This document shows, in pieces, positions 1-64,000 of a stretch of 64,000 bases of DNA (its first letter is position 1; each line of letters begins with the position of its first letter). The position numbers and the translations under genes were made by a program. The stretch comes from Actinomycetota bacterium (GTDB taxonomy: Bacteria; Actinomycetota; Actinomycetes; Streptosporangiales; Streptosporangiaceae): assembly GCA_027314515.1 (NCBI GenBank), contig DAHVAR010000231.1:1-64000 (forward strand), in the 5' to 3' direction. The notes under the pieces are model-generated. The model saw only the letters and a list, made by a program, of their open reading frames with translations. It made no database searches and was not told where the DNA came from.

Positions 1-18
1 GAGCGCAAGCCGCAAGGC

Positions 19-471
19 ATGAACTTCCGGTCCTGGATCGACCAGCAGATCAGCGAAGCCGCAGAGCGGGGCGCTTTTGCTAACCTGCCCGGCGCGGGCA
101 AGCCGTTGCCGAGCCGAGGCCGGCCGGACGATCCGGACGCGTGGGCACTCGACTGGGTGCGCCGCTCAGGCGTCCCGACCGAGGAATTGCTGCCGACGCC
201 CCTGCGATTGCGCAGGCAGGCTGCTTTGCTGGCGGACAGCGTGCCGGAGTTCGGCTCCGAGCGGGAGGTCCGGGACGCCGTCGCGGAGCTGAACGACCAG
301 ATCATGCAGTGGCGCAGGCTGCCGATCGGCCCGCCGATCTTCGTACCGCTGGTTGACCCCGAGGCAATGGCCGCCAAGTGGCAGGCGGCGCAGCCCGGGC
401 CGGCCGATCCCGCGCTAGCCGATCCCGGCCCGGCCGGGCAGCGCCGCCGGCGCTGGTGGCGCCGGCCCTGA
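19..471 (+). CDS. DUF1992 (DnaJ homologue subfamily C member 28-like) domain protein
   Basis: MNFRSWIDQQISEAAERGAFANLPGAGKPLP...D motif typical of DUF1992; ORF intact. Confidence 0.85.
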   Translation: MNFRSWIDQQISEAAERGAFANLPGAGKPLPSRGRPDDPDAWALDWVRRSGVPTEELLPTPLRLRRQAALLADSVPEFGSEREVRDAVAELNDQIMQWRRLPIGPPIFVPLVDPEAMAAKWQAAQPGPADPALADPGPAGQRRRRWWRRP

Positions 472-508
472 CGCCCGTGCCGCTGACGCTGGGCGGCCTG
501 GCCGGCCG

Positions 509-1297
509 CTACAGGTTCGAGGCGATAACGCCGCCGTCGATCTGATACGCGGCGCCGGTGATGTAGGCGGCGCGCTCAGAGGCAAGGAACGCGACGAGAT
601 CGCCGAGTTCGGCAGGCTCGCCAAGCCGGCCGGCCGGGATGCCCGCGGCGAGCGACTTCAGCCGCTCCCGGAGCTCCGGATCGACCGGAGCGCCCTCCCT
701 GAGGCCGGGGCTGAGCCGCGCGGTGCGGAACCGGCCGGGCAGCACCAGGTTGATCGTGATGCCATCGGCCGCCAGATCCGGCATCAGCGCCTTCACCAGT
801 CCCGCGATGCCCGGCCGCAGGCCATTGGACAGGTCGATGCCCGCCACCGGCTGCTTGACCGAGCTCGACTGGATCCCGACGATGCGGCCCCACCGCCTGG
901 TCCGCATGTACGGCACGACTTCGCGGACGAACCGCACGAAGTTCAGCGTCACCACGTCGAAAGCCTGCCGCCAGTCCTCGTCGGTCAGCTCGCCGAACCG
1001 GCCGACCCGCGGCCCGCCGGAGTTGTTGACCAGGATGTCCACGCAGCCAAAGCGCTCCGCCGTCGCTGCCACCACGGCGCTGATATCCGTCGCGCTGGTG
1101 ACATCGGCGGGCACGGCGAGCACCTCCGCGCCGGTGGCGTCCCGGATGTCCGCCGCCGCGGCCGCCAGGTCGGCCTCGCTGCGCGCGCAGATCGTGACCC
1201 GCGCGCCCTCGCGGGCCAGCGCGACCGCGCACCCTCGGCCAAGGCCCTTGCTGGCCGCGGTGACAACCGCGACCTTGCCGGTTAGCCCGAGATCCAT
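509..1297 (-). CDS. SDR family oxidoreductase
   Basis: MDLGLTGKVAVVTAASKGLGRG Rossmann motif, NNSGG, C-terminal ITGAAYQIDGG; start trimmed from the longer ORF to the ATG at 1297. Confidence 0.9.
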   Translation of the reverse strand: MDLGLTGKVAVVTAASKGLGRGCAVALAREGARVTICARSEADLAAAAADIRDATGAEVLAVPADVTSATDISAVVAATAERFGCVDILVNNSGGPRVGRFGELTDEDWRQAFDVVTLNFVRFVREVVPYMRTRRWGRIVGIQSSSVKQPVAGIDLSNGLRPGIAGLVKALMPDLAADGITINLVLPGRFRTARLSPGLREGAPVDPELRERLKSLAAGIPAGRLGEPAELGDLVAFLASERAAYITGAAYQIDGGVIASNL

Positions 1298-1479
1298 CTG
1301 TCTCCTTGGGGTCGGCAATCCGGCCAGCGCGGACGGCGGCGAAGTCTGGACGTCCGGCTGCTGCTGTGCCATCCTCCACGCAATACCGCCAGCCGCACAA
1401 CGACAGCAGCCGCCAAACGAGAACAGCCACCCAACGCCATCCGCCGCCAGCCAGCAGCGCATCAGCTTAGCGAGAGGTC

Positions 1480-2472
1480 TTGCCGATGGTGAAGATCGTC
1501 GATCACGGGACCTGGCGGCTCGTCCCCGAGGACGAGGAGTTGCATCAGGCCGGCCCGGAACGGCTGTGGAACGAGTCGTTCTACTTCGACTTCGCCGCAC
1601 CGGACGGCTCCATCGGCGGCTACGTGCGCCTCGGCTTGTACCCGAACTGGGGCCGCGCCTGGTACTGGGCCTGCGTCGTGCGGCCGGGCCGCCCGACGGT
1701 CCTCGTCGCCGACAACGCGGCGGCACTGCCCGCCCCCGGCACGACCGACGTGCTGACCGCCAGCATCGCTGCCAGTCAGCAGATCACCCGGCCGCTGCAC
1801 TCGGCCAGGGTCGTCCTGGACGCCGCAGCCGCGGTGCTGCCGGAGCCGGCCGCCGCCTACGCAGACCTGGCGGCCGCCGAGCAGGTACGGCTGGTCCTCG
1901 ACCTCGACTGGGTGACGGCCGGCGGGGTCTACCCGTACCGGGACCTCCCCCGTTATGAGATCCCCTGTCAGGTAACGGGCAGCGTCAGCGTCGGCGATGA
2001 GCGGACGCCGGTCCGCGCTGCCGGCGAGCGGGATCATAGCTGGGGTGAGCGCGACTGGTGGCAGATCTCCTGGCTGTGGACCTCGGGCCGGCTGAGTGAC
2101 GGCACCGCGTTTCACGGCATGCAGGCCAACATCGGATTCCCGATCGGCTGGCCGTCGTTCGCCGCGCCGCCGGACGGTGAGCTCAGCCACCAGGCCGGAT
2201 TCAGCGCGCACACTGACTTCGGCACCGACGGCTTCCCGCGGCAATCCCGGCTGCGGTTGCCGGGAGCGCCGCTCACAGCGCTCCCCCTGGCCTTCGCGCC
2301 GGTCGCGATGACCTCACCAGATGGCCGGATCGCGCACTTCCCGCGCGCGCTGTGCCGCTTCGCCGCCGACGACGGCCGGACCGGTTACGGCTGGACCGAG
2401 TGGAACCAGCCGCCCGGCTGGCGCCAGCATGGCTGGTCCTACCTGGCTGACTCCGCGGGTGCGGGCAAATGA
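1480..2472 (+). CDS. AttH/CrtC-like lipocalin-fold domain protein (DUF7064/7065-like)
   Basis: W-rich beta-type sequence 'RLWNESFYFDFAAPDGSIGGYVRLGLYPNWGRAWYWACVV' and 'HSWGERDWWQISWLWTSGRL..G..FHGMQ'; stop overlaps the next ATG. Confidence 0.6.
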   Translation: MPMVKIVDHGTWRLVPEDEELHQAGPERLWNESFYFDFAAPDGSIGGYVRLGLYPNWGRAWYWACVVRPGRPTVLVADNAAALPAPGTTDVLTASIAASQQITRPLHSARVVLDAAAAVLPEPAAAYADLAAAEQVRLVLDLDWVTAGGVYPYRDLPRYEIPCQVTGSVSVGDERTPVRAAGERDHSWGERDWWQISWLWTSGRLSDGTAFHGMQANIGFPIGWPSFAAPPDGELSHQAGFSAHTDFGTDGFPRQSRLRLPGAPLTALPLAFAPVAMTSPDGRIAHFPRALCRFAADDGRTGYGWTEWNQPPGWRQHGWSYLADSAGAGK

Positions 2473-3521
2473 CCACGGCGGTAAGCGGCGGCCAGGACCT
2501 TACCGCTGACTTCCTGACCCGCGCCCTGGCCGGCCCGCTCAGCGGTGCCGCCGTCGCGGCCGTGCAGGCCACGCCGGTCGGCACCGGCCAGGTATCCGAC
2601 AGCTACCGGCTGTCCCTGACCTACGACGGCCCGGCGGAGCTGCCGCCGACGATCATCGCCAAGGTTCCTGCGGCCGACCCGGCCAGCCGGAACGCCGCGC
2701 GGGCGTTCCGCACTTACGAGATCGAGGCCAGCTTCTACGGCCAGCTCGCGCCCGGCCTGCCCGTCGCGCTGGCCGGGTGTTACTACGCCGCCTACGACGC
2801 CGGGCCGGATGAGTACGTCGTGCTGCTTGAGGACCTGGCGCCCGCACTGCCCGGCGACCAGCTGGCCGGCCTGCAGGCCGGCGATGCGGCGGCCGCCATC
2901 GGTGAGCTGGCGGCACTGCACGCGGCCGGCTGGAACAGCGCTGAGCTGGCCGCGCTCGGATGGCTGAACAGGTCAAGCGCGGACGGCACGGCGCTGATGG
3001 CCGCCGTCATCGCCGATCTCTACCCGCGCTTCCGGGAACGCTACGCCGGCCGGCTTGAGCCCGGAACGCTCGCCCTGATCGAGGACTTCCTGCCGAAGGT
3101 GCCCGCCTACCTGGCCGGGAGGGACGAGCCGCGCACGATCGTGCACGGCGACTTCAGGGCGGACAACCTGCTGTTCGGGGGCGCCCGGCCGGTAGTGCTC
3201 GACTGGCAAACGGCCAGCTTCGGCGCGGCGACCGCCGACCTGGCCTATTTCCTCGCCTCCAGCCTGTCAGTCGCCGCCCGCCGGCAGTACGAGGAGATTC
3301 TGGTCCGCCGCTATCACGCCGCACTGACCAGCCGCGGTGCCGACCTCAGCTGGCAGGACTGCTGGACCGGATACCGCCGGCACGCTTTCAGCGGCATCAT
3401 CATGGACATCATCGCCGCGATGATGGTCCAGCAGACCGACCGGGGCGACTCGATGTTCGCCGCGATGACGCGCCGGCACGTCAGGCACGCGCTCGACCTG
3501 GACGCGCTTGCGCTGATCTAG
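2469..3521 (+). CDS. Phosphotransferase, ecdysteroid-kinase/aminoglycoside-phosphotransferase-like
   Basis: IVHGDFRADNLLFG catalytic loop and VLDWQTASFG; ATGA overlap with upstream gene. Confidence 0.85.
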   Translation: MTTAVSGGQDLTADFLTRALAGPLSGAAVAAVQATPVGTGQVSDSYRLSLTYDGPAELPPTIIAKVPAADPASRNAARAFRTYEIEASFYGQLAPGLPVALAGCYYAAYDAGPDEYVVLLEDLAPALPGDQLAGLQAGDAAAAIGELAALHAAGWNSAELAALGWLNRSSADGTALMAAVIADLYPRFRERYAGRLEPGTLALIEDFLPKVPAYLAGRDEPRTIVHGDFRADNLLFGGARPVVLDWQTASFGAATADLAYFLASSLSVAARRQYEEILVRRYHAALTSRGADLSWQDCWTGYRRHAFSGIIMDIIAAMMVQQTDRGDSMFAAMTRRHVRHALDLDALALI

Positions 3522-3723
3522 CCGCCTAGCCCCACTTGCCCTGGACGAAGGTCCCGGTCAGATCAAGTCTTCGTGGTGCCGCGGGCGAGTACGCGCCGGG
3601 AGTGGCCGCTCCGGATCACCGGCGCTGCGACCAGCCGATGCCGGCGGCCTGCCGGGGCCGCCGGGGCCGCCGCTGGAGAGATCCGGGGCGTGATCTCGGC
3701 TGCAGGGAGCATGCGGCCGGCTC

Positions 3724-3793
3724 ACTCCCTGCCGGTTTGCCGGGGTTGCCGGGGCCATTTGCCGGTTACGTCCCCGGCAAACCAACAGGGAGT
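3724..3793. repeat. 70-bp imperfect inverted-repeat (hairpin) element, copy 1
   Basis: ACTCCCTGCCGGTTTGCCGGGG...CCCCGGCAAACCAACAGGGAGT; 22-nt arms with 2 mismatches; second copy at 33512-33581. Confidence 0.85.
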
Positions 3794-3932
3794 CGCGAGC
3801 GGGCGCCCGGCGGCCCGGGTTCCCGGCGTCCGGGTTCCCGGCGCCTGGACATCCTCGCTGCGCCGCACCCGGTGACCATCCAGTCGCGGCGCAGCCGCGA
3901 GCTTTGGCGGTACGAGGTCGCTCGCTACCCGC

Positions 3933-5390
3933 CTAGCCGCGCGCGGCGCTCGCGGCATGCCGGCCGGCCCGGCGACCGAAGAACGAGGCCTCCCCCAGTT
4001 GCGCGCCGCTGCTGTAACCCTTGCCGTCTTGCACGATGTTCGACGCGCAGGCGCCAGCCGCGTACAGGCCGTCGATCACCGACCCGTCGGGGCGCTGCAC
4101 CTGGCCGTCGAGGGTGCAGCGCAGCCCGCCGAGGGTGAATCCGGCGTACACCGCCTTGCCGAGGCTGAGATCGAATGCCGCCCACGGGCCGGCGTCCTGC
4201 GGCTCGAGCCAGTCCGGGTGCTTGCCGAACTCCGGGTCCTCGCCGCGCGCCGCGGCCGCGTTATAGGACGTCAGGGTTGCGGCGAGGTGGCCAGCCGGGA
4301 TGCCAAGACCGGCTTCCATCGCGCCGACGGTCTCCCAGCCGTCGATGAACGGGACGAGCGGCAGTTCCGGGTACTCCATGTGCGCGCTGTCGACGATCAG
4401 GTAGGCGGTGCTGTCCGGCTGCCCGAGCACGAAGGCCGAGGTGCGGGCGTGATAGCTGTCCTCGGCAACGAATCGCTTGCCGTCACGGTTGACGACGATC
4501 CCGGTCACCAGCTTGGCCGGCGGGTAGAACGGCGCGGTGATGAAAGCCCGGTCCATGTGCAGGGCCTGCGCGCCGGCCGACAATCCCAGCCTGATCCCGG
4601 CACCGTCGTCATAGCTAGTGCCGAGGACGAGCGGCTTCTCGGCGAGCTGCGGCACATGGCGGGCCACCATGGCGCGATTCATGACGAAGCCCCCGGCGGC
4701 CAGGATGACAGCGCCGGCCCGGATGATGCCCGTTCCCGTGGGCGATCGCCAGCGCACGCCGCTGACGTACCCGCCCGCCGTCACCAGTTCCGTCGCGGCG
4801 CTCTCGTAGCTGACCAGGACCCCGGCCGCTGCAGCCCGCGCCACCAGCAGGTCAATCACCAGCTTCGCACCGCCGGTGTCGCCGGGCACCGGGACCTTAT
4901 GGCCCCGCGGGGCCGGGACCGCGATCTCGCTGAAGGGCCACACTTTCTCGTTGCCGGTGTACATCAGGCCCTGCGTGCCCGGCTGGATCACCGCCTTCTG
5001 CGGGTAATAGCTTCGCTCGAAGGTGAAGCCGAGACTCTCGAGCCAGTCGCAGTGCCCGACGCTGCCATCGGCGTATGCCCGGATCTTTTCCGGCTCGGGG
5101 TGCGGCGTTACCGCCATCAGGTAGGCGTACATCTGGTCCGGGCTGTCGGGGTGACCGGTCGCCCGCTGGACGGCAGTCCCGCCGCCCAGGTAGAAGTGGC
5201 CGCCCGCAAGCGCGCTGGTCCCGCCCGCCACCGCGGCGCGTTCCAGCACCACGACCGACGCACCGGACGCGGCGGCCTCGACCGCGGCGCAGCCGCCTGC
5301 TATCCCGAAACCGACGACGACGACGTCGGCCGCATCGGGCGGGCTGCCGGGCTGCCGGGCGCCTGGCACATGCTCTGACATCATGGCCAT
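3933..5390 (-). CDS. FAD-binding dehydrogenase (fumarate reductase/3-ketosteroid dehydrogenase-like flavoprotein)
   Basis: DVVVVGFGIAGGCAAVEAAASGASVVVLERAAVAGGTSALAGG dinucleotide-binding motif; GGLRCTLDGQV...GLYAAGACASNIVQDGKGYSSGAQLGEASFFGRRAG. Confidence 0.9.
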   Translation of the reverse strand: MAMMSEHVPGARQPGSPPDAADVVVVGFGIAGGCAAVEAAASGASVVVLERAAVAGGTSALAGGHFYLGGGTAVQRATGHPDSPDQMYAYLMAVTPHPEPEKIRAYADGSVGHCDWLESLGFTFERSYYPQKAVIQPGTQGLMYTGNEKVWPFSEIAVPAPRGHKVPVPGDTGGAKLVIDLLVARAAAAGVLVSYESAATELVTAGGYVSGVRWRSPTGTGIIRAGAVILAAGGFVMNRAMVARHVPQLAEKPLVLGTSYDDGAGIRLGLSAGAQALHMDRAFITAPFYPPAKLVTGIVVNRDGKRFVAEDSYHARTSAFVLGQPDSTAYLIVDSAHMEYPELPLVPFIDGWETVGAMEAGLGIPAGHLAATLTSYNAAAARGEDPEFGKHPDWLEPQDAGPWAAFDLSLGKAVYAGFTLGGLRCTLDGQVQRPDGSVIDGLYAAGACASNIVQDGKGYSSGAQLGEASFFGRRAGRHAASAARG

Positions 5391-5730
5391 AACCTGCGGT
5401 GATTACTCATCTGGTTGTGTCGCTTACATATCTCGGTCCATGATTCAGGCGATGCTCTGCGACGATTGCGCGCCGTAGCGTCGTGTTAGCACCTGGCCTT
5501 GACCTGTGGGGGACGAGGCGGTGCGACAACGGCGAAGGTCGCCATTGTCTCGTAATACCTCGCGCACGGCCACCGACAGTCCCGGACCGGCTCGACACGG
5601 CCTGTTCCGGCGCGGCCGGGACGCGGCCGGGCCGGGCCGGCTGGCCGGCTGGGCGACCGGACCTGTCCTGGCCGCGGGTTAACCTGCCGCGATCCGGTCA
5701 TCGCCCGGCTCGGGTTCTGCGCTCGCTGCA

Positions 5731-5979
5731 GTGACTTCAACGGGCATGTGCGGCGCCGGCCGCAGGATCGTCTGCCCGGACATGATGACCGTGACCAGCT
5801 GGCACCTGCCCTGCACCAGCCTCGGCGCGGTGGCCTGGCGGGCAAGCCGGGGCGCGACCGCGCGCGTCGCCATGCTCTGCCCTGAGCATGACCGTCAGCT
5901 CAGGGACGGGAACGCGGCCTGGATCCGCAGCGCCGTGCCGCTCGCCGGGCTGCCGCTCGCCGGGTGGCCGCACGCCTGA
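5731..5979 (+). CDS. Hypothetical small Cys-containing protein
   Basis: GTG-started ORF in the gap between annotated genes, with spaced Cys/His (MCGAG..VCPDMM..W..C..MLCPEHD); a hairpin follows the stop. Weak support. Confidence 0.3.
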   Translation: MTSTGMCGAGRRIVCPDMMTVTSWHLPCTSLGAVAWRASRGATARVAMLCPEHDRQLRDGNAAWIRSAVPLAGLPLAGWPHA

Positions 5980-5991
5980 CCGCGGTGGTTA

Positions 5992-6025
5992 CCGCCGGCC
6001 CGCGCTTCATGGCGCGGGCCGGCGG
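5992..6025. terminator. Strong GC hairpin (possibly bidirectional)
   Basis: Perfect 14-bp stem CCGCCGGCCCGCGC / GCGCGGGCCGGCGG with 6-nt loop TTCATG, just 3' of the minus-strand gene ending at 6048. Confidence 0.7.
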
Positions 6026-6047
6026 CAGCTGAGCGCCGGCGGGCGGC

Positions 6048-7046
6048 CTACAGGCCGGTCTTCGCCGTCGAGATGTCGTAGCTCGAGCCCCAGTACCACT
6101 GAGTGGCGTCGGAGCCGGGCACGATGTGCTGGTAACCGGTCGGGTCTGCGATCCACCACCGGATATGCGACTGCATCCAGGCAGGCAGCGTGGCGATGGC
6201 CGCCTGGGTGGCTGGCCACTCCGAGATCATCGTGTAGATGCAGGCCAGCGAGTTCGGGTTGGCGTGCAGCTTGGCGCGGGCCCAGGTCGCCGCCATCGAT
6301 GGGGTCGCATCCCCGGGCTCGACGTCCAGCACGTCGGCATTCGGATCGGTTCCGTTGGTGTCGATCCACAGCACCTTTGGCCGGCCGGCCACCTGCGCCG
6401 GCGACACCGCGAACGGGCCGCTGGCGTAGGTGGCCACCATCTGGCCAGCCGGGATCGCCGACGGGGTCACCGAATCGTAGAAGTTGTAGGGCTGCTGTGG
6501 TGCCGCCTGCTGTGCAGAGCCTGGCTGGCTGCCGCCAGCGGCCGGTTGCCCCGGCCCGGTTGTGGCCGCCGGCGTAGCCGAGCCGCCGGACGTCGGCGAC
6601 GCGGATGGCTGCGCCCCGCCCGGCCGGGCCGGGCCGGGCGTACCTCGCGGATGCGGGCTGGCCGCCGCCGGCACGGTCGCGGCCAGCGGGCTTGCGCCGA
6701 GGCCAGTTCCCCCGATGCCGGGAGCGGCGAGCGGCGCGGACCCGCCGAGGGATGGGACCGCCAGCGGGCCGGTCCCGGCGAGCGCGGGCGCCGCGAGTAC
6801 CGGCGCCGCCAGCACCGCGGCCGGCTTACCCGGCGCGGCCGTGCGAGCGCTCGTCAGGGCTGCCACATGCGAGGGGCCGGCGATGCCGCCGGTGGCGGCA
6901 AGGGCCGGGCTGGCCAGCGCGACGGCCGCAACGCCGGCGATGGCCGTTACCGCCGCGGCCGTGGCCCCGGCCTTCAGGCGCGAGGGACGGCGGTCAGACG
7001 GGCCGGCCTGAGACGGCGATCCTGCCGGGATGAAGCGGGGATGCAC
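6048..7046 (-). CDS. Secreted Ala/Pro-rich protein with C-terminal DUF1906/GH25-like domain (paralog A)
   Basis: N-terminal hydrophobic segment (AAAVTAIAGVAAVALASPALA), long low-complexity linker, then YDSVTPSAIPAGQMVATYASGPFA...VLWIDTNGTDPNADVLDVEPGDATP...WWIADPTG..HIVPGSDATQWYWGSSYDIS; probable GTG start at 7046. Confidence 0.75.
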   Translation of the reverse strand: MHPRFIPAGSPSQAGPSDRRPSRLKAGATAAAVTAIAGVAAVALASPALAATGGIAGPSHVAALTSARTAAPGKPAAVLAAPVLAAPALAGTGPLAVPSLGGSAPLAAPGIGGTGLGASPLAATVPAAASPHPRGTPGPARPGGAQPSASPTSGGSATPAATTGPGQPAAGGSQPGSAQQAAPQQPYNFYDSVTPSAIPAGQMVATYASGPFAVSPAQVAGRPKVLWIDTNGTDPNADVLDVEPGDATPSMAATWARAKLHANPNSLACIYTMISEWPATQAAIATLPAWMQSHIRWWIADPTGYQHIVPGSDATQWYWGSSYDISTAKTGL

Positions 7047-7137
7047 GGTGAGCCTTTCGTCGGGCGCGGGGGGAGCGCTCGGCGGGCACCCAGGGCGTGG
7101 CCGGCCAATGGCATGGCGCCGGCTCGGAACGCACGGT

Positions 7138-7179
7138 GACGCGGGGCAGGGCGAAGCGTTGCCTCGGGGCAACAATCAC
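7138..7179 (-). promoter_or_regulatory. Conserved upstream element shared with paralog B (copy A)
   Basis: GACGCGGGGCAGGGCGAAGCGTTGCCTCGGGGCAACAATCAC; 35/42 identical to 9339-9379 and at about the same distance from the paralog start. Confidence 0.65.
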
Positions 7180-7288
7180 GTGCTGGGTGCTTTCGGTTAC
7201 TCATCGTGAACGCCGAAAGCGTGTCCGGTTATGCCGGAAATGACAAGGAGTGCGGTATGACGTCCCTCACGCTCGCCCGGGGCCGGGC

Positions 7289-8167
7289 CTAACCAGGCAG
7301 CGCGTCAGCAGCGGGAGAGGGAAGCCGCTCGAATCGCGGCGCGCGCCGCTCGATGAAGGAGCTGACTCCCTCGCGGAAGTCCGGCCGGCCAAAACTCTCC
7401 ACCATCAGGCCGCGCGCCTCGCGCTCGGCAGCCAGCAGGCCCGCGTGCAGCTGCTGGTACACCTGGCGCTTCATGATCGCCATTGAGGCTGGCGATGAGG
7501 TTGCCGCCAGATCGCGGACGTACTGCTGAGCGTGGGGCAGGACTTCCGCGCCCGGCAGCGCCGCATTCACCAGGTGCAGCGCGGCGGCCTGCGTCCCGGA
7601 GATCTTACGGGACGAGAACAGCAAGTCGAGCGCCACCGCCGGGCCGGTGAGCCGCGGCAGCATCCAGCTGGTGCCCCACTCGGCGATAAGCCCGCGCTGT
7701 GCGAACGCGGTCATCAAGATTGCGTCCTCGGCCATGAACCGCAGGTCGCAGGCCAGCACGATCGGCACGCCCATGCCCGCGACCGGCCCGTTGATGGCCG
7801 CGATCACCGGCTTCGGCACCGACATCAGGTAGGTGTAGGTTCCGAGGTGCAGGTCGTCCCCGAACGCCGCGTCGCCGGGATCAGACGCTAGCTCCCCGGT
7901 CGGCGTCTCGGTGCGGTGATCACCCGAGCTGATGGCCGCAAGCCGGTTCATGTCAGCGCCGGCGCAAAACCCCCGCCCGGCGCCGGTGATCACGATGCCC
8001 ACCACCGCGGGATCGGACTCCGCCCGGCTGACCGCATGACGGACCTCGAAGCTCATCCGGTCCGTCCATGCGTTGAGTACCGCCGGGCGGTTCAGCGTGA
8101 TCGTGGCAACCGGGTCGGCGACCTCATACCGGATTTCCTCATAGCCGACCCCCTGGTGCGCTGACAC
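7289..8167 (-). CDS. Enoyl-CoA hydratase/isomerase family protein
   Basis: VATITLNRPAVLNAW, GAGRGFCAGADMNRL, AAINGPVAGMG crotonase motifs. Confidence 0.92.
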   Translation of the reverse strand: MSAHQGVGYEEIRYEVADPVATITLNRPAVLNAWTDRMSFEVRHAVSRAESDPAVVGIVITGAGRGFCAGADMNRLAAISSGDHRTETPTGELASDPGDAAFGDDLHLGTYTYLMSVPKPVIAAINGPVAGMGVPIVLACDLRFMAEDAILMTAFAQRGLIAEWGTSWMLPRLTGPAVALDLLFSSRKISGTQAAALHLVNAALPGAEVLPHAQQYVRDLAATSSPASMAIMKRQVYQQLHAGLLAAEREARGLMVESFGRPDFREGVSSFIERRAPRFERLPSPAADALPG

Positions 8168-8300
8168 GAAGGGCCTCCTGATGCCGTCGGGCGCTGTCGC
8201 GGCGCCTCTCGATCGCTTGGAGGCATTTTGGCCGCAACGCGCCGTCCCGCGTCAAGGGGCGTCAGCCGGCCGAGCCGCCGGCCGGCAGCCAGCCGCCTCG

Positions 8301-9242
8301 TCACACCTTGTCGAAGTTGGGTTCGGCCATCGAGATGTCATAGCTCGATCCCCAGTACCACTGGGTCGCCTGGGAGCCGGGCACGATGTGCGGGGAGCCG
8401 GTCGGGTCGGCCACCCACCAGCGGATCCGGGACCTCATCCAGGACGGCAGCCCGGCCACGTCTGCCTGTATCTGCGGCCACTGCGAGAGCGAGGTGTAGA
8501 CGATCGCCACCTGGCCGGGGTGCGACCTGAGCCTGCTGGAGACCCAGCCGGGGACCTGCGAGGGCGACGCCGCGCCTGGCTCCACGTCGATGACCTGCGC
8601 CGCCGGGTCTGTGCCCAGCGTGTCGATCCACAGCACGTTCTTCCGCCCGGCCACCGCCGAGGCCGGGACCGGGCGCGCTCCGGTCGCGTAGGTAGCGACT
8701 TCCGCGCCAGCCGGGACAGCCTGCGGCGTCACCGAGTCGTAGAACATGTAGGGCCTGGCTGCCGTGGCCGGCCTGGCTGCCGTGGCTGGCCTGGCGGGTG
8801 CGGCTGACTTGCCGGGCGTCGCGGAGCTGCGGCCGGCCGGATGGCGCCCGGTGGATATGTTCGGTTTCGCCACGGCCGCTGGCGGCTTCTGCCCCGGCCT
8901 GCCGTGCTGCGCCGCTGGCGCCGTGGACTGCCGCAGGCCGAGCGCGCCGCCGGCATCGGCCGTGCCGTGGTTCTGGCGGGACGCTCCCGCCGCCGGGCTG
9001 GTTGCAGCGGCATAAGGCGCCGCGGCCGGCCGCGGCGCGAGGGCGGGGGAAATCGCGCCCAGCGAGACCCCGACCGAGATGCCCACGATGGCCACCGCGC
9101 CCGCGGCCGTGGCGGCAAGGACGCCGGGCGGCATCCGACCAGCGGGCGGCCGCCGGTGCGAATGGCGCTCGGCATGGCCCTGGGTGTAGTGGTGACCGGC
9201 CGCATGCCGGGGACGGTGCCGTGAGCTGCGACGAGAAGACAA
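8301..9242 (-). CDS. Secreted protein with C-terminal DUF1906/GH25-like domain (paralog B)
   Basis: YDSVTPQAVPAGAEVATYATG...VLWIDTLGTDPAAQVIDVEPGAASP...WWVADPTGSPHIVPGSQATQWYWGSSYDIS; closely matches paralog A; hydrophobic N-terminal segment. Confidence 0.75.
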   Translation of the reverse strand: MSSRRSSRHRPRHAAGHHYTQGHAERHSHRRPPAGRMPPGVLAATAAGAVAIVGISVGVSLGAISPALAPRPAAAPYAAATSPAAGASRQNHGTADAGGALGLRQSTAPAAQHGRPGQKPPAAVAKPNISTGRHPAGRSSATPGKSAAPARPATAARPATAARPYMFYDSVTPQAVPAGAEVATYATGARPVPASAVAGRKNVLWIDTLGTDPAAQVIDVEPGAASPSQVPGWVSSRLRSHPGQVAIVYTSLSQWPQIQADVAGLPSWMRSRIRWWVADPTGSPHIVPGSQATQWYWGSSYDISMAEPNFDKV

Positions 9243-9338
9243 GTCTGACCCTGGGTGGCGCGCAGGCTGCGCTCGGTGTAGCCCAGGTCACTTCCGGCGC
9301 GCCGCCAGTGCCGGCGGAACGGAAGAGCACGAGGATCT

Positions 9339-9379
9339 GACGCGGGTCAGGGCGACGCGTTACTTGGGGTAACCATCAC
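9339..9379 (-). promoter_or_regulatory. Conserved upstream element shared with paralog A (copy B)
   Basis: GACGCGGGTCAGGGCGACGCGTTACTTGGGGTAACCATCAC. Confidence 0.65.
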
Positions 9380-9578
9380 ACGTACACGCCTGGGTGTGCT
9401 TGTTGTGACACAAGTGAAGTACGAGAAACGGCCAGCCGGGCCGGAAACGCCCAAACCAGGTTCTATGATCTGCGTCACATAGCGGCCAGGCCGACTGCTC
9501 CGGTACCTGACCGCAGTTTGAAGAGCACCCGCATGGGGATGCCCCTGCCATCGCCGGCTCAGCTCAGGGGGGATACCA

Positions 9579-9668
9579 GTGGGGAAACAAGCGCGCATCG
9601 GCCTGCTTCTGGCGGCGACCTGCTGCCTGCTGGCAGTGATGGTGGACTGGATCGTCGAGGATCTCTAA
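9579..9668 (+). CDS. Putative 29-aa membrane micropeptide
   Basis: GTG start after AGGGGGG; translation VGKQARIGLLLAATCCLLAVMVDWIVEDL, a single hydrophobic helix with basic N-terminus; not in the ORF track because of size. Confidence 0.4.
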   Translation: MGKQARIGLLLAATCCLLAVMVDWIVEDL

Positions 9669-9756
9669 GCGCCTAGCGCAAGCTGGCGCAGATACGGATA
9701 ATCGTCATGGCGCACTGCGGCCACCCGTGCGTATCCGGCGGGTGGCCGGGTAGGCT

Positions 9757-10404
9757 TTGCCGATGGCCGACCACCATCTGGAGATGCCGCGGCCAGCCCA
9801 GTTGCTTCGCACCACGGGCTGGAGCCTGACCGAGTCCGTCGGCTTGCCCGTCCTGGCCCTGGCCCTTGGCGCCTGGTTGTGGGGTCGCGACGCCGGGCTG
9901 CTGGCCGGCCTGGCGGTTGTCTGGATCACGGCGGTTATCCGCAAGATCCACAGCGGTTCGGTGCCGAGCCTGGTGATAATCTCGGCGATCCTGCTCACCA
10001 TCCAGACCGCGGTGGCGGTCGGCACCGGCCAGCTATGGATCTTCCTGCTGCATTTCCCGGCCGGTAATCTCTGCCTGGCCATCCTGTTCGCCCGGACGGC
10101 AAGTGGCCCTAACCCTCTCATCGCCCGGCTAGCCGCCGAGGTAGTGGCCCTCAGGCAGCCGACCACCCCTAGCCCCGGGCTGCACCGTTTCTTCCAGCGC
10201 GCGACGTGGCTATGGGCAGCCATCTTCCTGCTGCTCGCGCTCTGCCTCGCCGTCTTGCTCGCCACCCAGCCGACCGCGAGCTTCCTGCTGTTCTCCACCA
10301 TCGCCACGGTCGGGCTCATCGCGGCGGGTGCCGGGGCGTCGGCGCTGTGGCTGCGGGTCGTGCTGCGCAGGCACGGCCTGGGCTTCCGGTTCGTCCCCGC
10401 CTGA
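9757..10404 (+). CDS. Integral membrane protein (VC0807/DUF3159-like)
   Basis: Multiple hydrophobic helices; RKIHSGSVPSLVIISAILLTIQTAVAVGTG. Confidence 0.65.
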   Translation: MPMADHHLEMPRPAQLLRTTGWSLTESVGLPVLALALGAWLWGRDAGLLAGLAVVWITAVIRKIHSGSVPSLVIISAILLTIQTAVAVGTGQLWIFLLHFPAGNLCLAILFARTASGPNPLIARLAAEVVALRQPTTPSPGLHRFFQRATWLWAAIFLLLALCLAVLLATQPTASFLLFSTIATVGLIAAGAGASALWLRVVLRRHGLGFRFVPA

Positions 10405-10688
10405 GCCCTGCGGCAGCCGCCTGCGCCCGGCTGAGAACAGCCCGAGCGCAGGGGCCGGGGCCAACGAGACGGGCCAGGCAGGAGTCACCTGACCGCGCGG
10501 GGGCATATCTGAGGCAGGTCGCTCGCGCCGCCGGCCACGGCAGGCTTAACCGGCCGGTGCGCGTGCTTACGGCGACTGCCTTGATTGCGGAGCAGCAGCC
10601 CGCGATCTGAGAGCTCCGCTCCGCCCGTCCTCACGAGGGTCCGCGCCTGCACTCCGGCAGAACCCGACGACGCGAGCGGTTCCGGGAG

Positions 10689-11909
10689 GTGACGCGGTTG
10701 CCGGAGGCAGTGGTGCTATCCGGTTCGCTTGGTCTCGGACACGAGATGATGACGCGAAGCTGCACCAGCCTGCTAGAGCGGTCTGGATGGCACACTCGCA
10801 GCCTTGACAGCATGGCGCTGCTCGGTCCGCGAGCCGGCCTGGTCGCCGAGCGGCTGTTCGGGGGGCTTGTCTCAGTTCCGGGTATCTACGACGGGCTGCA
10901 CTTCGCGCACCTTCGCACCGGCAGCACCCTGGCCGGCCTGATGGCCGGGCAAGCGGTCGCCAGGCTTGCTCCAGCGCTGGCAGCGGACCTGGACCGGCGG
11001 CCCGCCGACCTCATCCTCAGCGTATTCGCGACCGGAGCGGCAGCCGCGGCGAAACTCAAGCCCGGCGCACCGCACCGGCGGACCGTAGTGCTGTGCACCG
11101 ACGTGACGCTGCACCGGATCTGGGTCTGCGAAGGCACCGACCTGTTCCTGGTCACCTCGCCCGCAGCAGCGGCGTCGGTCCGCCGGTTTCTGCCCCGCGC
11201 GGTGGTATCGGTCGTGCCGCCGCCTGTCCGTCCCGCCTTCTACGCCGCCCCCGCGCAGCGCGAAGCCAGGCAGGCATTCGGGATTCCGCTCGGCGAGCCG
11301 TGCCTGCTGGTGATCGACAGCGGCTGGGGATTCGGCCCGCTCGTCCAGAGCGTGGCCGCGCTGGCACAGGCTGGCGTGCACGTGCTGGCCGTCGCCGGCC
11401 GCCGGCGTGCGATCGAGCGGCGACTGCGGGCACTGGCCCGCACGGTGCCGCGGGTAAGGCCGTTCGGATTCACCGACCGGGTGCCCGAGCTGATGGCGGC
11501 CGCGGACGTCGTGCTGACCCTGCCGGGCGCGACGACCTGCAGTGAGGCTCGCGTCGTCGGACGGCGCCTGCTGCTGCTGGATGTCATGCCGGGGCACGGA
11601 CGGGACAACCTGCAGCACGAACTGGAAATGGGGGCCGCCGACGTCTGCGGTCCGGCTGCTGCCGGGGTCACCGCGAGCGCGCTGGCGGTGCTGGATAAGA
11701 CGGCCGGGCTGCCGCCGCCATCCGGCTTGGCGCCGCCCTGGGAGCCCGCGTACCTGGCCGCCTTCCGCCAGATCGGCCTCGACCTGCCGGAAACGCCGGC
11801 CGCGGGCCGAGATCCGGGCAGCAGGGTCCCGGTTGGCGCGCGCTCTGCCGGGCAGTACGGAGGGCACGACCCGGAAGGCTCGCCCGGTCCTTACCACCCC
11901 GGCGGATGA
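10689..11909 (+). CDS. Glycosyltransferase, MGDG-synthase/MurG (GT28) type
   Basis: VVLSGSLGLGHEMMTRSCTSLLERSGW...; C-terminal LTLPGATTCSEARVVGRRLLLLDVMPGHGRDNLQHELEMGAAD; RBS GGGAGG. Confidence 0.8.
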   Translation: MTRLPEAVVLSGSLGLGHEMMTRSCTSLLERSGWHTRSLDSMALLGPRAGLVAERLFGGLVSVPGIYDGLHFAHLRTGSTLAGLMAGQAVARLAPALAADLDRRPADLILSVFATGAAAAAKLKPGAPHRRTVVLCTDVTLHRIWVCEGTDLFLVTSPAAAASVRRFLPRAVVSVVPPPVRPAFYAAPAQREARQAFGIPLGEPCLLVIDSGWGFGPLVQSVAALAQAGVHVLAVAGRRRAIERRLRALARTVPRVRPFGFTDRVPELMAAADVVLTLPGATTCSEARVVGRRLLLLDVMPGHGRDNLQHELEMGAADVCGPAAAGVTASALAVLDKTAGLPPPSGLAPPWEPAYLAAFRQIGLDLPETPAAGRDPGSRVPVGARSAGQYGGHDPEGSPGPYHPGG

Positions 11910-11926
11910 CAGGAGGCACGTCCGGT

Positions 11927-13540
11927 ATGCGCACTCTCTTCCTGAATCCTCCGTCCTACGAGGGCTTCGACGGCGGTGCTGGCGCTCGCTACCAGGCGAA
12001 GCGCGAGATTCGCTCCTTCTGGTACCCGACCTGGCTGGCCCAGCCGGCCGCGATCGTGCCGGACAGCCGGCTGGTCGACGCTCCCCCGGCCGGCCTCGCC
12101 CTCGCCGACGTCGCTCCGCTGGGCCGCCAGCACGACCTCGCTGTCCTGCACACCAGCTCGCCCACCTTCGCCGGTGACGTCAAGGTGGCCGAAGCCCTCA
12201 AGGCGGCCAACCCGTCGCTGCTGGTCGGGTTTGTCGGGCCCAAGGTCGCCGTCGAACCAGAGGCATCGTTGCGGGCATCGCCGGTCATCGACTTCGTGGC
12301 CAGGGAAGAGTTTGACTTCACGATCGGCGAGGTAGCGCGGGAGCGTCCGCTGGCCTGCATCGATGGCATCAGCTACCGCGCGAAGAGCGGCCAGGTAGTG
12401 CACAACGCCGCCCGCCCGATGCTGACCGACATGGACAGCCTGCCATTCGTGGTGCCGGTGTATAAGCGGGACCTGCGCGTAGAGGACTACTTCATCGGCT
12501 ACCTGCGCCACCCCTACCTGTCCATGTACACCGGCCGGGGATGCCGGTCCAGATGCACGTTCTGCCTCTGGCCGCAGACCGTCGGCGGTCACCATTACCG
12601 GACCCGGAGCGTCGCCAGCGTGCTCGCCGAGGCTGAGCTCGCGTTTCAGGTGTTTCCGCAGCTCAAGGAGCTGTTCTTCGACGACGACACGTTCACCGAC
12701 GACCGCCCGCGCGCGGAGGCCACCGCCCGCGGCCTGGCCCGCCTGGGCATCACCTGGTCGTGCAACGCCAAGGCCAACGTGCCCAGGCAGACCCTTCAGG
12801 TGCTGGCAGACAGCGGTCTGCGCCTGCTGCTGGTCGGCTACGAGTCCGGCAACCAGCAGGTGCTGAACAACGTGAAGAAGGGCCTGCGGGTCGACCGAGC
12901 GCGGCAGTTCGCCAGCGATTGCCGCGAGCTGGGCATCACCGTGCACGGCACCTTCATCCTCGGCCTGCCCGGCGAGACGCAGGAGACTATTCAGGAGACA
13001 ATCCGCTTCGCCCGCGAAGTCAATCCGCACACGATCCAGGTGTCGGTCGCCGCCCCCTACCCCGGCACCGAGTTGTACCGGCGCGCGATGGAGAACGGCT
13101 GGCTGCCGCAGGACGATGGCGGCGCGCTGGTCAGCGAGGCGGGCACTCAGCTGGCGGCACTTTCATACCCGCATCTCGGGCGTACCGAGATCCTCAACTC
13201 GGTCGACGATTTCTACAAGCGCTTCTATTTCCGCGCCGGGAAGCTCGCCGAGATGTCGGCCGAGATGCTCCGTCAGCCCAGCACCGCTGGCCGCAGGCTC
13301 CGGGAGGGCGCAGAGTTCGTTCGCTTCCTGGGCCGGCGCGACCGCGCGCCCGCACCGCAGTTACCGGCAGCCGACGTGGTGGCCGCCGCTCCGGCCGGAG
13401 GCGGCCAGCAGAAGGGGAGCGTAGTTAATGCGCGTACTGCTCGTGCACCCAAGCGCGCTGATGTACTCCGAGATCTTCCTGCGGCTCGAGCCGCTTGGCC
13501 TGGAGCGGGTGGCGTCGGCGCTGCTGGCCGACGGCCATGA
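11927..13540 (+). CDS. hpnJ: B12-binding radical SAM protein, HpnJ-like (hopanoid biosynthesis)
   Basis: MRTLFLNPPSYEGFDGGAGARYQAKREIRSFWYPTWLAQPAAIVPDSRLVDAPP resembles the HpnJ N-terminus; CRSRCTFCLWPQ radical SAM CxxxCxxC. Confidence 0.75.
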   Translation: MRTLFLNPPSYEGFDGGAGARYQAKREIRSFWYPTWLAQPAAIVPDSRLVDAPPAGLALADVAPLGRQHDLAVLHTSSPTFAGDVKVAEALKAANPSLLVGFVGPKVAVEPEASLRASPVIDFVAREEFDFTIGEVARERPLACIDGISYRAKSGQVVHNAARPMLTDMDSLPFVVPVYKRDLRVEDYFIGYLRHPYLSMYTGRGCRSRCTFCLWPQTVGGHHYRTRSVASVLAEAELAFQVFPQLKELFFDDDTFTDDRPRAEATARGLARLGITWSCNAKANVPRQTLQVLADSGLRLLLVGYESGNQQVLNNVKKGLRVDRARQFASDCRELGITVHGTFILGLPGETQETIQETIRFAREVNPHTIQVSVAAPYPGTELYRRAMENGWLPQDDGGALVSEAGTQLAALSYPHLGRTEILNSVDDFYKRFYFRAGKLAEMSAEMLRQPSTAGRRLREGAEFVRFLGRRDRAPAPQLPAADVVAAAPAGGGQQKGSVVNARTARAPKRADVLRDLPAARAAWPGAGGVGAAGRRP

Positions 13541-14909
13541 GGTCCGGCTGGTCGACTTGCAGGTCTACCGCCAGGCAGAACTGCGGCGACAGGTCGCCGA
13601 GTTCCGGCCTGACGCCGTCGGCGTCAGCCTGAACTACCTGGCCAATGTGCCCGAGGTCGTAGACCTGGCAAAGTGGATCAAATTTGCCCTGCCGGACTGC
13701 TTCGTCTTCGCCGGCGGGCACAGCGTGTCGTTCGTGGCCGAGCAAGTACTCGGCCACGCGGGCGGTGCCATCGACGTCGTGCTGAAGGGGGAAGGCGAGA
13801 CGGGCGCACCGGCTCTTCTCGCCGCACTGCCGGACCGGGCGCTGACGGAGGTACCGGGCGCCGTCACCGCGGACGGACCCGGTCGGCCGCCGAAGATGCT
13901 GCACAGCCTTGACGAGCAACTGCCGGCTCGGCATCTCGGCGGTCGGCGCCGCAAGTACTTCATCGGCGTGATGGACCCGGCTGCGTCGATCGAGTTCACC
14001 CGCGGGTGCCCCTGGGACTGCTCGTTCTGCAGCGCATGGACCTTCTACGGGCGCAGTTACCGCCGCCTGTCGCCGGAGGCCGCGGTCGAGGACCTCAGCC
14101 GCATTCAGGAGCCAGGCGTCTTCATCGTCGATGACGTCGCGTTCATCAAGGCAGAGCAGGGCGACGAAATCGCGCGGCAGCTCGAGCGCCGCCGGATTCG
14201 CAAGCAGTACTACCTGGAAACCCGATGCGACGTGCTGCTCCGCAACGAGGAAGTATTCCGCCGCTGGAAGCGCCTCGGGCTGAACTACATGTTCCTCGGC
14301 CTCGAGGCGCTCGACGAGGAGGGCCTCACCGCCTTCCGCAAGCGGACCACACCACAGGTGAACAACAAGGCGCTTGAGGTCGCGCGGTCCATCGGGCTGT
14401 CGGTCGCCATCAACATCATCGCCGATCCGGACTGGGACCAGGCACACTTCGCCTACGTGCGGGAATGGGCCATGAGCGTGCCGGAAATCGTCAACATCAC
14501 GGTCCAGACGCCGTATCCGGGCACCGAGACGTGGCTGACCGAGTCGCGGCGGCTGACCACTCTCGACTACCGCCTGTTCGACGTGCAGCATGCCGTGCTC
14601 CCGACCCGGCTGCCGCTGCACCGCTTCTACACCGAGCTGGTCACGACCCAGGCTGTGCTGGCGCGCAAGCACCTCGGGGCAGCGGCACTCGCCAAGACCG
14701 CTGGCATCGTCGCGCGCCAGCTAGTCCGCGGGCAGGCCAACTTCGCCAGGATGATCTGGAAGTTCGACAAGGTCTACAACGCCGACCGGCAGTATTCCGA
14801 GCACCTGGCGCCGGTCGAATACCAGCTGCCGCCGCCAGCGGAGCATCCGGTGTCGATGCCCGGCCGGACGCAGCTGTATGTCCACCTTCCGCTGTCACGG
14901 AGGTCATGA
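13428..14909 (+). CDS. hpnR: B12-binding radical SAM protein, HpnR-like (hopanoid C-3 methylase family)
   Basis: MRVLLVHPSALMYSEIFLRLEPLGLERVASAL, SLNYLANVPEVVDLAK, ASIEFTRGCPWDCSFCSAWTFYGRSYR, PYPGTETWLTESRRLTTLDYRLFDVQHAVLPTRLPL. Confidence 0.75.
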   Translation: MRVLLVHPSALMYSEIFLRLEPLGLERVASALLADGHEVRLVDLQVYRQAELRRQVAEFRPDAVGVSLNYLANVPEVVDLAKWIKFALPDCFVFAGGHSVSFVAEQVLGHAGGAIDVVLKGEGETGAPALLAALPDRALTEVPGAVTADGPGRPPKMLHSLDEQLPARHLGGRRRKYFIGVMDPAASIEFTRGCPWDCSFCSAWTFYGRSYRRLSPEAAVEDLSRIQEPGVFIVDDVAFIKAEQGDEIARQLERRRIRKQYYLETRCDVLLRNEEVFRRWKRLGLNYMFLGLEALDEEGLTAFRKRTTPQVNNKALEVARSIGLSVAINIIADPDWDQAHFAYVREWAMSVPEIVNITVQTPYPGTETWLTESRRLTTLDYRLFDVQHAVLPTRLPLHRFYTELVTTQAVLARKHLGAAALAKTAGIVARQLVRGQANFARMIWKFDKVYNADRQYSEHLAPVEYQLPPPAEHPVSMPGRTQLYVHLPLSRRS

Positions 14910-15670
14910 CCATGGGAGCTCGAGACCTGGCCGGACTTCGGGCGACTATTACCGGCGGCTCAAGCGGCATCGGTGCCGCCACCGCCCGGGCGTTCGCGGC
15001 CCGCGGCGCCAGGCTGGCGATCGCGGGCCGGAACATCACCGCGCTCAGGAAAGTCGCCGCGGCCACGAGCGCGGTGTGCTTGCCGGGCGACCTCGCCGAG
15101 CCGGGATGCCCCCGCCGGACCATCGACGCGGCCGTCGGTGCCCTTGGCGGACTCGACATCCTGATATCCAACGCCGGCATAGGCTGGGCCGGCCGGTTCG
15201 CCGACATGGCCGAGGCCGACATTGACTCGCTGCTCGACATCAACCTGCGGGCGGCGGCGCAGCTGGCCTGCGCGGCGATACCGCACCTGCAACGGGCAAG
15301 CGGCCGCCTGGTCTTCGTCGGGTCGGTCGCCGGGCTGGTCGGCGTGCCGGGCGAGGCCTGGTACTCGGCCACGAAGGCGGGCCTCGGCTGCCTGGCGGAC
15401 GCGCTGCGCGCCGAGCTCAAGCCGACCGGGGTCGGGGTGACCCTCGTCAGCCCCGGCGTCGTCGACACCCCTTACTTCGAGCGGCGCAACGAGCCGTACC
15501 AGCGACGGCACCCGAAGCTCATGAGCGCGCAGGCCGCCGCGGACGCCATCGCCGACGCGGTCTGCCACGGTCGCGACGACGTGGTCGTGCCGCCGTGGCT
15601 GACCTTCCCGGCGCGGGTCAAAGCCAGCTTCCCGCGCCTGTACCGGCTGCTGGCCGCCCGCCTCGCCTGA
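14906..15670 (+). CDS. SDR family oxidoreductase
   Basis: TITGGSSGIGAATARAFAARGARL, SNAGIGW, YSATKAGL; ATGA overlap with the upstream radical SAM gene. Confidence 0.9.
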   Translation: MTMGARDLAGLRATITGGSSGIGAATARAFAARGARLAIAGRNITALRKVAAATSAVCLPGDLAEPGCPRRTIDAAVGALGGLDILISNAGIGWAGRFADMAEADIDSLLDINLRAAAQLACAAIPHLQRASGRLVFVGSVAGLVGVPGEAWYSATKAGLGCLADALRAELKPTGVGVTLVSPGVVDTPYFERRNEPYQRRHPKLMSAQAAADAIADAVCHGRDDVVVPPWLTFPARVKASFPRLYRLLAARLA

Positions 15671-15783
15671 CCCGACGGCCAGCGCCAGCTGGCACGTTTC
15701 CGGGGCCTGTCAGCGGGGATGAGGGGTTGGCTAGCCGCCACGCCGGCCCGGACCGCCGTCCGGGTAGTCCAGGTAAGCGAGGT

Positions 15784-16341
15784 ATGCCGATGAGCGAAGA
15801 GGTCAGCGCTAAGCACGGCCGAGTGGAGGACGAGGCGATCAAGCGCCAGGACCGCAGCGACCTGCAGGCCCGCAGCGAGGAATGGCCTGACCCCGACTCG
15901 GCAGACGCGGACGCCGGCGCGGTCTGGGCCCCAGAGGGCAGGTTCACCGGCGCTCGGCCGCTGGATGGCTGGCAGGCTATCGAGTTGCGCAGCGACCTGG
16001 CCCGAAGGCTGAACCGGACCGCCTTCCCGGCCACGCGCTCGCACCTCCTCGCTGTCCTGGAGGCACAGCAGGCCGGACAGCGGCTGGTTGACCTGGTGTC
16101 CTCGCTACCCGACGGGGCGATGTTCGGCAACCTGGGCGAACTGCTTCGCGGACTCGGCCTCCCGGTCGAGGAACGCCAGGGCGGGTTAGCAGCTCAGGCC
16201 CGGACCCGACAGCATGACAAGCACGACGCCAGCGCGGGTAAGCTTCGTCGCTGGTTATGGACTGGAGCAACGAGGTCGAGAGTCGCGACCCGCAGTCGCT
16301 GGCCGGGCCCCGCCCCCGGAGTCGTTCTCGCGCAATCCTGA
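15784..16341 (+). CDS. DUF2795-like domain protein
   Basis: ARRLNRTAFPATRSHLLAVLEAQQAGQRLVDLVSSLPDGAMFGNLGELLRGLG resembles the DUF2795 pattern. Confidence 0.5.
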   Translation: MPMSEEVSAKHGRVEDEAIKRQDRSDLQARSEEWPDPDSADADAGAVWAPEGRFTGARPLDGWQAIELRSDLARRLNRTAFPATRSHLLAVLEAQQAGQRLVDLVSSLPDGAMFGNLGELLRGLGLPVEERQGGLAAQARTRQHDKHDASAGKLRRWLWTGATRSRVATRSRWPGPAPGVVLAQS

Positions 16342-17762
16342 GGCGTGTGCTTGACAGCCGGTGGCCGGCCCGCGTGCTGGCTGCCGTCGCCGTGATCCTG
16401 GCCGCGGTCCTGGCCGCGAGCGTGGCGCTGGAGGTCGCGCCCATGCAGACCGTCAGCGTCGCCGGCCAGGTCATCAAGGTAGGCGCCGCCCCGCGACTGG
16501 GGTTCTCCGGGCCGGGCGAGGTCGACCTGTTCGGCCAGGGGCTGCCGACCGCCATCTCTATCCCCGGTCCCGTCCAGCCCAAGCTGCAGCTCAGCCAGAT
16601 CACCCTGAATAGCGAGCTTGCCAACTTCGTCCAGGGGCGCGGCGAGAGCCACGCGGGCCTGGCGTTGCGGACGCAGCTGGTGGCTGGCTGGGAGCGCTAC
16701 TTCGCCTGGGAGACTGCGGCCGCAGCGGTGGCAGCGCTGATTCTGGCCGGCGCCGTCGCGGGCTGGCGCAGGATCCCGCTGAAGGCGACCGGGTTGCTGC
16801 TCGGCGCCGTCCTGATCGTCACCATGGCGCTGAACCTGGCCGCCGTCGCTGTCACTGCCAACGGCGCCCGCGCTGCGCTCCGCCACGTCAGCTCGCTTAC
16901 CCAGCTCGTTGGCACGCAGGACGTCAGCGTGCCGCGGTTCCGCCCGACTCGCCGCCGGCTGCGCGGGATCGAGGAAGTGGTCATGGGTGACTCGACCGCC
17001 GCAGGAGCCGGCCTTCCGGCGGTCGCTCACGCCTCGAGGGCCGACAGCGCCTGCGGTCGCAGCTCGCAGTCGTACGCCATCGAGCTGGCCAGCGTCAATG
17101 GCTGGAAGGCGCTCAATCTGGCGTGTGATAGCGCGACCATCGCACACGGCCTGCTCGGCCCTCAGCAGCAGGGCGCGCAACGGATTCCGCCGCAGATCGA
17201 CTCGCTACGTCAGGTGAAGGATCCGGCTGTTGTCATTGTCAGCATTGGTGCCGACGACCTCCAGTGGTCGGCCATCCTCGAATACTGCGCCGCCACGACG
17301 CAGTGCGACAGCCGCGCATCCAATGCCTACTTTCAGCAGAAGCTGGCTCAGTTCAGCACTGACTATCTCCAGCTGCTGATCCAGCTGGGCAGCCTTCCCG
17401 GCCACCCTCGGGTGATCATCAACCGCTACTACGACCCGTTCGGCAGCGACATCAGCTGTGTCACCCAGCGCGGCCTGACGCCGGCCAAGGTCAGCACGAT
17501 CCAGACCTGGCTGGTGGCGCTCAACCAGGTTCTGGCCAAGGGCGCGGCGCAGTTCGGATTCCCGTCGCCTCAGCCCAGCTTCGCTGGCCACACCCTGTGC
17601 TCGCCGCTGCCGTATGTCCAGGGCCTGGGCGACGCCGCGCCGTTCCATCCCACTGCGCTGGGTCAGCTCGCGATCGCCCTTGCCGATGAGGCCGCCCTGG
17701 CGAGCGTGCCAGACCAGCCTGCGCCGTCGGCAAGCCCGCCGTCCGGCCACCAGCAGGGATAG
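16257..17762 (+). CDS. Membrane-anchored SGNH/GDSL hydrolase
   Basis: N-terminal TM helices; EEVVMGDSTAAGAGLP (GDS block), VSIGADDLQW, C-terminal PFHPTALGQ (block V-like). Confidence 0.8.
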   Translation: MDWSNEVESRDPQSLAGPRPRSRSRAILRRVLDSRWPARVLAAVAVILAAVLAASVALEVAPMQTVSVAGQVIKVGAAPRLGFSGPGEVDLFGQGLPTAISIPGPVQPKLQLSQITLNSELANFVQGRGESHAGLALRTQLVAGWERYFAWETAAAAVAALILAGAVAGWRRIPLKATGLLLGAVLIVTMALNLAAVAVTANGARAALRHVSSLTQLVGTQDVSVPRFRPTRRRLRGIEEVVMGDSTAAGAGLPAVAHASRADSACGRSSQSYAIELASVNGWKALNLACDSATIAHGLLGPQQQGAQRIPPQIDSLRQVKDPAVVIVSIGADDLQWSAILEYCAATTQCDSRASNAYFQQKLAQFSTDYLQLLIQLGSLPGHPRVIINRYYDPFGSDISCVTQRGLTPAKVSTIQTWLVALNQVLAKGAAQFGFPSPQPSFAGHTLCSPLPYVQGLGDAAPFHPTALGQLAIALADEAALASVPDQPAPSASPPSGHQQG

Positions 17763-17836
17763 CCCGGCGGGTAAACAGCGACGGCCGCGCGCCTGCCCAG
17801 CCCGATCGATGCTGCCCCGATGCTAGCGTTCGGCGG

Positions 17837-18235
17837 ATGACTACCACGCTCAGCGAGCCGGTGCTCCGGCTCATCGACGGCAGGAACTACGGGGTCCTGG
17901 CCACGGTGAATCCCGACGGCAGCCCGCAGACTTCGGTGATCTGGGTCGGCCGCGACGACGACGGAGTGCTCTTCACGACCGTGACGGGGCGGGTGAAGCA
18001 CGTCAACATGACGCGCGATCCGCGCGTGAGCATAACCGTGATCGACTCGGCCGACCCGGAGAGCTACGCCGAACTGCGCGGGCGCGTCGTGTCGGTAACG
18101 CCGGACGCGGGCCGACAGGTGGACACGCGGCTGTCCTGGAAGTATGACGGCCGGGATCCGGAGCCGGACCGGCCGGGGGCGGTGCGCGTGGTCGTCCGGA
18201 TCGCGGTAGAGAAGGTAACCGGCCGCGCGCGCTGA
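17837..18235 (+). CDS. PPOX-class (F420-dependent-like) oxidoreductase
   Basis: GVLATVNPDGSPQTSVIWVGRDDDGVLFTTVTGRVKHVNMTRDPRVSI. Confidence 0.88.
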   Translation: MTTTLSEPVLRLIDGRNYGVLATVNPDGSPQTSVIWVGRDDDGVLFTTVTGRVKHVNMTRDPRVSITVIDSADPESYAELRGRVVSVTPDAGRQVDTRLSWKYDGRDPEPDRPGAVRVVVRIAVEKVTGRAR

Positions 18236-18257
18236 CTAGTGCTCGGCGCGCCCCTCG

Positions 18258-19187
18258 TTAGCTAGCACCGAGGCCGAGCAGCAGGCCGTCGGCAGCGACC
18301 GCGGGCGAGCTGGTGAGGAAGATGATCACGCCCGCGACGGGAGCGACCACCTCCTCCAGCACGTCCGCGCCATCAAGGGTGCTGACCGTGCCGATGACCT
18401 GGCCGGCCGCGACGGTGTCGCCGGCCCCGACGGCAGGTTCCCACCAGCCCGCATGCCGGCCGCGCAGCCACAGGAACCGGTCGAGCTGCGTCTGCCGCGC
18501 CCCGGGCGCCGGCGCCCCGGGCGGAAGCTCGGCCATCCCGAGTAGCTCGAGCACGCCGTTCAGCCCCGCCACGTGCAAGGCCACCGCCTGCTCCGGCAGG
18601 AGCCCGCACTCGCCTGCCTCGGCAGTGATCGCCGGGATCCCCGCCGCCGCGGCCGCACCGCTGCTTGTCCCGGACACGGCCCGGTCCGGGCCGGCCACCT
18701 GGCGGATCACGTACGGCAGCCGGTAAGCCGCCGCCAGCTCACGCGCACGATCCTCGGCCGGCCCGGCCTCGTACAGCGCGAACGGCTGCAGCGCCTCTAC
18801 CAGGTCACCGCAATGCGCGTCGACGTAGGCGTCCGAGCCGGCGATGAGCTGAATGAAAGCATCGTGCGCCAGCCGCTCGGCGAGCGTGCCGGCCGGGTCG
18901 CCGGGGAAGCAGCGGTTCAGGTTCTTGCCATCCTCCGGCACGACGAACGGCGTCCGGGCCGCGAACGCCGTCACGTTCAGAACCGGCACGGCGCGAACCC
19001 GGCCCCGCAGTTCCCTGGCCGCCAGCTCACGCAGCCAGCGGCGGACACCCGCCATCGACGCGTACTCGCAGCCATGCACGCCCGCGATGACGGTCAGCAG
19101 CGGACCGTCCGATGAGCCAGTGAGCTCGACCAGGGGCACGCTCAGCCCGGCGAGCTCAAGGCTGCGGCGCGCTAGCGTCGGCGGCAT
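18258..19187 (-). CDS. Succinylglutamate desuccinylase/aspartoacylase family (M14) protein
   Basis: VIAGVHGCEYASMAGV, EDGKNLNRCFPGDP, DAHCGDLVEA; start taken at internal ATG (MPPTLARRSLELAG). Confidence 0.85.
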   Translation of the reverse strand: MPPTLARRSLELAGLSVPLVELTGSSDGPLLTVIAGVHGCEYASMAGVRRWLRELAARELRGRVRAVPVLNVTAFAARTPFVVPEDGKNLNRCFPGDPAGTLAERLAHDAFIQLIAGSDAYVDAHCGDLVEALQPFALYEAGPAEDRARELAAAYRLPYVIRQVAGPDRAVSGTSSGAAAAAGIPAITAEAGECGLLPEQAVALHVAGLNGVLELLGMAELPPGAPAPGARQTQLDRFLWLRGRHAGWWEPAVGAGDTVAAGQVIGTVSTLDGADVLEEVVAPVAGVIIFLTSSPAVAADGLLLGLGAS

Positions 19188-19336
19188 AGCTACTCCCTTC
19201 CTCGCACCAGCAGGCGTCACCCTATGCCGGCCGGCGCCCGGCTGCCCACCGCGGATAGCCGAAGCCGGGGATTGTGTGCGAACCTGGCGGATGCCGCCGA
19301 TCCTGAACTGCGGCGGCCGGCGAGGAGGTGCGGGCG

Positions 19337-20161
19337 ATGAAGGTCTTCCTGTCTTCCGACATGGAGGGAACGGCCGGAGTCGTGGACTGGCAGCAGTGCG
19401 TGGGTGACGGCCCGGAGGCGTCGGCCGGGCGCAGGCTGCTGCTGGCGGAGGTCAACGCGGCGATCGGCGGCGCTCTGGCCGGCGGTGCCACCGAGGTGGT
19501 GGTCAATGACTCGCACTCGACGATGCGTAACTTGCCCGCTGATCAGCTGGCCGGCCGGGCTTCGTATGTGTCTGGCAGTCACAAGCCGCTGTACATGATG
19601 CAGGGACTCGACGGCACCTTCGACGCGGTGCTGTTCGTCTCCTATCACGGCTCGGTCGGGGCGCCCGCAGGGCTGTCGCACACCTATAACCCGCGCGCCG
19701 TCGTCGAGGCGCGCATCGACGGCGCGGTGACCGGCGAGGCCGGCATCAACGCGCTGGTGGCCGCTCATTACGGCGTCCCCGTCGTGCTGGTCACCGGTGA
19801 CCGGTGCGCGTGCGAGGAGACGGCCGCGCTGATTCCGGGCGTGTATCAGGCCGTGGTGAAGGAGCCCGTCAGCCGGATCGCCGCGCACAGCATGCACCCG
19901 GAAAGCGCCTGCGAGCTGATCCGAGAGCGCGCCCGCGAAGCCGTCGCGGCGGCAGCTCATGCCGAACCGCCGCCGCTGAACCCGGGCGTGCTGGAGTTGT
20001 CGGTACGCACCACCGACATCGCGGAGGCGGCCAGCTGGGTTCGCGGCGTCGACCGGACCGGTCCCCGCGAGCTGCGGATTCACGGCGAGAACCGGCTCGC
20101 CACCTACCGTGCCTTCTGCGCGGCCATCTTGCTGACCCGGCCAGTTGCGGAGTCGGTGTGA
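19337..20161 (+). CDS. M55 family D-aminopeptidase (DppA-like)
   Basis: MKVFLSSDMEGTAGVVDWQQC, VNDSHSTMRNL, SYHGSVGAPAGLSHTYNPRAV. Confidence 0.9.
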   Translation: MKVFLSSDMEGTAGVVDWQQCVGDGPEASAGRRLLLAEVNAAIGGALAGGATEVVVNDSHSTMRNLPADQLAGRASYVSGSHKPLYMMQGLDGTFDAVLFVSYHGSVGAPAGLSHTYNPRAVVEARIDGAVTGEAGINALVAAHYGVPVVLVTGDRCACEETAALIPGVYQAVVKEPVSRIAAHSMHPESACELIRERAREAVAAAAHAEPPPLNPGVLELSVRTTDIAEAASWVRGVDRTGPRELRIHGENRLATYRAFCAAILLTRPVAESV

Positions 20162-20226
20162 CAGCGCGCAGTGCCGGAAACTAACGCGGTCCGGGCAGTT
20201 CAGGGCCCGGCCGCCCGGAAGGGAGG

Positions 20227-21618
20227 ATGAGCTTGCCTCGACCGTTCGGTCACGTCCGCGGCGAGCAGGAGCGCACGGCCGACGCCCAGCGTGCCGAAGC
20301 CCTGGCACGGCAGCTAGCGGGCCGCGCATCGAGCATCGCCACGGCGTTCGTCGACCACAGCGGCGCTGCCAGGGTGAAGGTCGTCCCGCTCAGCGGGCTG
20401 GTCAGGGCGGCGCGCTCTGGCCTCGGGTTCTCGCCGGTCATCGACGCGTTCATCAGCGACGGGAGCATCGACCCGGCATCTGAGCTGGACCGGCCCGACG
20501 GAGACCTCCGCCTCGTCCCGGACCTGGACCGGCTCGCCGTGCTGGCAGAGCCGCCAGGGTGGGCGCTGGTTCCCGGCGACCGCTTCCACCAGGATGGCAC
20601 GGCGTATGCAGGCTGCCAGCGCTCGTTCGCCCGTGCGCAGGTAGCGGCCGGGCTCAGCCGTGGCATCAGCGCGCTGATGGCGTTCGAGGTTGAGTGGATG
20701 GCCGGCCGCGATGCCGACGACTTCGAGCCCGCCTTCGGCGGGACCGGGTACGGGCTGAGCCGCGTCAGCCAGGCCGCTGACTACCTCCGGGACGTGCTCG
20801 CTGCCCTGGAGAGCGCGGGCGTGGCTGTCGAGCAGCTCCACCCGGAGTACGGTCCGGCCCAGTTCGAGGTGTCGGTGGCCGCGCAGGATCCGGTATCGGC
20901 GGCGGATACCTGCGTGCTGGTGAAGTTCGTGATCGGCGCGGTGTCCGCCCGGCACGGGCTGCGGGCCTCGTTCGCGCCCGCGGTCCTGGTCGGCAACGTG
21001 GGAAACGGCGGGCACCTGCATGTCAGTTTCGCCCGCGACGGGCGCAGCCTGCTCAGCGGCGGCAGCGGCAGGCACGGGCTCACACAGGCCGGCGAGTCGA
21101 TGGTCGCCGGACTGCTCGACGCGCTGCCGGCCCTGCTGGCCATCGGCGCGCCATCACCGGCTTCCTACCTGCGGCTGGTGCCGTCCCGCTGGGCCGGCGC
21201 ATACCAGATCTGGGGACCGGAGAACCGGGAAGCGGCCGTCAGGTTCATCTCGGCCAGCCCGTCCGACCCAGGCGCCGCGAACGTCGAGCTGAAGTGCTTC
21301 GACCTCAGCGCGAACCCGTACCTGCTGACCGGTGCCGTGCTCGCGGTCGCGCTGGCAAGCGCCGACCGCGACGCTCGCCTGCCGGCCGGGGTCAGCGGCG
21401 ATCCGGCCGCTCCCGGCCACCCGCTGGCCGGCCGGGCCGTGCGGCTGCCGACCACTCTGGCCAGGGCCGTTGCCGCGCTGGAGGCCAGCCACGACCTCCG
21501 CGCGGCGGCCGGCGACCAGCTCATCAGCACGTTCGCGGCGTCCCGGCGGGCGGAGATCGAACTGGCCGCTGACCAGCCCGGCGATGTGGTCATCGCGCGC
21601 GCCCGGTGGCTGACCTAG
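20227..21618 (+). CDS. Glutamine-synthetase family protein (GlnA/FluG C-domain type)
   Basis: QLHPEYGPAQFEVSVAAQDPVSAAD, NVGNGGHLHVSF, NVELKCFDLSANPYL. Confidence 0.88.
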   Translation: MSLPRPFGHVRGEQERTADAQRAEALARQLAGRASSIATAFVDHSGAARVKVVPLSGLVRAARSGLGFSPVIDAFISDGSIDPASELDRPDGDLRLVPDLDRLAVLAEPPGWALVPGDRFHQDGTAYAGCQRSFARAQVAAGLSRGISALMAFEVEWMAGRDADDFEPAFGGTGYGLSRVSQAADYLRDVLAALESAGVAVEQLHPEYGPAQFEVSVAAQDPVSAADTCVLVKFVIGAVSARHGLRASFAPAVLVGNVGNGGHLHVSFARDGRSLLSGGSGRHGLTQAGESMVAGLLDALPALLAIGAPSPASYLRLVPSRWAGAYQIWGPENREAAVRFISASPSDPGAANVELKCFDLSANPYLLTGAVLAVALASADRDARLPAGVSGDPAAPGHPLAGRAVRLPTTLARAVAALEASHDLRAAAGDQLISTFAASRRAEIELAADQPGDVVIARARWLT

Positions 21619-22752
21619 GTGGCCACCGACAGCGGCCCCGGCCTGCCCTTGGTTGATCACCACGTCCACGGCGTGCTCACCGCCGAACTCGACAGGCCCG
21701 GCATCGAAGCCCTGCTGACCGAATCGAACTGGCCCGCGCCGCCCGGCACCACTGCGTTCGACAGCCAGCTCGGCTTCGCGATCCGCCGCTGGTGCGCCCC
21801 GCTACTCGACCTGAACCCGCTCGTGCCGGCCGCTGACTACGTTCGCCGCCGCCTGGAGCTCGGCACCACCGAGGTCAGCCGGCGGCTCCTCGCTGCCGCT
21901 AGCGTCGGTACCTGGCTGGTCGATACCGGCTACCAGAGCGAAGCGGTCGCCGCTCCTGCCGAGCTGGCCGCGCTCAGCGGTGCGCCCGCCAGACAGATCG
22001 CCCGGCTGGAGTCGATCGCGGAGCGGCTGGCGGGCTCGGGTGGCAGTGCGGCCCGGTTCGCCAACGAGCTCACCGCCGCCGTACACCGGTCCGCCGCAAC
22101 GGTGAGCGGCTTCAAGTCCATCGCTGCCTACCGCGGCGGCCTGGGCTTCGCCCCGGACCGGCCGCGGCCCGCCGAAGTCGAGGCCGCCGCCGGGCGGTGG
22201 CTGCGGCAGCTCGAAGCCGGCCAGCCGGCCCGGCTGGATGATCAGGTGCTGATCCGGCATGGCATCTGGACCGCGCTCGACACCGGGCTGCCGCTACAGC
22301 TGCACACCGGCTACGGCGATGCGGACTCCCGGCTGCATCGCGCCGATCCGGCGTTGCTGCACGATTTCCTGCTGGCCAGCCAGCACGCCGGGGCGTGCGT
22401 GATGCTGCTGCACTGCTACCCCTATCACCGCCAGGCGGGGGCGCTCGCCGCGCTCTTCCCGCACGTGTACATGGACGTCGGGGAAGCCCTGAATCACGTC
22501 GGCGCACGGTCTGCCGCCGTGCTCGCCGAGGCGCTGGAACTGACGCCGTTCCACAAGATGCTCTACTCATCGGACGCCTTCGGCCTGGCCGAGCTGCACT
22601 ATCTGGGCGCCACCGGGTTCCGGCGCGACCTGGCCAAGCTGACTGGCGAGCTGGTCGCCGAGGGCGCTTGGTCGCCATCGGACGCGGCTCGGGTCAGCCA
22701 GCTGATCGGCGCCGGGAACGCGGTGCGCGTCTACCGGCTCGGCGATCAGTGA
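21619..22752 (+). CDS. Amidohydrolase (FluG N-domain type)
   Basis: VDHHVHGVLTAEL, LQLHTGYGDADSRL, LHCYPYHRQAGALAALFPHVYMDVG, MLYSSDAFGLAELHYLG; GTG directly abuts the GS stop codon. Confidence 0.85.
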   Translation: MATDSGPGLPLVDHHVHGVLTAELDRPGIEALLTESNWPAPPGTTAFDSQLGFAIRRWCAPLLDLNPLVPAADYVRRRLELGTTEVSRRLLAAASVGTWLVDTGYQSEAVAAPAELAALSGAPARQIARLESIAERLAGSGGSAARFANELTAAVHRSAATVSGFKSIAAYRGGLGFAPDRPRPAEVEAAAGRWLRQLEAGQPARLDDQVLIRHGIWTALDTGLPLQLHTGYGDADSRLHRADPALLHDFLLASQHAGACVMLLHCYPYHRQAGALAALFPHVYMDVGEALNHVGARSAAVLAEALELTPFHKMLYSSDAFGLAELHYLGATGFRRDLAKLTGELVAEGAWSPSDAARVSQLIGAGNAVRVYRLGDQ

Positions 22753-22794
22753 CCCGACCGCTCGCTGCCAGGACCGGTGCGCTCGCCGGTCAGG

Positions 22795-25176
22795 TCAGGC
22801 GGTCCGGGCGCGCGTCGGGCGCCGGGCTGGCTCCCGGCCAGTCGGCTGGCCGGGACGGCGCTGCGGCACGAGCACGGGGATAGGCCGCTCCTGCTCCTCG
22901 CCGGCCGACAGCCGGAGCCGCTCGCCGTGGTGCTCGATGTCCAGCGGGTCACCGTCGGCGAGCAGGTAACGCGCGGCGACGTGAGTAATGCCGACCCGTA
23001 GCCGGCGGCCGCGGATCATGACGGTAAAGGCGAGCCTGGTGATGCCGTCGGGAAGCCGCGGCGCGAACGACACGGTCTGGCCGGAGTGCCGCAGGCCGCC
23101 AAAGCCCCAGACGAGCGCGATCCAGGTGCCGGCCAGCGACGCGACGTGCACGCCATCCCTGGTGTTGTGCTCAAGGTCGTCCAGGTCCATCAGGGCGGCC
23201 TCGCCCAGGTAGTCGAAGGCCAGGGCCAAGTGCCCGACCTCGGCCGCGATCACCGCCTGCGTGCACGCGGACAACGACGAGTCGCGCACGGTAAGCGCCT
23301 CGTAGTAGTCGAAGTTGCGCCGCTTCTGCTCGGGGGTGAAGGCCTCGCCGCACAGTTGCATGGCCAGCACCAGGTCGGCCTGCTTGACGACCTGCTTGCG
23401 GTACAGGTCGAAGTACGGGTAGTGCAGCAGCAGCGGGTAACGGTCGGGCGGCGTGCCGGCGAAGTCCCAGACCTGATGACGGGTGAACGCGGCCGACTGC
23501 GGATGCACGCCCAGGGCCTCGTCGAAGGGCACGAACATCGCTTGTGCCGCATCCCGCCAGGCTGCCGCTTCCTCCGGGTCGACGCGGAGCTTCCGGGCCT
23601 GGTCCGGGTACTTCTCCGCCGCGTTCGCCGCCGCGCGCAGATTATGCTGGGCCATCAGGTTCGTGTAGACGTTGTCATCGGCGATCGCGCTGTACTCATC
23701 CGGCCCGGTCACGCCGTCGATGTGGAACCGGCCCAGGCCGTCGTGATGGCCCAGCGAACGCCACAATCGCGCGGTGTTCACCAGCAACTCCATGCCCTCC
23801 GCCCGGGCGAACTCCTCGTCAGCCGTGGCGTCGACGTACCGCGTCACGGCGGCGGCGATGTCGGCGTTGACGTGGAACGCGGCGGTGCCGGCCGGCCAGT
23901 AGCCCGAGCATTCATCGCCCGCGATCGTCCGCCACGGGAACGCCGCCCCCTGGAGCCCTAGCTCGGCCGCCCGCCGCTGCGCCGCCGGCAGTGTCGCGTG
24001 CCGCCACCGAAGCGCGCTCGCGGCCGCGTCCGGCGCTGTCAGCGTCAGCACCGGCAGCACGAACGTCTCGGCGTCCCAGAACGCGTGGCCGTGATAGCCA
24101 GGGCCGGTCAGGCCCTTCGCCGGGATCGGCCGGGACTCACCGCGCACGCCGGCCTGCAGGACGTGGAAGAGGCCGAAGCGGACCGCCTGCTGGATGTGCA
24201 CATCGCCGTGCACCTCGACGTCGGCCCGGCTCCAGAAGTCGTCGAGGTAGGCACGCTGGGCGGCGCGCAGGCCCTCCCAGCCGGCCTGCTGCGCGCTCGT
24301 CAGCGCCGCCCACACCTGATCCCGCACCGCGTTCAGCGATCGCTGGCTCGACCAGCCGTAACCGACGAACTTGACCACGCGCAGCCGCTGTCCCGGCCGC
24401 AGCGCCACCGAGACGGCGACCAGGCCGCCGTCCTGGAACAGCTGCGACTCCACTCGCGTCCCGGCAGGCGCGTCGATGATGTGATCCATCGCGGCAGCCA
24501 CCCGCAGCCCGCTCTGCCGCGTCTTGTGCACGAGCACCACGGCCTCGCCGTGCCTGCCCCGGTACTCCTCCACCAGCGGATGCTCAAGCACCACCGCGGC
24601 CCGCGGGTCGGTGGCGGGGGGTGGCGGCAGCTGCTCGTTCGCGACGAGCTGGGATTGCAGCGCGATCTGCAGCCCCGCCTCGATCGGCTCGACGTCATAG
24701 CAGATCGCCGCGACCGCGCGATGGGTGAAGGACACCAGCCGGGTCGATCGCACCCGCACCGACCCGCCGACGGGCGATGTCCACTCCGCCTGCCTGGACA
24801 GCGTGCCGGCCCGGAAGTCGAGCACGCGCTCGTGCGAGAGCAGCTTGCCGTACCTGACGTCGAACGGCTCGTCGTCGACGAACAGCCGGATCAGCCGGCC
24901 GTTCGTGACGTTGATGACCGCCTGCTCAAACTCCGGCCGGCCGTAGGCAAACTCGCCGACCGGCAGCGGCCGCACCTCGTACACGCCGTTGAGGTAAGTT
25001 CCGGGCAGCCCGTGCGGCTCGCCCTCATCCAGGTTGCCCCGCCAGCCGACGTGTCCGTTCGACAGCGCGAACACTGACTCGGTCTGCGCCAGCTGGCCAA
25101 GGTCCAGGCCGGTCTCGCGCACCGACCACGGTTCTTCGCTGAACTCCGGCTGCTTGATCACGTCTGCTCCGGCCAC
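22795..25176 (-). CDS. Glycoside hydrolase family 65 (disaccharide phosphorylase-like)
   Basis: GHAFWDAETFVLPVL, IDGVTGPDEYSAIADDNVYTNLMA, N-terminal ESVFALSNGHVGWRGNLDEG. Confidence 0.92.
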   Translation of the reverse strand: MAGADVIKQPEFSEEPWSVRETGLDLGQLAQTESVFALSNGHVGWRGNLDEGEPHGLPGTYLNGVYEVRPLPVGEFAYGRPEFEQAVINVTNGRLIRLFVDDEPFDVRYGKLLSHERVLDFRAGTLSRQAEWTSPVGGSVRVRSTRLVSFTHRAVAAICYDVEPIEAGLQIALQSQLVANEQLPPPPATDPRAAVVLEHPLVEEYRGRHGEAVVLVHKTRQSGLRVAAAMDHIIDAPAGTRVESQLFQDGGLVAVSVALRPGQRLRVVKFVGYGWSSQRSLNAVRDQVWAALTSAQQAGWEGLRAAQRAYLDDFWSRADVEVHGDVHIQQAVRFGLFHVLQAGVRGESRPIPAKGLTGPGYHGHAFWDAETFVLPVLTLTAPDAAASALRWRHATLPAAQRRAAELGLQGAAFPWRTIAGDECSGYWPAGTAAFHVNADIAAAVTRYVDATADEEFARAEGMELLVNTARLWRSLGHHDGLGRFHIDGVTGPDEYSAIADDNVYTNLMAQHNLRAAANAAEKYPDQARKLRVDPEEAAAWRDAAQAMFVPFDEALGVHPQSAAFTRHQVWDFAGTPPDRYPLLLHYPYFDLYRKQVVKQADLVLAMQLCGEAFTPEQKRRNFDYYEALTVRDSSLSACTQAVIAAEVGHLALAFDYLGEAALMDLDDLEHNTRDGVHVASLAGTWIALVWGFGGLRHSGQTVSFAPRLPDGITRLAFTVMIRGRRLRVGITHVAARYLLADGDPLDIEHHGERLRLSAGEEQERPIPVLVPQRRPGQPTGREPARRPTRARTA

Positions 25177-25301
25177 TCGCTCAGGTCACGATCACGATGC
25201 CAGCCTACGAGCGACAGCTCGCGCCGGTGAGCCAGCCCGGCGCGGCGTCCGGCCGGCCAGTGCGTGCAGGATGGTAGCCAGACGAAGCGGGGGGTCGGCG
25301 A

Positions 25302-25718
25302 ATGGCCGAGGGAGTCCGGCTGAGCGCAGCCGTGGTGTTCGTGCGCAACCTTGCCAGGTCGGTAGATTTCTACCGCGAATTGCTGGGACTCGACCTCACC
25401 GACCGCAGCCCGACTGCCGCCCTGCTGATCTCGCCGGAAGGGTCGGAACTGGTGCTGCGGGAGTTCGGCGCCAATGCGTCGCACCCGCTCGGAGCCATCG
25501 GAGTCCAGTACCTGATCTGGAGCGTGGCGAGCAAGGCTGATCTGGAGCTTCGCGCCGGGATCCTGCGGCGCAACTCCGCTTACCGCGAGACGCGCACGGG
25601 CCAGGACGCCACCGTGGTCGAGGGCCGGGATCCCGACGACGTGCCGGTCATGCTCTTTTATGCCGACGGCGGGCAGCCCTTGCTGCGCAAGCTGACGGCC
25701 CGCATCTACGCCTGGTAG
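25302..25718 (+). CDS. VOC (glyoxalase/bleomycin resistance) family protein
   Basis: AAVVFVRNLARSVDFYRELLGLDLTDRSPTAALL. Confidence 0.85.
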   Translation: MAEGVRLSAAVVFVRNLARSVDFYRELLGLDLTDRSPTAALLISPEGSELVLREFGANASHPLGAIGVQYLIWSVASKADLELRAGILRRNSAYRETRTGQDATVVEGRDPDDVPVMLFYADGGQPLLRKLTARIYAW

Positions 25719-25849
25719 GCACGCCCGGAGTGTCAAACGCCGTTAGCTCCTGGCATCGGCTAGCGTGACGCAAGTGCCATGTTGTGTCTGCGTTACCGGG
25801 CGGCCCCGCGCCGCCGGGCTGGCAGCCTGGCGGCAGGAGGTGAGTTGAC

Positions 25850-26065
25850 GTGGGCTTTATCAGGTCCCTTTTCGGGCCGGCCGGCCTCGGCATCGTCGTC
25901 TACATCCTGATCGGCATCTTCGTTAACACCGCGCCGCCCCATCTGCCGCACGCGATCGCCTCGCTGTCGGCGTTGCACAGCTGGGTGCAGTACCTGATCT
26001 CGGTGTTCTTCTGGCCGCTCAGCCTCTGGGGCCCCGCCTTCACGATAGGCAAGTGGTCGCCATGA
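25850..26065 (+). CDS. Small 71-aa membrane protein, hypothetical
   Basis: GGAGGTGA RBS; hydrophobic GLGIVVYILIGIFVNTAPP and WVQYLISVFFWPLSLWGPAFTIGKW. Confidence 0.7.
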   Translation: MGFIRSLFGPAGLGIVVYILIGIFVNTAPPHLPHAIASLSALHSWVQYLISVFFWPLSLWGPAFTIGKWSP

Positions 26066-26318
26066 CGGCCCCGGCTGCCCTCGCCTGCGGCAGATCTGAC
26101 CGCATGCACATAGGCCGCTACTAACGGTAACGGCAGCGGCTAAAGGCGCAATCCGTGGCGAATGCGGCGTGGTACCTTCGGTTAACGCCTTACGCTGGGC
26201 CGTGACTTCCACCAGGGTCGGCCAGACGTGACGAGGTCGGGTAGCGAGTAGCCTAAGACCGGACGGCGCGGCTCTACCTGCGACGGCACCTAGCAAGTGC
26301 AGGACCGCTCATGGAGGC

Positions 26319-27806
26319 ATGGCCGAGTTGACGCAGGCACCCACGCAGCCGCCGGGTCCGCCAGGACCTGCCAGTCCGGCTGGCCGCCCCGGAACTCGCG
26401 TCCCCGTCGCCAGCCCTGCGCCGACCGGCCCGATCGAGCGGCTGATGAGCACGGTCATCCGGAAGCTGGCCTGGAGCAAGCTCGCCCACCCCAAGGTAGC
26501 CGTTGCCGCATCCGGCCTCGGCCTGCTACTTGGGATGATGGTGGGCGCCACGGCGCCGAACACCGCGACCCTGCCGATCACCCGCGCGGGCCTGGCACTT
26601 CCGCTCTCGCACCTGCTCCCATCGCTGGTCAACGACAAAGTCCTGACGATGGTACTGGTCTACGCGGGCGACGTCTGCGCCTGCCTTGGGCTGGCCGGCA
26701 TGCTGTGGGCGCACAGCCAGGGATGGCGCCCGCAGCCGCGGCACCTGTTCGCAGTCAGTGCCGTGGTCGTCGCGACCATGGCCTGCCTGACTCCGGTCGG
26801 CTCCTCCGATACGGCAAGTTACGCGGCCTACGGCCGGATAGCGGCGCAAGGTGGCAATCCGTACCTGTCCAGCCCCGCTGCCTGGCTCCTCCATCATCCG
26901 GGCGACGCGCCGTACTACCGCCTGATCGGCACTGCCTGGAGGGGGCAGCCATCCGTCTACGGGCCGTTCGCCACCGCGATCCAGAGGTTCGCCGCGTCGA
27001 TCGGCGGAGCGGACGCCGCGACCACCGTCTGGATCTTGATGATCCTCAACGCGACGGCGTTCCTGGCCGTCGGCTGGCTGCTGCTGAAGACATCCGACGA
27101 TCCGATCCGGGCGACGCTGTTCTGGACGGCTAACCCGGTGCTCATCTACCAGCTGGTCAGCGGCGGCCAGCTGGACACCTTCGTGGCCGGGGCGGCGATC
27201 TGCGCGATCCAGCTTGCCCGTCGCGCCGCCAGCATCTGGGGCGATGTGCTGATCGGCGTGCTGATCGGGCTCGGCCTCGGGGTCAAGGCCACGGCGGGCC
27301 TGGTCGCGCTCGGGCTGGCCTGGCCGATGCTGCGACGGGGCGAGTGGCTGCGGGTCGCCCGCATCGCGCTGGTGTCACTGGTCGTGGTGGGGCTGCAGTA
27401 CAGCTCCTACGGCCTGACTGCGCTGAAACCGCTCTTCGAAGGCGCCAAGTGGGTCATACTCCCGTCGCCATGGCGATTCGTCCAGCTGCTCGGAGACGTG
27501 CTGCACATCAGTTCCGGCACGATCACCATTGTCATCGGCAGCCTGTGGCCGATCGCCATGCTCGTCGTGGCCTGGCTGATCTACCAGCGAATTTCTTCGG
27601 AGCAGCCGAGCGAAGTGGTGGCCCCGTTCGCACTGACATTCGCCTGGGTCCTGGTCTACCCGTGGGTCTTCCCGTGGTATACCGCGATCGCCTGGATCGC
27701 GCTCACTCAGGTTCCGCGCAACCGGATGACCAGGTGGCTGACGATCGTGACCGTCTTGCTGGCCATGTGGCATTCCGGCGGCGGGCAGGGAACGGGCCCG
27801 GTGTGA
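26319..27806 (+). CDS. MptB-like polyprenol-phosphate-dependent mannosyltransferase (GT-C membrane)
   Basis: Many TM helices; SSDTASYAAYGRIAAQGGNPYLSSP, ATLFWTANPVLIYQLVSGGQLDTFVAG. Confidence 0.75.
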   Translation: MAELTQAPTQPPGPPGPASPAGRPGTRVPVASPAPTGPIERLMSTVIRKLAWSKLAHPKVAVAASGLGLLLGMMVGATAPNTATLPITRAGLALPLSHLLPSLVNDKVLTMVLVYAGDVCACLGLAGMLWAHSQGWRPQPRHLFAVSAVVVATMACLTPVGSSDTASYAAYGRIAAQGGNPYLSSPAAWLLHHPGDAPYYRLIGTAWRGQPSVYGPFATAIQRFAASIGGADAATTVWILMILNATAFLAVGWLLLKTSDDPIRATLFWTANPVLIYQLVSGGQLDTFVAGAAICAIQLARRAASIWGDVLIGVLIGLGLGVKATAGLVALGLAWPMLRRGEWLRVARIALVSLVVVGLQYSSYGLTALKPLFEGAKWVILPSPWRFVQLLGDVLHISSGTITIVIGSLWPIAMLVVAWLIYQRISSEQPSEVVAPFALTFAWVLVYPWVFPWYTAIAWIALTQVPRNRMTRWLTIVTVLLAMWHSGGGQGTGPV

Positions 27807-29395
27807 CGAACGGCCAGGCGCGCGGCGCGCGGCCAGGGGCCACGATGGCCGCGCACGCGCAGCCAGTCGCGGGCGCCCTGGCCAGCCAGCAGACTCGCGG
27901 CAGTCAGCACGTCCTGGGCGGCCGGGCCGGCCGCCGGTACGCGGCGCTGGCCGGCATCCTGCGCCGGCACTGGCTGGCCGCGGCGCTGCTGTCCGCGGGC
28001 CTGGTGCTGCGGGTACTGGCGCAGTTCACTTACCGGCCGGCGCTGTTCTACATCGACTCGGTCAAGTACCTGTATGACGCCGCCGGCAACGATCCCGAGG
28101 GCTATAAGGCGCCGCTGCGGGCCATCGCCGCGGTGTCAAACCTCGATGCGGTCGTCGCGGTCCAGCACCTGCTCGGTCTCGCGATGGCCGTGGTGATCTA
28201 CGCCCTGCTGCTGCGCCGGGGCGCCCCCCGCTGGCTGGCGGCCCTGGCGATCGCGCCGGTCTTGCTGGACGCCTACCAGATCCAGGACGAGCAAGCGATC
28301 ATGCCGGGCACCTGGTTCGAGGCCCTGATCGTCGCTGGCATCGCGATCCTGCTCTGGCAACCGCGCGTTACCTGGCCGCGGGTGCTGCTGGCTGGGCTGG
28401 TCCTCGGAACGTCGGCCACCGTCGCCCAGGTGGGCGAGGCCCTGATCCCGGCCGCGGCGGTCTTCGTGCTCGCGGCTGGCGGGGGCTGGCGGCAGGCCGC
28501 CGGCAAGGCGGCCGCGCTGTGCCTGGCCTGCGCCGTGCCGATCCTGGCCTACTGCACCGGTTCCTACCTGCTCACCGGCAACTTCTTCCTGTCCCACCAG
28601 GGCGTCACGTCGTTCTACGGCCGGACCGCAGCGGCCGTCGACTGCGCCACCATCAAGCTGCCGCCGGACGAGCGCGGCCTGTGTCCCGATGCAGCCCAGC
28701 AGGCCCACGGCAACAACTGGCTCGAGTACGCGACATTCTCCCCGGTGCAGCACTACTACCGGACGCTGCCGCGGGCCGAGGTGGACTCGCTGGTGACGAG
28801 TTTCAACGACAGCGTCGTCCGGCAGCAGCCGCTGCGGTTGCTCGGCGCTTACCTGCGAGACGTGGTGAAGGTCTACGCGGTGGATCGCGTTACGGCACCG
28901 GGTGATCCGCCCATCTCGCGCTGGCAGTTCCAGACGTCATTCCCGTACTTCTCCTCGCATGCCACGCCGGCCATCGTGGCGGCGGCCGTCGCCCGGTTCG
29001 GCGGCGGCCGGCCTGCCGTCTGGCGGCCGGTCGCGGCGTTCCTGCGGTCCTATCAGCTCGACGGCGGCTACACGCCAGGCCCGCTGCTGCTGCTGTGTAC
29101 CGTGACCGGCCTGATCGGCTCTGCCTTCGCGGCCCGCAGGCGGCCCGCGGCGCGCCGCGAGGCGGCGCTTGCCTGCCTGCTGTTCTTCGCCTCAGCCGTG
29201 TCGGTGACGCTGGTATCCGACCTGTTCGTGTACTCCTGGCGGTATCAGCTGCCGGCTCTGGTTACCCTGGTGCCGGCCGGCGCACTCGGGATCAGCGTGC
29301 TCATGAATTCGATCGGGACGAAGCGCGTGTCCCGCTCCGCCAGCGGCGGTGACAAGGAAAGGACGCGTCCGGATGACGGCGGGCAACCGGTTTAA
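27803..29395 (+). CDS. Polytopic membrane protein, GT-C/ArnT-like glycosyltransferase candidate
   Basis: GTGA overlap with upstream gene; RPALFYIDSVKYLYDAAGNDPEGYKAP acidic first-loop motif; multiple TM segments. Confidence 0.65.
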   Translation: MTNGQARGARPGATMAAHAQPVAGALASQQTRGSQHVLGGRAGRRYAALAGILRRHWLAAALLSAGLVLRVLAQFTYRPALFYIDSVKYLYDAAGNDPEGYKAPLRAIAAVSNLDAVVAVQHLLGLAMAVVIYALLLRRGAPRWLAALAIAPVLLDAYQIQDEQAIMPGTWFEALIVAGIAILLWQPRVTWPRVLLAGLVLGTSATVAQVGEALIPAAAVFVLAAGGGWRQAAGKAAALCLACAVPILAYCTGSYLLTGNFFLSHQGVTSFYGRTAAAVDCATIKLPPDERGLCPDAAQQAHGNNWLEYATFSPVQHYYRTLPRAEVDSLVTSFNDSVVRQQPLRLLGAYLRDVVKVYAVDRVTAPGDPPISRWQFQTSFPYFSSHATPAIVAAAVARFGGGRPAVWRPVAAFLRSYQLDGGYTPGPLLLLCTVTGLIGSAFAARRRPAARREAALACLLFFASAVSVTLVSDLFVYSWRYQLPALVTLVPAGALGISVLMNSIGTKRVSRSASGGDKERTRPDDGGQPV

Positions 29396-30755
29396 GGCGG
29401 CGCGACCTCCGCGGCGCAGCTGGATCCGGCCCACCCTGGCGCCGCGGCAGGCGCCGGTGACCGGCAGCGATCACCGGCCCGCGCTGGCCCTGTCGCGCCG
29501 CACCGCTGCCGCCGGCGTCTTGTTCGCTGCCTCGCTGGCGGTGTTCCTGGCCGTCTTCGGGGTCCTCCCCAAGCGCCCGTGGTCGATGCTTGACCTCCGG
29601 GTGTACCTGTGGGGCGGCCGGAACGTCCGGCTCGGGCATGACCCGTACCTGCACACGTTCCTGCCGCACAGCCTGCACTTCACCTACACCCCGATGGCCG
29701 CGGGCATCTTCGCGCTGCTGACGTTCCTGAGCGTGCCGGCGGTCAAGCTGCTCTCGGTGGCGGCTGGCATCGCATCGCTGGTGGTCACGCTCTGGCTGAC
29801 AACCGGCGCGCTCGGCCGGGAGCGCTCGGCTGCCCGCCTCGGGGCCGTCCTGGCGGCGGCCGCTGGGGCGCTCTGGCTCGAGCCGGTGCGGCTGACGCTG
29901 TCGCTCGGGCAGGTCAATCTGGTGCTGATGGTCATCGTCGTGGCCGACCTGTGCCTTCCCGATTCTCGCTGGTGGAAGGGCGCTGGCGTGGGCCTTGCGG
30001 CCGGCTTCAAGCTGACGCCGCTGATCTTCATCCCCTACCTGCTGCTCACCCGGCGGTTCCGGGCGGCCGCCGTCGCTTCGGGCACCTTCGCCGTGACGGT
30101 CCTGGTCCCGTTCGCGGCGATGCCCAGGGCAAGCCGGCTGTACTGGCTCGACGGTCTCTTCCTCAACCCGAAGCGCCTCGGAAACGTGCACTACGTCGGG
30201 AATCAGTCGCTGTACGGGGCGCTCCTGCGGCTGCTCGGCAGCGCTTCGGCGGCGCGGCCTTACCAGCTGGCCGCCGACGTGCTGATCGGCCTCGGCGGCC
30301 TGGCACTGGCGGCGTGGGCCTCCCGCCGCGGCCAGGAGATGGCCGGCGTGCTGGTCTGCGCGCTCACCGGCCTGCTGGTGTCGCCGGTCTCGTGGTCACA
30401 CCACTGGGTGTGGATCGCGCCGATGCTGGTCGCGCTGGCGGACTTCGCGGTGCGCCCGCCTTCGCTTGCCGCGGCGGTGCGCTGGCGGCGGCGGTGCTGG
30501 CTCTGCGCGGCGGCCGCGGCGGTCGTCTTCTCCGGCGTGATCTGGGCCGTGCCATCGCCTGCCGTGCAGGGATATGACATGACCGGGCCGCAGCAGCTGA
30601 TCGGGGACCTGTACGTGCTGGCCGGCCTGGCTGGCCTCGGCGTGATCGCCGCCCTGATGGTGGCTGCCCGGCGCAGGGACCAGCGGCTGGTAATGCCCGC
30701 GGTTGCCAGGGACGGCGGCGAGCCCTTCGAGCCCGGCCTGGCCGCCCGGCCCTGA
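29373..30755 (+). CDS. GT87 (DUF2029) family membrane glycosyltransferase
   Basis: MLDLRVYLWGGRNVRLGHDPYL, FTYTPMAAGIFALL, GLAAGFKLTPLIFIPYLLLTRRFRAA, LVSPVSWSHHWVW. Confidence 0.88.
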   Translation: MTAGNRFKAARPPRRSWIRPTLAPRQAPVTGSDHRPALALSRRTAAAGVLFAASLAVFLAVFGVLPKRPWSMLDLRVYLWGGRNVRLGHDPYLHTFLPHSLHFTYTPMAAGIFALLTFLSVPAVKLLSVAAGIASLVVTLWLTTGALGRERSAARLGAVLAAAAGALWLEPVRLTLSLGQVNLVLMVIVVADLCLPDSRWWKGAGVGLAAGFKLTPLIFIPYLLLTRRFRAAAVASGTFAVTVLVPFAAMPRASRLYWLDGLFLNPKRLGNVHYVGNQSLYGALLRLLGSASAARPYQLAADVLIGLGGLALAAWASRRGQEMAGVLVCALTGLLVSPVSWSHHWVWIAPMLVALADFAVRPPSLAAAVRWRRRCWLCAAAAAVVFSGVIWAVPSPAVQGYDMTGPQQLIGDLYVLAGLAGLGVIAALMVAARRRDQRLVMPAVARDGGEPFEPGLAARP

Positions 30756-30797
30756 GGCAGTCCAGCGACGTCAGACGCGGCGGCAGGGAGGAAGGGA

Positions 30798-31760
30798 ATG
30801 ACCGAGCCGGTGGCCGGCTGGCCTGCCGGATTCGTCCGCTCGTTGCGGGTCGAGCCGGGCACCAAGATCACCCTGCCGGATGACTTCGATCCCGGTCAGC
30901 GCTTCGGCGTCAGCAAGGGCGCCGACGCCGACCGCCTGCTGCGCCAGGGCGTCCAGCTGCTGGCGGAGTACCAGGAACGGCTGGCCGCGCAGCGGACCTA
31001 CGCCGTTCTCGTCGTTCTGCAGGGCATCGACGCGGCCGGCAAGGACAGCACCATCCGCCATGTGATGAGCGGCGTCAATCCGCAGGGCGTGCACGTGTCG
31101 AGCTTCAAGGCACCGTCGGCGGGCGAACTCGAGCATGACTACCTCTGGCGGCACGCCAGCCGGCTGCCCGCGCGGGGCGAGATAGCGATTTTCAACCGGT
31201 CGCATTACGAGGAGGTGCTCGTCGTCCGGGTGCACCCGGAGAACCTGGCTCGCGAGATGCTGCCGCCGGATGCCGTCGGCCGGGATCTGTGGCAGCGGCG
31301 CTACCGGGAGATCAACCACTTCGAGCACTACCTGGCCGATAACGGCATCCGGCTGGTCAAGCTCTTCCTGAACGTGTCGAAGGAGCGGCAGCGAACCCGC
31401 TTCCTGCGGCGGATCGACCAGCCGGATAAGAACTGGAAGTTCGCCGCCAGCGATGTGCGCGAGCGTCAGTACTGGGATGATTACCAGCGGGCGTACGCCG
31501 AGACGCTGTCCGCCACCAGCACTGAGTCGGCGCCGTGGTACGTGCTGCCTGCCGACCATAAGTGGTTCACCAGGATCTGCGCGGCCGCGGTGATCGCGCA
31601 GGCGCTGATCGAGATAGACCCGCAGTACCCGGTGCCGGATTCAGCGGAGCGGCGGGAACTGGCGCGCGCACGGGCAGAGCTCGAGGCAGAGGTTCCGGCT
31701 GGCCCGCGTGCGCGCAGCGGCGCGCCGAAGCCGGCCGCGATGAAGCCTCGCTCGGGCTGA
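30798..31760 (+). CDS. PPK2-family polyphosphate kinase/phosphotransferase
   Basis: LVVLQGIDAAGKDSTIRHVMSGVNPQGVHVSSFKAPS, HASRLPARGEIAIFNRSHYEEVLVVRVHP. Confidence 0.92.
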   Translation: MTEPVAGWPAGFVRSLRVEPGTKITLPDDFDPGQRFGVSKGADADRLLRQGVQLLAEYQERLAAQRTYAVLVVLQGIDAAGKDSTIRHVMSGVNPQGVHVSSFKAPSAGELEHDYLWRHASRLPARGEIAIFNRSHYEEVLVVRVHPENLAREMLPPDAVGRDLWQRRYREINHFEHYLADNGIRLVKLFLNVSKERQRTRFLRRIDQPDKNWKFAASDVRERQYWDDYQRAYAETLSATSTESAPWYVLPADHKWFTRICAAAVIAQALIEIDPQYPVPDSAERRELARARAELEAEVPAGPRARSGAPKPAAMKPRSG

Positions 31761-31849
31761 CTGCTCCGGCGCGTGCGTCCCTGGCTTGCCGCCGGGCGCG
31801 TGCCTGGCGCCAGCGCCCGTCGGCTGTCGGGGCCGGGCGGCCGTCGGGG

Positions 31850-32782
31850 TCAGGCCGGAGGCTCGCGGAAGTAGTGGCCCTCGTCGAGGTCCTCGATGAG
31901 CCCAGGCTGCGCGGGCTGCCAGCCGAGCAGTTCGCGAGTCAGCGTGCTGGAGGCCGGGCTGTCGAGGCCGATGAAGCCGGCCAGCCAGCTGAAGTGCCCG
32001 GCCGCGGCCTGCGGCGCGACCGACGCCACCGGGAGATTCAGGTGACGGCCGATGACCTCGGCGATGTCGCGGATGGCCACGCCCTCGTCCGCGACCGCGT
32101 GCAGCGTCGATCCGGCGGGCGCGCTCTCGACCGCGAGGCAGAAGAGGTGCGCCGAGTCGAGCCGGTGCACGGCAGGCCACCGGTTAGCTCCGTCACCGAG
32201 ATAGCCGGAGACGCCTTTGCTGCGGGCGGTGGCGACAATGGCGGCCAGGAAGCCGTGGTCGCCGTCGCCGTGATTCGTCGGCGGAAGCCGCACGATCGAC
32301 GAGCGGACGCCGCGAGCCGCCAGCGAGAGCGTCAGCTCGCCAGTCTCCCACCGGGTTCGCGGGCCGCCGGCCAGGTGGGCGAACTCGCCCGGGGCGTGCC
32401 CGTCTTGCTCGGCAGCGACCCGCCCCGGCTTCAGTCCCAGCGTTCCTGAGGCAATGACCAGCGGCCGGCCTGAGCCCGCCAGCGCGTCGCCGAATGTCTC
32501 GACGGCGCGGCGGTCGGCGTCGGCTGCTGCCTCGAAGCCTCCCGAGAAGGCGATGTCGTGGTTGAACGCGAGGTGGATGACCCCCTCCGAGGCCGCGGCC
32601 GCCTGACGCAGAACCGCGAGGTCATCGAGAGTGCCACGATGCACCTGTGCGCCAGCCGCGGTGAGGGCGGCGGCAGCGGCGTCCGAGCGAGCCAGCCCGG
32701 CGACCTGATGGCCGGCGTCAAGGAGCTCGGCAACGACAGCGGACCCGATCCAGCCGGATGCGCCAGTGACGAAGTACCGCAT
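31850..32782 (-). CDS. NAD-dependent epimerase/extended SDR
   Basis: MRYFVTGASGWIGSAVVAELLDAGHQVAGLARSDAAAAAL. Confidence 0.9.
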   Translation of the reverse strand: MRYFVTGASGWIGSAVVAELLDAGHQVAGLARSDAAAAALTAAGAQVHRGTLDDLAVLRQAAAASEGVIHLAFNHDIAFSGGFEAAADADRRAVETFGDALAGSGRPLVIASGTLGLKPGRVAAEQDGHAPGEFAHLAGGPRTRWETGELTLSLAARGVRSSIVRLPPTNHGDGDHGFLAAIVATARSKGVSGYLGDGANRWPAVHRLDSAHLFCLAVESAPAGSTLHAVADEGVAIRDIAEVIGRHLNLPVASVAPQAAAGHFSWLAGFIGLDSPASSTLTRELLGWQPAQPGLIEDLDEGHYFREPPA

Positions 32783-32829
32783 GAGAAGGACCTCCAACGG
32801 CTCGACGGTCCTCGGTGCCGAGGCCCGTA

Positions 32830-32846
32830 ATGTCAGTGACTGACAT
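32830..32846. promoter_or_regulatory. Palindromic operator O1 (likely TetR)
   Basis: ATGTCAGTGACTGACAT, 17-bp perfect odd palindrome in the divergent SDR/TetR promoter. Confidence 0.75.
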
Positions 32847-32855
32847 CAGGGTAGC

Positions 32856-32884
32856 ACGCTGACGTCAGTCACTGACGTCAGCGT
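32856..32884. promoter_or_regulatory. Palindromic operator O2 (likely TetR)
   Basis: ACGCTGACGTCAGTCACTGACGTCAGCGT, 29-bp perfect odd palindrome; shares GTCAGTnACTGAC with O1. Confidence 0.8.
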
Positions 32885-32911
32885 TCGGTTGCGGGCTTGT
32901 ACCATCGGCCC

Positions 32912-33478
32912 ATGGGGCGTTGGCAGCCGGACAGCCAGGGCAGGCTCGAGCAGGCGGCGCTCGCGCTCTACTCCGAGCGCGGGTTCGAGAACACCACGGT
33001 CGCGGAGATCGCCGCGCGCGCGGGCCTGACCGAGCGGACCTTCTTCCGTCACTTCGCCGACAAGCGCGAGGTGCTGTTCTGGGGCGCCCCGATGCTGGAG
33101 GGGCTGATGGTGAGCGCGGTCGAGGCGGCACCGACGACCGCGGCGCCGATCGACGCCGTCGCCGCCGCGCTCGAGGCCACCGGGCCGCTGCTGGCGGAGC
33201 GCCGGGACAGCGCCCGGCAGCGCCAGCGGGTCATCGACGCGAATACTGACCTGCGCGAGCGCGAACTGATCAAGCTGGCGTCACTGGCCACTGCGCTGGC
33301 CGGCGCGCTGCGCCGGCGCGGCGTCGGCGAGCCGGCCGCAACGCTGACCGCCGAAGCCGGCATAGCGGTCTTCAGGGTCGCTTTCGCGCGCTGGGTCAGC
33401 GACCCGAAGTCCCGCGATTTGCCGCAGCTCATCCGGGATTCGCTCGGCGAATTGCAAGCCGTGACCGCCGGCCGCTGA
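32912..33478 (+). CDS. TetR/AcrR family transcriptional regulator
   Basis: RLEQAALALYSERGFENTTVAEIAARAGLTERTFFRHFADKREVLF HTH. Confidence 0.92.
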   Translation: MGRWQPDSQGRLEQAALALYSERGFENTTVAEIAARAGLTERTFFRHFADKREVLFWGAPMLEGLMVSAVEAAPTTAAPIDAVAAALEATGPLLAERRDSARQRQRVIDANTDLRERELIKLASLATALAGALRRRGVGEPAATLTAEAGIAVFRVAFARWVSDPKSRDLPQLIRDSLGELQAVTAGR

Positions 33479-33511
33479 CTGCGAGCCGGCCGGTGATGAC
33501 ATGGGACCCGC

Positions 33512-33581
33512 ACTCCCTGTCGGTTTGCCGGGTTCGGGAGGGCGAATTGCGGCTTATGTGCCCGGCAAGCTGACAGGGAGT
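33512..33581. repeat. 70-bp imperfect inverted-repeat (hairpin) element, copy 2
   Basis: ACTCCCTGTCGGTTTGCCGGGTT...GTGCCCGGCAAGCTGACAGGGAGT; same length and termini as 3724-3793. Confidence 0.85.
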
Positions 33582-33630
33582 GCTGTCGCGCACGGTTCAC
33601 CGCGGCCGGCGCCCGCAGGCCCGGCCCCTC

Positions 33631-33665
33631 AGACTTGATTGATTCTAGAAAATGGGCCAGACTTC
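33631..33665 (+). promoter_or_regulatory. AT-rich furA-type autoregulatory box/promoter
   Basis: AGACTTGATTGATTCTAGAAAATGGGCCAGACTTC, the only AT-rich block nearby, immediately 5' of furA. Confidence 0.55.
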
Positions 33666-33670
33666 AGGAC

Positions 33671-36363
<2,693 letters not shown>

Positions 36364-36372
36364 ATCCGGGTC

Positions 36373-36407
36373 AGTCCGGGCCGGCCGGCTGCGGGCCGGC
36401 CCGGGCT
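36373..36407 (+). terminator. Hairpin downstream of katG
   Basis: AGTCCGGGCCGGCC - GGCTGCG - GGCCGGCCCGGGCT, 14-bp stem with one G:T wobble, 10 nt after the stop. Confidence 0.65.
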
Positions 36408-36503
36408 GAAGGCCCGCAGGGCCAGGCATTATCCCTCACAGCAAGGAGCTTGTGACGAGGTTTGCTCCAATTCGATCTGCAAAGTTACAGTAATGCCCCG
36501 GTG

Positions 36504-36517
36504 CGTTACTAGTAACG
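36504..36517. promoter_or_regulatory. Palindromic operator candidate
   Basis: CGTTACTAGTAACG, 14-bp perfect palindrome 22 nt 5' of the GH76 start. Confidence 0.5.
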
Positions 36518-36538
36518 AAGACGAGGAAGAGCAGGCTG

Positions 36539-37660
36539 TTGTCCACACTGCCACGATTGACGGCGGGCACAGGCTCGATCCCCCGGCCGCGGCCGGGCAT
36601 CCGGACCGCGGTGATCACGGCAGTCGCGCTCGCCGTCGCCACGACTGCACTCGCCGCCTTCACCGCATCGGGCGCCTCCGGCACGCGGAGCCTGCTGAAG
36701 GCAGCCATGGCCCAGCTATTCCGGTCGTACGAGGTAAACACGGGCCTCATCGGCGGGTCCTGGTGGCAAGCAGCGGTGGCGCTGTCAACCGTCGAGAGCT
36801 ATGCGGAGGCCACCGGCGACACCAGCTACGACGCCGCGATCACGGCAGCGTTCGCGGTCAACTCAGGCGGCAAATTCGAGAACGGTTCGAACGATGACAC
36901 GGCCTGGTGGGCACTGGCCTGGCTGCGGGCCTACCACCTCACCCATCGTTCCTCCTACCTGGCGCTGGCCGAGACCGAAGCCGACTACATCCACCAGGAC
37001 TGGGACAGCATCTGCGGCGGCGGAGTCTGGTGGCAGCGCGACCCGCAGTCGTACAAGAACGCCATCGCCAACGAGCTGTTCCTGGAACTGACCGCGTGGC
37101 TGCACAACAGCATCCCCGGCGACACCAAGTACCTGGCCTGGGCGAAGGCCGAGTGGTCCTGGTTCAGCCACAGCGGGGTGATCAACAAGAGCAACCTGGT
37201 CAACGACGGGCTCGGTAACGACTGCAGGAACAACCACCAGCCCACCTGGACCTACAACCAGGGCGTGGTACTGGCCGGGCTTGCCCAGCTCTACCGGGCC
37301 ACCGGGAACCGCGCGCTGCTGACCGAGGCCGAGCGCATAGCCACCGCGGCGATCAGCCATCTCGTTATCGGCGGCGTGCTGAGCGAGCCGTGCCAGACCG
37401 ATGTCTGCGCCGACCAGTTCGGCACGTCTGCCCAGTCGTTCAAGGGAATCTTCGTCCGCGACCTCAAGGTGCTGGCCGTGACGGCGAGGACGGCTCACTT
37501 CAACTCGTTCTTCAGGGCGCAGGCCAGGGAGATCCAGGAGCACGACACCAGCGCCGCGCACCAGTTCGGCGTTTACTGGTCAGGACCGATCGCCGGCGTC
37601 ACGCCAGCCAGCCAGGCCAGCGCGCTGGCCGCCCTGGTGGCGTCGGTCAGGCTCCCCTGA
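36539..37660 (+). CDS. Secreted glycoside hydrolase family 76 protein
   Basis: Signal peptide; WWQAAVALSTVESYAEATGDTSYD, NDDTAWWALAWLRAYHLT, TWTYNQGVVLAGLAQLYRATG. Confidence 0.9.
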   Translation: MSTLPRLTAGTGSIPRPRPGIRTAVITAVALAVATTALAAFTASGASGTRSLLKAAMAQLFRSYEVNTGLIGGSWWQAAVALSTVESYAEATGDTSYDAAITAAFAVNSGGKFENGSNDDTAWWALAWLRAYHLTHRSSYLALAETEADYIHQDWDSICGGGVWWQRDPQSYKNAIANELFLELTAWLHNSIPGDTKYLAWAKAEWSWFSHSGVINKSNLVNDGLGNDCRNNHQPTWTYNQGVVLAGLAQLYRATGNRALLTEAERIATAAISHLVIGGVLSEPCQTDVCADQFGTSAQSFKGIFVRDLKVLAVTARTAHFNSFFRAQAREIQEHDTSAAHQFGVYWSGPIAGVTPASQASALAALVASVRLP

Positions 37661-37720
37661 GCCGCGCGCGGTCCAGGCGACCTGCCGCGCGACGCGCGTT
37701 CCCGGCCGGATCGGTGCTGG

Positions 37721-38455
37721 TCAGATCATCAGACCGAGCCCGCCGTCGACGAGGAAAGTCTGCCCGGTCGCGTAGCGGGTGGCGATGACGGCCAGGCAGG
37801 CTTCAGCGATGTCGTCGGGAGTAGCGACGCGATGGAGCGGAGCGGCGCGTTCCACGGCCGCCTTGCGGTCGGCCCAGTCCGCGGTCCACGGGGTAGCGAC
37901 CAGGCCGGGTGCGACGGCATTCACCCGCACGCCGCCGCCGGCGAATCTGGCCATGATCGTGGTGAGGTGATTAACCGCGGCCTTGGACACCGCGTGCGGC
38001 AGCGAACTGCCCGTTTGCCGCATCCCGGCAAGCGAGGTGATGTTGACGATCCATCCGTCCGGCGCGGCGCGCAGCAACGGCAGCGCGGCCTGGCTGACCA
38101 GGAACGTCCCGACGACATTGGTGCGCAGGACCTGATCCCAGTGGTCGGCCGTGACGCTGGCGAAGTCCTGCAGCGGGACGTCAACCGTGCGGCCGGCGTT
38201 GTTCACCAGGCCGTCCAGGCGGCCCCATCGCTGCTGTGCCGCCGCTACCAGCGCGGCAGCCGTGCCGGGCGCACCGATATCGCCTTGCACGTACACGGCG
38301 TCGGCGAGCTCGGCAGCGACCCGCCGGCCGGCCTCCGCCGACCTCGCCGAGTTGACGACGATCCCGGCGCCGAGGCCAGCCAGGCGACGCGCGACGGCCG
38401 CCCCGATGCCACTTGATGAGCCGGTGACGATCACCGCATGCCCGGTCAGTTCCAT
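37721..38455 (-). CDS. SDR family oxidoreductase
   Basis: MELTGHAVIVTGSSSGIGAAVARRLAGLGAGIVVN, NNAGRT, GQTFLVDGG. Confidence 0.92.
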   Translation of the reverse strand: MELTGHAVIVTGSSSGIGAAVARRLAGLGAGIVVNSARSAEAGRRVAAELADAVYVQGDIGAPGTAAALVAAAQQRWGRLDGLVNNAGRTVDVPLQDFASVTADHWDQVLRTNVVGTFLVSQAALPLLRAAPDGWIVNITSLAGMRQTGSSLPHAVSKAAVNHLTTIMARFAGGGVRVNAVAPGLVATPWTADWADRKAAVERAAPLHRVATPDDIAEACLAVIATRYATGQTFLVDGGLGLMI

Positions 38456-38761
38456 GCGCATTCCCTTCCTGGCGGCAGCCGGCGCGGCCTGCCCGGACAA
38501 GGATGCCACTCAGCGCGCCGAGGGCACCCGTGCTCGTCCGCGCCGGCATCGATCAGGCAGGAAGATCTCGTGACCCGCATGGGGCAGGCCGCTGTCGAGC
38601 GAGCTGTCGCCGTGCTGGGCGGCCTTGACCTGCAGCCGGCGAGACGCTGCCCGGGGCCTAGCTGGCTGAGCTAGCGACTGGCGTTGCCGGATTGTTTGAG
38701 GTCGGCCAGACGGGTTAGGGCTGAGGTTTCTGAGCACAGCCGACAGGACGGGGGAACGGTC

Positions 38762-39337
38762 ATGTCAGACGTCTTCGACATTCTTCGCGCTGATCACCGC
38801 GAGGTCGAGCAGATGCTTACCGTGCTCGGCGGAGGTACAACCCAGGCCAGCCCCGACGGCCCGATGCGACCCGAAACGCGCAAGAAGCTCGCCGAGAAAC
38901 TCACCATCGAGTCCGCCAAGCACGAGGCCGCCGAGGAACAGTACTTCTGGCCCACGGTCCGCGATCGCCTGCCCAATGGTGACCAGCTCGCCGACCACGC
39001 CGTCGACCAGGAGACCGCGGCGAAGCAGACGCTGGCCAGGCTCGACAGGCTGTCACCTGACGATGCCGAGTTCGATGAGCTGCTGTCGACATACATCCCG
39101 GCGGCCCGCGAGCACATCGGTTACGAGGAAGGCACTGTGTGGCCGGCATTGCAGGTCCAGCTGACCGCGGCGGAGGCCGAAGAGCTCGGGAAGAACATCG
39201 CCAGCGCCAGGAAAATCGCGCCGACCCGTCCGCATCCGCGCACGCCGCCAGACCCGAACCTGCTCAAGGCCGCCGGTCCAGCGGTCGCAGCCGCAGACAA
39301 GGTACGGGACGCGCTGGCCGGCCGGGGCGAGACCTAG
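38762..39337 (+). CDS. Hemerythrin-domain protein
   Basis: MSDVFDILRADHREVEQML, ESAKHEAAEEQYFWP, REHIGYEEGTVWP. Confidence 0.9.
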   Translation: MSDVFDILRADHREVEQMLTVLGGGTTQASPDGPMRPETRKKLAEKLTIESAKHEAAEEQYFWPTVRDRLPNGDQLADHAVDQETAAKQTLARLDRLSPDDAEFDELLSTYIPAAREHIGYEEGTVWPALQVQLTAAEAEELGKNIASARKIAPTRPHPRTPPDPNLLKAAGPAVAAADKVRDALAGRGET

Positions 39338-39551
39338 GCGCCGGCGGCCGGCTGCTCGTGCTGGCCCGCTGGCACGCGGATGCCGCCGCGCCGGGCTGAG
39401 AATCGTGGCCGGAGTCCGGCCGGCGCTCCGGGCCTTCAGCCTGGCGGGCTGACGGCAGTACCCAGTCCGGACCGGGCGACGTTTAGCTGCCGGACGCACG
39501 GGTACCGAGCGCGGATGGCACGAGCGAGGATCCGGCAGCGGGGGCGGTGCC

Positions 39552-39617
39552 ATGGCTGAGGTGTTCGAGGTACTCGGTGCAGATCATGCCGACATGGCCA
39601 GCTCGCACTCGCCCTGA
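39552..39617 (+). pseudogene. Possible truncated hemerythrin-protein N-terminus
   Basis: MAEVFEVLGADHADMASSHSP* aligns with MSDVFDILRADHREVEQML of the gene at 38762; stops after 21 codons. Confidence 0.45.
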
Positions 39618-39648
39618 TTGCCCCGGCGGCGAGCGAAAGGAGACTGCT

Positions 39649-39972
39649 ATGCCACGCGGATCAAGCCCCAAGCGAGAGCGGCAGTACGAGCACATCAAGG
39701 ACAGTGTGCGGCTACGCGGTGAGGGGCCGGAGCGCGCGAAGGAGATTGCGGCCAGGACCGTGAACAAGGAACGCGCCAGGGCCGGTGAGTCCCGCACCGC
39801 AAGAAAGGCCTCCACCCGCGACATCTCCGCCAGCAGGCGGGGCGGCCTGCGGTCGCACTCCGGCGCGGCCGGCCCAACCAGAGACCAGCTGTACGCCGAA
39901 GCCCGGAAACGTCACATCAAGGGTCGCTCCAGCATGAGCAAAGGCCAGCTGGAGCGCGCCCTGGCCCGCTGA
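39649..39972 (+). CDS. 'Plasmid stabilization protein'-annotated small basic protein
   Basis: MPRGSSPKRERQYEHIKDSVRLRGEGPERAKEIAARTVNKERARAGESRTARKAS; RBS AAAGGAG. Confidence 0.75.
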   Translation: MPRGSSPKRERQYEHIKDSVRLRGEGPERAKEIAARTVNKERARAGESRTARKASTRDISASRRGGLRSHSGAAGPTRDQLYAEARKRHIKGRSSMSKGQLERALAR

Positions 39973-40052
39973 CGCTCCGGGTCGCAGCCGGGGTCTGCTG
40001 ACCGGCTAGCGCAACCCGGGGCCGGCCGGATGGTTCAGGCACGCTTTCCAGC

Positions 40053-42335
40053 TCATCGGATGCTGATCGCGAGCAGGCAGGCGTCGTCCGCGGTGTCCGA
40101 GATCGAGCTGGCCACGATCTCGTCGGCCAGGCTGCCGGTATCGCGGGCCGGCTGACGAGCGCGTTCGGTCAGCTCTGCCAGTGAGTCATCAATGGGCACG
40201 CCGCGCTGCTCGATGAGGCCATCGGTGTACAGCAGCAGGACATCGCCCGGCTGCAGGCTCTCGCTGGCTTCGGCGTACTTTGCCTCGTTAACGGCGCCGA
40301 GCAGTAGTCCTGCGGGCGGCCGCAGCGCCCGTGCAGCACCGTCGCGAACCAGCAAAGGTGGCAGGTGCCCTGCTTGCGCCCAGCGCAGCGTCCGGTCGTC
40401 CGGATCGTAGATCGCGCACACGACCGTAGCGAAGATTCCGTCGGACAGATGACAGGCGGCGGTATTGAGCCAGCCGAGCAGCGTGGCTGGACCGGCGCCG
40501 GTGACGGCCAGGCCGCGAAGGTAGTTGCGCAGCGCTACCATGCCAGTAACGGCATTCAGCCCGTGTCCGGCGACATCGCCGACTGCTACCAGGACGCGCT
40601 TGTCCGGCAAGCCGACTGCGTCGTACCAGTCGCCACTGACCAGCCTGGCCGGTCCGGCAGACCGGTACCGCGCGGTTACCTCGAGACCAGCTTCCTCGAC
40701 CAGGCGGGAGGCGCGAGGGGTGATGGCCTCCTGCAGCCGCACTGCGAGCCGGTGCTGCTCGCTGGCACGTTCCTCGGCGCTGATGAGCTGCTCACGCGTG
40801 GCATCGAAAGCCACTTGAGTGGAAAACTGTGACGTTACATCCTGGTATGCCCCGCGAACGCCGACCAGCTCCCCCGTCGAGCTCACGACTGGCTGGCCGA
40901 ACGCCCGGAGCTGCCGGATGGTGCCGTCGTCGCGGATGATCCTGAACGCGGCAGTTGCTCCCTCCCGCCCGCTGAGCACCCTTTCCCGGAATGCGGCCAG
41001 AGCCCGCTTGTCGTCCGCGAGCACGTGCTCGTCCAGATTCGCCAGCCGCACCGGGCTGCCTGGCGAGCGCCCCAGCACCGTGAACGTGTGGTCGGTCCAG
41101 TGCACCTCGCCGGAGACGAGATCCTCATGCCAGCTTCCGATGCGCCCGAGCCACTGGGCCTGCTCGAGCAGCGCCGTCAGCCGGTGAGCCTCGCTGGTCT
41201 CCCGCCATGCGATAACGAGGCCGTCGAACAGCGGCGCTATGTCGGCCTGTACCGTGAATCCGCCGGCCGACGTGGTGAGGACCACGCTGTCCAGGCGCTG
41301 CGGCTGCCCGGTAGCCAGCACCTGCAGGGCGCGGTCAGACAAGCCACCGGGTCGCGCCGCCTCCGGATAGATCTCGGTCAGCCTGCAGCCGGCCAGGTCG
41401 GCCCGCGGCCGCCCGAGCGGATCGGCAAAGCGCTCGCTGACCCAGTCGACCACCAGCGCGAACGGCTGGCCGCGATCGTCACGGCACGGCCGGGCGATCA
41501 GGGCCGAGTCGTGCAGCGCGTCAAGGAGCGCATGGAGCCAGGCCGCCGAGTAGTCCGATGCCATGCCGCTGCCGCCGCCTGCGGTCAGCGCCTGCGCGCA
41601 GACGTCAGCAAGCGACGCAAGCCGCTCCCGAGCGCGCGCGGACATCCCATCAGCGCCGGCCGGCCAGCACACCTCGAGCGCGCCGATGCTCGCGCCGAGT
41701 TTGCGCAGCGGCACGACAGCACGTGCAGACCCGGCATTTCCGCCGATCAGCGGCATGTCAGTGCCGGTCGGGCGCCCTTGCGGCCACCAGGTCTCGATGT
41801 CATCGCGGGCTGCCCGCGCAGCCGGGACATCGAAGCCCGGCGGGATCCGCCGCCAGCGGCCGGCCTCATGCGATCCGAATCCCGCCTCGCCGGCCAGCTC
41901 GAGCCCGCCATCCGGAGCGAACAGCCAGATCGCCACGGCCGACGCACCTTCACCAGACAGCGCCTCGTCGAGTATCGCGCGGGCGACGCCGCCCCCGTCT
42001 GGTGCAATGCGGGCGGCTGCCCAGGCCAGGCCGGGCCAGTCCGGGGCGGGCCAGTCCGGGGCGGGCCGGCCGCCTGCGCCAGCGTCAGGCGGCCGGACCC
42101 CGGCGATCTCGCTCGCCATGTCGGCCTGGGTGACGTGCGCTTCCGCGGAAAGGCGATCGAGCTGCGTCTGTGCCTCGGCAGCCGAGCAGGACAGGCGCTC
42201 CATCAGGATGCCGATGGCGACGTCGGTGACGGCGCGCGACGCAGCGCCCGAGCGCATGCGGCTGATCTCCTGCCGCTGCCACTCCACCAGCTCAGTGAGC
42301 CTGGCAAGCCCGCTGTCTGAACTTGTCACGGTCAC
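40053..42335 (-). CDS. SpoIIE-family PP2C phosphatase with ANTAR-like, GAF and PAS domains
   Basis: N-terminal VTDVAIGILMERLSCSAAEAQTQLDRLS (ANTAR-like); C-terminal VSGDWYDAVGLPDKRVLVAVGDVAGHGLNAV, LLLYTDGLIEQRG. Confidence 0.9.
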   Translation of the reverse strand: MTVTSSDSGLARLTELVEWQRQEISRMRSGAASRAVTDVAIGILMERLSCSAAEAQTQLDRLSAEAHVTQADMASEIAGVRPPDAGAGGRPAPDWPAPDWPGLAWAAARIAPDGGGVARAILDEALSGEGASAVAIWLFAPDGGLELAGEAGFGSHEAGRWRRIPPGFDVPAARAARDDIETWWPQGRPTGTDMPLIGGNAGSARAVVPLRKLGASIGALEVCWPAGADGMSARARERLASLADVCAQALTAGGGSGMASDYSAAWLHALLDALHDSALIARPCRDDRGQPFALVVDWVSERFADPLGRPRADLAGCRLTEIYPEAARPGGLSDRALQVLATGQPQRLDSVVLTTSAGGFTVQADIAPLFDGLVIAWRETSEAHRLTALLEQAQWLGRIGSWHEDLVSGEVHWTDHTFTVLGRSPGSPVRLANLDEHVLADDKRALAAFRERVLSGREGATAAFRIIRDDGTIRQLRAFGQPVVSSTGELVGVRGAYQDVTSQFSTQVAFDATREQLISAEERASEQHRLAVRLQEAITPRASRLVEEAGLEVTARYRSAGPARLVSGDWYDAVGLPDKRVLVAVGDVAGHGLNAVTGMVALRNYLRGLAVTGAGPATLLGWLNTAACHLSDGIFATVVCAIYDPDDRTLRWAQAGHLPPLLVRDGAARALRPPAGLLLGAVNEAKYAEASESLQPGDVLLLYTDGLIEQRGVPIDDSLAELTERARQPARDTGSLADEIVASSISDTADDACLLAISIR

Positions 42336-42515
42336 CAGCCGGCTTCCCGGTTCGTCGCAATTGCCGTCATGTTACGCGCTCAATTACAGCAGCCCTGGCA
42401 ACCAGGCAAAGCTCAGATGGGATGATCGAAGCGTCATATCGGCTCCCGTTACATCCGGCATTCCGGCGTCTTCTCGGATGTGCGCCGCGGTCAGCACCTA
42501 GCAGAGGTGGTCGGG

Positions 42516-45500
42516 ATGGAATCAGCAGGTCAGCCAGGACACGGCTCCGCCGACTCACGCTTGCAGCAGCTGCTAGACGGGCTGAAGGCAGTGCGTGACG
42601 GCGATTTCGGCACCAGGCTGCCGGGCAGCCCCGACGCGCTGATGAACGAGATCGCTGCCGTCTTCAACGGCATGAATGACCAGCTGGCGCTATTCACATC
42701 GGAAGTTACCAGGGTAGCTCGCGAGGTCGGGAGCGACGGAAATCTCGGCGGGCAGGCTCACCTGCCCGGCGTGACCGGTACCTGGAAGGATCTCACCGAG
42801 TCGGTGAACGCCATGGCGGGCAACCTTACCGGTCAGGTACGGGACATCGCCCAGGTGGCTTCTGCTGTCGCCCAGGGCGACCTGACGCAGAAGATCACGG
42901 TCAACGCCAAGGGCGAGCTGCTGGAGCTTAAGCAGACTCTTAACACCATGGTGGATCAGCTGTCCTCGTTCGCCGGCGAGGTCACCCGGATGGCGCGTGA
43001 GGTCGGCACCGAAGGCAGGCTCGGCGGCCAGGCTGACGTTCTGGACGTGTCCGGCACCTGGCGGGACCTCACTGAGTCGGTCAACGTCATGGCCACGAAC
43101 CTGACCGACCAGGTCCGCGCCATCGCCACCGTTACCACCGCCGTCGCGAAGGGGGACCTGAGCCAGAAGATACGAGTGGACGCCCGCGGCGAGATCCAGG
43201 AACTGAAAGAGACCATCAACACCATGGTCGACCAGTTGTCTGCCTTCTCCGGTGAGGTCACCAGGGTCGCTCGTGACGTCGGTACGCAGGGGAAACTGGG
43301 CGGCCAGGCCAGCGTCCAGGGCGCGTCGGGCACCTGGAAGGACCTGACCGACAACGTCAACGTGATGGCCTCGAATCTTACCGAGCAGGTCCGTTCGATC
43401 GCTCAGGTAGCCAGCGCTGTGGCCCGCGGCGACCTGAGCCAGCGCATCCACGTCGAGGCGAAAGGCGAGGTCGCGGCACTCGCCGGCACCATCAACGGCA
43501 TGGTCGACACGCTCAGCGCGTTCGCCGGCGAGGTAACCAGGGTCGCTCGTGAGGTCGGCACCGAGGGGCAACTCGGCGGCCAGGCTAACGTGCCGAATGT
43601 CGCGGGCACCTGGAAGGACCTGACCGACAACGTCAACTCGATGGCCAACAACCTGACCAGCCAGGTCCGCAACATTGCGCAGGTCACTACCGCGGTCGCC
43701 CAGGGCGATCTGTCGAAGAAGATCGACGTGGACGCACGCGGCGAGATCCTGGAGCTGAAGACGACCATCAACACGATGGTGGACCAGTTGTCGTCCTTCG
43801 CCGCTGAGGTCACCAGGGTGGCACGCGAGGTCGGCAGCGAGGGGCGGCTAGGGGGCCAGGCTGAAGTTCAGGGGGTTTCGGGCACCTGGAAGTGGCTCAC
43901 CGAGAACGTGAACGAGCTAGCCGGCAACCTGACCCGCCAGGTCCGCGCGATCGCCGAGGTTACCAGCGCTGTGGCCAGGGGCGACCTGACCAGGTCCATC
44001 TCGGTCGAGGCTCAGGGCGAGGTAGCTGAGCTGAAGGACAACATCAACGCGATGGTTGAATCGCTGCGCGAGACGACCAGGGCGAACCAGGAGCAAGACT
44101 GGCTGCAGACCAACCTGGCCCGCATTGCCGGGCTGATGCAGGGCCACCGGGACCTGCCAGCGGTGGCGGAGCTCATCATGGATGAGCTGATCCCGCTGAT
44201 CGGCGCGCAGCACGGGACGTTCTTCCTGGCAGACCACGGCGCCGGCGAGACCCGGATGCGGCTCATCGCAGGCTACGGGCTGCGCGCCGACAAGGACGCC
44301 CCCAGCCAGTTCCGGCTCGGTCAGTCACTGATCGGCCAGGTGGCACGCACCGGCAGGCCGATCGTGCTCGACGAGGTCCCCGCGGGCTACGTCCGGATTT
44401 CCTCAGGGCTCGGCGAGGCAGCCCCGGCAAGCATCATCATCATGCCGATTACGTTCGAGGGACAGGTCCTCGGCGTGATCGAAGCCGGCTCGTTTGCCCG
44501 CTTCACCCAGATCCACCGTGACTTCCTCGAGCAGCTGATGGAAATCATCGGGGTGAACGTCAACACCATCATTGCCAACGCCCGCACCGATGCCCTGCTC
44601 GCCGAGTCACAGCGGCTGGCCGCGGAGCTGCAATCGCGCTCGGGCGAACTGCAAGCCCGCCAGGACGAGCTGCAGCGGTCGAATGCCGAGCTTGAGGACA
44701 AGGCAGAGCAGCTGGCACGGCAGAACCGCGACATCGAGCAGAAGAACGCTCAGATCGAACAAGCGCGGCAGGAGATCGAGGAACGGGCGCGGCAGCTAGA
44801 CCTCGCCTCCCGGTACAAGTCTCAGTTCCTGGCGAACATGTCCCATGAGCTGCGCACTCCGCTCAATAGCTTGCTCGTGCTCGCCCGGCTGCTGGCTCAG
44901 AACCCCGACCAGAACCTCACGCCGAAGCAGGTCGAGTACGCCAACGTCATCCACATGTCCGGTTCCGACCTCCTGCAGCTCATCAACGACATCCTCGATC
45001 TGTCCAAGGTCGAGGCCGGGAAGATGGATGTCCGCCCCGAGCGCTTCCCGCTGGGCGGCCTGGCCGAGGAACTCAACTCTGTCTTCCGCCCGCTCACCGC
45101 CGAGAAGGGCCTGCACTTCACCATCGATGTGGCTCCCGGCGCGCCAGCCGAGCTGATCACGGACAAGCACCGGCTTCGGCAGATCCTGCACAACTTGCTC
45201 TCGAATGCAGTGAAGTTCACCGAGAATGGCCGCGTCGGGGTAAGGATCGAGGCCGCTCACCGCCGTGTGCCCGGCGGCAGGGCCGCCGTGGCGTTCGCCG
45301 TCACTGACACGGGCATCGGTATCGGCAGCGACAACATCGACGCCATCTTTGGCGCGTTCCACCAGGGGGACGGCACCACGAGCCGCCGGTACGGTGGCAC
45401 TGGCCTCGGCCTGGCTATCTGCCGGGAAGTCGCAGCTCAGCTGGGCGGCGAGATCACCGTCGACAGCGAGCAGGGCGCCGGGAGCACTTTCACGCTGTAC

Positions 45501-46073
45501 CTGCCCATGCACGAGGCGGGCGCCGAGGCGCTGGCGGCTGAGCCGTCTGGTGCGCACGGGCTGGTAACAGCCACCACGACGGAAACGGGCGGGCGCGACG
45601 ACGCCATTTCCGCTGCCACTCAGTTGTACGCCAGGCCCGCCGTCTCGGCTCCCGCCTCATCCGGCGCGCTCGGCCCGGCCCTGCGACACGACGAGCTGAC
45701 GGGACGCAGGGCGCTGATCGTCGATGACGACCCGCGCAATGCGTTCGTGCTCACCGATGTGCTGGAACTGTACGGGATGGCGGTCGCCCGAGCGGCTGAC
45801 GGCCGGCAGGCTATCGAAGCACTCAGCGCCGGGCACTTTGACGTGGTGCTGATGGACATCATGATGCCCCAGCTAGACGGGCACGAGACCATCCGGGCGA
45901 TCCGGCGGATGGCACGATTCGCGCAGCTGCCCGTGATCGCCGTGACGGCGCGGGCCATGCAGGGAGACCGGGACAAGAGCATCGCCGCCGGAGCTACCGA
46001 CTACGTCACCAAGCCGGTGGACATCGAGGAACTACTCGGCTGCATCGAGAGATGGCTCCGGCCGGCCAGCTAG
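42516..46073 (+). CDS. Soluble multi-HAMP hybrid sensor histidine kinase (HAMP repeats-GAF-HisKA-HATPase-REC)
   Basis: LGGQA.V..V.GTWKDLT..VN repeats, [18 protein letters not shown]-box, [34 protein letters not shown]...DIMMPQLDG receiver. Confidence 0.95.
42718..43993 (+). repeat. 276-bp in-frame tandem repeats encoding HAMP modules
   Basis: Equivalent C-TnGGnGG positions at 42744, 43020, 43296, 43572 and 43848, exactly 276 nt (92 codons) apart. Confidence 0.9.
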
Positions 46074-46319
46074 GCGGCGGCGGACCGCAGCGCCGAGGCC
46101 GGCCGTCGCCGGCTGCCCGGGCGGTCCGCCAGCGGCCAGGGCCACCGCCGGCCGGCTACCGCGCCGCGGAGCTTGCGGACAACTGCCACGGCGGTTCCCA
46201 CAGTGGCGAGCGCAGGTCCCCGCTGCTCAGCTGATCGCGAGGGTCAGCGCAAGCCAGTGCCGTAGCGCAGGCAGGCGACGCCAGCACGGTATCCCCCCGG
46301 TCACTATCAGCCTGCCGGC

Positions 46320-46700
46320 TCAATCCTGGCTGGGCGTGCGCTGGCCTGCCGGGTCGGCTAGCGCTCGGTCGAGAGTCGCGTAAACCGGGATGAGCTGGTC
46401 GATTCCGACCAGCTCCATGATGCGGCGGACCGCGGTGGCGACTATCCGGAGCTCCGTCCGGTTCGCGGCACGCTGATTGCCCGCGTCGACGAGGTTGTAG
46501 GCCTCGATGATTGCCTGCACACCGACCGAATCGCAGAATGTCGTCTCGCTCATATCAATGATCAGCCGCGCCGGCCCGTGGCTCGCGGCAGTGCTGAGCC
46601 GCGCGCTGACCTCGCCCGCATTGGTGACGTCGATCTCGGCGGGCATGCTCACAACGGCCGCCTCCCCCACCCAGCGCAGGTGGTCGTCTGCGGCCCTCAT
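46320..46700 (-). CDS. STAS-domain anti-sigma factor antagonist
   Basis: AAVVSMPAEIDVTNAGEVSARLSTAASHGPARLIIDMSETTFCDSVGVQAIIEAY. Confidence 0.9.
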   Translation of the reverse strand: MRAADDHLRWVGEAAVVSMPAEIDVTNAGEVSARLSTAASHGPARLIIDMSETTFCDSVGVQAIIEAYNLVDAGNQRAANRTELRIVATAVRRIMELVGIDQLIPVYATLDRALADPAGQRTPSQD

Positions 46701-46729
46701 GACGGTGCGGCCCTCATGACGGTGCGGCC
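46691..46729. repeat. 17-bp tandem duplication over the STAS start codon
   Basis: CGGCCCTCATGACGGTG x2 followed by CGGCC. Confidence 0.85.
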
Positions 46730-46979
46730 ATCGGGCGGCATCGGAGCATCACTGCGGCGATGTCGTCCAAGGCCGCTTCGCTGCCTACCCGATCCAGCCG
46801 CCGCCCCGGCCCCCCTGTTCGCACGGAATCACTCCCTCGGCCGCCCGCGCGTAACCTCTCAGAACGCGAGGTACTGCCGCCAGGCCGGGCGTCGAATGAC
46901 ACGATCGGTAATGGGCACAAGCGTAGCGATCGGGTGCAGGTCACGTGAGAACTGCCCGGGTCAGCTAAGGAGGGAGTCG

Positions 46980-47423
46980 GTGCGGGCAACACCGCAGGGT
47001 TCGTGGGCAGGCCAGCCGCTGAGCGCTCCCCCCCACGGGGCCGCAGTGCTCTCCTATGAGCGCAGCCTGACCGGGGTCCGGGCGTTCACGGCAGCCCATG
47101 CTCGCCAGGCAGGCCTTCCGCCGCGGCGAGTCGAGGACCTGGTCATCGCCGTCGCCGAGCTGGCCGCGAACACTCTGGCCCACACTAACGGTCCGGGAGC
47201 TGTCACCTTCTGGTCCACCCGTGACGAGATCGTTTGCCAGGTGCAGGACCAAGGGGAGATCAGCAATCCGCTGGCAGGCAAGGTCCGGCCCGCCCCGGAT
47301 GCGCCCGGCGGCGGTCGCGGACTGTGGCTGGTGCACGAGGTCTGCGATCGGGTCGAGATCCGCACCGGCCCGGCTGGCACCACCGTGCGCGTGTACATGC
47401 AGCGCGGCGTCGAATCCCCCTGA
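46980..47423 (+). CDS. HATPase_c_2 serine-kinase-like/anti-sigma ATP-binding protein
   Basis: VEDLVIAVAELAANTLAHTNGPGAVTFW, GGGRGLWLVHEVCDRVEIRT; RBS AAGGAGGG and GTG start at 46980. Confidence 0.85.
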   Translation: MRATPQGSWAGQPLSAPPHGAAVLSYERSLTGVRAFTAAHARQAGLPPRRVEDLVIAVAELAANTLAHTNGPGAVTFWSTRDEIVCQVQDQGEISNPLAGKVRPAPDAPGGGRGLWLVHEVCDRVEIRTGPAGTTVRVYMQRGVESP

Positions 47424-47536
47424 ACCCACCCGGCCCTGCCCGCATGGTGGTTCGCCCTGGCCGCTTGGGTGCTTGCGCAGCGGTCGCGGTAACCGAGGCG
47501 CTTGAGTCTTGTTTGCGGCGGAGGTAATCGGGTAGC

Positions 47537-47589
47537 CCGCTGGTGGCGCGCCGCACCGTAGTCGGGGGCCGGCGGAGCGCCACCAGCGG
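47537..47589. promoter_or_regulatory. Inverted repeat upstream of the gas-vesicle operon
   Basis: CCGCTGGTGGCGC (47537-47549) and GCGCCACCAGCGG (47577-47589), perfect 13-bp arms, 27-nt spacer. Confidence 0.6.
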
Positions 47590-47634
47590 CTGGTTCTCAC
47601 GCAAACGTGCCCTCGCGTTCTTGGGGGGGATGCG

Positions 47635-48390
47635 ATGAATAGCGGAGCCCGCTTGGGCCTTGCCGTCGCGGCAGGCTACGCACTGGGCCGATTCCACAAG
47701 ATGAAGTGGGCGCTAGCGGTAGCGGCGCTAGCTCGGCGCGGGCGCCTCGGCGGCCCGGCAGGCGGCCTGCTCCAGCAGGGGGCAAGGGCCCTGAGCTCGT
47801 CCCCCGAGTTCAGCCAGCTGACCGACGAGATGAAAGGCCGGCTCTTCGAGGCCGGCAAGGCTGCTGCCCTGGCTGCCGTCAGCGGCAAGATCAACGCGCT
47901 CAGCGACGGCCTGCGGGACCGGACCGAGGCAATGCGCGCGGGAGGGGCCGGCGGCGACGGATCGGCCGAAGGCAAGCCCGAGCGCGGCGAAGGCGCCGGT
48001 CAGCGCGACGAAGACCAGCGCCAGCGCGGCGAGGAGCAGCGCCAGCGCGGCGAAGACCGACAGCATGGCGAAGACCGACAGCATGGCGAGGACCAGCGCC
48101 AGCGCGACGAAGACCAGCGCCCGGCAGCATCGAGGCCGAGACGCCGCCAAGCCGAACGCGATGGCGATCGCGTCCCGGCGCCGCGCCGTCCGGCATCTCG
48201 CGCTGAATCGGACCGCGCACGCGCCAGCCGGCAGTCGCGCAGCAGGGAAGAGCGGGCGAACGCTCGCGCTGGCCAGTCATCGCAGCGCGACGACGATCGT
48301 GATGACGCAGGCAGCGAGCGGCACGGCGGCGACGGCGGACGATCGCGTCCGCAATCCGCGCCGTCCCGGAGCGGGGGTGACAGCGAATGA
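47635..48390 (+). CDS. Gas-vesicle-operon accessory protein (GvpY-like position) with charged repeat tail
   Basis: First gene of the gvp cluster; MNSGARLGLAVAAGYALGRFHKMKWALAVAALARR; C-terminal Q/R/E/D repeats; overlaps next gene. Confidence 0.65.
   Translation: MNSGARLGLAVAAGYALGRFHKMKWALAVAALARRGRLGGPAGGLLQQGARALSSSPEFSQLTDEMKGRLFEAGKAAALAAVSGKINALSDGLRDRTEAMRAGGAGGDGSAEGKPERGEGAGQRDEDQRQRGEEQRQRGEDRQHGEDRQHGEDQRQRDEDQRPAASRPRRRQAERDGDRVPAPRRPASRAESDRARASRQSRSREERANARAGQSSQRDDDRDDAGSERHGGDGGRSRPQSAPSRSGGDSE
48001..48120 (+). repeat. 18/21-bp in-frame repeats encoding QRDEDQR/QRGEDR/QHGEDR units
   Basis: Six consecutive units: QRDEDQR QRGEEQR QRGEDR QHGEDR QHGEDQR QRDEDQR. Confidence 0.8.
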
Positions 48391-49529
48391 ATCAGCAGAC
48401 AGCGCAGGCCGAGCGGGAAGGCATGCTGCAGAGCTTTATCACCGAACTGCCAACCGGCCGGCTGAAGGAAGAACTCGGGTCATTCCTCGGGGCACTGACA
48501 CAGCGCGCGACGGAGCGGCTCACTGACTACGCGCAGAACGGCGGCCCGGCCGCGAAGGCGCTTAAGGAGGGTGCACCCGATCTCCTCCAGGGCAAGCCGC
48601 TGCGCGGCCTGGCCAAGGCGGGCGCCTCGGGCCTCATGGGCAAGCTCGGCAAGGCCCTCGGCGGCGGCGGTGGCGGCAAAGGCGGCGGCAAGGGCCTGAA
48701 GGTGACCAACATCGTCGAGCACATCGACGTAGGTGCACCGCTCAACCTGACCTACAACGTCTGGACCCAGTTCCAGGACTTCCCGACCTTCATGAAGAAA
48801 GTCGAGACAGTCAACCAGGAGGATGACGCCAAGCTCAGCTGGAAGGCGCAGATCTTCTGGTCACACCGGAGCTGGCGTTCCACGATCATGGAGCAGATTC
48901 CCGGCAACCGGATCGTCTGGAAGTCCGAGGGCGACAAGGGCCACGTCGACGGCACAGTCACCTTCCACGCGCTCGGCGACCCGGAATTTACCCGGATCCT
49001 GGTCGTTCTCGAGTACCACCCAGGGGGCGTGATCGAGAACATCGGCAACCTCTGGCGAGCCCAGGGCCGGCGAGTGCGCCTGGAGCTCAAGCACTTCCGC
49101 CGGCACGTGATGACGCAGGTGCTGACCAATCCGGACGAGGTCACCGGCTGGCGTGGCGAGATTCGCGATGGCGAAGTAGTCAGCGACGGCGAAAGCGGAG
49201 AGCAGGAAGACGGTGGCCGGGAATCCCGCGCCAGCGCCGGGGAATCCGCTGGCCGGCGCGACGAGGACCGGGCAGGCGAGGACTATGACCAAGCCGGGTA
49301 CTACGACGATGAGGACCGCGTAGCCGAGGAGGACGAAGAAGAAGACGAAGAAGAAGACGACGAAGGCGAGGACTACGACGAAGGCGACGATGAGGACTAC
49401 GACGACCGCGACGACGAGGACGAGGACCATGACGAGAGCGACGGGGAGCGGCGCGAAGCGCGGCGCGGTGGAAGCGGCAGTGGCAGGTCGTCGCGTGGGC
49501 GCGAGCCGGTTAAGGCCCGGGCGAGATAG
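48387..49529 (+). CDS. SRPBCC/cyclase-like gas-vesicle accessory protein (GvpZ-like position) with acidic tail
   Basis: [33 protein letters not shown]...[40 protein letters not shown]; Glu/Asp-rich C-terminus. Confidence 0.8.
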
Positions 49530-49531
49530 GG

Positions 49532-49957
49532 ATGACAACTACGTCCACGATCACACGGCGGCAGCGTGGCGGCTACCTTGAGAGGCCGACGCCGAGCGGG
49601 CTCGCCGAAGTTATCGATCTCATCCTCGACAAGGGCCTCGTCATCGATGTCTACGTCCGGGTATCCCTGGTCGGCATCGAAGTCCTCACCATCGACGCTC
49701 GGATAGTCGTCGCGAGCGTGGATACCTACCTGCGGTTCGCCGAAGCTGTGAACCGCCTCGATCTGCGCGAGAACGGGCCGAAGGGCCTGCCAGATCTCCT
49801 GGGCAGCATCACCGAGGGCGGCGCCCGGCACAAGACCAAAGGGGCACTGGCAGGAGTCAGGGAGACGGCTCGGGAGGTAGCCGGCCGGCGCGACTCGGAG
49901 GGCAACGGATCCGGCGAGCGCCGCGCGCGGCCGCATCGACAGGACGACAACGAATGA
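49532..49957 (+). CDS. gvpA: Gas vesicle structural protein GvpA with C-terminal extension
   Basis: [52 protein letters not shown]. Confidence 0.92.
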
Positions 49958-50790
49958 GCATCGGCCTGCGGGGAACGCGGATCGCCTCAGCTAGCCGCCT
50001 CCCGAGGCGGGGCCGATCCAGGCGGCCTGGCACATCCGGATCTGCGCTCTACGTATACGGCATCATCCCCGCGGGTGTGCCGGTACCCGACGATCTGCAT
50101 GGCATCGGCGACGCTCAGGTCCAGGTCGTCGCGGACGGCTCCGTCGCGGCGCTGGCCAGCCAGCTGTCGTTGTCGCGGCCGCTGGGCACCGGGGCCGACC
50201 TGCGCGCCCACGCTCGGGTAGTCGAGACAGTCCACCAGTCCTGTGCGGTGCTGCCGATGCGATTCGGCGGCGCGCTCGAGAACGCGGACGCCGTGGTAGC
50301 GGAGCTGCTGGAGCCGAATGCCGATGCCTTTGCCAGCGCCCTGCGGCGCATCGCCAATCATGAGCAGTTCGTCCTCAGGGGCAGGTATCTGAAGGGGGCA
50401 GCCCTGGCCGAAGTGCTGGCCGAGGACCCGCAGGTCGCGCGCCTGAGCGCCTGGCTGCGTGAACGCGACGCAGACACGCATCGCCTCGAGGCAATCCGGC
50501 TCGGCACGCTGGTCGCGCGCGCTCTGGAGCGCAAGCAGCAAGCCGACCTGGAGCTCATGAGAGAACTCCTGGAACCGCGTGTCACGGCCATCGCCGAGCG
50601 CGCGCCGGCATCGCCAGAGATCGCGGTTGACGCGGCGTTCCTGGTCAACCGCCCGGACCGGCCGGCCTTTGAGGAAGCCGCCGAGGAACTCGGGATGCGC
50701 TGGGACAACCGGATCCGGCTGCGTCTCGTCGGTCCGCTCCCGGCCTACGACTTCGCCCAGACAGTGGAGACCCAGCAGTGGGCCTGCTGA
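49954..50790 (+). CDS. gvpF: Gas vesicle protein GvpF/L family (first copy)
   Basis: [14 protein letters not shown]..., [42 protein letters not shown]..., [17 protein letters not shown] overlap. Confidence 0.9.
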
Positions 50791-51041
50791 GCGGACTCAT
50801 CTTGCTGCCGCTCGCGCCGGTCCGCGGCGTTGCCTGGCTGGGCGAGCAGGTGCTCGACCTGGCAACGCGGGAGGACTACGACCCGGCGGAGACCTACCAG
50901 CGGCTAGCGGAACTCGACGAGGCCCTGGAGGCCGGCGAGATGTCGGCGGAGGAGTGCGCGGCGGCAGAGGAAGATCTCATCGCCAGGCTCATGCGAGCGC
51001 GTGGCGGGGCGACAGGGATATCGGAGGCGTACCGTGACTGA
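50778..51041 (+). CDS. gvpG: Gas vesicle protein GvpG
   Basis: [71 protein letters not shown]. Confidence 0.92.
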   Translation: MGLLSGLILLPLAPVRGVAWLGEQVLDLATREDYDPAETYQRLAELDEALEAGEMSAEECAAAEEDLIARLMRARGGATGISEAYRD

Positions 51042-51462
51042 CCAGGCCACTACTCGAGCCCCGAGCCGGCCGGGTCGCTCTGGCGACGATTCCGAGCGCC
51101 CTAGCCGGCCACGCCGCTCGCGTGACGGTGAGGAGCGCCAGAGCCGGACCGAGCACCGCGCGGAAGACGATGGCCGCGAGCGCCGGCGGCCGCGCCGGCG
51201 GCAATCCGACGGAATCGAGGCCGCTCGCGCGGCCGCCCGGCATGTTCTGCAGCTCACCGGCCGGTGTCCGGAGAACGTCGTCTCGGTGGCAGGTGACGAC
51301 GACGGCTGGCAGGTCGCGGTGGAAGTGCTGGAACTGCATCGCATACCGGAGACCACCGACATCATGGCCATCTACGAGGTCGCTCTCGACACCTATGGCG
51401 ACCTGGTCCGTTGTGAACGGGGGCAGCGCTACCACCGCGGCCAGATCGAGGAAGACCTGTGA
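51034..51462 (+). CDS. gvpO: Gas vesicle protein GvpO
   Basis: AARHVLQLTGRCPENVVSVAGDDDGWQVAVEVLELHRIPETTDIMAIYEVALDTYGDLVRCERGQRYHRG; overlaps gvpG end. Confidence 0.9.
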   Translation: MTDQATTRAPSRPGRSGDDSERPSRPRRSRDGEERQSRTEHRAEDDGRERRRPRRRQSDGIEAARAAARHVLQLTGRCPENVVSVAGDDDGWQVAVEVLELHRIPETTDIMAIYEVALDTYGDLVRCERGQRYHRGQIEEDL

Positions 51463-51480
51463 TCGGGCCTAAGGGGGCGT

Positions 51481-51873
51481 ATGAGCCGCGAATGGGGCCC
51501 GACGCCAGCTAGCCGCGAGCGGCTTCCCACCCACCCCGAACCCGCCAGCCTCGCCGACATCCTGGAACGCGTACTGGACAAGGGCATCGTCGTCGCCGGC
51601 GACATCCGGGTTGACCTGCTCGACATCGAGCTCCTCACCATCCGCTTGCGCCTGCTGATCGCGTCAGTCGAGCGCGCCAGGGAAATGGGGATCGACTGGT
51701 GGGAGCATGATCCCACGCTCTCGTCCGGGGCCCGTGACCTGGCAGCGGAGAACCAGCTGCTGCGAGAGCGCATCGGCGCGCTCGAGGCCGGCACCTCGGG
51801 CGCCAGCCGCCGTGCCGGCCACGATGGCGCACCTGCCGGGACAGCGCCGCGGCGCAGGAAGTCAGCCGGATGA
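51481..51873 (+). CDS. gvpJ: Gas vesicle protein GvpJ (GvpA family)
   Basis: ASLADILERVLDKGIVVAGDIRVDLLDIELLTIRLRLLIASVERAREMGIDWW. Confidence 0.88.
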   Translation: MSREWGPTPASRERLPTHPEPASLADILERVLDKGIVVAGDIRVDLLDIELLTIRLRLLIASVERAREMGIDWWEHDPTLSSGARDLAAENQLLRERIGALEAGTSGASRRAGHDGAPAGTAPRRRKSAG

Positions 51874-52700
51874 GTCCGCCAGCCGGGGCGACCTGGGTCT
51901 ACGCGCTGTCCGGCCGCCTGGGTCAGGCTGGCCTGGATGGCCTGGATGGCCTGGATGGCCTGCGGGGCATTGGCGGCGGGCAGGTCCGCGCACTGACCAG
52001 CGGTCCGCTGACAGCGGTCGTCGAGTCGGTAGACCCGGGCCTGTTCAGCGCGGAGAAGCTTCAGGACCGGCTGACCGACCCGGCCGACCTCGAGCTAGTC
52101 GCGCGACGTCACCACGACGTGGTCGTCGCCGTCGCAGCGCTCGGTGCGGCACTGCCATTCCGGCTGGCCACTGTCTACCTGAGCGACGAGCGCGTGCGCA
52201 CCCTGCTTTCCGAGCGCTGCGACGAGTTCTGCCAGGCGCTCGGCTGGCTCGCCGACCGCACCGAGTGCGGGGTCAAGGCCTGGGCTGACGCGGAGGCCCT
52301 CAATCGCGCTCGCACGGCGCAGCCATCAGCTCGAAATCCTGGTGGACGGACGGCCAGGCCGGGACGTGCCGATCACTCCGGCGCAGCTTACCTGGCACGG
52401 CGACGCGCCGAACTGGCCGCCCGGGCGGAGGGCCAGCGCCTGGCTGCCCGATGTGGCGAGGAAATACACGCCTCCCTCGTCCCGCTCGCCGCTGCCTCGC
52501 GCCTGCACCCGCTGCACGACACGCGCGCAACAGGTGAGACCGGCCTGCAGGTGCTGAACGCGGCTTACCTGATCGACTCCGCAAGCTTGCCAGCGTTCGC
52601 CGAGAGCGCCAGAACGGTGGCGGCGCGGGCAGGAGCTTGCGAGGTCGCCGTGACCGGACCGTGGCCCGCCTACTCATTCGCCGACCAGCCGGACGCCTGA
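51870..52700 (+). CDS. gvpL: Gas vesicle protein GvpL/F family (second copy)
   Basis: WVYALSGRLGQ..., DLELVARRHHDVVVAVAALGAALPFRLATVYLSDERV, NAAYLIDSASLPAFAESARTV, VTGPWPAYSFA. Confidence 0.88.
   Translation: MSPPAGATWVYALSGRLGQAGLDGLDGLDGLRGIGGGQVRALTSGPLTAVVESVDPGLFSAEKLQDRLTDPADLELVARRHHDVVVAVAALGAALPFRLATVYLSDERVRTLLSERCDEFCQALGWLADRTECGVKAWADAEALNRARTAQPSARNPGGRTARPGRADHSGAAYLARRRAELAARAEGQRLAARCGEEIHASLVPLAAASRLHPLHDTRATGETGLQVLNAAYLIDSASLPAFAESARTVAARAGACEVAVTGPWPAYSFADQPDA
51931..51962 (+). repeat. 9-bp microsatellite (GCCTGGATG)x3+ in gvpL
   Basis: Encodes GLDGLDGLDGL. Confidence 0.9.
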
Positions 52701-52702
52701 TC

Positions 52703-52930
52703 ATGTCGGCGCTCACCACCGGGGAACTGGCCGCCCGCACGCCCCATCCGCACGTAGCGCTCGTCGACCTGCTCGACCGCGTGCTCGCCGGCGGCGTCGT
52801 GATCGCCGGCGATGTGACCCTCTCGATCGCCGATGTCGAACTCGTGCGGATCTCGCTGCGCGCGCTCGTGCACTCGGTGACGGGCGGCATCGCGGCGCAT
52901 GACGGCTTCTTGCCAACGGCACCGACGTGA
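52703..52930 (+). CDS. gvpS: Gas vesicle protein GvpS (GvpA/J family)
   Basis: HVALVDLLDRVLAGGVVIAGDVTLSIADVELVRISLRALVHSV. Confidence 0.82.
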   Translation: MSALTTGELAARTPHPHVALVDLLDRVLAGGVVIAGDVTLSIADVELVRISLRALVHSVTGGIAAHDGFLPTAPT

Positions 52931-53283
52931 CCGGCGGCCACGGCGGACCGCACCGGCAACCGGTGCAGTCGGACGAGATGACCAGCCCCTTCTTCCCCGT
53001 TTCCGGTATATCGGGGCATATCCCGATGGATCGCGCCACTGTCGAACGCAGCCTGGCCACCCTGGTGCTGACGATCGTCGAGCTGCTCAGGCAGCTGATG
53101 GAGCGCCAGGCCATCCGCCGGGTGGACCAGGGTGACCTGACCGACGCTCAGATCGAGCAAATCGGGTCGACGCTGATGGCGCTCGATGACCGCATGTCCG
53201 GCCTCTGCGACTACTTCAATGTGACCAGGGAAGACCTGAACCTGGATCTCGGGCCGCTCGGGCCGCTACTCGGCCGCAGCTGA
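52927..53283 (+). CDS. gvpK: Gas vesicle protein GvpK
   Basis: VERSLATLVLTIVELLRQLMERQAIRRVDQGDLTDAQIEQIGSTLMALDDRMSGLCDYFNVTREDLNLDLGPLGPLL. Confidence 0.93.
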   Translation: MTGGHGGPHRQPVQSDEMTSPFFPVSGISGHIPMDRATVERSLATLVLTIVELLRQLMERQAIRRVDQGDLTDAQIEQIGSTLMALDDRMSGLCDYFNVTREDLNLDLGPLGPLLGRS

Positions 53284-53300
53284 CCTGTCGGCCGAGCCGG

Positions 53301-56300
53301 TCAGGGCACCTGCGAGCGCCCGGGCTGCCGGCGGAAGCGATCCGAAGGCTGGTGCGAGCACCCGGCCCGACATCGGCAGCAGCGGTCGATGGCCGGCGTC
53401 AGCAGCCGGCCGCACGTCGGCAGCAGCGCCGAGCCAGCAGTCGCCGCGCCGGCCGCCGTGGCGGCGATCGACCAGCCGACCGGGCCGATCGGGGTGCTGC
53501 CGAAGAACTGGCTGACACCGGGGGTCTGCACCACGCCCACCAGCACCCCCATGCTAGCCAGGCTCGCGGCAGCCACGGCTGGGCTCCGGCCGCCCACCAG
53601 CAGGGTCTGGCCAAGCTCGGCGCCGACCACGGTCGCCAGTCCGACCGTGCGCGCTCGAGCGGCCGAGCCGGTCATCCGGGCAGCGATCCACGCGACGCTG
53701 GCCGCCGCTCCGGTGGCCGCGGCTCGCACGGCGATCTCCCGGGTGAGCGCCGATCCGAGTGAAGTGTCCGGCCCTTCGGCGAGCAGGCTCTGCGCCGCCC
53801 CCGGCTGCGGCGTGCGCAGCGCGACGGTCACCGCCGGAAGAAGGTCGGTAAGCAAGTTGACGAGCAGGAGCTGCCGCGCCGACAGCGGTGAAGTGCCAGC
53901 CATCAGCGTGCCGAAGAGCGTGTAGCCGATCTCGCCGATGTTGCCGCCGACCAGGATGCCGATCGCCTCGCGGACCGAGCGCCACATGGCCCGGCCTTCA
54001 ATGACGGCAGCGATGATCGTTTCCAGCCGGTCGTCGGTGACCACCAGGTCGGCAGCCGCGCGGGCGGCCGGCGTGCCGCGCTTGCCGAGCGCGATTCCGA
54101 CATCAGCCAGCCGGATGGCCGCCGCGTCGTTGGCGCCGTCACCCGTCATCGCGACGACTCGGCCGGCTTGCTGGAAGCCGCGGACGACGCGGACCTTCTG
54201 CTCGGGCGTGCAGCGGGCGATGACCGTCGCGCCGCCGAGCGCCGCGGCGAGCGCAGCGTCGTCGAGCCGGTCGATCTCCGCGCCGGTTACTACCCCTCCC
54301 CCGGTCAGCACGCCCAGCTCGGCGGCGATCGCCGTAGCGGTGGCGGGATGATCGCCGGTGATCATGACCACGTCGACGCCGGCGTCGCGGAGCTCGCTGA
54401 CCGATGCGCCAGCCGTGGGCCGGACCGGATCGCCGAAGCCGACCAGGCCGGCGAAAGTCATGTCGTCGACCGTGACGGATTGCTGACCGTCCGGGCTGAC
54501 CTGATTCTCGGCCACCGCCAGCACCCGGTAACCCTGCTGGGCGAGCTTGCCGAGCGCCCTGTCGATCCGCCTGCGATCAGCCGGGCTGAGATCTCCTCCG
54601 CGCCATCTCGCGCAGTGCGGAAGTATCGCCTCCGGTGCACCCTTCACCGACAGGACAGGACGCTGGCTCGTCTCGGCAAGCGTGGCGTGAAAGGCCCGGC
54701 TGGGCTCGAAGGGCAGCGAGTCGATCTGCCGCCAGCCCGGCTGGCCGTCGCCTCGTCTGAGCCCCTCCGCGGCTGCGCCCTCGATGACGGCCTGGTCGGT
54801 CACATGCTCATGGCCGCGCCTGGACCTGGACCTGGGAGTCGCTCGCAGCGCCGCTGCCAGGACGTCGCGGTGCGCGGCTGGCAGCGCGGCGGCCCGGCGC
54901 GTCGTCGTCCCGTCGCAGACCGCCGCGACGGCCATCCGGCCTTGCGTCAGCGTTCCTGTCTTGTCGAAGCACAGCACGTTGGTCCGGCCGAGCGCCTCGA
55001 TGGTCCGAGGACTGCGCACCAGCGTGGCGTGCCTGGCCAGACGGCGCGCCGATGCCAGCTGAGCGGCAGTCACCAGGAACGGCAGGCCTTCGGGGACCGA
55101 GGCGACGGCCAGCCCGACTGCCGCGCCAATCGTGTCCCTGGCCGGATGCCCGCGGATCAGCCCGGCTGCCACCACGGCTGCCGCCGAGCCGAGAGCCAGT
55201 GGCAGCGTCGTGCGGGTGATCTGGCTCAGCCTCGACTCCACGCCGGTCGGCGGTGCGGCTTGCGCGAGCGCCTTCAGGCTCTTGCCGAGCTCTGTGCCGC
55301 TGCCCGTCGCGACCACCACCGCCGTGGCGTATCCGGCAGACACCGTCGTGCCTTCGTACAGCATCGAGCGTCGGTCGGCCAGGGCCGGCGCGAACACCGG
55401 TGCGGCGGTCTTCTCAACCGGCGCCGACTCGCCGGTCAGCGATGACTCGTCGGCCTGCAGCGACCTAGTATCCAGCAGCCGGCAGTCGGCGGGAACGACG
55501 TCACCGCCGGCCAGCACAACGACATCGCCGCCGACCAGGCCGACTGCCGGGATGGTGCGCTCGGCGCCATCCCGGCGCACTCGCGCGGTGACCGCCGATT
55601 CCGTCAGCAGGCGGCGCATCGACTGCTCGGTATAGACGCGCTGACCGCCGCCGATGAGAGCCGATATCCCGGCCACTGCCGACACCACGATGGCATCGGC
55701 GACCGCGCCGATCGAGGCGGACAGGACCGCCCCGCCGCCGAGTATGGGCGTCAGCGGGTTGGCCAGCTCGCCAAGGAAGGCACGGGGCAGCGACAGCCGC
55801 GCGGGCGCGCGCTCATCAGGCCGCCAGCGCCTGCGGACCTCCCTGGTCGTCAGGCCGCCCGGCCGGCTGCGCAGCTTGGCCAGCGCGACCTCGGGCGGCA
55901 TGGCATGCCAGGGCGGCGGTGGTGGCGGGGCGCTGGCCGGCAGCCGGGCCAGCTCCGATACCGACCAGGCACTGGCCGCGAGCGCGGCCGCCGCGGCGCC
56001 GTTGACCGCCAGCAAGCTGCGCCGTGCGGCGGTTCCCGGATCGCCCCCAGCCGCCAGCGCGCCGCCGAGCGCCGTGCCGCCCAGGGACAGGTTCATCGCC
56101 CGGCGGGCTGCCGCGCTGCCGGCCCGCACCGCCTCGACAGTGAGCGCGGCCGGGGCCAGTCCCGGGACTGCCAGAATATGGGCGCCCCAGGCAGGCCGGC
56201 CGTCAGCCGACGCAAGCCCGACGCCAACGTCCGCCGCGGCCAGGGCGCGGCGCCGGCCTGACACCAGCAGAACGACCGCCCCCGCTGCCTGCAGCCCGCG

Positions 56301-57827
56301 AACGGTCGCGACGAGGCGCCTGCCGCCCGGCACGACCAGCGACGGATCGGGCAGCGTCACCGCCGGAGTGGCCGACGCCGCCAGCAGGTACCTCACGCCG
56401 GATCGCTGCGCGGCGGCCAGCAGCATGTCCGCCGCCGCCGCCCGCTCGGCGGCAACTCCGATGACCGCGCGCAGGCGGCCCGCCTCGGCCAGTCCCAGCA
56501 CCATTACAGCGCCACCGTCAGTGAGCCGGGCAGCGAGCCGCGACGCTGTTCTGGAGCTCACGCCCAGGGCATCAAGCGGGCCCATCACGAAGCCCCCGCC
56601 GGTGATGATGTCAGCCACCCGGCCCGGGTCGAACAGCGCCTGCGCGGCCGCGCCGAGGCTCGCGCTGTCCGCGCTGCCGACACCGACCACCTCCCCGACC
56701 TGCAGCGCACCGGTCAAAAGGACATCTTCGTCGATAACGATGGCGTCAACGCGATCGAGCAGGCGCAGCGCACGATGGTCGGTGACCACCACGCCCCGGC
56801 GGGCCAGCAGGCATCCGAGCGCTGCGGCGAAGCTTTCCCGGCCAACTCGCGCCGCCTTCGGGATTGTCGCCGCGGCCACGCCGCCCGCGCGCCGGGCACT
56901 GCCCGACATGGCCAGCACCCCGCCGAAGGCGGCAGCGGCGGACACCCCCATCGCATCGCTGAAATTCTCGGCGTTTCCGGGCGGCACTGCCCGGGGCCGT
57001 TCCGGGGTGACCGGCCGAGCCGCAGCGCGCGCGCGGGAGATGCACAGCTTCTGCTCAGCCAGGGCCCACGAGTTCCGCTCGAGCACGGCCTCGGCAAGCT
57101 GCAGCACGCGCTGTCCGGCGTCGACCGTCAGCCCGCTGATGCCCTGTGCCGCCGACTGCGCCGCCGAATTGCCGGCCGCCAGCAGCAGATCCGCGCGGTC
57201 CGAGCCGACAGCTCCGGCGAGTGCGCTGCGCAGCCGTGGCTGGGCGTCAACGAACTGGAAAAGCGAGCCGAGCTCGGCCGGAAGCCGTGCGACCCGGAAC
57301 GCGCGACCCGCGCCCGCGAACGCCAGGCCCGCGGCGGTGGCCACCAGCGGCGCCACCGTGGCGGGAACCCGGTTCATCGGCCCCGGCTGCCCGTCGGCCC
57401 CCGCGCCAGGAACCTGCATGCTGTCCTCGAGCCGCTCGACGATCCCGGCAAGCTCGGCTTCGGGCACCTCTTTGTCGCATTGCACCACAACTGCGCCGAG
57501 CGCGGCATTCACGGCGGCCCAGCGGACCGCCTCGTGGCGTTCCAGGGCGGTTTCCACCGCCTCGGCTAGTTCGCTGCCGGCACCATGAGCAACACCGCTG
57601 ACCCTGATGTGGATGCGCCCGCCCGAGCGGAACAGCACGCGCGGCGACTGCAGCGAACGGACGGTCCGCCCGGCTGCCGCGACGAGCCCGGCGAGTCGCG
57701 CCAGTCCGGGCGTGACCGTGACAATTCGACCGGACCCGGATCGCCCGTCCCGGTCAGGCCCGTCCCGGTCAGGCAGCCCGTCGGAATTCGGCGCAGCCGG
57801 CGCCGACCCGGAGTCAGCTGTGCGCAT
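53301..57827 (-). CDS. Large cation-translocating P-type ATPase (CtpI/CtpH-like)
   Basis: VLCFDKTGTLTQGRMAV (DKTGT), TGES, MTGDGANDAAAIRLADVGIALG; about 1500 aa with HMA-like N-terminal segment; start trimmed to ATG at 57827. Confidence 0.9.
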   Translation of the reverse strand: MRTADSGSAPAAPNSDGLPDRDGPDRDGRSGSGRIVTVTPGLARLAGLVAAAGRTVRSLQSPRVLFRSGGRIHIRVSGVAHGAGSELAEAVETALERHEAVRWAAVNAALGAVVVQCDKEVPEAELAGIVERLEDSMQVPGAGADGQPGPMNRVPATVAPLVATAAGLAFAGAGRAFRVARLPAELGSLFQFVDAQPRLRSALAGAVGSDRADLLLAAGNSAAQSAAQGISGLTVDAGQRVLQLAEAVLERNSWALAEQKLCISRARAAARPVTPERPRAVPPGNAENFSDAMGVSAAAAFGGVLAMSGSARRAGGVAAATIPKAARVGRESFAAALGCLLARRGVVVTDHRALRLLDRVDAIVIDEDVLLTGALQVGEVVGVGSADSASLGAAAQALFDPGRVADIITGGGFVMGPLDALGVSSRTASRLAARLTDGGAVMVLGLAEAGRLRAVIGVAAERAAAADMLLAAAQRSGVRYLLAASATPAVTLPDPSLVVPGGRRLVATVRGLQAAGAVVLLVSGRRRALAAADVGVGLASADGRPAWGAHILAVPGLAPAALTVEAVRAGSAAARRAMNLSLGGTALGGALAAGGDPGTAARRSLLAVNGAAAAALAASAWSVSELARLPASAPPPPPPWHAMPPEVALAKLRSRPGGLTTREVRRRWRPDERAPARLSLPRAFLGELANPLTPILGGGAVLSASIGAVADAIVVSAVAGISALIGGGQRVYTEQSMRRLLTESAVTARVRRDGAERTIPAVGLVGGDVVVLAGGDVVPADCRLLDTRSLQADESSLTGESAPVEKTAAPVFAPALADRRSMLYEGTTVSAGYATAVVVATGSGTELGKSLKALAQAAPPTGVESRLSQITRTTLPLALGSAAAVVAAGLIRGHPARDTIGAAVGLAVASVPEGLPFLVTAAQLASARRLARHATLVRSPRTIEALGRTNVLCFDKTGTLTQGRMAVAAVCDGTTTRRAAALPAAHRDVLAAALRATPRSRSRRGHEHVTDQAVIEGAAAEGLRRGDGQPGWRQIDSLPFEPSRAFHATLAETSQRPVLSVKGAPEAILPHCARWRGGDLSPADRRRIDRALGKLAQQGYRVLAVAENQVSPDGQQSVTVDDMTFAGLVGFGDPVRPTAGASVSELRDAGVDVVMITGDHPATATAIAAELGVLTGGGVVTGAEIDRLDDAALAAALGGATVIARCTPEQKVRVVRGFQQAGRVVAMTGDGANDAAAIRLADVGIALGKRGTPAARAAADLVVTDDRLETIIAAVIEGRAMWRSVREAIGILVGGNIGEIGYTLFGTLMAGTSPLSARQLLLVNLLTDLLPAVTVALRTPQPGAAQSLLAEGPDTSLGSALTREIAVRAAATGAAASVAWIAARMTGSAARARTVGLATVVGAELGQTLLVGGRSPAVAAASLASMGVLVGVVQTPGVSQFFGSTPIGPVGWSIAATAAGAATAGSALLPTCGRLLTPAIDRCCRCRAGCSHQPSDRFRRQPGRSQVP

Positions 57828-57966
57828 CCCGATATGGTGGGCCCGGCCCGGCCCGCCGGGCATCACCCTCGCCGGGTGAGGACGGTCCAGGCGAGCTGCC
57901 ACCGGCGGCGCGCGGCAACCACCCCCGACGGATGGTGTATACCGGGCCGCAGTCGGGCAGCCTGTC

Positions 57967-58224
57967 TTGATGGACGCGAAGACCCAGGCGGGTACCCGCC
58001 ACGGATCCTCGGCCGACGAGGCAAGGCACAACGGCGATCAGGACCGCCAGCCACGCCAGCACCTGCGCGAAGAGCCCGGCATCAACCTGCCCATCGTCGG
58101 CCATGTCGAGTACAAGAGCGCTGGCTTCCTAGCCGGCCTCGGCATCGCCGGGGTAGTCGGGGCCGTGGACTGGCCCGTCGCCGCGGCCATCGCCATCGGC
58201 TACGCGCTGTCCCGGCGGGATTAG
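57967..58224 (+). CDS. Small membrane protein, twin A
   Basis: LPIVGHVEYKSAGFLAGLGIAGVVGAVDWPVAAAIAIGYALSRRD. Confidence 0.65.
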   Translation: MMDAKTQAGTRHGSSADEARHNGDQDRQPRQHLREEPGINLPIVGHVEYKSAGFLAGLGIAGVVGAVDWPVAAAIAIGYALSRRD

Positions 58225-58228
58225 GTCC

Positions 58229-58585
58229 GTGCCCGCTACCTCCGGCGGGGCGGCCAGGGCGGCTGATGGCCACCAGGCCGGGCGCCCTGCGGCCAAGGGC
58301 ATTGTGCCAGCCCAGCGCCGGTCGTCAGCGGGACATGCGGGCGAGCGGGCAGCGGCCGAGGTGCTCGGCCGGCACACCATCGCTGTCACGCTGCCACAGC
58401 CCCTGGGCACTGTCCGGCTGCCAGAACCGCAGCGTCTTGCCTATTACGCGGGACTCGGGGCGCTGGCCGCATTCGGCATCCTGGACTGGCCGGTAGCGGC
58501 CGTGCTGGGAATCGGCCACCTGCTTGCCGAAGATCATCATCATCGGCTCCTGGCCGAATTCGGCGAGGCGCTTTCGGGCGCCTGA
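58229..58585 (+). CDS. Small membrane protein, twin B, His-rich C-terminus
   Basis: LPEPQRLAYYAGLGALAAFGILDWPVAAVLGIGHLLAEDHHHRLLAEFGEAL; shares AGLG.....G..DWPVAA...IG..L with twin A. Confidence 0.65.
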   Translation: MPATSGGAARAADGHQAGRPAAKGIVPAQRRSSAGHAGERAAAEVLGRHTIAVTLPQPLGTVRLPEPQRLAYYAGLGALAAFGILDWPVAAVLGIGHLLAEDHHHRLLAEFGEALSGA

Positions 58586-58656
58586 GCCAGGGCGGGAACG
58601 CCGGCTTGCGGGTCAGCCGCGAGCGGGCTCCTCACCCCCGGCCACGTCGACGCAGT

Positions 58657-58905
58657 TCAGGCCGCTAGCCTGGCTGGCGGTTGCGGGACTTCATCGCCGG
58701 CGCCGCCCGTGGCCAGCCCGGACGGGCCGGGCGCGGCGGCACGGATCTGGCCGGCGGCCCCGGCTGCGTTCCCCGGCCCGGCAGCCGACCTGTTGTGCTT
58801 CCATCGCGGGTGAGCGGCGGCGTGGGCCACCAGCAGCAGCCAGCTGGCGAGCGCGAGGCCCACCACGATCGGAATGACGACGAGAGCGGCGGTGGATCCG
58901 TCCAT
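58657..58905 (-). CDS. Small membrane protein, hypothetical
   Basis: MDGSTAALVVIPIVVGLALASWLLLVAHAAAHPRWKHNR single TM; GGAAG RBS upstream. Confidence 0.6.
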   Translation of the reverse strand: MDGSTAALVVIPIVVGLALASWLLLVAHAAAHPRWKHNRSAAGPGNAAGAAGQIRAAAPGPSGLATGGAGDEVPQPPARLAA

Positions 58906-59030
58906 GGCCGGCACTTCCTTCCAGTTCACGTTCGGTCCTGATTCAAGGCTGCCCGCCGCCCGCCGCTGCCGGTAGCGGCCGCGCGCTTGGCGCGGTACAA
59001 GGCTGGCTTGTATCTGGCTATGCTGGCCGC

Positions 59031-60023
59031 ATGCCCCTCAGCGCCCACGTCCCCGATCTCGGCGCGCTCGAAATGCTGCTCGGCGTCGCCCAGACCGGGA
59101 GCCTGAATAGCGCCGCCCAGCAGATCGGCGTCAGCCAGCAGGCGGTCTCGGCGCGCATCCGGGCCATGGAAGCGCAGACTGGCGTGCCGCTGGTGCTCCG
59201 CAGCCCGCGCGGTTCCAGCCTGACCCCGCAGGGCGCGGTTATCGCTGAATGGGCCTCCCGGCTGCTCGATGTGGCGGCAGGCCTGGACGCAGGGATCGCC
59301 GCGCTGCGCACCGACCGGCGCAGCCGGCTGCGGGTCAGCTCCAGCTCGACTATCGCTGAGCAGCTGCTGCCGACCTGGCTCGCGTCGTTCCGGGCGGCCG
59401 GCCATCCGGCTGGGCCCGCTCCCGATGTCGTGCTCACCGCGGTCAACTCCGAGACTGTCGTCGGCCACGTCGCCAAGGGCGCCGCGGATCTGGGCTTCAT
59501 CGAGGGACCGCGACGGCCCGCCGGGCTGCGCAGCCGGGTCATCGGCCATGACCGGCTGGCAGTCGTCGTCGGTCCGGGCCATCCCTGGACCCGGCGCCGC
59601 AGCGGCATCAGCGCCGCGGAACTTGCCGCCGCTCCCCTGGTCAGCAGGGAAGGCGGCTCGGGGACCCGGGATACGCTGGCCGGGGCACTGACCGCTGCGC
59701 TCGGCGCTGGCTACGTCCAGGCTCCCGCCGCGCTGTCCGTCTCAACCACCGCCGCGGTCCGCGCGGCCGTGCTGGCCGGCGCGGCGCCCGCCGTCATCAG
59801 CGAGCTAGCCGTGGCCGATGACCTGGCCACGGGCCGGCTGATCGAAGTCCCGACACCCGAGCTTGAGCTGCGCCGGACCCTGCGCGTCATCTGGGCTGGC
59901 GCGGCGAGCCCGCCTGCGGGCGCGGCCAGGGACCTGATTGCGCATATCGCCAGCCGGGCGACCTCGCCCAGGCGAGTGGCTGGCGATGACCTCAGCGCCC
60001 GTCCGAGATCAGCGAGCACCTGA
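59031..60023 (+). CDS. LysR family transcriptional regulator
   Basis: LEMLLGVAQTGSLNSAAQQIGVSQQAVSARIRAMEAQTGVPLVLRSPRGSSLTPQGAVIAEWA. Confidence 0.93.
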   Translation: MPLSAHVPDLGALEMLLGVAQTGSLNSAAQQIGVSQQAVSARIRAMEAQTGVPLVLRSPRGSSLTPQGAVIAEWASRLLDVAAGLDAGIAALRTDRRSRLRVSSSSTIAEQLLPTWLASFRAAGHPAGPAPDVVLTAVNSETVVGHVAKGAADLGFIEGPRRPAGLRSRVIGHDRLAVVVGPGHPWTRRRSGISAAELAAAPLVSREGGSGTRDTLAGALTAALGAGYVQAPAALSVSTTAAVRAAVLAGAAPAVISELAVADDLATGRLIEVPTPELELRRTLRVIWAGAASPPAGAARDLIAHIASRATSPRRVAGDDLSARPRSAST

Positions 60024-60131
60024 CCGGCAAGCACTGGGCCAATCCGAAGAGCACTGGGCCGACTTGCAGCTTGCGGTCAGTGTTCACTGAAGACCCGGGA
60101 GAATAGTGTTAGATGCAACCGGCTGGAGCCA

Positions 60132-61394
60132 GTGACAAGCACCGGAAGGCGGCCTCTAATGAGCGCAAGAGTCCGGGTCAGGGCTGTGAGTGCTGGCCAG
60201 AGGAGTGCGCCGGATCTGTCGGGATCCGCGCAGTGGCCAACCGAGCGCGTGCGGCGCGCGGTCGGGCTCGTGCTGGTCGTGGCGATCACGATGGTCGCGG
60301 CGGCCGGGTACCTGATCCGGCCGGACCTCATGCCGGCCGCGTGGCTGGCGGTCGGCCCGCTGCTGGCCTCGCTCGTGCTGTCGCCTCGCGGCACCGCGCT
60401 GCTCGCGGGCTGGGCGGTCGTCCTGGGCATCGGGCTTGCCGTCGGCCAGCCGGGCCGGCTCGCGATGCTGGCCTCGCACCTGAGCGTGCTGTTGCTGCTC
60501 GCCGCATTCGCGGTAGTGAACTCGGTGCTCCGGGCCGCGGCCAAGCGCCGCATCAGCCAGGTCCGTGCTGTCGCGCGAGTCGCGCAAAGCGCCATACTGC
60601 CGGAAGTCCCTGCGACAGTAACCGCTGGCCGGCTGGCATCGCGATACGTCTCGGCATCGCCCGAGGCACGGGTTGGCGGTGACCTGCTCGAAGTCGTTCC
60701 CGGTCCGGGACACCCGCGCTGGCTCATCGGCGATACGCGCGGGAAGGGCCTGCCAGCGGTGCGACTGGCGAGCGTGGCGATGACTAGCTTCCGCGATGCG
60801 TGCGCGCAGCCTGGCCTCTCACTGCCGGAGGTCGCGCGCGTTGTTGACGGGTCAGTCAGCCGGGCGGCCGGCGAGGAAGACTTCGTTACCGCCGTCTTCG
60901 CCGAGCTGGACCCGCACGGCTGGCTTCAGCTTGTGGTGTGCGGGCATCCGCCGCCGCTGCGGCTCACCGCGGACGGTGACCTGCGGCCGCTGACGCCTTC
61001 GATATTCGCGACGCCGCTCGGCCTGCATCCCGACATCCAGGCATCCACGTTCACGGTCAGCGCCGGCGACCGGCTGGTCTTCTACACCGACGGCCTGCTG
61101 GAGGCACGTGACCGGGCGGGGCGATACTTCCGGCTGGAAGACTGGGTCGACACGCTGCGCCAGCCGGACCTGCAGGCAGCGGCGGACCAGCTGCTCAGCC
61201 GGCTGATCGCGCACGCCAGGCGCAAACTGGACGACGACGTCGCCCTGCTCCTTCTGGAGGTCACGCCTTCGCCGGTCTCGCCGGATGACGATCTGGCCCG
61301 CGGCCTCGTTACGGCCGGACCCGCCGGGATGCTGGACAGCGCGCTGGCAGCCGCTGGGTCGCCTGGCTTGGCTGCCTCGCCGCCGGCGAGGTAG
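60132..61394 (+). CDS. Membrane-anchored PP2C/SpoIIE-type phosphatase
   Basis: N-terminal TM helices; RVGGDLLEVVPGPGHPRWLIGDTRGKGLPAVRLA, LVFYTDGLLEARDRAGRYF; start could be ATG 60159. Confidence 0.88.
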   Translation: MTSTGRRPLMSARVRVRAVSAGQRSAPDLSGSAQWPTERVRRAVGLVLVVAITMVAAAGYLIRPDLMPAAWLAVGPLLASLVLSPRGTALLAGWAVVLGIGLAVGQPGRLAMLASHLSVLLLLAAFAVVNSVLRAAAKRRISQVRAVARVAQSAILPEVPATVTAGRLASRYVSASPEARVGGDLLEVVPGPGHPRWLIGDTRGKGLPAVRLASVAMTSFRDACAQPGLSLPEVARVVDGSVSRAAGEEDFVTAVFAELDPHGWLQLVVCGHPPPLRLTADGDLRPLTPSIFATPLGLHPDIQASTFTVSAGDRLVFYTDGLLEARDRAGRYFRLEDWVDTLRQPDLQAAADQLLSRLIAHARRKLDDDVALLLLEVTPSPVSPDDDLARGLVTAGPAGMLDSALAAAGSPGLAASPPAR

Positions 61395-61406
61395 CCGCCA
61401 CATCGA

Positions 61407-62366
61407 TCATCGCGGCGGAACTTCTGCATGAGCCCCGCGGTAATGCGCGGCGAGAATGTCCGCGCCGAAATCTCCGCCTGGCCGGCGCAGCACCGTATGC
61501 GCGTGGTTGGCATCGGTCTTGTCGAACTCGATGAGAAGGTCGGCTGCTTGCACCCGGTAGTAGTACCGGTCGTCCCGCGTCAGCGGGCCTTCCCAGGCGA
61601 AGTACAGCTCGCTGCCAGCGACCTTCGCGGCCTCCCGCGCGGCCATAGCGGCCGGCAGCCGGTCTAGGTAGAGAGCCACCATCTGGCCGAGCAGTGCCCG
61701 CGCCGTCGGCCCGACCGTGGCTGCGGCAACCCCGAGCGGCTTGACCTGCGCGGCCCGAGCCGAGGTGGCCGAATAGATGTCGGCGGGCGCCTGATCAGCG
61801 ACGATGGCCGTCAGGCGGCCAGCTATCCCGAGCGCGTCGAGCAACGCGTGCCCGAGGTCCTCCTCGGGCCCGAGCGGCCGGGACACCGCTCGCCCCGCAT
61901 AGCTCACGGACGCCGGGCTGGCGCCCAGGAAAACGGGAGCCGGGGACACCTCGTCGCCGGTGACGGTCATCGTCACGGACAGGTGGTGACCCTCGAACCG
62001 CCAGGCCCACACATCGTCCGCGGCCGGATCGCCGAACACGGTCACGAAGTAGCCGCCGCTGTGCCGGTTCATCACGCGCTGCTCTTGCAGGTCGAGCACT
62101 TCCTCGAGGGCGACGATCCCCATCGCCTGGGCGAAGCAGTGCTCGCTCAGCCCGGCGGACAGCAACCGGTGCGCGGCCTTCCGGCCGGCGACGCCCAGCA
62201 AAGCCAGGCATCCGCCCGGCCGGGGGTTCGGCCGGTACTCGATCCACCGCCGCGCCGCGTCGTCGCTGAACCGCAGCGCCGCGCGCTGGCGCTGCTCGTC
62301 ATCGAGTTCTCGCAGCAGCGCGCCTGCGTCGTGCCGCATCTGCGCCGCGATCTCTTCACCCGCCAT
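61407..62366 (-). CDS. DUF3500 domain protein
   Basis: ALRFSDDAARRWIEYRPNPRPG, GGYFVTVFGDPAADDVWAWRFEGHHLSVTMTVTGDEVSPAPVFLGASPA. Confidence 0.85.
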   Translation of the reverse strand: MAGEEIAAQMRHDAGALLRELDDEQRQRAALRFSDDAARRWIEYRPNPRPGGCLALLGVAGRKAAHRLLSAGLSEHCFAQAMGIVALEEVLDLQEQRVMNRHSGGYFVTVFGDPAADDVWAWRFEGHHLSVTMTVTGDEVSPAPVFLGASPASVSYAGRAVSRPLGPEEDLGHALLDALGIAGRLTAIVADQAPADIYSATSARAAQVKPLGVAAATVGPTARALLGQMVALYLDRLPAAMAAREAAKVAGSELYFAWEGPLTRDDRYYYRVQAADLLIEFDKTDANHAHTVLRRPGGDFGADILAAHYRGAHAEVPPR

Positions 62367-62539
62367 GCCTCCGGTATACCAGCGCCGCCCGGCACCGCGG
62401 GGCCCTCGACCGGGTTCATCTACTGGGCGCTGGCCGCCCTGGCCCGACTGCTCAAATCATGGCAAAGCCACGGCAGTGCCACGCCGATCTGCGCGTCAAG
62501 CGCGGGTTTCCTGGCTGACCCAGTTGTTAGGTTTGCCGG

Positions 62540-63094
62540 GTGAGCATTTCTTCTGGAAATTACGTGCTAGGGCCGGAATCTGGCCGGCTACTGGTTAAGA
62601 CGGCCCGGACCGGCCTCGGCGCGAAGGCCGGTCACGACCTCACCATCGAGGTGACGCGCTGGCGCGGGAAGGCAGTCATCGACGCCACCCACGCTGGCGG
62701 CAGTTCGGTGACCCTTGAGGCCGACGTTGACTCCTTCGAGGTCCGCGAGGGTACCGGCGGAGTCAAGCCGCTAACCGATGCCGACCGTGCGGACATCAAG
62801 AACACACTGCGCACGAAGGTTCTCCGCGCTGACCGCTACCCGGTTATCGTCTTCGCCTCGAATGATGTCAGCGGGACACCGGAGTCGTTCCGCGTGGCAG
62901 GCGACCTCAGCATCGCGGGAGTCACCCAGCCCGTCACGGTGGAGGGCCGGATCGATGCAGGCCGCGCCGCGGGCTCGGCGGTCGTCGTGCAGACACGGTG
63001 GGGCATCAAGCCCTACTCGGCGTTCCTCGGCGCTCTCAAGCTGCGCGACGAGGTTGAGGTGTACTTCGATATCGGCCTCACGCCAGGCACCTGA
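62540..63094 (+). CDS. YceI family protein
   Basis: GAKAGHDLTIEVTRWRGKAVID, YPVIVFASNDVSGTPESFRVAGDLSIAGVTQPVTVEG, RWGIKPYSAFLGALKLRDEVEV. Confidence 0.92.
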   Translation: MSISSGNYVLGPESGRLLVKTARTGLGAKAGHDLTIEVTRWRGKAVIDATHAGGSSVTLEADVDSFEVREGTGGVKPLTDADRADIKNTLRTKVLRADRYPVIVFASNDVSGTPESFRVAGDLSIAGVTQPVTVEGRIDAGRAAGSAVVVQTRWGIKPYSAFLGALKLRDEVEVYFDIGLTPGT

Positions 63095-63102
63095 CTCGAC
63101 GT

Positions 63103-64000
63103 CTACTTGACGTGCGGGACCGGGGCTGTCAGCGGAGCCTGTCCTGGCCCGGAGCACTTGCCGGTCGCCATGCGGTCGGCAAGAAGGCGGGCCTGATTGT
63201 CGATGGCGTTGACCTGATCGATGGAGGAGTTCGCGCTCGCGATCGCCTGCGCCATGCTGGTGTCGGCGGTCGCGATAAGCGCCGGGGCTGAGGCCGGCGC
63301 TGGCAGCCCGGCCCTGCTCAGGCGCCGCAGGTCAGCGTCCGCTGTGTGGATGTCCATCCTGATCGCGGTGAGGTCCGCGGTCAGGGACTCGCTGGCGCCC
63401 GTTACCGCCAGGACCGCGCCGCTCACTCCGCGCGAGTCCCCGACGACCGTAGCGGTGGCCGCGCAGTAATGGTTGTCGCCGGAGGCATTCTGCTTCTCAG
63501 CCGCCAGGCGAGATCGCGCGATCGCGGCGTCCCTGGCGAAGCTCTCCACGTCGGCCGCGAGCTTGCCCTGCGGCGCCAGGCTGGAGGCCTGGTACAGCGC
63601 GGCGAGATCTAGCTGCGCATTGCGCTGCTGAGCCCTGCTATTGGCGGAAGGGTCGCTGCCCGCCCGTGCGGCCAGCAGGTTCTCGTGCGCAGCGGTGCTG
63701 CCCAGCGCGGCGGCAGCCCTGGTGTAGCCGGAACGGCTGGCGTGGGTGAACGTCGTGCGCTGGCTTGTTCCGTCAGCATCCGGGACGGCCAGCGTCAGGC
63801 TGCTGCCGGTGAGCCGCCCCGTCGCATCGCCGTGCAGGAACAGCGGGTGAGCGAAGGCCAGGCTGACCGAAGTGCCATGGACGGTGCCGGTGAACGGCAC
63901 ACTGGTCACCACGACCGAGGCCGACGGCGGCACGCCGCCGATGGTGTTCGCCGTGAGCGTACCCCGTACCTGACCGCCCCTCGTGGTCCGCCACTGGATG
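63103..64000 (-). CDS. Hypothetical protein, 5' end cut by window edge
   Basis: Minus-strand frame stays open from 63103 to the window end (upstream reads ...WRTTRGGQVRGTLTANTIGGVPPSASVVVTSVPFTG), so the 63933 start is probably internal. Confidence 0.6.
   Translation of the reverse strand, partial: IQWRTTRGGQVRGTLTANTIGGVPPSASVVVTSVPFTGTVHGTSVSLAFAHPLFLHGDATGRLTGSSLTLAVPDADGTSQRTTFTHASRSGYTRAAAALGSTAAHENLLAARAGSDPSANSRAQQRNAQLDLAALYQASSLAPQGKLAADVESFARDAAIARSRLAAEKQNASGDNHYCAATATVVGDSRGVSGAVLAVTGASESLTADLTAIRMDIHTADADLRRLSRAGLPAPASAPALIATADTSMAQAIASANSSIDQVNAIDNQARLLADRMATGKCSGPGQAPLTAPVPHVK

Follow-up and report, generated by a model that had tools for sequence, protein, structure and literature searches.

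Two neighbouring genes for secreted paralogs, A and B, are preceded by the same short element, within which an inverted repeat carries a matched exchange between the two copies. Is this element a structured 5' leader RNA, a DNA operator or what remains of a gene duplication? The question was raised by a sequence-only reading of the window, that is, the whole 64,000-nt stretch of DNA analysed here. The window belongs to a host genome of 5.9 Mb (G000), and its named relatives are metagenome assemblies of Streptosporangiaceae.

The two 42-nt sequences were found where they had been described, with 35 of 42 matching positions and one gap. Local alignment of the two upstream regions, about 255 nt each, scored 52; in 1000 Markov shuffles the score never exceeded 27. 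The 3' edge of the element lies 92 nt (A) and 97 nt (B) 5' of the start codons GTG 7046 and TTG 9242, as had been noted. Both genes are on the minus strand, and the functional sense of the element is the reverse complement of the plus-strand letters quoted earlier: copy A reads GTGATTGTTGCCCCGAGGCAACGCTTCGCCCTGCCCCGCGTC and copy B GTGATGGTTACCCCAAGTAACGCGTCGCCCTGACCCGCGTC. For copy A the inverted repeat stood as quoted (GTTGCC/GGCAAC); the arms of copy B are GTTAC/GTAAC. The exchange of G to A in one arm and of C to T in the other is a genuine two-sided change of one base pair.

The conserved unit extends well beyond the quoted 42 nt, over 7086-7190 in copy A and 9279-9397 in copy B. The 42-nt element is one part of a larger structured 5' leader of about 110 nt, a feature that the earlier observation understates. 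Related sequence continues as far as the start codon of both genes, and upstream of each copy there is a CRP-like box. The parts are given below, where R1 and R2 denote covariance models built from 11 leaders and from 32 sequences, respectively.

7086-7190, minus strand: leader RNA copy A, whole-model match (R1 74.9 bits, E 1.2e-11 genome-wide; R2 66.8 bits)
7183-7190, minus strand: copy A, P1 5' strand GCACCCAG, partner 7086-7093 (in MFE; covariation)
7086-7093, minus strand: copy A, P1 3' strand CTGGGTGC (covariation, MFE)
7179-7183, minus strand: copy A, P2 5' strand GCACG, partner CGTGC 7131-7135 (family covariation)
7131-7135, minus strand: copy A, P2 3' strand CGTGC (family covariation)
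7158-7173, minus strand: copy A, P3 hairpin GTTGCC-CCGA-GGCAAC, the inverted repeat noted earlier (covariation, tree-aware null)
7140-7153, minus strand: copy A, conserved core CGCCCTGCCCCGCG, P3b hairpin (CGC/GCG) with conserved loop (RNAalifold, pair counts)
7100-7123, minus strand: copy A, P4 hairpin GCCGGC/GCCGGC, sequence variable (MFE)
7064-7080, minus strand: copy A, P5 hairpin GAGCGC..GCGC, just 5' of the Shine-Dalgarno sequence (leader context comparison)
7053-7058, minus strand: copy A, Shine-Dalgarno GAAAGG
7256-7271, minus strand: copy A, CRP-like box CGTGAGGGACGTCATA, 81 nt 5' of P1 (8/10 consensus positions)
6048-7046, minus strand: gene A, secreted protein of an uncharacterised family, GTG start
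9279-9397, minus strand: leader RNA copy B, whole-model match (R1 88.3 bits, E 1.6e-14 genome-wide; R2 75.1 bits)
9389-9394, minus strand: copy B, P1 5' strand CCCAGG, partner CCTGGG 9282-9287 (covariation, MFE)
9282-9287, minus strand: copy B, P1 3' strand CCTGGG (MFE)
9381-9385, minus strand: copy B, P2 5' strand GTACG, partner CGTGC 9327-9331 (MFE, alignment)
9327-9331, minus strand: copy B, P2 3' strand CGTGC (MFE)
9359-9373, minus strand: copy B, P3 hairpin GTTAC-CCCAA-GTAAC (covariation, tree-aware null)
9341-9354, minus strand: copy B, conserved core CGCCCTGACCCGCG, P3b with loop (RNAalifold, pair counts)
9258-9274, minus strand: copy B, P5 hairpin (leader context comparison)
9249-9252, minus strand: copy B, Shine-Dalgarno AGGG
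9464-9479, minus strand: copy B, CRP-like box TGTGACGCAGATCATA, 82 nt 5' of P1 (9/10 consensus positions)
8301-9242, minus strand: gene B, secreted paralog of gene A, TTG start

Fold and covariation of the leader

The fold was proposed by inspection of the alignment and then tested. Helix P1 (CACCCAG/CTGGGTG) closes the domain and encloses P2, P3, P3b and P4, the latter a hairpin of variable sequence. P2 is formed by GGCGTG plus GATG pairing with CATC plus CACGCC and holds P3 (GTTGC/GCAAC) inside it, whereas the core CGCCYTGANCCCGCG folds into P3b, a short hairpin with a conserved loop of 8-9 nt, CCYUGANCC. RNAalifold recovered P2, P3 and P3b unaided. Folding of single sequences was modestly better than that of shuffles (z -1.4 to -1.9). 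At one locus (L046, 2621-2765) a stretch of CACCGC repeats enlarges the P4 region, while P2, P3 and the core are preserved.

The final alignment comprised 66 distinct rows, and 91.4% of its pair cells held standard pairs. Two-sided changes occurred at 17 of 21 pairs, in 149 cells. None of 500 shuffles reached these values; with P3b included, 19 of 26 pairs covaried. The covariation score was 0.365, compared to at most 0.096 when the partners were slid by one to three columns. All nine P2 pairs showed two-sided changes across the leader family, and P3 was swapped wholesale among copies, from GUUGC/GCAAC to GCCGC/GCGGC, GUUAC/GUAAC or GGCCC/GGGCC. The core GCCYTGANCCSGCG contained unpaired nucleotides that were highly conserved across the 66 rows.

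Since kinship among sequences can inflate covariation counts, we added a tree-aware null in the style of R-scape, in which parsimony substitutions on a FastTree topology were re-placed at random columns in 200 simulations. Six of the 21 proposed pairs reached E < 0.05 by an RNA-aware score and four by a G-test. The pair noticed in the sequence-only reading (columns 36-70) was significant in both scores, with E = 0.0002-0.004 over the 21 proposed pairs, to which the quoted test was restricted; a G-test on all 6105 column pairs was weaker, with a best E of 0.05-0.07. This pair was GC in 36 sequences, AU in 13, GU in 13 and CG in two, and unpaired in one. A structured RNA leader, one of the two possibilities voiced at the outset, is thus strongly supported.

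Distribution and downstream genes

Homologs of the secreted protein were gathered from the host and 343 genomes of Streptosporangiaceae. Twenty of their leaders with the element were gathered by pattern and aligned. Close homologs whose upstream sequence was long enough numbered about 28, and about 21 of them had the element. Seven homologs of the window family from the same genus (L024, L044, L045, L064-L067) had no detectable copy despite available upstream sequence. Within the host genome, a strict core pattern gave five matches, of which only the two in the window stood in the right context. Model R1 revealed a third copy (G000:C230:47155-47264, E 1.5e-6) before an unrelated transglycosylase-like gene; the strict pattern had missed this copy because it is too diverged, so that the covariance model was needed. 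With R2 the element was detected in 15 of 69 sampled genomes and in 14 of 68 genera of Streptosporangiaceae, with up to seven copies per genome. This amounts to 65 non-identical copies, all from one family and found with covariance models built from few seeds.

Outside the family we found no credible match, neither in a class search (88 genomes) nor in the four genomes of other families within an order search (91). Three weak matches beyond Streptosporangiaceae (E 0.03-0.06) resembled coding sequence on inspection and were rejected. In the order search the well-sequenced genera of Streptosporangiaceae gave no match either. The host range is narrow, and the leader is restricted to a group of mostly uncultured soil actinobacteria within this family.

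The leader precedes genes of at least five domain families, on the same strand and at near-fixed spacing to the start codon. The downstream proteins comprise AggPromo_Cterm, SLT and SLT_3 (transglycosylase or lysozyme-like), NlpC/P60 and Rv2525c_GlyHyd-like proteins, the window's own family and, below threshold, M23-like ones. The gene behind the C230 copy encodes a secreted protein whose C-terminal domain is of the aggregation-promoting-factor, transglycosylase-like type (NF052397); homologs of this protein in other genomes carry the leader as well. It is plausible that all downstream genes encode secreted cell-wall proteins. In L114 and in L124/L143 we observed two genes in tandem, each preceded by a separate leader, with about 1.2 kb between the two copies.

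No Pfam or NCBIfam model matched the family of genes A and B. A fold model of medium confidence (pLDDT 67) gave a weak match to 1SFS (TM 0.47, E 0.11), which we take to be a DUF1906 (Rv2525c-like) protein. Elsewhere, a bona fide Rv2525c-like protein (L128) carries the same leader. Further along the window, at 11906-14909, two long adjacent ORFs of radical SAM-like type, with a cobalamin-type N-terminal domain and CxxxCxxC motifs, follow a glycosyltransferase-28-like gene.

Unrelated enzymes behind the leader share a similar start and signal peptide (M-S-x-R..RKPS-x-LT-A). Because of these shared signal peptides, promoter, leader and signal peptide may have spread together as one module, which counts against a regulatory reading.

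Promoter box, translation start and proposed switch

A CRP-type box, TGTGA-N6-TCAYA, reached a score of 8 or more out of 10 in 60 of the 64 leaders whose upstream sequence was long enough, compared to about 6.5% of shuffled upstream sequences. The boxes start mostly 73-86 nt 5' of P1 (about 78). They resemble the CRP/FNR-type site TGTGA-N6-TCACA in 8-10 of 10 positions; this predicted site lies outside the RNA. It is from this upstream box that we infer transcription of the leader together with its gene. With a predicted activator at the usual -41.5, transcription would begin roughly 25-30 nt ahead of P1, which would give an mRNA leader of about 180 nt.

On the other side of the domain, P5 (GAGCGC..GCGC, with the variants GCACG/CGTGC and GCGTGC/GCACGC) stands directly 5' of a GAAGG-type Shine-Dalgarno sequence. 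Shine-Dalgarno sequence, start codon and open reading frame followed P1 after 34-54 nt in 52 of 65 copies, most commonly after exactly 39 nt (19 copies). TTG accounted for 44 of the 52 recognizable starts, an unusually strong preference for a weak start codon. We found no intrinsic terminator and no terminator-like U-run after the leader. Nor did we find a covariation-supported antiterminator, anti-Shine-Dalgarno or mutually exclusive pairing, although P5 abuts the Shine-Dalgarno sequence. The conserved loop can be complementary to the Shine-Dalgarno region, with CUGACCC facing GGGUCAG in copy B and UGAACC facing GGUUCA in L016, but over 49 leaders cognate pairs were no better than permuted ones (p = 0.18). 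When all aligned windows were scanned, pairing of the P1 5' strand with the Shine-Dalgarno region reached z = -2.7, which was not significant after correction.

Our preferred reading, which we consider rather probable, is a lineage-restricted, riboswitch-like leader: a new structured RNA family that would act in cis as a switch on cell-wall enzyme genes. A CRP-type (cAMP-receptor) activator just upstream would drive transcription, leader included. A small molecule or a protein might then bind to the P2/P3/P3b junction or to the conserved loop and change P1 and P5 beside the Shine-Dalgarno sequence, which would set translation of the enzyme or early completion of the transcript. The lack of a terminator-like U-run and the tight spacing to the start codon point to translation start as the putative output. 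In its logic the scheme would resemble the control of Streptomyces cell-wall hydrolases by the c-di-AMP (ydaO) riboswitch, but through another RNA.

Other readings and known systems

Alternatively, the leader may not be an aptamer for a small molecule but a binding site through which an RNA-binding protein, or a small RNA, controls a regulon of cell-wall enzymes. Such regulators commonly target a single terminal loop of high conservation on a conserved hairpin, here CCYUGANCC, and one RNA governing many genes of a single regulon would fit as well. The ensemble of P1, P2, P3, P3b and P4 with conserved junction nucleotides, however, exceeds most protein sites in elaborateness, no candidate protein emerged, and we regard this explanation as rather unlikely. 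A passive structured 5' UTR, setting mRNA stability or a low level of translation without sensing anything, seems to us distinctly unlikely. The mostly TTG starts and a stable P5 beside the Shine-Dalgarno sequence would indeed give low basal translation. The near-invariant unpaired nucleotides of the P3b loop would, however, not be needed for stability alone, and a conserved architecture shared across a multi-gene regulon is what sensors typically show.

The c-di-AMP riboswitch ydaO-yuaA (RF00379) deserves a closer comparison. In Streptomyces, the ydaO leader of rpfA, the closest parallel in function, binds c-di-AMP, leading to premature termination, and in S. coelicolor ydaO precedes rpfA and six other cell-wall hydrolase genes (reviewed in PMC10117811). 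The new leader resembles it as a long structured 5' leader before actinobacterial secreted cell-wall hydrolases, a likeness of function that does not prove membership. The host genome itself has, at other loci, three ordinary ydaO riboswitches over the cut-off (C152:5129-5295, C123:20278-20453 and C214:55319-55491; L073-L075); those at C123 and C214 precede genes for secreted proteins of NlpC/P60 type. That the targets are of the same kind might suggest a diverged ydaO. The conserved nucleotides and the helix layout, however, differ: the new leader has the CCYUGANCC loop and GAUG-P3, the ydaO elements of this genome have GGGGACCCA, GGGGUGAAUC and CCCGUCAGCUAACC, and the new leader is smaller and has a CRP-type box at fixed distance upstream. 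RF00379 gave no match at E <= 10 over window positions 6000-10500 or at eight homologous loci, and R2 did not match the three ydaO loci. The doubt expressed earlier about a ydaO assignment was well placed, and we consider a diverged ydaO highly improbable.

A symmetric DNA operator for a transcription factor, the other possibility raised in the sequence-only reading, might be suspected from paralog A, which alone has a palindromic look, and from the operator-like CRP-type box nearby. The symmetry is, however, not kept as DNA. G-U pairs outnumbered mismatches in P2 (69 cells to 42) and in P3 (24 to 10), which speaks for RNA and not for a DNA palindrome; the 13 G-U pairs against one mismatch at columns 36-70 would break such a palindrome. 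Variable loop lengths, covarying P1 and P2 helices that span up to about 100 nt, the embedding in a multi-helix structure and the near-fixed distance to the start codon argue against it too, and we rejected the operator as scarcely credible.

The same low credence goes to a translated leader peptide acting as attenuator. Copy B and some homologs have an open frame, GTGATGGTT...CCCTGA, which in copy B runs from an ATG within the P3 stem to the TGA of the core. The end-to-end spacing, however, was spread over all three frames (22/16/10), and the ATG is absent from the second major gene group; the frame variation led us to reject this reading. Functionless similarity left from a recent duplication, as the neighbouring position of paralogs A and B might suggest, can practically be dismissed, since the element is conserved upstream of homologs in other genomes, in 14 genera, before unrelated genes and with compensatory changes.

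Among catalogued RNAs, Rfam 15 gave no gathering-level match over the whole window, none that was meaningful at E <= 10 over positions 6000-10500 or at the eight homologous loci, and no match near 20 transglycosylase loci. Covariation, conserved loops and coherent downstream genes are features that the leader shares with orphan riboswitch candidates (Weinberg 2010, PMC2864571; Narunsky 2024, PMC11109978), none of which, however, matches it in Rfam 15. The YjbJ motif, also located before a transglycosylase gene, was reported only from Streptococcus (PMC11109978). The element was not described in the literature we searched, in which subscription papers were partly covered. On these comparisons the leader is a previously uncatalogued, well-supported RNA structure, a new architecture of putative cis-regulatory RNA and a riboswitch candidate.

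Within our preferred reading of a riboswitch-like leader, a more specific proposal could equally well prove right or wrong: a new riboswitch class, in which a CRP-activated, ligand-sensing RNA would coordinate secreted peptidoglycan-active enzymes in uncultured Streptosporangiaceae, alongside the c-di-AMP riboswitch that these genomes also have, and independently of it. A cell-wall precursor, a turnover product or a second messenger may be its ligand.

For the timing of actinobacterial wall-cutting enzymes, RNA-level knowledge comes mainly from a single riboswitch, ydaO. In a lineage represented mostly by metagenome assemblies from soil, another RNA architecture, unrelated to ydaO, seems to have taken charge of a comparable gene set. 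The genes with this leader, including the uncharacterised secreted family of the window, probably form a cell-wall remodelling set. As a testable orphan riboswitch candidate with a coherent regulon, the leader focuses the search for a ligand on cell-wall turnover and nucleotide signalling.
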